Shown piece after piece: positions 1-22,532 of a stretch of 22,532 bases of DNA (within the stretch, counting starts at the first letter, position 1; each line of letters opens with the position of its first letter). Location of the stretch: positions 1-22,532 of the IMG/VR virus record IMGVR_UViG_3300026519_000068. One strand, written 5' to 3'. Origin of the DNA: a virus. Made by a program: the position numbers and the translations under genes. Below the pieces are notes generated by a model that was given only the letters and a program-made list of their open reading frames with translations, made no database searches and was not told the DNA's origin.

Positions 1-2
1 AT

Positions 3-215
3 CAGATCCAAGATAAGTTCGCATGGACAGCCTCCAGACTTTATCTGGAAGAGAAAGAAGACTTCTTCGATACATACGAAGAAGCTTTGAAACAAGCCCA
101 AGAGGATATCCTTACTGGAGAACGTAAAGAGGCGTACGTAGTAGAAGTACGGGCAGTAGTTAAACAGAAGAAGCCTGAAGTTCAAGAACAAGATGTACAA
201 ACAGAGGAGATATAA
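3..215 (+). CDS. 3' end of an unrecognised gene (partial)
   Basis: An open frame enters from the left edge (first whole codon at 3) and runs 70 codons to a TAA that overlaps the next ATG as TAATG. The visible part is hydrophilic and rich in Glu, Lys and Gln, beginning QIQDKFAWTASRLYLEEKED and ending QTEEI. It looks helical, with no cysteines or membrane segment. I do not recognise it. Its place directly before a single-strand-DNA-binding-like gene suggests it belongs to the DNA metabolism operon, but this is inference only. Confidence 0.75.
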   Translation, partial: QIQDKFAWTASRLYLEEKEDFFDTYEEALKQAQEDILTGERKEAYVVEVRAVVKQKKPEVQEQDVQTEEI

Positions 216-805
216 TGAGCGAGTTCAATCCATTCGAAGATAGTCAGAGCTTTGATAGAGAGCTGATCCCAGAAGGACCACATGCAGCACGGTGTGTACG
301 TGTGATCGAGATCGGGAAGCAGTACTCTCAGAAGTTCGATACAGAATCCGATAAAGTAATCATCGTGTTCTCTGTCCCAGGAGTAACGATTAACATCAAA
401 GGGGAAGAGAAACAGAAGTTCATCTCGAACCCCTTCGGTATCACCAAGAGTTCCTTCGAGCGTAGTACCCTACGCCAGTACGCTAAGGCCCTCTGTCCTG
501 AGGGTGGTACCACACTAGGAGACTTCCTAGATAAGCCATGTCAGATCTATGTGGTACATGCAGGTGAAGCCGATAAGCGATACGATAAGCTCGATAGCGT
601 ATCCCCTATTCTCCCTGGCATTGAAGTACCCCCTCTGGATACCGAGCCGTACTGGTTCCAGTGGAACAACCCTGACCCTGAGGTATGGAAGAAGATCCCT
701 CCGTATACTCAAGAGACTATCCTGAAGGCTACGAACTATCCTGGCTCGTACGTTGAGGAGATGGTGAACTCTTTGGGCAACACCACGGATGATCTACCTA
801 TATAG
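215..805 (+). CDS. Putative phage single-stranded DNA-binding protein
   Basis: The 196-aa product has a beta-rich core (about residues 20-125) and an acidic C-terminus ending DDLPI. This resembles the acidic tip used by SSB proteins to recruit partners. The stretch around residues 70-115 (PFGITKSSFERSTLRQ, then GDFLDKPCQIYVVH) is typical of phage proteins that sit beside recombination or replication genes and are annotated as ssDNA-binding. The start is supported by GAGGAG five bases upstream and a TAATG overlap with the previous gene. The downstream methyltransferase and FEN nuclease fit a DNA-processing role. The fold assignment is inference; another OB-fold accessory protein is possible. 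Confidence 0.6.
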   Translation: MSEFNPFEDSQSFDRELIPEGPHAARCVRVIEIGKQYSQKFDTESDKVIIVFSVPGVTINIKGEEKQKFISNPFGITKSSFERSTLRQYAKALCPEGGTTLGDFLDKPCQIYVVHAGEADKRYDKLDSVSPILPGIEVPPLDTEPYWFQWNNPDPEVWKKIPPYTQETILKATNYPGSYVEEMVNSLGNTTDDLPI

Positions 806-813
806 AGTAGAAC

Positions 814-849
814 GGGTATGGCTAGGCTTGGCCACCCTAGCCATAACCC
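814..849 (+). other. Strong hairpin in the spacer before the methyltransferase gene
   Basis: TATGGCTAGG (817-826) and CCTAGCCATA (836-845) pair perfectly over 10 bp around a 9-base loop. The stem extends by GG/CC pairs with one bulge. No T-run follows, so it is not a classical terminator. It may be an RNA processing or stability element, or may affect access to the GTG start at 868. Confidence 0.6.
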
Positions 850-867
850 TGATATTATGGGTGATAG

Positions 868-1446
868 GTGAGAGTTCTAGTAGCCTGCGAGTTCAGCGGG
901 ATAGTGAGAGAAGCATTCAAGAAGAAGGGGCATGATGCCTGGAGTATTGACTACCTGCCAACAGAGATCGAAGGTAATCATATACAGGGCGATGTAAGGG
1001 ATCATCTATCAGATGGATGGGATCTGATGATAGCCCACCCGCCATGTACTCACATAGCAGTATCTGGAAACAGGTGGTGGTCAGGTACTCCCGAACGAGA
1101 ACAGTCGTTAGAATTTATAAGAGAGCTTCTATTCTGTGAGATACCAAGGATTGCATTGGAGAATCCAGTATCTGTCATAAGCTCTCGGATACGAAAGCCA
1201 GATCAAATTATACAACCATGGCAATTTGGCCACGATGCAAGCAAGAAGACCTGTCTCTGGTTAAAGAGTTTACCGAAGCTAGTGCCAACTAAGATAATTA
1301 TAAAAGATAGGTATGCTAATCAAACACCATCAGGTCAGAATAACTTAGGGCCAAGTGAAGATAGGTGGAAGCTACGGTCACGAACATATACTGGAATAGC
1401 TGAAGCTATGGCGGACCAATGGGATGCATGCATTAGTAGATCTTGA
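868..1446 (+). CDS. C5-cytosine DNA methyltransferase-like protein
   Basis: The 192-aa protein starts MRVLVACEFSGIVREAF, a motif I-like SAM-binding strand and turn. It carries PPC at 58-60 within AHPPCTH, matching C5-methyltransferase motif IV with its catalytic cysteine, and ENP at 99-101, close to the motif VI ENV. Near the C-terminus is a conserved-looking TYTGIAEAMADQW segment. It is shorter than full C5 methyltransferases (over 300 aa) and has no obvious target-recognition domain. Compact proteins of this type are common in phages and are annotated as DNA methyltransferases. The GTG start at 868 gives the expected N-terminus; the ATG at 857 is out of frame. Target and activity are unknown. 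The gene overlaps the next by 23 bases. Confidence 0.7.
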   Translation: MRVLVACEFSGIVREAFKKKGHDAWSIDYLPTEIEGNHIQGDVRDHLSDGWDLMIAHPPCTHIAVSGNRWWSGTPEREQSLEFIRELLFCEIPRIALENPVSVISSRIRKPDQIIQPWQFGHDASKKTCLWLKSLPKLVPTKIIIKDRYANQTPSGQNNLGPSEDRWKLRSRTYTGIAEAMADQWDACISRS

Positions 1447-2176
1447 TATTTTATGCTACGAGATGGGGTCAGCAAGGGACCCGGACACGAAGGCACCACT
1501 GAAATGGCCTTTGGTACGGGCAAGAGTAGAAGAAAGAATTGAGAACATCCTTAATGCAGTAGAAGCCAGTTCATGGCAGGGGTATTTAACAGGAGAGGGG
1601 AATTTCAGAGATGCACTCGGTACTATACTACCCTATAAAGGCACTCGTGATAGGTCTGAGCGGCCTTTTTGGTACTCTGGTGTTTATCACTACCTTAGAG
1701 ATAATCGAGGTGCAATTGTGGTACATGGGATGGAAGCTGATGATGCAATTTCCATCGAGCATACACTTGATGGGGATAGTACTATCATTTGTACTAGGGA
1801 CAAGGACTTACGAATGGTGCCGGGATGGCATTATACGTGGCCTTCATTTAACCAAGAAGAGCGAGAACCATTCTACATAGGAGAGATCGATGGACTACGG
1901 AATTTTTATAGCCAGCTCCTTACTGGTGACCGTTCTGATAACATACTGGGCCTATATAACGTGGGACCTAAGTCGGCTTGTGTACAAAGAGTACAAGAAT
2001 TCGAAACGGAACTCGACATGTTCCGAGAGGTCAAAGAACAGTACCGATTAAGGTTCGGATCGTACTGGGATATGTTCATGTGTGAGAACGGACGTCTCCT
2101 CTGGTTAAAACGAACCGAAGATGATGATTGGTATCATAGACAGAAGGAATTAGAACGTGTGGTTACAGATTCTTAA
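1424..2176 (+). CDS. FEN-family 5'-3' exonuclease / flap endonuclease
   Basis: The 250-aa product has the order of motifs seen in phage 5' nucleases (T5 D15, T4 RNase H and PolI N-domain family). An N-terminal LVDLDILCY includes the first metal-binding Asp. An arch-like YKGTRDRSERP lies at 71-81, EADD at 104-107, TRDKDL at 124-129 and GDRSDN at 168-173. GLYNVGPKSA at 176-185 is the helix-3-turn-helix that binds DNA. All expected acidic residues are present, so it should be active in removing 5' flaps or RNA primers or degrading DNA 5'-3'. The gene starts inside the methyltransferase gene, so the two are probably translated together. Confidence 0.92.
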   Translation: MHALVDLDILCYEMGSARDPDTKAPLKWPLVRARVEERIENILNAVEASSWQGYLTGEGNFRDALGTILPYKGTRDRSERPFWYSGVYHYLRDNRGAIVVHGMEADDAISIEHTLDGDSTIICTRDKDLRMVPGWHYTWPSFNQEEREPFYIGEIDGLRNFYSQLLTGDRSDNILGLYNVGPKSACVQRVQEFETELDMFREVKEQYRLRFGSYWDMFMCENGRLLWLKRTEDDDWYHRQKELERVVTDS

Positions 2177-2573
2177 GCTCCTGAACCCCTTAGGGATAAT
2201 CGAAGGGGTACTCGAGGACCGGAAGAACAAGAGAGAAGTGAAGTCCGCTATAAAACAGAAGCAGCTTGAGAACATCAAAGCTGGTAGAATAGCAGAGGCT
2301 GAGTGGAATCTTCAGGGGGCTAAGAACGCAGCTGGCTCTTGGAAGGATGAGTGGCTACTGGTACTATTCAGTATCCCTTTAATAGGCTCATTCCTACCCC
2401 CAATGGTACCACACATCACAAAGGGATTCGAAGTCTTAGCTACGATGCCAGCATGGTACCAAGGAGCTTTTGCTGTGGCAGTAGCTGCATCGTACGGGTA
2501 CCAGAAGTACGCTAAGACTCAGTTCAATAGGGCGTATACATTACCAAGTGAGAAGAATGGCACGTTGTCCTAG
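2157..2573 (+). CDS. Holin-like membrane protein
   Basis: The 138-aa protein has a charged N-terminal region (about 20-60, rich in Lys, Glu and Arg). Two hydrophobic stretches follow: about 66-85 (WLLVLFSIPLIGSFLPP) and about 98-115 (MPAWYQGAFAVAVAASYGYQ). The layout of basic/helical N-terminus, WKDEWLLVL and later hydrophobic pair resembles the phage and gene-transfer-agent 3TM holin family, where the C-terminal part sits in the inner membrane. The GTG start at 2157 overlaps the FEN gene by 20 bases; later starts would trim the N-terminus. An M15 endolysin and another small membrane protein lie downstream, supporting a lysis role. The family assignment is tentative. Confidence 0.6.
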   Translation: MWLQILKLLNPLGIIEGVLEDRKNKREVKSAIKQKQLENIKAGRIAEAEWNLQGAKNAAGSWKDEWLLVLFSIPLIGSFLPPMVPHITKGFEVLATMPAWYQGAFAVAVAASYGYQKYAKTQFNRAYTLPSEKNGTLS

Positions 2574-2727
2574 GTGCAGAGCACTTCTAGAAGACCAGTG
2601 GGCTATTTACTGCGATAACTGCTGGGATCAGATTGAAGAAGATTACCGCGAAGGATATACCGCAGGTCAGGGGGACTCTCCTGAACCGCCAGAGACGGAT
2701 ATGTCCGATCTGCAAGAAGACGATTAA
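2557..2727 (+). CDS. Small zinc-ribbon protein 1 (56 aa)
   Basis: This short ORF begins at an ATG inside the end of the holin-like gene, after AAGTGAGAAGA, and ends at TAA 2725-2727 within the endonuclease VII gene. It encodes MARCPRCRALL, then CDNCWDQ. The cysteine pairs at 4/7 and 19/22 are spaced for one zinc ion. The second half is acidic and ends EDD. The overlaps on both sides and the clear Cys-x2-Cys pairs make it a likely real gene. No function is known; similar ribbons bind DNA, RNA or protein. Confidence 0.65.
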   Translation: MARCPRCRALLEDQWAIYCDNCWDQIEEDYREGYTAGQGDSPEPPETDMSDLQEDD

Positions 2728-2965
2728 AGACCCAGTACTTGATCATGATCATGATACTGGGGCAGTAAGGGATACCCTCTGCAGGAATTGTAATAGGTTC
2801 GAGGGTAAGGTTCTACAATGGGCTAAGACTGTCCCTTTGGACAGAGTACAGCTCCTAAGAAATCTAGCGAGATACTGGGTACGACACAAACAGAACCGAC
2901 ATGGCTTGATCCACCCAGGTAAAACCAAACGGAGACGCCGTCGGAAGACTAAAAGGAGATCCTAA
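2633..2965 (+). CDS. Recombination endonuclease VII-like HNH nuclease
   Basis: The 110-aa product carries the endonuclease VII core: CPIC at 24-27, DHDHDTG at 37-43 and CRNCN at 50-54. The four cysteines bind structural zinc, and the Asp/His cluster and Asn form the beta-beta-alpha-metal active site. The family cleaves Holliday junctions and branched DNA before packaging. It starts at TTG 2633, which yields MKKITAKDIP, an N-terminus that looks usual for these proteins; no better start precedes the core. The protein ends in a very basic tail (about residues 97-110, RRRRRKTKRRS), likely to increase DNA binding. It overlaps zinc-ribbon gene 1 by 95 bases and the next gene by TAATG. Confidence 0.88.
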   Translation: MKKITAKDIPQVRGTLLNRQRRICPICKKTIKDPVLDHDHDTGAVRDTLCRNCNRFEGKVLQWAKTVPLDRVQLLRNLARYWVRHKQNRHGLIHPGKTKRRRRRKTKRRS

Positions 2966-3219
2966 TGGAACTGCATGAAATGGATACAGTACGTGAAGTG
3001 ATCGAAGCTCTTGTGGCAGAGATCGGACCTGACGCTGTGCCGGAAGAGATCGATGTAGACGGGGCTCTTGCCCTTGTTAGCACCGAAATCGCAGATACTG
3101 ATGTAGATGCTTTTATTGAAGCTGTAGCAGAAGGAGGCAATGATGCCCAGACAGAAGAAGGTACCGACTCTCAGGTGGAAGCAAGTGCCGAGGTCCAAGC
3201 TGAGTCGACTGTTGCTTAG
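2965..3219 (+). CDS. Highly acidic small protein (84 aa)
   Basis: The ATG overlaps the endonuclease stop as TAATG, with AGGAG just upstream (2954-2958). The 84-aa product contains a single Arg, no Lys and many Asp/Glu. Its first 55 residues look helical, with alternating hydrophobic and acidic positions (REVIEALVAEIGPDAVPEEI). The tail is a Glu/Ser/Ala-rich linker. I do not recognise it. Acidic phage microproteins can mimic DNA or bind basic partners, and the preceding nuclease has a very basic tail, but any link is speculation. Its last 80 bases overlap another ORF (3140-3289). Confidence 0.75.
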   Translation: MELHEMDTVREVIEALVAEIGPDAVPEEIDVDGALALVSTEIADTDVDAFIEAVAEGGNDAQTEEGTDSQVEASAEVQAESTVA

Positions 3220-3289
3220 CTCCGAAGCTAAACTTCAGCAGTGGGACGAAAATAGTAACCGGTACGTAGATGTACCATTCGTGGAGTAA
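3140..3289 (+). CDS. Hidden basic microprotein overlapping the acidic gene
   Basis: This 49-codon ORF opens at tandem ATGs (3140 and 3143). AGGAGG at 3133-3138 lies five bases before the second ATG. It runs in the +1 frame through the end of the acidic gene and continues across 3220-3289, which would otherwise be empty, stopping three bases before the next ATG at 3293. The product begins MMPRQKKVPTLRWKQVPRSK, strongly basic, and ends in a mixed segment (LQQWDENSNRYVDVPFVE). A strong ribosome site and an exact fit to the gap support it. Function is unknown. Confidence 0.55.
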   Translation: MMPRQKKVPTLRWKQVPRSKLSRLLLSSEAKLQQWDENSNRYVDVPFVE

Positions 3290-3292
3290 CCA

Positions 3293-3481
3293 ATGAAAGA
3301 GATCCTTAACATCTTCAAGACATGGTTCACGAAGTCATGGGATAAGATCGCTACCCTAGGCGCATCAGCAGGAGCTGGTGCTGGGGTACTGATGTTCATG
3401 TCTGAACCGGACCAATGGTTCTATGGGGCCATGGCTGGCCTCGTAGGTAGGCTGATCTCTTACGTGCAGATCAGGATCTGA
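3293..3481 (+). CDS. Small membrane protein, possible holin
   Basis: The 62-aa protein has an amphipathic, Lys/Trp-rich N-terminus (MKEILNIFKTWFTKSWDKI). A Gly/Ala-rich hydrophobic stretch follows at about 20-36 (TLGASAGAGAGVLMFM), then a second one at about 41-57 (QWFYGAMAGLVGRLISYV). Two short membrane segments and small size fit a class II holin or a related pore or antiholin. It lies between other small genes and one gene upstream of the endolysin region. The downstream start overlaps its stop as TGATG. With the holin-like gene at 2157 the cluster may have a holin/antiholin pair; the sequence does not show which is which. Confidence 0.55.
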   Translation: MKEILNIFKTWFTKSWDKIATLGASAGAGAGVLMFMSEPDQWFYGAMAGLVGRLISYVQIRI

Positions 3482-3630
3482 TGAAGAAGTCCCTTATAGC
3501 TCCCTGTCCTGAATGTGGCGCAAGAGATATCCTTGCTATCGTTCAGGACTGGGACGAGGGCATCATCAAGAGAACATGTTTAGTATGTGATCATACATGG
3601 ATAGGAACATTATACGATGACACGAAATAG
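3481..3630 (+). CDS. Small zinc-ribbon protein 2 (49 aa)
   Basis: The ATG at 3481 overlaps the previous stop as TGATG. The product MKKSLIAPCPECGARD continues to TCLVCDHTWIG, with Cys pairs at 9/12 and 33/36. The fold suggested is a single rubredoxin-like zinc ribbon with a Trp after the second knuckle. It is clearly similar to the next ORF (shared pattern PCP-C, about 25 residues, C-x2-C, then W-I-G and a final DD), so the two probably arose by duplication. Its function is unknown. Confidence 0.7.
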   Translation: MKKSLIAPCPECGARDILAIVQDWDEGIIKRTCLVCDHTWIGTLYDDTK

Positions 3631-3796
3631 AGATAATTTAAAATACTCGCTTTCGATTCCTTGCCCAAAATGTGAAGAGGTTAGTTTAACTATAACTGTA
3701 GAAGGGTGGGGGACAGAGAGTTGTAATATACAGAGAAAATGTTCATCCTGTGGGGCTAAATGGATAGGGGTAATTCAAGATGATGTTGAAGAGTGA
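3617..3796 (+). CDS. Small zinc-ribbon protein 3 (59 aa)
   Basis: This ORF overlaps protein 2 by 14 bases and the endolysin by 17 bases, so reading is continuous across the cluster. It encodes SIPCPKCEEV, then RKCSSCGAKWIGVIQDD. Cys pairs lie at 16/19 and 42/45, with a fifth Cys at 36. The C-terminal half mirrors protein 2. The local DNA is more A+T-rich than that of its neighbours, which may point to a separate origin. Function is unknown. Confidence 0.7.
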   Translation: MTRNRDNLKYSLSIPCPKCEEVSLTITVEGWGTESCNIQRKCSSCGAKWIGVIQDDVEE

Positions 3797-4088
3797 TGAG
3801 GTTTCGCTACAGAACCTAGTACCACAGGTAGTATTAGCATTGATTATCGTCAATGAAGTATACAATAGTTACGGAGTAGATCTTGTTATCACTAGTGCTA
3901 ATGATAGCATTCATTCTCGCGGGAGCCTACATTACTCGGGGAATGCTGTTGACCTTAGGACTCGTACTCTTCGAGAAGAGGATAGGCCTACGGTCGCAGA
4001 AGAAATCCAAAGGCGATTGAATAAGGACTTCGATGTGGTACTAGAATCAGACCATATTCACCTCGAGTGGCAGCCTAAATATGGGTGA
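3780..4088 (+). CDS. Endolysin, M15-type peptidase
   Basis: The 102-aa protein matches small phage D-Ala-D-Ala or L-Ala-D-Glu peptidases of the M15 family. SLHYSGNAVD supplies H51 and D58 as zinc ligands, with the SxHxxGxAxD pattern. DHIHLEW supplies H94 as third ligand, with H92 beside it, and E89 is the likely catalytic acid. These enzymes cut the peptide bridge of Gram-negative-type peptidoglycan at lysis. There is no signal peptide, so export through a holin is expected. The start has two adjacent ATGs (3780 and 3783). Two small membrane proteins upstream complete a plausible lysis set. The enzyme is short but has all key residues. Confidence 0.88.
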   Translation: MMLKSDEVSLQNLVPQVVLALIIVNEVYNSYGVDLVITSANDSIHSRGSLHYSGNAVDLRTRTLREEDRPTVAEEIQRRLNKDFDVVLESDHIHLEWQPKYG

Positions 4089-4290
4089 TCCAAGAGGTTG
4101 GTGCTATGAATGTGGGAACTACGGAGATATCCTCCAAGGGATCGGAGGGTACTGGTACTGCTATCAGTGTTGGGCTGATACGAACTATGAAGTAGCTAGT
4201 AGGGCTTTTAAGACGGACGAACAAGAAGATAAAAATGAAATTCATAAGAGAGGGGAGGGTGAAGCCCCAGAAGGGTTTCGGTCGAGTTAG
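4081..4290 (+). CDS. Small zinc-ribbon protein 4 (69 aa)
   Basis: The start lies eight bases inside the endolysin gene. The product has CYEC at 8-11 and CYQC at 27-30, embedded in Gly/Tyr/Trp-rich sequence (GGYWYCYQCWAD). A charged tail follows, with no cysteine. It resembles protein 5 around the second knuckle (GYWYCYQC versus GYRWCVEC). Function is unknown; a zinc-bound single ribbon is the likely fold. Confidence 0.7.
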   Translation: MGDPRGWCYECGNYGDILQGIGGYWYCYQCWADTNYEVASRAFKTDEQEDKNEIHKRGEGEAPEGFRSS

Positions 4291-4384
4291 TTGCCCCAAG
4301 TGTGGGGGATGGATGTACTACATGATCAACATATACGGGGGCTACAGATGGTGTGTAGAGTGCTCGTATAGAAAAGAGTTCTAG
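4235..4384 (+). CDS. Small zinc-ribbon protein 5 (49 aa)
   Basis: It opens at ATG 4235 inside gene 4 (overlap 56 bases) and stops at TAG 4382-4384, just before the gene-free zone. The product begins MKFIREGRVKPQKGFGRVSC. CPKC at 20-23 and CVEC at 40-43 flank aromatic residues. The N-terminus is basic, so nucleic-acid binding is possible. It is the last + strand gene, and its stop codon lies within a GC-rich inverted repeat. Confidence 0.65.
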   Translation: MKFIREGRVKPQKGFGRVSCPKCGGWMYYMINIYGGYRWCVECSYRKEF

Positions 4385-4423
4385 CAGGGGACTGCATGGC
4401 CCCTTCCTCCCGAGGCCCCTGCT
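4383..4423 (+). repeat. Inverted repeat at the end of the + strand operon
   Basis: AGCAGGGG (4383-4390) and CCCCTGCT (4416-4423) are perfect 8-bp arms around a 25-base loop, beginning in the stop codon of the last zinc-ribbon gene. No T-run follows directly. It may protect the 3' end of the message or work with the adjoining hairpin. Confidence 0.5.
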
Positions 4424-4428
4424 GAACA

Positions 4429-4473
4429 GGCCCCCGTAAGACCGCAATGGCAGGGGGCCACCTAATTTTCTTT
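4429..4473 (+). terminator. Probable first terminator of the + strand operon
   Basis: GGCCCCC (4429-4435) pairs with GGGGGCC (4453-4459) and is followed by ACCTAATTTTCTTT. The T-rich run starts a few bases late, so termination may be partial. It lies directly after the last + strand gene. Confidence 0.5.
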
Positions 4474-4491
4474 ATGTTGAGATCAACATAA
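4472..4491. promoter_or_regulatory. Perfect 9-bp dyad, possible operator
   Basis: TTATGTTGA and TCAACATAA (4472-4480 and 4483-4491) are a perfect dyad with a two-base centre. That is too tight for a good RNA hairpin but typical of a dimeric regulator's binding site. No repressor gene is visible in the window, so function is open. Confidence 0.4.
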
Positions 4492-4600
4492 GCCAAGACT
4501 GCCAAGAGGAGGCCTGAGTAGCTACAGGTGCTGTGATACTTGGCAGCAACTTGGGGAGTTGGCCCCATGGGCTCAGCGGTTCTTGGGGACTCCTCCAGCA
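4492..4600 (+). other. Gene-free, possibly structured RNA segment
   Basis: No credible ORF is seen. CTGCCAAG (4499-4506) pairs perfectly with CTTGGCAG (4539-4546), enclosing CCTG/CAGG. Further on, GGGGAGT and ACTCCTC can pair with one G-U, enclosing GGCCC/GGGCT. These nested pairings suggest a folded RNA, either a leader or a trans-acting RNA, but no family is recognised. Confidence 0.35.
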
Positions 4601-4603
4601 CTA

Positions 4604-4646
4604 CTAGGTATCATTATTGACAGATGTGGTACCTAGGAAGTAGAAT
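4604..4646 (+). promoter_or_regulatory. Sigma70-type promoter inside an inverted repeat
   Basis: TTGACA (4617-4622) is separated by 18 bases from TAGAAT (4641-4646), a perfect -35 and a 5/6 -10. The repeat arms CTAGGTA (4604-4610) and TACCTAG (4630-4636) flank the -35 and enter the spacer, where a regulator could block polymerase. No gene follows; a terminator lies about 40 bases downstream. Confidence 0.55.
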
Positions 4647-4652
4647 CCGAAC

Positions 4653-4718
4653 CCTGGCTTAATCAGGTAGTACGATTCACCCGAAAGCCCCTGGTCTAGC
4701 GGCCAGGGGTTTTCTTTT
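4653..4718 (+). ncRNA. Candidate phage small RNA
   Basis: The promoter at 4617-4646 would start a transcript near 4653, ending at the terminator tail near 4718, giving an RNA of about 65 bases with no ORF. It could form a hairpin CCTG-loop-CAGG (in CCTGGCTTAATCAGG), a single-stranded stretch GTACGATTCACCCGAAAG, then the terminator stem. That is the layout of many bacterial small RNAs. The start site is inferred and no expression data are available. Confidence 0.4.
4688..4718 (+). terminator. Strong rho-independent terminator, + strand
   Basis: CCCCTGG (4688-4694) and CCAGGGG (4703-4709) form a perfect 7-bp stem with an 8-base loop, followed at once by TTTTCTTTT. It ends rightward transcription before the opposing late operon. 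Confidence 0.85.
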
Positions 4719-4724
4719 GCCCAC

Positions 4725-4755
4725 AAAAAAGCCCGGGGGATCACTCCGCCCGGGC
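4725..4755 (-). terminator. Rho-independent terminator of the late operon, - strand
   Basis: GCCCGGG (4731-4737) and CCCGGGC (4749-4755) form a perfect GC-rich stem. On the - strand it is followed by six T (AAAAAA at 4725-4730 on the + strand). It lies past the last - strand gene and opposes the + terminator a few bases away. Confidence 0.85.
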
Positions 4756-4781
4756 AATGCCCTAAGGTAGGGGTCTAATTG

Positions 4782-4890
4782 CCCCTCAGACGGCCTGTAT
4801 GGCTCTCTGAGAGGCTTTTGAGGGGTACCCAGTAGGTAGGTATAGGTCTAGAGAACGTCGCTCAGAGAGGCTTACAGAGCGTCTGAGGGG
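4782..4890 (-). other. Structured 3' region of the late operon with two alternative pairings
   Basis: CCCCTCAGACG (4782-4792) is the exact complement of CGTCTGAGGGG (4880-4890), an 11-bp stem enclosing 87 bases. The same left arm can pair instead with TGAGGGG at 4819-4825 (7 bp). Related GAGAGGCTT sequences occur at about 4809-4818 and 4865-4873. No gene lies here. It could be a stable 3' untranslated RNA, or a structure read from either strand. Confidence 0.5.
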
Positions 4891-4908
4891 GTATTACCTA
4901 TTGGCTAT

Positions 4909-5610
4909 CTACTCTTTAATAGGGGTAAAAACTTCAAGGACTGGGATCTCTTTAAGCCCCAGGTCCATAGCAGCTATCGCACGAGTTAACCCCTCTTGCC
5001 CAATAGAATTCTTAGTAGTATCTAGGTACGGTAAATAAAAATTCCCGTTCCTTATTAACTGGCTTCGAATTCGTGGAACTTCCCCCGCCCTCTCTGCTAT
5101 AATATCTTTAGTACTTCTATTCGTCTTGAACTTCTCATTCAAGATATTAGTTGCTTTATAGATGTACTCAGATGGAGACATCATAGTATATGAGTACTCG
5201 AAGTTGAACTTCTTACTCCTATATGCTAGGTCCTGATCGTAGTTAGGGAGTCCTGTTTTCGCATCCTTCCTGAAATAGGATCTCTCTCTATGCCTACGCA
5301 TGATATTAGCGAGCTCTTCCCCTGAGATCTTATTCTTATTCTTTTTGTAATAAGGTACGTATCTACTTAAGGAATTACCTAGGTCTTCGTACCTATCTCG
5401 AAGATACTGAAGGCCACTATGAATCTCCGCGAACTGTTCTTGGGTTACAGAGTTCTTTTTCAAAGCGTCTGCGAGCACGGGCTCTTGTTCCAGATCCGCA
5501 GCTAGTACCTTCTGTCTAGCCTCTTCGGCCTGTTTGAATGCTATCTCATGGTCTAGGAGCTTAAACCCCTTTAGAGCATTAGATATCCGAAAGCGAGGAG
5601 GTTTAGGCAT
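4909..5610 (-). CDS. Late-operon protein with ParB-like C-terminal motif
   Basis: The 233-aa product is basic and helical at the N-terminus, with a Glu/Ala-rich segment at about 22-60 and a Lys/Tyr-rich middle. Near the C-terminus, SIGQEGLTRAIAAMDLGLKE followed by IPV (about 200-225) resembles the G-x-x-R-x-x-A-x-x-x-L-G-x-x-x-I-P-V signature of ParB/sulfiredoxin-like domains, with QEGLTRA in place of the usual GRHRA. Such domains also occur in phage polyvalent proteins injected with DNA. It is the last gene of the virion operon and overlaps the previous stop as TGATG, so it may be packaged, but this is inference. A nuclease or NTP-binding role is not shown. Confidence 0.6.
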   Translation of the reverse strand: MPKPPRFRISNALKGFKLLDHEIAFKQAEEARQKVLAADLEQEPVLADALKKNSVTQEQFAEIHSGLQYLRDRYEDLGNSLSRYVPYYKKNKNKISGEELANIMRRHRERSYFRKDAKTGLPNYDQDLAYRSKKFNFEYSYTMMSPSEYIYKATNILNEKFKTNRSTKDIIAERAGEVPRIRSQLIRNGNFYLPYLDTTKNSIGQEGLTRAIAAMDLGLKEIPVLEVFTPIKE

Positions 5611-7562
5611 CAGAACACAGTAGAATTAACTATAGATTCGATATCATCAAGAGCATTATTATCAATTTGGGTATTGATAGTTTCATCTCTTCGTTCACCA
5701 GGTACTAGAGCCGGCAATTTCCCATCACTGAGGATAGCAGCTGCTATCTCTGCCTTGTTCAGACTCTGAGGAACAAGGCCTAGGTCGGTAATCAGAGTAA
5801 CTACCTGCCCTATCTTAGTACCAACTTGGTTTAGCCTAGGGATAGCCTGTTGGATAGCAGGAGGTGCATTGTCTTTAGGGGTGAACACAGGGACCCCAGC
5901 CTCTGTGAACTTCAGATCCACGAAGTCTATGGCATCCTGTGTACCTGCGAAAAGGAATGGAATCGGTGACGTCTGAAGTGGGTCAACCATGAATGCATCA
6001 GTATTTGGACCGGGAAGAGAGAAGCTCAAATTCTCTCCGACTTCCCCACTGACAGCTTCCGCTAGATCCTTGAGGTATACCTCTACCCCAGTTCTGATAT
6101 TCGAGGCTAGCTGAGCATCAGTGGTTACCCCGTTCTTCAGGGCATCGAGTACCAATGGATCACTAAGCTTCGGAAGGATCCTGTTCAACATCATAGATGC
6201 ATCAGGATCATTCCTATTCACCTGATAAATCCTGAACATAGACCCGAGGAGTTTCACCCTATCGTCTCTTTCTAATCCCTCACTAGTTATAGTATTCATC
6301 ACCGAATCAAAAGTTTGATTCAGTTCCTCTGGGGTACGATTAGGGTTCTGGAGACGGGCATCCCGGAGAAGTACAGCTGTGTTGGTCTCATCTGTAATCG
6401 CATCAGCGATCATTGACATAGACCCTGACCCAGCTACTAGCAAAGCGAGGGCACTGGCTCGATCAGGGTCAAGGCCCTTGAATACGTTCCTGTATACAGA
6501 AAGAATCCTATTAACCTCTGGGTGATTCCTAGCGAATTCAGATTGGTACGTGATCTCGAGTGCTGCCAGATCGGACTCTAATTGATCTAACTCGTACGTA
6601 CCATCTAGTGTTTTACTAACTAGATCTTTGTACGTACTAAACGGGAGCATAGTTGTATCAACATCAGCTTGTGTGATCAAGCCACCACCAGATGAGATAA
6701 TAGAATTCTGTATCTGACCTAATTGGATATCTAATTCCCGTTTGATAGCTACCTTATCTTCATCAGTGAGATCATCCCGTACCTTCCCATCTCCCCCCTT
6801 CAGAGGTTCAAGGAGATCACGTACTGTACCTACTGCATCCATAACGAACCCAGGTACCATCTCACGTCTGATAGTATTCAAGGTCATCAGTCTGTCTACC
6901 TGACCCTGATTCTGTAGTATCTGTAACTTCTGGGCTGATACTTCCGCTCTGCGCTTAATAGCGTTCCTCTCGTCAATGATCTCAATTCTCCTATCTAGGG
7001 GAATTGATAGGGATAGTCCGTTTGTGAGAGATTCCCTGGTATAGAACTCCATCTTAGCTGCCCGTTCAGCATTAGCATCCGTCTGGACCTCCTTGATCTG
7101 CTCCCCGAAGGTCCCCCCACCAGTATTAGAGAAGATCTCTAGGAACTCAGGGGCTAGCCTAGGGTTCGTAGCTATAGCTTCCCGAAGTGTAGCCGTACGT
7201 CTGAGAACATCACGTGCTCGCCCTGGGTTCTGTAGTCTGGACATCTCGAGCTTGTTCGAGATCCTAGCGGAATCTTTGAGGTCTTGTACGTCTTCGTTTC
7301 CAAGCGGTACATCGAAAGCAGTACCTAGAGCTTCACGTGCTGCTTGTTCCCCCTGAGATACCATCGAAAGAACGAACCTAGCCGTGGCCCTACTGTCAAG
7401 AGTTTCCTGACGATCCGAGATCACAGCATCTGCTATATTAGCAGCTTGCTTCCCGAGCTTCGAGATAGCGTTATCCTGAGGAATCTGTGCCCCGATGAAC
7501 AGATTGAATGGGTTCTGTGCCCTGATCTGTACTTCTGGTGCTTGAGTTAGTATTTGTACCAT
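5610..7562 (-). CDS. Large virion/ejection protein (650 aa)
   Basis: I chose ATG at 7562 because it overlaps the upstream stop as TAATG and has CAGGAG eight bases before it; a GTG at 7583 would add seven residues. The 650-aa product has no signal peptide or cysteine-rich motif. It has predicted long helices, including a charged Gln/Arg/Glu stretch around 190-240 (RIEIIDERNAIKRRAEVSAQ), and a Pro/Gly-containing C-terminal half. Size and place after the gp14-like and giant proteins suggest the equivalent of T7 gp15, an internal core protein ejected into the host. I saw no enzyme motif, and the family is not recognised from sequence alone. Confidence 0.6.
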   Translation of the reverse strand: MVQILTQAPEVQIRAQNPFNLFIGAQIPQDNAISKLGKQAANIADAVISDRQETLDSRATARFVLSMVSQGEQAAREALGTAFDVPLGNEDVQDLKDSARISNKLEMSRLQNPGRARDVLRRTATLREAIATNPRLAPEFLEIFSNTGGGTFGEQIKEVQTDANAERAAKMEFYTRESLTNGLSLSIPLDRRIEIIDERNAIKRRAEVSAQKLQILQNQGQVDRLMTLNTIRREMVPGFVMDAVGTVRDLLEPLKGGDGKVRDDLTDEDKVAIKRELDIQLGQIQNSIISSGGGLITQADVDTTMLPFSTYKDLVSKTLDGTYELDQLESDLAALEITYQSEFARNHPEVNRILSVYRNVFKGLDPDRASALALLVAGSGSMSMIADAITDETNTAVLLRDARLQNPNRTPEELNQTFDSVMNTITSEGLERDDRVKLLGSMFRIYQVNRNDPDASMMLNRILPKLSDPLVLDALKNGVTTDAQLASNIRTGVEVYLKDLAEAVSGEVGENLSFSLPGPNTDAFMVDPLQTSPIPFLFAGTQDAIDFVDLKFTEAGVPVFTPKDNAPPAIQQAIPRLNQVGTKIGQVVTLITDLGLVPQSLNKAEIAAAILSDGKLPALVPGERRDETINTQIDNNALDDIESIVNSTVF

Positions 7563-10500
7563 TATCGTAGCTCCTGAAGCCACTGGATAGCTTCATCCTG
7601 TCCTTCAAACGGGGTCATATTCTTGAGCCTTGTATAGAATGCATCATCGTACAGGTGAGGAACAGGCTTGTTTAAGCCCTTAACTATAGTCTCTGCGAGT
7701 TTAGTCCCTGTACCTGGACGATTTAAATCATTAGTTGCTAGTTGTTTGATCTTGTAATTATAGATATACATCCACTCATCTTCATCGAGGATCTCTCTCA
7801 TCCCGCGAGCATGGAGGTCTAGTTCTTCCATGACCTTCAAAGGATCTTCTTTCCCATCCATAGCATCAGCTACTTTACTAACTGCGTACTTGTAGTACGT
7901 CTTAGCTATGTTATCTAGGTTAGAGGTGATCTTCTCCTTCTGAGGATTCCCCATCACCCCCTGGAGGTATATCAGTTCTTCTTGTACCTGTCTTTGTCGA
8001 CGGGGCTGAAGGCCGAAGTACTGACGCATCCGTGCCTCAGCATCTGTGATCTCTACCCCTAATCTGCCAGAGTTAGAGATATGACGATTCATAGCGTACT
8101 CAGTTCTACCACGAACGAAGTCACCGTACATCGGAACGAATCTCTTAGTGAATTCCTCTGCCAAGAAGAATGCTTCATCAGGGTTAGGTATCCTTTGTGG
8201 GATACCATTCGTTACCCCGAACATAGCCTTCGTCATAGTGGCTACTTCGCCCAAAGACTTCCCTAATTGATACGCGGGGCCAAGAGCGAACTCAGCCACA
8301 GAGATATCTGACAGAATGAATGCATCTATCAGCGTACCTACGGGGTTCCCGAAAATTCCTCTTCCACCAGCTATGCCAGAGAACGGGCCATATGAGGTAC
8401 TGAATTCTACATCTGTGAAATAATCTAGGTTATCGTCATCCGTAAGACCAAGAGTGAAATTCACTAAGGTACCAACTATGCCCTCTTCCACAGCTTGGTT
8501 GAACTCAGGAGAAACTTCGATGCCACTCTCTGCTAAGAAAGATTCCCATAGCTTATTCAGCCCGAACGCTCCTGTTCCGTATAAGCCTAGCTGTATCGCT
8601 GCTATTCGAGCTTTCTCCTTGCCATTGAATGTATCACTAGCGAACTTCCCGACCGTCTTCCCGAAAGCTTTCTTAGGCAGAAGTACCTGAGTAGCCTTGG
8701 TAGTATGAGAGAGGAACTGGAACATCAAACCGAGAACGCCTTTCTGGAATTGAAGCGCTCCCGCTTTAGTCATATTGAAAGCTAGGTTCTCAGCGTCGCC
8801 AGCTATAGTAGCTAGGTTATCGGCTCTATCCCAGAGGTGAGCTGCCTTAGGGTTCTCTTTGATCCACTTATTTCTAGCAGCGAGGAATGCTGCTATTCTG
8901 TGGGTCTCTTCCCCTAAGTCGAATCCAATACGACGAAATACTCGCCGTACATCATTGAAGTAGTCTACCCCCTTCCCAATAACAGACCGCTTTCCGATAT
9001 TCCTATCGACGGATACTAGCCCAGCGTATTGGTGGGAGTCAATACTAGCTGTGATACCAGTTCTGCGGAACGCATCAACGAAATTCTCATATTCCTTAAC
9101 CGACATCCCTAAGGCCTTAGCGCCACGGATAGCTTGCTTATCCCAGAACTCAGTAGTTCTGAATAACATCCCATTCATCAAGCCCCAGTACTCCTGCATC
9201 CCCTTCCTAGACGTGAAGTACTTCAAGCCATGATCTACTCCTAAGTACACAGAGATCTGCTGAGCTTGGAGGAACAGCTGACGTACAGGTTTGAAGATCA
9301 AGAACGTTGTGAATGCTGCTCCTTTAATTGCATTAATAGGATTCCGGTGCCTATTACGGAGCACTCTGGTCTGTATAGATCTAGACCAAGAAGTATCAAA
9401 GGTCTCAGATAGCCACCCAGCGAAGTTAATAGCTAGATCTCTGAAAGCCTTCGTGGATCTGGAATCATCTATGCCAGCTAGGAGCTTGATATGTTCTTGA
9501 AGAGCGACAGCATCGTTGAATACATCTTTCTCTATGTCTTGAGACGGACGAACTAGGTCATTAGTATCGAATGAGAACCGCCCTGTCCTGCTGTACTTAG
9601 CGTACTTCGCTTCCCAGTTCTTAGCTAACTTATCGACCACGAGATCTATAGTACCCGCTCGTGCAGCCCTGGCCCTACCAGCTAGGATAGAGTCCGTAAC
9701 TGACTTCAGTTCACGTCTCTCGTCTAGACCTTTGATCTCTACGCCACGACGTGATGTATACAATTGACCCGAGTTCTCGAGGTACTCAAGACTGACGCCA
9801 TTAGCGTACTCCCTATCAGCCCGTAGCTCCTTAGATTCTACTACTACGTATTCATCATTCGCCTTAGCTTCGAGATCCATTCGGGCCTTATCAGCTAGAG
9901 CATCAGATTTATTCGTGTACATCCGTACAGTGACTAACTCTTCGCCAGAGAATACGCCATCAACCTGACGCTTCACCTTCCTCTTCAGGATATACGGAGC
10001 ATCGTATATTCGGCTGATGTACCCAGGAAGATCTTGGATTACTTCAGCGGGGAGTTGATTAATACTCGCATGCTTAGTATCTTTCTTGAGGTATACATAG
10101 TTCGTCCACTGACCTTTCTTAGTCTTCAGTGGCTGAGTAAGACGGATGAATTTTCCGCCGTTCTCGTTAACAGTACGAATCAGATCATCAGTAACAGGGA
10201 CCGTATCACCTAGATCTACATCCCAGATCTCTCTGATCTGAGTTCCTGTTACTTGTCTACCATCAGGAGATGATCTGATAGTCCTAAGTTCCGCAGAAGT
10301 AACCTCGCGGCCTAAGAATTTAGTAGTACCACCGGGTATCCCCTTCCTGAGGGTTACTTCTTTTACGCCATCTGCCACAAGGCGACGACGTACTGAATCA
10401 TTGATGAGCTTCCGTACTAGCTTCTGATGTAGTTCAACTGACTTATACGCTTCAATTAAACGCTCAGGGTTCTTCTCTTTAGCAAAGAACTCAGTCAAGA

Positions 10501-12346
10501 GTTCTTTCTCAGTGAACCACTTCCCAGTTTTCTGGGTTACATCTCCAGCTTCGTTAACCGTTTTAGTCTTCCGCTTATCACCTTTATCTAGTACCGCTAG
10601 GACCTTCGCTTGATCATTAGAGGAGAGCTTATTCAGTGGCTCCATCACGCGGTTCAAGGCCTTCACCTTCGCTGCCTCTACGCCTGCTGCAATATTCCCT
10701 GCGTTCCTGATCCACCGTACCATAGAAGCAGATTTATCTACCCACTTAGCCCATCTCCCGGAGATCCCCCCTTCCCTGATGATAGGAGTCTCACTAAGCG
10801 CATCAGCTCCAGAGACCTTATGAGTAACATCGAATCTGATGAGGTACTCGTTCTTCCCGCCTTTGAGATTAGCTTCTTCTAAAGGAACGAATTCACCAGT
10901 ATCCCACTTCCGTGCCATGATAGTAACAACGCCATCTTCGAATTCACGGAAGGTTTTTGCTATCGAACGTGCTAGCTTCAGATTAGAGTACCCATGAAGC
11001 GCTGTATCTCCTGCGTAGTACCGTGCTTGGTACCCACCAGGTACTGCACGTACACCTGTCTTGTTCAGATGTACTCTAGGAGTAGCAGTTGCTAGTGCAT
11101 CAAGACGTTCGTCAAGGGCTACAATAGAAGTCTCTATCTCTTTCCGTGTAGCGAAGATCGCAGATGGATCATAGAATAATACACTCCCGATATCATCATT
11201 CAGATCTGGGGCCACAGTAACAGGATCATCGTACTGTTTCGGTAGGATATGCTCCCCTGTCAGGGACTCTTTACTCTCACCTACTGCTTGTGCGACTTCT
11301 CCAGTTTCATCCTCTAGGGCAGCTTCTACAATTTCCCTAGATTTGGCAGGGGCTACATTGTCCAAAGTGCTGGATACACTATCTGGAGACTTCCTACTAA
11401 CATCAGAGACTAGTCGATCTATCTTCTTAGCTACAGCACGATCTACCAGGCCCTTAACAGCTAGCTTCCCGAGCTTCCCAGAGCCACGAATCAGTCCTAT
11501 GCCTACGAGGTCAAGTGCAGAGAAAATATTGTTCAGTACGATGTCGAAGTTATCGTCATTCAGATCTGCAAGAAGGGTTTCGAATAAATCGAACTTCAAG
11601 AATCCATTATTAGACGTCCAGAACCTACTGGACTCAATAGCTTGTACTAACTCCCTTGCCTTCGATAGCCTCTCCTCTGGCGGGAGGTTCTGGAGTTTCT
11701 GTTTGAACTCAGCGATATCATCCCCGATAAGAACAGAACTAGAGATTGATACACTACCAGGGAATACCTCATTGATAGCGTTCCTGATCATCAACTGCCA
11801 GCCAGGGAGGATACTGCCCGCTATAGTATCCAGAAGTTGGCGTGCACCGCCCCCTTCGAAGGTGAAAAGTCTGCCTAGGTTAGCAATCTGTTGATCTACC
11901 TCTGTAACCTCAGAGATATGTTCAGCTACCCCGAGCTTGATCTGTGCTTCGTTCTCGTTCTGAGCTTCCTCTTTGGAAAGAGCGAACTGCTTCAGCATCG
12001 TACGAAGAGTAGGTTTCCCTTGCGAACGAAGTTCGTCTAACTTCTGCCGAACTAGATCTTTCTTCTCAGAAAGAGGAATGTCCTGTAGGAGGATATCTCC
12101 CATCTGAGCTTCGACATCTGCCTTCGCTTGGTTCAAGCCCTCCTGACGGATCATATCCTCAGTACTCGATCGGCCAGTATTCAAGACTTCTTGTTGCACC
12201 CGTTCACCTAGTTCAGGTGTGGCCACAAGAGATGCCAGCATAGCCCGTTTCGAAGCCTCTGACTGGGCAGGCTTAGCTCTTAGCTCCTCAAGGAGGAAGC
12301 TAAGATCCTTCTGTGGTTCCTGTTCTAGTGCGATATGTCCTGGCAT
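7562..12346 (-). CDS. Giant internal virion / ejection-type protein (1594 aa)
   Basis: This is the largest gene in the window. The N-terminal 330 residues are helical and charged, with hydrophobic stretches near 175-200 and 280-295. Around 430-480 a compact block (VRAVPGGYQARYYAGDTALH, later VVTIMARKWDTGEFVPL) resembles small accessory domains of phage polyvalent proteins. Residues about 1010-1035 (FTTFLIFKPVRQLFLQAQQI) and about 1200-1275 include amphipathic or hydrophobic helices that could enter membranes. No lytic transglycosylase catalytic motif was found at the N-terminus, unlike T7 gp16. Position after gp14-like and before the 650-aa gene, and size near that of T7 gp16, favour an ejection role across the cell envelope. 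It overlaps both neighbours by stop/start pentamers. Confidence 0.7.
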   Translation of the reverse strand: MPGHIALEQEPQKDLSFLLEELRAKPAQSEASKRAMLASLVATPELGERVQQEVLNTGRSSTEDMIRQEGLNQAKADVEAQMGDILLQDIPLSEKKDLVRQKLDELRSQGKPTLRTMLKQFALSKEEAQNENEAQIKLGVAEHISEVTEVDQQIANLGRLFTFEGGGARQLLDTIAGSILPGWQLMIRNAINEVFPGSVSISSSVLIGDDIAEFKQKLQNLPPEERLSKARELVQAIESSRFWTSNNGFLKFDLFETLLADLNDDNFDIVLNNIFSALDLVGIGLIRGSGKLGKLAVKGLVDRAVAKKIDRLVSDVSRKSPDSVSSTLDNVAPAKSREIVEAALEDETGEVAQAVGESKESLTGEHILPKQYDDPVTVAPDLNDDIGSVLFYDPSAIFATRKEIETSIVALDERLDALATATPRVHLNKTGVRAVPGGYQARYYAGDTALHGYSNLKLARSIAKTFREFEDGVVTIMARKWDTGEFVPLEEANLKGGKNEYLIRFDVTHKVSGADALSETPIIREGGISGRWAKWVDKSASMVRWIRNAGNIAAGVEAAKVKALNRVMEPLNKLSSNDQAKVLAVLDKGDKRKTKTVNEAGDVTQKTGKWFTEKELLTEFFAKEKNPERLIEAYKSVELHQKLVRKLINDSVRRRLVADGVKEVTLRKGIPGGTTKFLGREVTSAELRTIRSSPDGRQVTGTQIREIWDVDLGDTVPVTDDLIRTVNENGGKFIRLTQPLKTKKGQWTNYVYLKKDTKHASINQLPAEVIQDLPGYISRIYDAPYILKRKVKRQVDGVFSGEELVTVRMYTNKSDALADKARMDLEAKANDEYVVVESKELRADREYANGVSLEYLENSGQLYTSRRGVEIKGLDERRELKSVTDSILAGRARAARAGTIDLVVDKLAKNWEAKYAKYSRTGRFSFDTNDLVRPSQDIEKDVFNDAVALQEHIKLLAGIDDSRSTKAFRDLAINFAGWLSETFDTSWSRSIQTRVLRNRHRNPINAIKGAAFTTFLIFKPVRQLFLQAQQISVYLGVDHGLKYFTSRKGMQEYWGLMNGMLFRTTEFWDKQAIRGAKALGMSVKEYENFVDAFRRTGITASIDSHQYAGLVSVDRNIGKRSVIGKGVDYFNDVRRVFRRIGFDLGEETHRIAAFLAARNKWIKENPKAAHLWDRADNLATIAGDAENLAFNMTKAGALQFQKGVLGLMFQFLSHTTKATQVLLPKKAFGKTVGKFASDTFNGKEKARIAAIQLGLYGTGAFGLNKLWESFLAESGIEVSPEFNQAVEEGIVGTLVNFTLGLTDDDNLDYFTDVEFSTSYGPFSGIAGGRGIFGNPVGTLIDAFILSDISVAEFALGPAYQLGKSLGEVATMTKAMFGVTNGIPQRIPNPDEAFFLAEEFTKRFVPMYGDFVRGRTEYAMNRHISNSGRLGVEITDAEARMRQYFGLQPRRQRQVQEELIYLQGVMGNPQKEKITSNLDNIAKTYYKYAVSKVADAMDGKEDPLKVMEELDLHARGMREILDEDEWMYIYNYKIKQLATNDLNRPGTGTKLAETIVKGLNKPVPHLYDDAFYTRLKNMTPFEGQDEAIQWLQELR

Positions 12347-12831
12347 CAGAATGATGGCTTCTGTAAGAAGAAGGGTATGTTATCTGTTTGAAGGAACTGG
12401 TTAAGAACGTTCTGACGATCTATTCCCATCTTAACGCCTGCTACCGATCCTAGGAGATCGAACCCTTGGCCTATATTATTTAATCGACTTGCTTGTCGTT
12501 CACCTTGGATCAGAGCTCTATTGATCCCAAGCCCTGCAGCAAGATTCGTATTCGATGCCCCGATGTTAGCGGCCGTCTGTGTAGCCAGAGACCCCACAGC
12601 GCCACTGATAGCAGAATTCCCCCGTGTTCCGAGGCCTACCCCTGCTTGAATGAGGGCTGCTCTCTGACGACGAGACTCTTCTATGGTCTGTCTGGCCGCC
12701 CGAGCTTGGTTCAATGCAGCGTTCCGCCGATTGAATCTAGCCGCTTTCTTCTGAGCTTTCGCTTGTGCCTGAGTAGCAGCAACAGTGGTTATAGTAGAGC
12801 CAACCGCTGCTACGATAGCTGCTGTAGCCAT
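12346..12831 (-). CDS. gp14-like internal virion protein
   Basis: The ATG at 12831 is used because it overlaps the GNAT stop as TGATG and has AAGGAAAG upstream; an in-frame ATG 48 bases earlier would add unlikely residues. The 161-aa protein opens with a hydrophobic segment (MATAAIVAAVGSTITTVAAT). A Gln/Ala/Arg-rich helix follows (about 20-60), then a Gly/Ala/Asn-rich part. This is the pattern of T7 gp14, the small internal core protein that forms the outer-membrane channel at ejection. It precedes the giant protein, as gp14 precedes gp15/gp16 in T7. Confidence 0.75.
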   Translation of the reverse strand: MATAAIVAAVGSTITTVAATQAQAKAQKKAARFNRRNAALNQARAARQTIEESRRQRAALIQAGVGLGTRGNSAISGAVGSLATQTAANIGASNTNLAAGLGINRALIQGERQASRLNNIGQGFDLLGSVAGVKMGIDRQNVLNQFLQTDNIPFFLQKPSF

Positions 12832-13295
12832 CAGCTTTCCTTTATTAGTTTGCTGTACATGATCTCTGCACGGTCCCACTCTAGGTGATCCATCAGAGAT
12901 TCGAATTTCATATGTTCCTTCATATGGAGTGTCATCACAGAGACGCCGATCCCCCGCATGATGTCTTCGAGCCCTGAGAGGAGGGCTTCTGCAACGCCTT
13001 GGTGCCTATGGTCAGGGTGAACATAGAATAAATCATTAACTGCATACGTATCCTCATTATAATGGGGATGCTTATTCACTAATGTTACAACGTACCCTAC
13101 TAGCTCTTTAGTATCTTCTACCCTTGCGGTATAAATATGAAGCATCCCAGTATGATTCATGACTTCGTACGTTGGGAGATCAGGGCTGAGCTTCACGGAT
13201 TCTTGATACAGATCTACTTCCTGTGCATGCTTCTCCACAATTGGAAGGAGATCATCTATAACATCATAGTACGATTCAACTTGGTACGTATACAT
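12831..13295 (-). CDS. GNAT-family N-acetyltransferase
   Basis: The 154-aa protein has the GNAT core. A central beta strand leads into NDLFYVHPDHRHQGVAEALL (87-106), where R97-x-x-G-x-A forms the acetyl-CoA pyrophosphate loop (motif A). A strand and helix follow (SVMTLHMKEHMKFESLMDHL). Proteins of this family transfer an acetyl group to amines; the target here is unknown. Similar acetyltransferases often lie between tail and internal-protein genes in podoviruses, so it may be carried in the virion or modify a host protein early. Its ATG follows directly after the nozzle stop (TAG-ATG). Confidence 0.82.
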   Translation of the reverse strand: MYTYQVESYYDVIDDLLPIVEKHAQEVDLYQESVKLSPDLPTYEVMNHTGMLHIYTARVEDTKELVGYVVTLVNKHPHYNEDTYAVNDLFYVHPDHRHQGVAEALLSGLEDIMRGIGVSVMTLHMKEHMKFESLMDHLEWDRAEIMYSKLIKES

Positions 13296-15017
13296 CTAGG
13301 CTCCAGTAATTACTGTGTAAGGGGTAGCCCATCCAAGTAAGTGGAAATCCTTACCTGTGATGGAATCGAACCGTAGTGCTAATGCCCTGCCTTTACCACG
13401 GACTTGGTTAATAGTCTGAATCACCTCGAAACCATAATCGAAGGACCCTATCCCAGAGGGGATATAATGTCGTTGTAGCCTATAGATATCTTCTTGATCG
13501 GACCACCGTCCAGATCCTATGTGATCTGACCATTGCCATTTAGCTCTGAGATTACAGCCAGAGGGTTTATCGTATGTGATCCCTCCGCTACCATTTGCTA
13601 CAATGGACGTCTCAGTACGTTTGAAGAATGCATAAATGGTATTAGTTTCTTTTTCTGAAATCAGATCCCCACCAATATCGAATCCAGTTTCTACATGGCT
13701 ATTGTATGAAGTTCCAGTGGTATCCTGGATATAGAAATCCAGCATATCATCTCGCCTGAATTCGGAGAATGTGTATTGCCAAGAGGTAGGGGTAGTCTTT
13801 GCAAAAGTAAGAAACTTAAGCTTAACACTAGACGTAGCAGGTACTTTCACATTGGATGTTACAGTATTTAAAGATGAATCTGTAACATCAGCTAATCCAC
13901 TATCTGTTACAGATTCTAAAACTGTAGTGAAGCTCCCAGACCTTTTCTGTAACATATCTGCTATGAAAGTACTATTCTGGGTGGGAAGTGGTAGCGTATA
14001 CGAATAGAAGGCCCTTAGTGTTAAGTCTAAAAATAAGATTTTGTTGTACCTATAAGGTTTAACTATACCGTCATAGTCATCTAAATCATTATAGAACCAC
14101 AAAATCTTCTTGCTTTGCTTATCATATCCCGCACGTGCATAAGTCTTAGCGGTTTCTGTTAAGGTTAAATAGAAACTTTGAATTGTATTCTCTGTAATAT
14201 TCTGAGACTGAAGTAATCCAGTTACCTCATTCTCTACGAGAGCATAAATACCGCCTTCTGACCAGTAGAAAATGACGCCATCGGCTTCTACAACTGTATT
14301 AACGCCTAAAGCGCCAACTCCAGTTATCTTACGAATCTCTTGGGATGTTGCCGAGAATGCTTCATCTCCTGATCCAGAAATAGACCAGACTCCGTTATCA
14401 GCGAGTACCGCTAACTCATTTCTGATTGGGATTAATTTGAACCCTTGTGATACCCCTACGATGTCAATGAATCCGCCGTCCGTAGCCACAAGAGAATTAA
14501 TATCTTCAGCTGTTGGGTCCGCTTCTTGATAGCATTTAGCAGCATTCTCGATCTCAGTTAGAACTTGAGAGAAATACAACCTACCATCTGGCATCAAGTA
14601 CCAAATTCGACCTGAGTAGAATGCTGTGCTTACAGGCCTGAACTTCTCTTGATCCCTATCGGGATCATAAATCCCATCTATGCCGGATACTGTAGATCTA
14701 TCTCGATTAAAAGCGTTTATGATGAAGTGACCCTTAGGTGCAGGAGTATTGCCATATGCTATCTTTCGTAGCGTAAATGGGTCATACGCATCGAGTGCTT
14801 CGGGATCTTTTGCAGCTTTAAGCTTTGATAAATAGATTATATCTGCATTAGACGGATAAACACCAATGAGATTAAATGTATGCGCAACTGGATCTCTTAA
14901 TCTAGCCTCATCGCCATCTGTATCAAGAGAACACCAAAACTGGGTAGGCCAACCCTGATTCCTAAGGTTGTAATTATGTGCCGCAGTTAAAGTTGTCGGT
15001 CTAGTATTTACAGCCAT
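13296..15017 (-). CDS. Nozzle (T7 gp12-like) tail protein, C-terminal part
   Basis: The ATG at 15017 forms a TAATG overlap with the stop of the preceding gene; the TTG two codons earlier is less likely. The 573-aa product is beta-rich and matches the body of the gp12-like nozzle: FYSGRIWYLMPDGRLYFSQV, then LIPIRNELAVLADNGVWSIS and SQEIRKITGVGALG in the order seen in T7 gp12, where the protein reads as a propeller. Its end KDFHLLGWA matches the gp12 C-terminus. It lacks the N-terminal part, which is supplied by the gene immediately upstream. Together they equal about 803 aa, near T7 gp12 at 794. The two chains would meet in the tail tube tip. Confidence 0.78.
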   Translation of the reverse strand: MAVNTRPTTLTAAHNYNLRNQGWPTQFWCSLDTDGDEARLRDPVAHTFNLIGVYPSNADIIYLSKLKAAKDPEALDAYDPFTLRKIAYGNTPAPKGHFIINAFNRDRSTVSGIDGIYDPDRDQEKFRPVSTAFYSGRIWYLMPDGRLYFSQVLTEIENAAKCYQEADPTAEDINSLVATDGGFIDIVGVSQGFKLIPIRNELAVLADNGVWSISGSGDEAFSATSQEIRKITGVGALGVNTVVEADGVIFYWSEGGIYALVENEVTGLLQSQNITENTIQSFYLTLTETAKTYARAGYDKQSKKILWFYNDLDDYDGIVKPYRYNKILFLDLTLRAFYSYTLPLPTQNSTFIADMLQKRSGSFTTVLESVTDSGLADVTDSSLNTVTSNVKVPATSSVKLKFLTFAKTTPTSWQYTFSEFRRDDMLDFYIQDTTGTSYNSHVETGFDIGGDLISEKETNTIYAFFKRTETSIVANGSGGITYDKPSGCNLRAKWQWSDHIGSGRWSDQEDIYRLQRHYIPSGIGSFDYGFEVIQTINQVRGKGRALALRFDSITGKDFHLLGWATPYTVITGA

Positions 15018-15709
15018 TACCAACCTGCTGATGGTGCTGGAACATCAATGAATCCTAGATCAACATTTGGATCAAATGGCTCTAGTACATCTGAGATATC
15101 GTCTTCTGGATCTACTGTCTCCATCGGAGGAGTGATATCATCTCCAAAAACAATAGGAGACGAATCAGTCTCATTGATTCCGTCAATATCACGAATCTTG
15201 ATCGTTAGCTTCACTCCGGTAAAAGTATTAGTATCTTGGTCATACTGGATATACGCTGGAGACATGAACTTATTTACAATGAATAACTTCCCTTTAGCTG
15301 AGTCTGCACTTATTGGCTCTTTGTAGAAGTCATTAGTAGTTTTAAGGGGAGTGAGATCAATCTGACCTATAACGGACAAGCTCATTGGATCAGCGCCGAG
15401 CTCGTGGAAAAATAGCACCTCACCTACTTGTATCACAAGAAAGTTAAGAGTATCGTCCCCCTCAACAGAGATCCAATCGTGTGTAGTGATCGCTCTCTCA
15501 TTAAGGTATGCATCAGTGAAGGTAGGAGTACTATAACCGCCATCCTCTTCGAAATCTAATCCACGTCTACGACGTATGGATCCGTCCCGGTTCAGATCGA
15601 CGTTATCGATACTCTTAGCTGTGCCAGGCGGATACGTAAGTGGGCTGGACTCAGTATTGAGTCCGCCCACGAAGTTCAAGAATTGTTGCCTAGCTTGCTG
15701 CCTTGGCAT
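15017..15709 (-). CDS. Nozzle (T7 gp12-like) tail protein, N-terminal part
   Basis: The 230-aa protein begins MPRQQARQQFLNFVGGLNTE, followed by PLTYPPGTAKSIDNVDLNRD and RRRRGLDFE. This is the conserved N-terminal signature of gp12-like proteins (GGL-x-T-E-x-SPL-x-YP, then R-R-GL). Its C-terminal 35 residues are very acidic with Pro (ITPPMETVDPEDDISDVLEP), like a linker. It ends in TAA, overlapping the next gene's ATG. In-frame reading past the stop meets another stop two codons later, so read-through does not join the halves. GGAG lies eight bases before the start. It overlaps the acidic protein gene by 20 bases. Confidence 0.78.
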   Translation of the reverse strand: MPRQQARQQFLNFVGGLNTESSPLTYPPGTAKSIDNVDLNRDGSIRRRRGLDFEEDGGYSTPTFTDAYLNERAITTHDWISVEGDDTLNFLVIQVGEVLFFHELGADPMSLSVIGQIDLTPLKTTNDFYKEPISADSAKGKLFIVNKFMSPAYIQYDQDTNTFTGVKLTIKIRDIDGINETDSSPIVFGDDITPPMETVDPEDDISDVLEPFDPNVDLGFIDVPAPSAGW

Positions 15710-16184
15710 CCTCTTTACTCCACCTTGTAGCTAGGTACCGACGTGCTGCCACATCAGCTTTCGAATACGAGGTATACAAACCACGGTACTCCATCGGAAG
15801 TTCACCAGATCCTTGGAATTGGAGTTTGTACCAGTGGCCTTCCTTGGTCTTAATGATTTGGAGGATCGCTCCGTTAGGAGTCCTGCCAACTTCAGAAGGC
15901 TTCCATTCGCCATCATCCCAGTAGTCGCCACCGATGTACCCTTCTGAATCCATCGGAGTCTCTTTCGAGAAATCTTGCTTCTCTACGAAGGTAGCTACTC
16001 CTGCTTCTGACTGTACGGTCTCCACTTCAGTATCCGGCTCGAAAGACAGGTCCAGTTGCTCAGAGGGCTGCTCTAGGCCCGCGCCTTCAGAGGGCTGCTC
16101 TGATGCTTCCTTTGACGCCGTCTTCACTTCGGGGCCAGTTCCCGTGACGTTTTCGTCCGTATGTTGCTCTTGTGTTTCGCTCAT
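15690..16184 (-). CDS. Acidic virion-associated protein with C-terminal domain
   Basis: I chose ATG 16184 (MSETQEQH), which follows GGAGAAAATCA; an ATG 48 bases earlier adds poorly fitting residues. The 164-aa product has a disordered acidic N-terminal half with a duplicated EQPSE segment. A compact C-terminal domain (about 95-160) is rich in Trp, Tyr and Gly (KEGHWYKLQFQGSGELPMEY) and ends in a helix. It lies between adaptor and nozzle genes, so a tail or head-tail role is likely, but I do not recognise it. Its first 98 bases overlap the end of the adaptor gene in another frame. Confidence 0.65.
   Translation of the reverse strand: MSETQEQHTDENVTGTGPEVKTASKEASEQPSEGAGLEQPSEQLDLSFEPDTEVETVQSEAGVATFVEKQDFSKETPMDSEGYIGGDYWDDGEWKPSEVGRTPNGAILQIIKTKEGHWYKLQFQGSGELPMEYRGLYTSYSKADVAARRYLATRWSKEDAKAAS
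16060..16101. repeat. 15-bp direct repeat at the adaptor gene end
   Basis: TCAGAGGGCTGCTCT occurs at 16060-16074 and 16087-16101, period 27 bases. In the acidic gene it gives the repeated EQPSE. The copy at 16087 also contains the stop codon of the adaptor (TGA on the - strand). Confidence 0.8.
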
Positions 16185-16902
16185 TGATTTTCTCCGCTGA
16201 TCGTCTGAGTCTAGAAAGTCCACGAGCTGCACGTCTTTCGTCTACTGGGCTAGCGCCCTGTTTCCAGTACATGAAGGAGGCAGCAGTTACTTCAGCTATG
16301 TATGTGCTGAACATATGATCCGGGATATCCGGAATGAATGTATCGAAATTCGTCCACGTAGGGATTTGCTTTACCCTAGCGAGCGACTTCCCGCCCTGCA
16401 TCGTTGTATCAACGCCCTTGTCGTACGAGTCGAATACTAAGTACTCATCATCGAATGTAGTCCAGTACGTAGGAGCTTCATCATCTATGATGAATAGGTC
16501 CACATCACTGAACGTAGGGACTGTGATCACATTACTTTCACTGGTTCTTCGTGTGAGAACCAGATCTAAAAATTCTGTTGGTTCGAGGTACGTTACAGTT
16601 ACGAATTCTCTGAAAGAAGCCCCAGATTCTGTAGCCTCATACCTGAGATCATCTATCCGTACCACATCAGTGGGGATCTTCAAGTAGTTCGGACGTGTAA
16701 CATCCACTACAGATTCCATAGGTAGCATCTTCAAGAGGTGTGGCCAATCTGATCTATCCATCAGATCGTAGTACACAACCCTAGCTTCTTCTGCTATCTG
16801 GGAGGACTCTATAGTATCTGAGATCGAGTTCACATTATCGTGGTTCATTGCGTCGAGGACACGTTGAACGATCTCAAGAAGAGTTAATCTATTACGGGCC
16901 AT
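16087..16902 (-). CDS. Head-tail adaptor (T7 gp11-like, tail tubular protein A)
   Basis: The 271-aa product fits the gp11-type adaptor (gatekeeper) that joins portal to nozzle. The N-terminal helices (LTLLEIVQRVLDAMNHDNVN, then ARVVYYDLMDRSDWPHLLKM) and a beta core with NYLKIPTDVVRIDDLRYE match the usual pattern. A long C-terminal helix follows (IPDHMFSTYIAEVTAASFMY), ending in an Arg-rich segment. It is longer than T7 gp11 (196 aa). The last 32 codons extend beyond the usual end and overlap the next gene. GAGG lies six bases before the ATG. Confidence 0.78.
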   Translation of the reverse strand: MARNRLTLLEIVQRVLDAMNHDNVNSISDTIESSQIAEEARVVYYDLMDRSDWPHLLKMLPMESVVDVTRPNYLKIPTDVVRIDDLRYEATESGASFREFVTVTYLEPTEFLDLVLTRRTSESNVITVPTFSDVDLFIIDDEAPTYWTTFDDEYLVFDSYDKGVDTTMQGGKSLARVKQIPTWTNFDTFIPDIPDHMFSTYIAEVTAASFMYWKQGASPVDERRAARGLSRLRRSAEKINERNTRATYGRKRHGNWPRSEDGVKGSIRAAL

Positions 16903-16905
16903 ATA

Positions 16906-16938
16906 TTACCTCGACCTCTTTTTAGTCTTGCGTCTCAT
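16906..16938 (-). CDS. Possible 10-codon basic peptide
   Basis: Between the head-fibre-like and adaptor genes, the frame MRRKTKKRSR is complete, with TAA. It resembles the basic tail of the endonuclease VII homologue. The only AGG sits immediately before the ATG, which is a poor ribosome site, so translation is doubtful; it may be a chance reading of the leader. Confidence 0.2.
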   Translation of the reverse strand: MRRKTKKRSR

Positions 16939-16959
16939 CCTTTCAGTAGAATTCACGCC

Positions 16960-17454
16960 TTACGCCCTCGTGATGGTGAACATCAGGGTAGCATTAACCC
17001 CCGAGGTGGCCGCTGTATCTGATGTTACTTGGATGTAATCCCCGACAGCTAGAGTTTTATTAGCTGTAGGTGAGGCTGAATCCACATCACCTGCAGCTGA
17101 ACCTACTTGTGTGATAACAAGTGCGCCGCCAGTGATATTAGTACCATTGATTTTGCAGGTCAGTGTGGTATCTGCCCCAGTGAATGCAGCATCAATAACT
17201 GATCTGATAGAGTCTATCGTTCCAGCTACATTAGTCGGAATAAAGATATCAGTAGTTGTATTGATGTTATTGAAGTGAGTCACGATGTATGCCGTCTTCC
17301 CAGTGATCTCTGACTCTGTCAGATTCCTGAGTTCACCCTGACCAGCATTAGTACTCGAAGGGGTCAGGACCTTCCCAGCATCAGTAGTACCTGCGGAGTC
17401 TATCCCCTTAGGCTCATGGAGCTCACTACCGGTAAGAGTATTATGTACAGGCAT
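16960..17454 (-). CDS. Head-fibre- or decoration-like structural protein
   Basis: The 164-aa protein begins MPVHNTLTGSELHEPKGIDS. The ELHEPKG segment and the Ser/Thr/Gly-rich stretch after it (about 15-50) are typical of phage structural proteins that attach a small fibre or knob to the head. The C-terminal region (about 55-164) is Thr/Val/Ala-rich beta sequence with no cysteine except one, like a beta-sandwich domain. AAGGA lies nine bases before the ATG. It follows the capsid and decoration-like genes, so a role on the head surface is likely; binding to the cell or tail is also possible. Confidence 0.65.
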   Translation of the reverse strand: MPVHNTLTGSELHEPKGIDSAGTTDAGKVLTPSSTNAGQGELRNLTESEITGKTAYIVTHFNNINTTTDIFIPTNVAGTIDSIRSVIDAAFTGADTTLTCKINGTNITGGALVITQVGSAAGDVDSASPTANKTLAVGDYIQVTSDTAATSGVNATLMFTITRA

Positions 17455-17457
17455 AAT

Positions 17458-17535
17458 CTATTTCCTTGCTCTACGTTTACGAGGCTTCATTGACTTCTTC
17501 ATCACCTTCTTCTTGGACTTCTTCTTACCCTTCAT
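17458..17535 (-). CDS. Very basic microprotein (25 aa)
   Basis: The product is almost entirely Lys/Arg: MKGKKKSKKK, then VMKKSMKPRKRRARK. AAGGA lies nine bases before the ATG, and the preceding gene stops one base upstream; the next ATG follows the stop by three bases. This exact fit and the ribosome site support translation. Its protamine-like make-up suggests it binds DNA or RNA, perhaps in the capsid, but no family is known to me. Confidence 0.55.
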   Translation of the reverse strand: MKGKKKSKKKVMKKSMKPRKRRARK

Positions 17536-17536
17536 A

Positions 17537-17680
17537 CTAATCGTCCTTAGACTTCTTCTTGAAGAGCCGCTTGGATTTCTTTTCCTCTTTAACTTCAACA
17601 GAGGCAGCAGCTGAAGCTGCTTGAGCCTTCCGTTGTTCTTTTGCCATCCGTCTGGCATTCATGAATGAATTATTAGTCAT
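17537..17680 (-). CDS. Small basic alanine-rich protein (47 aa)
   Basis: ATG at 17680 follows AGGA by six bases. The product MTNNSFMNARRMAKEQRKAQ continues into an Ala/Ser stretch, then a Lys/Arg-rich tail (KSKRLFKKKSKDD). It looks like a short helix with a charged tail. It sits between the decoration-like and head-fibre-like genes, downstream of the structured spacer. Function is unknown; a capsid-internal or nucleic-acid-binding role is possible. Confidence 0.6.
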   Translation of the reverse strand: MTNNSFMNARRMAKEQRKAQAASAAASVEVKEEKKSKRLFKKKSKDD

Positions 17681-17698
17681 CTCTAATCCTTAGGTTGG

Positions 17699-17764
17699 TC
17701 GGGCGAGGGGGCGCTAGGCCCCCAATCCATAATGGATGTTCCGCCCGATAAGCTAATAAGCTTA
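17699..17764 (-). other. Multi-stem RNA element between head genes
   Basis: On the message strand, the stop codon of the 181-aa gene lies in a hairpin (arms TAAGCT and AGCTTA, loop of four, 17749-17764). Next comes an outer 7-bp stem (TCGGGCG 17699-17705 with CGCCCGA 17742-17748) enclosing two hairpins. One has arms ATCCA/TGGAT (17725-17729, 17733-17737). The other has arms GGGGGC/GCCCCC (17707-17712, 17718-17723). This is a three-way junction. No T-run follows, so simple termination is unlikely; attenuation, processing or protection of the capsid message are options. Confidence 0.6.
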
Positions 17765-18307
17765 CAACGAGCCTTGGATCGTAGTGATCGGATCCAGAGG
17801 CGTGCTATCCGGCATCGGCTTCTGGTACTTGATAACAAGTACACCGTCGCCTGCCGTCAGAACGGGGGAAGTGCCCCCGAGCTCGATGCTGACGTACGCA
17901 TCAGCACTACCTACGGTAGTACCAACGAGTGCGCCATCCAGAGCGATAACAGCGTTAGCGCCCATTGCGGCGGGAGCTTTCGCAGTTATCAGTCCATCAG
18001 CATCAATAGCAGTACCATCTGCTTGAACAACGCCGAAGGCCAAGGTCGGAGAAGTACCCGACATCGTTACCGCAGTATCCACTCGGAAGTGGCCTTCCAG
18101 AATCACTGCATCAGCAGGGAGCTGGATGGATTTCACACTGGGAGCAGTACCTGCCGCTACCGGCGGGTTGTCCCAGTCAAAAACTACTACGAGTTCTTCT
18201 TCATTGCCCATCGTCCGAACCGTTCCAGCGTTAGGATTCTTAGAATCCCGAGTGCCGAAACCAACCACGAGGCCGTCACTATTAGTCCACGTATTTCCGC
18301 GTGCCAT
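17762..18307 (-). CDS. Capsid decoration-like protein
   Basis: The 181-aa product is rich in Ala, Gly, Val and Thr with alternating hydrophobic residues, a beta-sandwich pattern. Segments include EELVVVFDWDNPP (about 37-50), PADAVILEGHFRVDTAVTMS and VSIELGGTSPVLTAGDGVLV. It has no cysteine. It sits directly after the major capsid gene, 12 bases away, with GAGGT eight bases before its ATG, the usual place for a decoration or auxiliary head protein. A minor capsid role fits, but no known family is identified. Confidence 0.65.
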   Translation of the reverse strand: MARGNTWTNSDGLVVGFGTRDSKNPNAGTVRTMGNEEELVVVFDWDNPPVAAGTAPSVKSIQLPADAVILEGHFRVDTAVTMSGTSPTLAFGVVQADGTAIDADGLITAKAPAAMGANAVIALDGALVGTTVGSADAYVSIELGGTSPVLTAGDGVLVIKYQKPMPDSTPLDPITTIQGSL

Positions 18308-18319
18308 AATTGTTACCTC

Positions 18320-19288
18320 TTAGTTCAGGGTCGTGCTAGAAACGAGAGTTACCAGCGTTTCCGGACGATAAAGTGCAAGACCGAAGCGTGCAGACATCTG
18401 ATGGTACTCAGTCTCCTTGTCCTCATCACGCCAGGACTTAATTACCGGACGCCGACGCCATGCGCCGATGAACGGGAGGTTAGCCCTATCGGAAGCGGAG
18501 AAGAAGATATTAGCCACATCACCCGTGGTACCAGTAGTAAGATTACCTTGGTAGTCAGCGAGACTAGCCTCATCGCTATCCAGAGTATCGAGGTAGTTCG
18601 ACGTATAGAGGTCGATACCATAGATGTTCCGAATGAAGCGGAAGCCAGAACCGATACCAGTATTGATGATACCTTGGTACTGAGGGTTATCTGCCGTAAC
18701 TACTTGAGAGCTGATGTTCGTGTTGAACTCGAAGGACGGATCGACGATGCCGATCATAACGCTATTACCAGCGTTAGCCTTCTTCAGAGCGTAGTTCACA
18801 TAAGCCAGATCTTGGATGGTGATCACACGGCCGGTGCCATTCGCTACGAAGCGATGAGCAGCGCCGTTGATCGTGTTTGCATTGTTTGAGGTCTGTTCGC
18901 GCTGCAGACGGAGTACCCGAGTTTCAAGATACTCTTGAAATGAACGAGTCATCCGATCAGGCAGTGTGGACAGGACTTGCATAGCCATGAAATCGTCTTC
19001 GAGGAATACGTCCGTGAACGGTACTTTAACACCTACGAATTCGTTGATGTTAAATACGAACTGGCCGCTATCCGGACGACGATCAGGCAGGCTCGTAGCC
19101 TCTGCCATTTGGTCAATCGTCAATTCACCCACGGAGTTGATCTTGTAGTTAGATCCATCCGTGAAGTCACCGATATAATTAACCCACTGCTCGGCGAACA
19201 AATCATCCCGCAGGACATCTTTCAACATAGTGTTGAAGATCTCATTCCTGTGAAAATGATTATTACCCCATGAGCTATCTAGAGCCAT
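18320..19288 (-). CDS. Major capsid protein
   Basis: The 322-aa protein has the layout of a podovirus HK97-fold capsid subunit. An N-terminal arm precedes a short beta segment with ITVGELTIDQMAE-like sequence (here INSVGELTIDQMAEATSLPD). The E-loop/P-domain region (GQFVFNINEFVGVKVPFTDV) and a long spine helix (RMTRSFQEYLETRVLRLQRE) follow. A nucleotide-independent A-domain comes next (about 150-300) with GIVDPSFEFN and FRFIRNIYGIDLYTSNYL. It follows the scaffold gene, with AAGGAT before the ATG. Head-gene order portal, scaffold, capsid supports the call. Confidence 0.85.
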   Translation of the reverse strand: MALDSSWGNNHFHRNEIFNTMLKDVLRDDLFAEQWVNYIGDFTDGSNYKINSVGELTIDQMAEATSLPDRRPDSGQFVFNINEFVGVKVPFTDVFLEDDFMAMQVLSTLPDRMTRSFQEYLETRVLRLQREQTSNNANTINGAAHRFVANGTGRVITIQDLAYVNYALKKANAGNSVMIGIVDPSFEFNTNISSQVVTADNPQYQGIINTGIGSGFRFIRNIYGIDLYTSNYLDTLDSDEASLADYQGNLTTGTTGDVANIFFSASDRANLPFIGAWRRRPVIKSWRDEDKETEYHQMSARFGLALYRPETLVTLVSSTTLN

Positions 19289-19303
19289 GGTTTATCCTTA
19301 TAA

Positions 19304-20056
19304 TTAATTGCCGAAGGTGGAGCCCTTCTCAGATGCCTTCTCAAGAATATGACGCCGGTACTGAGCCTGAAATTCAGGATTCTCCCAAGTTCTGCGAGCT
19401 TCGATACCCTCGGGGGTATTCATGAGCCGAAGAGTTGAGATCCGTCTGTATTTAGCCTCGATATCTGCATCAGAATCTATAGGGGCACTAAGGGATCCAG
19501 TTGTGGGAGAAGGAGTCTGTCCTTTCGGGGTACCTAGAAGTTCCATGAATACCTTCGGGGAGGTACGAGCGTAGTTCTCGATCTGTTCAAGTGAGAGGTC
19601 CAGTTCTTGTGCCCGTTGCTGGACGTAAGATTTGTACCCATCACCGAATTTCTCTTGAGCAGCGCGTACTGCCTCAGCAGCATTCTGTTCTTCAAGGGCC
19701 TGCTGTTGTGCAGCAGAGAGATCCCGGAAGACTTCTTCCTTCAGTTTATTTAGCAACTGTGTCTCGTCGATTTGCGGGGATGTCGTCCCAGGCGTATCGT
19801 TCGGTTGCTGAAGTCCATCTAGGAGATCATCTATAGATTTAGCTTTCTGCAATTCCTCTTGAAGCTCTCTGATCTGGGACCGGAACTGTGCGGTTTCAGT
19901 CTCAAGATTCTTGATATGCTCCTGAGCGTTAGCGTTCTGCTTCAAAATCTTAGAGATATCTTCCTGTGAGAAGGACGGTTCGCCTTTATCCTGATTGTCG
20001 TCAGAGAAAAGGCTCTGATTATCAGGGGTCACCTGGTTCTGATTGTCATCAGTCAT
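19304..20056 (-). CDS. Capsid assembly scaffolding protein
   Basis: The 250-aa product is acidic, Gln/Glu-rich and largely helical. A disordered N-terminus (DDNQNQVTPDNQSLFSDDNQ) leads into a coiled coil at about 40-75 (HIKNLETETAQFRSQIRELQ). A second helical region at about 100-175 follows, then a Pro/Ser/Thr-rich linker and a basic C-terminal segment (RRHILEKASEK) that would contact the capsid. This is the usual make-up of T7 gp9-type scaffolds. It lies immediately before the capsid gene. GAGGA precedes the ATG. It directs procapsid assembly and leaves before DNA packaging. Confidence 0.85.
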   Translation of the reverse strand: MTDDNQNQVTPDNQSLFSDDNQDKGEPSFSQEDISKILKQNANAQEHIKNLETETAQFRSQIRELQEELQKAKSIDDLLDGLQQPNDTPGTTSPQIDETQLLNKLKEEVFRDLSAAQQQALEEQNAAEAVRAAQEKFGDGYKSYVQQRAQELDLSLEQIENYARTSPKVFMELLGTPKGQTPSPTTGSLSAPIDSDADIEAKYRRISTLRLMNTPEGIEARRTWENPEFQAQYRRHILEKASEKGSTFGN

Positions 20057-20058
20057 AG

Positions 20059-20292
20059 TTATTCCTCGGGTAAAAGTTTAAGTACAGATCGGAGGCCCCG
20101 TCGCTCTCCGATAGTACGTGAGAGGTGCTCGAGGGTGATATCCTCGACCTCCTCGTGTTCATATGTAGCTTCGATACCACTTTTCAGTGCTAACCGAAGT
20201 TGTTTAGCAAGTACTGAGCTCGTGAGTTCCCGTTCGAGCTGGTTCTGTTGCTCCTCAGTGAGGCCTTTAGATAGCTTCGCCGGGGTTCTCAT
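20059..20292 (-). CDS. Small helical protein between portal and scaffold genes
   Basis: The start is ATG at 20292 (MRTPAKLSKG); a TTG just upstream would only add one residue. The 77-aa protein is charged and helical (LTEEQQNQLERELTSSVLAK, then EATYEHEEVEDITLEHLSRT), with no membrane segment. It overlaps the portal gene by 26 bases and is followed by the scaffold gene. A role in head assembly is likely from location only; I do not recognise the family. Confidence 0.7.
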   Translation of the reverse strand: MRTPAKLSKGLTEEQQNQLERELTSSVLAKQLRLALKSGIEATYEHEEVEDITLEHLSRTIGERRGLRSVLKLLPEE

Positions 20293-22045
20293 CAATACTT
20301 ACCTGTTGTTCGACTGCGATCTGTTCTTGGGCAGCAGATTGGAGCCTAGTGAGTTCAAGTTCTTCCTGTACCCTACCGAATTTCTCGAAAAGTTCGAGCC
20401 TCTTGAAGCCAAGGAGGTCTTCCCAAGCTCTAGCGAGGTTTTCGGCAGGGAAATGCTGCGCTAACATCGGATCTGTGGACATCGCAACCATGAATTGTTG
20501 TAAATTCTGTACCAACGTAGCCTGTCTTGCGAAATGACGTGCTCCAATCGGTACTAAAGTGCCATTAGCAAGGAGATCTTCCTTCGTAACTTGGAGGAAC
20601 TCCGCCACGCCGAAGTCATCGTCCACTATCCGAACGATATCCGTGGTATTCAAGTTCCTACGAGCTACTTCTATCTCTGCATTGATGATAGGTTCAAGGA
20701 ATTGCTCTTCGAAGTACGTAACTTTCGCTTGGAAAATCCTTGAAGCAGCATTCTGGAGAGAGGAGACCTCAAAGGCAGTCTTCTCGCCGGGGGTTCTGAT
20801 CCCCATAGCTTCACGTGGAGCGCCAGCGTACTCTTCCATCTGAGCTTCTTTACGCTGGATCTGAAAGTCTGCATTCAGAACCGTGGTATCAGGGGTAAGA
20901 TGCTGTACATCACCGCCTATGCTCGGATCATTAACGTAATAATCGATAGCGGAGCCTCTATGCTCCATATCTACATCGCCTTTGATCACCCGATCAGGAT
21001 CGATCATCTGATCGAAGGCATCAGCCCGAGCGTTCTCGAGATGATTAATGAGGTACTGCATTCCTACGAGGTTATCGAGTGGCCCCATAGCCCAGAGATT
21101 ATCTGGACGGAGCCGCCAGCCTACGTGAAAGATGTATGGCCTACCGGACCATGTATTCAAAGGTTCGGATCGTAAAATATATTGGCGATCTACAACCGTT
21201 ATTACATAATTCTTAAGCCAGACATCATTATTCGTATCATAAATATCCCCGTAGAACTCGAGGATCTCTACATACCCAGATTTGTAGTACTGAGATGCTG
21301 ATCCGAACCCATCGAATTGCATCTGGACATGCTTATCGACAGAGGTATCTGTCATCTGTTTCAGTACTTCTCTATTCTTTGTGATCAGATTGATGATATC
21401 TGCAGAATACTGGAGATCAGGATTCTCTTCCAGATCCCTATGTAGCTCCCCAAGAGTCTTCAATGTACGTATGATCTTAGGGGAATCTTTGAAGGAAGTA
21501 GCTAGTGGATTAAAGACGATATCATCAGGAGAGATCCGATAGATCACAGGGCCGATGTAGCCCGAGAGAACTTCCCCAGTCTCAGGATCTTGATGGAACT
21601 CCTGCTTGTACGTTACACCACAGAAGGCATTCCCATATAGGATCCAATCATCTAGAGTCTTCATTATCTCTTGGAAGAATTTATTCAGGCGATGCTTAGT
21701 TTTGATATATGCTAGTACTGCGATACGCTTATCAAATGCCTCAGATTCCGCATCATTCCCCTCGAATCGAAGCCAATCCTCATGGGGGAATAGTGCACTG
21801 AAGTAATTAGCCAAGAGGTTATCAGCTATCTGGGATATCTTAGGGATATGTGTAGTATGGCTATGTGGATTCTGTACGTTCGTGGTTTCTTGTACAGAAG
21901 TAGCATATCTATATTTCTTATTTTCCTCTACGCGAGAACGCCACTCAGCCCGAGAGCCATTCCATACTTCCCAGTTCGTAGAGATCTCTACTGCTAGAGG
22001 TTGCCCTGGTACTAAATCAAAATCTAGGGAATCAGCCCCACTCAT
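20267..22045 (-). CDS. Portal protein (head-tail connector)
   Basis: The 592-aa product shows podovirus portal features. IADNLLANYFSALFPHEDWL (about 72-91) lies in the N-terminal region. The wing/stem zone has DDWILYGNAFCGVTYKQEF, YRISPDDIVFNPLATSFKD and RPYIFHVGWRLRPDNLWAMG. NARADAFDQMIDPDRVI precedes the C-terminal crown-like helices, with GIRTPGEKTAFEVSSLQNAA about 420-440, a conserved portal segment. Length is near T7 gp8 (536 aa) and larger relatives. The dodecamer forms the DNA entry ring and binds terminase and the gp11-like adaptor. Its ATG overlaps the previous stop (ATGA). Confidence 0.9.
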   Translation of the reverse strand: MSGADSLDFDLVPGQPLAVEISTNWEVWNGSRAEWRSRVEENKKYRYATSVQETTNVQNPHSHTTHIPKISQIADNLLANYFSALFPHEDWLRFEGNDAESEAFDKRIAVLAYIKTKHRLNKFFQEIMKTLDDWILYGNAFCGVTYKQEFHQDPETGEVLSGYIGPVIYRISPDDIVFNPLATSFKDSPKIIRTLKTLGELHRDLEENPDLQYSADIINLITKNREVLKQMTDTSVDKHVQMQFDGFGSASQYYKSGYVEILEFYGDIYDTNNDVWLKNYVITVVDRQYILRSEPLNTWSGRPYIFHVGWRLRPDNLWAMGPLDNLVGMQYLINHLENARADAFDQMIDPDRVIKGDVDMEHRGSAIDYYVNDPSIGGDVQHLTPDTTVLNADFQIQRKEAQMEEYAGAPREAMGIRTPGEKTAFEVSSLQNAASRIFQAKVTYFEEQFLEPIINAEIEVARRNLNTTDIVRIVDDDFGVAEFLQVTKEDLLANGTLVPIGARHFARQATLVQNLQQFMVAMSTDPMLAQHFPAENLARAWEDLLGFKRLELFEKFGRVQEELELTRLQSAAQEQIAVEQQVSIDENPGEAI

Positions 22046-22293
22046 GATACAGCCCTTACGTAGTTCAAGATCACGAAGACTAAGCCAAGTACAGAGATCA
22101 GGGAGATCACTATCCTACAAGCTACCTTCAATTGTACACTGATCTCTCTAGCGAGGTCTCTGTTCTCCCGGATATCTATAGAGATAGCTGTGAGGTCTTT
22201 CTGTACCCTGTTGAGCTTAGTATCCATCACCGCCATTTCCTTCTCCGTACTCTCTATTCGTTCTAATAGTTGATCGTGACTCACTTCTGCCAT
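22042..22293 (-). CDS. XhlA-like coiled-coil membrane protein
   Basis: The 83-aa protein begins with a coiled coil of about 55 residues (LLERIESTEKEMAVMDTKLN). A hydrophobic C-terminal helix follows at about 58-80 (ACRIVISLISVLGLVFVILN). The layout matches haemolysin XhlA-type proteins, which anchor in the membrane by the C-terminus and help holins in some phages. Here it lies between the terminase and portal genes, far from the lysis cluster and in the late operon. It may be a lysis accessory protein or a spanin-like part, or something else with the same layout; no signal or lipobox is seen. Confidence 0.55.
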   Translation of the reverse strand: MAEVSHDQLLERIESTEKEMAVMDTKLNRVQKDLTAISIDIRENRDLAREISVQLKVACRIVISLISVLGLVFVILNYVRAVS

Positions 22294-22305
22294 TCTTAAG
22301 CCCTA

Positions 22306-22532
22306 TCATCGTACCCGTACCCGACCGCCGAAACGACCATATACGATATTGTTCTGTTGTTCTTGGAGGTTTTCGTAATTCACCGGCTTCCTCGCAGCAG
22401 GAGGGGTAGCGATGCTGATAGCTGCACATAGTGCATCTTTCAAATCGTCGTGTCTGGGCTTCGCGGAGATGAGTTCTTCTTCGAGCGTCGGCGTGAGGCC
22501 GCCTCGGCTATGGAATACACTTTTGCTGTGGT
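22306..22532 (-). CDS. terL: Terminase large subunit, C-terminal end (partial)
   Basis: The frame enters from the right edge (first whole codon ends at 22530) and ends at TGA 22306-22308. The visible 74 residues contain RHDDLKDALCAAIS, the conserved end of the RNase H-like nuclease domain of large terminases, where the paired Asp residues bind metal. A Gln/Asn-rich tail and Arg-rich end (YGRFGGRVRVR) follow. The gene begins outside the window. It powers packaging of DNA into the head by docking to the portal encoded two genes downstream. Confidence 0.82.
   Translation of the reverse strand, partial: HSKSVFHSRGGLTPTLEEELISAKPRHDDLKDALCAAISIATPPAARKPVNYENLQEQQNNIVYGRFGGRVRVR

Follow-up and report, generated by a model that had tools for sequence, protein, structure and literature searches.

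This locus raises the question of whether five very small ORFs, clustered between the DNA-repair and cell-lysis genes of a phage and each bearing paired cysteine knuckles, are genes at all and, if they are, what they might do for the virus. The window, by which we mean the whole stretch of DNA that was analysed (22,532 nucleotides), is a genome fragment of a Zobellviridae-like podovirus. Its closest portal matches are to Siovirus, Veravirus and other Zobellviridae (46-49% identity), and in the ORF list of the window the replication and structural arms are convergent, meeting at about 4.4-4.9 kb. A related portal and convergent arms together are the criterion for the Zobellviridae, and the window's phage has both. 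It is a marine-type virus of bacteria. The five ORFs lie in the replication operon, in the part farthest from its promoter, which reads here as follows:

2157..2573, + strand: membrane protein upstream of ORF1 (phrog_2524, E 7.6e-27), holin-like by context
2557..2727, + strand: ORF1, acidic putative mini zinc ribbon, 56 aa, knuckles CPRC/CDNC
2633..2965, + strand: endonuclease VII (PF02945, E 1.7e-15; phrog_423, E 1.3e-30)
2965..3219, + strand: acidic 84-aa protein from the ORF list, no family match
3140..3289, + strand: 49-aa protein with KKxPTLRW and LQxWxxxxNxYxDxP motifs, kept in the nearest relatives
3293..3481, + strand: hydrophobic 62-aa protein, from sequence only probably transmembrane and a possible holin (phrog_36950, E 0.009, weak)
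3481..3630, + strand: ORF2, putative mini zinc ribbon, 49 aa, CPEC/CLVC, paralogue of ORF3
3617..3796, + strand: ORF3, putative mini zinc ribbon, 59 aa, CPKC/CSSC, paralogue of ORF2
3780..4088, + strand: M15-like peptidoglycan peptidase, endolysin candidate (PF08291, E 0.0015, below cut-off)
4081..4290, + strand: ORF4, putative mini zinc ribbon by sequence and tiling only, 69 aa, CYEC/CYQC, acidic low-complexity tail
4235..4384, + strand: ORF5, basic putative mini zinc ribbon, 49 aa, CPKC/CVEC, last gene of the operon

The earlier note had described five ORFs with two C-x2-C knuckles apiece, each overlapping or abutting a neighbour, and the ORF list confirms all five at these coordinates. Two such knuckles are one criterion for the small zinc-ribbon fold class, and the overlaps run from 1 to 95 nt: endonuclease VII begins at a TTG within ORF1 (95 nt), and the start codon of ORF2 overlaps the stop of the upstream gene. 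ORF1 itself starts with ATG; an alternative GTG at 2548 would give 59 aa. Without the five ORFs, 656 nt of the region 1424-4384 are uncovered, versus 3 nt with them. When the region is modelled by a first-order Markov null (ORFs of 30-120 aa counted), chance alone would give 0.0065 double-CxxC ORFs in 1.9 kb versus 6 observed, endonuclease VII included, and even two such ORFs had a probability of 0 in 2,000 simulated sequences. These six (ORFs 1-5 and endonuclease VII) are all that the whole window has among its 152 ORFs of 30-120 aa. The M15-like peptidase next door is a probable seventh zinc protein, by its HxxGxAxD ... HxH pattern. Shine-Dalgarno signals of the ORFs are weak, and their codon-usage score is neutral or negative, with ORF5 inside the range of spurious ORFs; this score is indecisive here, as short ORFs rich in cysteine and tryptophan score low. 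In all likelihood the five ORFs are real genes, and their translation is predicted.

ORF2 and ORF3, which had been suspected to be a duplicate pair, are true paralogues with matching cysteines (BLASTP E 2e-10, 39% identity, z = 11.7 against shuffles with cysteines fixed). The pair has a low dN/dS, though with saturated dS. The second knuckle said to be common to ORF4 and ORF5 did not hold up in the same way: nothing significant is shared beyond the cysteine motif (z = 2.3, Cys-fixed shuffles), and we reject paralogy for this pair. A family match sought for ORF4 was not found. AlphaFold2 models (pLDDT 81 for both) give ORF2 a three-stranded ribbon and ORF5 four short strands, beta only in each case and with the knuckles together, which supports the zinc-ribbon-like nature claimed for the ORFs; the five proteins are probably zinc-binding.

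The solved folds closest to ORF2 are the NrdR zinc ribbon, RPB9 and TFIIS (Z 4-6). NrdR is matched in the ribbon only (Z 5.8) and TFIIS/RPB9 across 38-40 residues (Z 3.7-4.5); no Foldseek E-value reaches significance, and zinc ribbons can have a common fold without a common function. We rejected membership in the NrdR N-terminal ribbon, which comprises a ribbon and an ATP-cone domain, as ORF2 is just 49 aa and matched over the ribbon alone. The analogy of its WDEG turn to the TFIIS ‘DE’ acidic hairpin was also set aside, as the turn is absent from ORF3 and D-E-G is a common turn. By sequence, the best matches of ORF2 are the sub-threshold TIGR02443 (E 0.00026, 20.8 of 49.45 bits) and DUF7340 (E 0.00026), and its match to the TFIIS ribbon (PF01096, E 0.0066, 16.7 of 21 bits) is under the curated cut-off for TFIIS/RPB9 membership. 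The Lar restriction-alleviation families were rejected for the same reason (PF14354: ORF2 E 0.0046 and ORF3 E 0.004, 17.6 and 17.8 of 28.6 bits; TIGR03655: ORF2 E 0.048, 14 of 39.6 bits), and so was the Com family, to which there is no Pfam match.

Against 50,697 phage records, ORFs 1-5 yielded no match better than E 0.4 (ORF2) and ORFs 2-5 no convincing homologue, and IMG/VR scans with ORF3 alone, the ORF2/ORF3 pair and ORF5 gave no believable homologue. Two candidates were discarded, one the end of a 164-aa protein on a phage-like contig where the context differs and the likeness is confined to the knuckle region (L153), the other the C-terminus of a ribonucleotide reductase (L154). Ordinary homology searches miss mini ribbons because their mutual similarity rests almost solely on cysteines. 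Seven IMG/VR relatives share the conserved motifs of the peptidase, HYSGNAVD and HIH, and phage relatives of the 2157-2573 membrane protein are annotated TMhelix / DUF3154. A scan of genome contigs with endonuclease VII returned only one distant Actinomadura match, and the IMG/VR scan with the 49-aa LRW protein returned only the two nearest phages, L012 (6447-6590) and L013 (5894-6043), at 40-53% identity. L013 also has a similar acidic ORF at the place of 2965..3219, and homology between the 2157-2573 protein and an opposite-strand membrane protein of L012 was not found.

Loss of the ORFs, their frames or their cysteines in close relatives had been named as grounds for refutation. For ORF1, the two nearest relatives each have a copy with intact frame and cysteines (L012 5913-6116, L013 5360-5527), in the same place and overlapping the endonuclease VII start (z 3.1 and 4.4 against Cys-fixed shuffles); ORF4 also resembles the L013 copy of ORF1 (z 4.4). 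ORFs 2-5 are absent from both. We read this absence as turnover rather than refutation, because the relatives are only about 60% identical to the window's phage in the exonuclease and bear different mini zinc ribbons, located at other inter-gene sites.

Among 80 exonuclease-bearing loci, double-CxxC small ORFs number 58 on the coding strand versus 5 on the opposite strand. With near-identical loci removed, the closer group has 29 versus 1 (1.37 per 10 kb) and the farther group 16 versus 3 (0.51 per 10 kb), compared with 0.23 per 10 kb, both strands counted, in 54 other phage loci. In the sister phages L084, L085, L087 and L088 the mini ribbons are clustered, some overlapping, and entire cassettes are replaced within otherwise alignable DNA. 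All four cysteines are retained and dN/dS is below 0.35 in the pairs compared (L084/L087, 0.27/1.32 and 0.05/0.30; L012/L013, 0.18-0.31, n=4), and the mini ribbons of the relatives are under purifying selection. It is conceivable, and we put it forward tentatively, that the clade keeps an exchangeable cassette system in which unrelated single ribbons of 35-70 aa are inserted, duplicated and swapped as renewable host-directed adaptors or anti-defence proteins.

What, then, would such proteins do? We hypothesize that the five ORFs are probably genuine, co-transcribed accessory genes for single-zinc-ribbon microproteins that are host-directed and turn over fast. Each protein would fold round one Zn(II) held by its two knuckles, and the ORFs would be drawn from a fluid pool of mini ribbons whose members this clade inserts, duplicates (as with ORF2/ORF3) and swaps between conserved replication genes. 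Net charge is negative in 12 of the 16 mini ribbons tested and in four of the five of the window (-12 in ORF1), the exception being ORF5 (+7, pI 10.2). The mostly acidic composition suggests that most may bind proteins of host machines, as small adaptors or as inhibitors, with RNA polymerase, the ribosome, nucleases or defence proteins as conceivable partners; ORF5 would be the sole good candidate for nucleic-acid binding. Turnover and charge are the grounds on which we argue that the five probably tune or disarm the host. The takeover and adaptor roles suggested earlier would fit the patchy, swapping distribution and the acidic composition.

It is unlikely that the proteins are instead DNA- or RNA-binding regulators of the phage's own expression, of the Mu Com or NrdR/TFIIS type, each switching a neighbouring gene. 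The folds nearest to ORF2, the strongly basic ORF5 and the precedent of Mu Com, an mRNA-acting small zinc-finger protein (PMC6483171), all speak for such regulators. However, four of the five proteins are acidic, no ORF matches the Pfam families Com, NrdR or TFIIS above cut-off, and regulators of this kind would be expected to be conserved alongside conserved phage genes, yet ORFs 2-5 are missing from the nearest relatives. Counter-defence, for example Lar-like restriction alleviation, seems more doubtful still: the cassette swapping of the sister phages is typical of anti-defence genes and ORF2 and ORF3 do touch the Lar models, but unrelated zinc ribbons score similarly, PADLOC yields nothing significant, and the phage already encodes a DNA methyltransferase (phrog_757).

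It is very improbable that ORF1 is the sole gene and that ORFs 2-5 arose by chance, or are in decay, between lysis genes. In favour of this reading, ORFs 2-5 have no convincing homologue in the phage records, are missing from the nearest relatives and have a neutral or negative codon score, but the simulations, the ORF2/ORF3 paralogy and the exact tiling of the operon all argue against it.

If the reading as host-directed accessory genes is confirmed, it would define a compact set of microproteins whose position in a family of marine phages is known, and would show the single zinc ribbon to be a favoured scaffold of fast-evolving accessory phage proteins. Annotation would also benefit, as such ORFs are called in some genomes and missed in others. 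The expectation that gene callers overlook them holds for Roseobacter phage CRP-5, where a comparable ORF at 8214-8402 is left unannotated, but not for Celeribacter phage P12053L (gp20) or phage T5S1 (ORF49), where ORFs of this sort were called and labelled hypothetical proteins.

Several known systems resemble the locus in part. YheV (TIGR02443), DUF2387 and the TFIIS/RPB9-type ribbons are like ORF2 in its best sub-threshold matches and in a possible TFIIS/RPB9-like fold, but differ in that the curated cut-offs are failed and no other domain or context is common with ORF2. Mu Com, a translational activator, is likewise a small zinc-binding phage protein, whereas here there is neither a Com-family match nor a mom gene, and most of the proteins are acidic. 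Serial small zinc ribbons in phages are already precedented: Bacillus phage G carries a lineage-specific expansion of about 35 copies, for which a transcription factor or DNA-binding role has been suggested (PMC7824862). The likeness lies in the many small ribbons within one genome; phage G is a jumbo phage that copied one family, whereas here, in a podovirus group of roughly 45 kb, the ribbons are mostly unrelated to one another, clear paralogy is limited to ORF2/ORF3, and the genes form overlapping tiles. The P12053L gp20 protein, from a cultured member of the Zobellviridae, is likewise a double-CxxC protein (60 aa) of the early operon; the cultured genomes of the family that we examined hold 0-1 plausible mini ribbons each, versus the cluster of five here.

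The window is a genome fragment of 22.5 kb (an IMG/VR record) whose portal is 46-49% identical to those of Zobellviridae (Siovirus, Veravirus and others) and whose exonuclease has its top match in phage GX1-k141_326647, likewise classed in Zobellviridae. Its replication and structural arms converge at ~4.4-4.9 kb. The earlier note had placed five small ORFs, each with two C-x2-C pairs, in a lysis region, and all five are present exactly as placed:

Rightward arm, replication genes: phrog_862 protein, methyltransferase, exonuclease, endonuclease VII
Leftward arm: structural genes
2557-2727 (+): ORF1, 56 aa
3481-3630 (+): ORF2, 49 aa
3617-3796 (+): ORF3, 59 aa
4081-4290 (+): ORF4, 69 aa
4235-4384 (+): ORF5, 49 aa

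The label "lysis region" is fair given the phrog_2524 membrane protein, the 62-aa hydrophobic protein and the M15-like peptidase, although the last scores under the Pfam cut-off and is assigned by its conserved HxxGxAxD and HxH motifs.

When ORFs of 30-120 aa were scored for the double-CxxC motif in 2,000 simulated sequences of the region's composition, a mean of 0.0065 carried it, and never two in any simulation. The region holds the six that had been claimed, counting endonuclease VII, and these are the sole motif-bearing ORFs of that size in the window. The five ORFs also complete the operon: within 1424-4384, 3 nt are uncovered with them and 656 without. The suggestion that ORF2 and ORF3 are duplicates is borne out (39% identity, E 2e-10, z 11.7); for ORF4 and ORF5, said to share the second knuckle, relatedness is not demonstrable (z 2.3). 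ORF4 comes closer to the ORF1 counterpart in L013 (z 4.4, one among 91 comparisons), a lead only that ORF1 and ORF4 may share an origin.

Absence from close relatives had been named as refuting, and here the five part ways. By sequence comparison, both of the phage's nearest relatives, L012 and L013 (endonuclease VII 74% and 70% identical to the window's), conserve ORF1. Each carries at its position a double-CxxC ORF of 55-67 aa that overlaps endonuclease VII just as extensively; ORF1 matches these at z 3.1 and 4.4 over shuffles with cysteines fixed, and dN/dS between them is 0.47/1.52. ORFs 2-5 are missing from both relatives, which bear other mini zinc ribbons (short proteins with two such knuckles), some following the counterpart of the 215-805 gene and others close to the polymerase. 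With every knuckle cysteine retained and dN/dS of 0.18-0.31 between L012 and L013 (like the other dN/dS values here, rough estimates from 40-50 codons), these are under purifying selection. ORFs 2-5 themselves have no relatives to compare and are not conserved; what is conserved is their kind.

In the same relatives, L013 keeps counterparts of both an 84-aa acidic protein (2965-3219) and a 49-aa protein (3140-3289; motifs KKxPTLRW and LQxWxxxxNxYxDxP), which overlap by 80 nt in the window; L012 keeps the latter. A DNA methyltransferase-like gene (868-1446; phrog_757, E 2.7e-66) is flanked by the gene for the phrog_862 protein and that for the exonuclease, and L012 has two mini ribbons and one short ORF in its stead.

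Across 80 exonuclease-bearing loci, 58 small double-CxxC ORFs lie on the coding strand vs 5 opposite. With near-identical loci removed, the counts are 29 vs 1 in a closer group (1.37 per 10 kb) and 16 vs 3 in a farther one (0.51 per 10 kb), vs 0.23 per 10 kb on both strands together in 54 other phage loci; the loci have common ancestors, and their division into identity classes was made post hoc, the data already seen. Cultured or named Zobellviridae have 0-1 plausible example per genome. In Roseobacter phage CRP-5 (MK613347.1), a 62-aa ORF at 8214-8402 (CVSC/CGFC) spans the gap between annotated gp17 and gp18 and is probably a missed mini ribbon gene. The most window-like clusters, in the related loci L084, L085, L087 and L088, hold 2-4 tandem, sometimes overlapping ribbons of 34-43 aa. 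There, distinct ribbons substitute for each other at one site as clean whole-ORF replacements between alignable flanks, and ribbon pairs give dN/dS of 0.27/1.32 and 0.05/0.30. Gene exchange of this sort is better studied in these loci than in the window.

AlphaFold2 models ORF2 and ORF5 as all-beta ribbons (mean pLDDT 81). Among solved folds, ORF2 comes closest to the NrdR ribbon (Z 5.8), followed by RPB9 and TFIIS (Z ~4), with no match significant in Foldseek. The fold cannot decide function, because ribbons of this type variously bind nucleic acids (DNA or RNA), polymerases or other proteins. Charge is a modest guide: ORF5 carries +7, while the other four are acidic, as are 12 in a set of 16 mini ribbons. 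Patchy distribution, swapping and acidity make it more likely, by inference, that the ribbons are adaptors or inhibitors aimed at host proteins than that they regulate conserved genes of the phage.

Between the convergent arms, 4385-4908 (~520 nt) has no obvious gene and no Rfam match. As RNA, 4385-4725 is strongly structured (-138.9 kcal/mol, z -2.9); a near-consensus sigma-70-like site (TTGACA-18-TAGAAT, 4617-4646) is shortly followed by a hairpin and T-run (~4686-4712). The region could be a short RNA source, or simply the end of both operons. A GC-rich hairpin then T-run on the minus strand (4727-4760), spotted by eye, probably terminates the leftward structural operon, beside the rightward one.

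None of ORFs 1-5 has an above-cut-off match in Pfam, PHROGs, NCBIfam or PADLOC. Multiple small zinc ribbons per phage are common to the window phage and Bacillus phage G, which has ~35 copies of a zinc ribbon, proposed to act as transcription factors or as structural proteins that bind DNA (PMC7824862). Given this precedent, the five ORFs are a clustered and quickly changing form of a feature that phages were already known to have.
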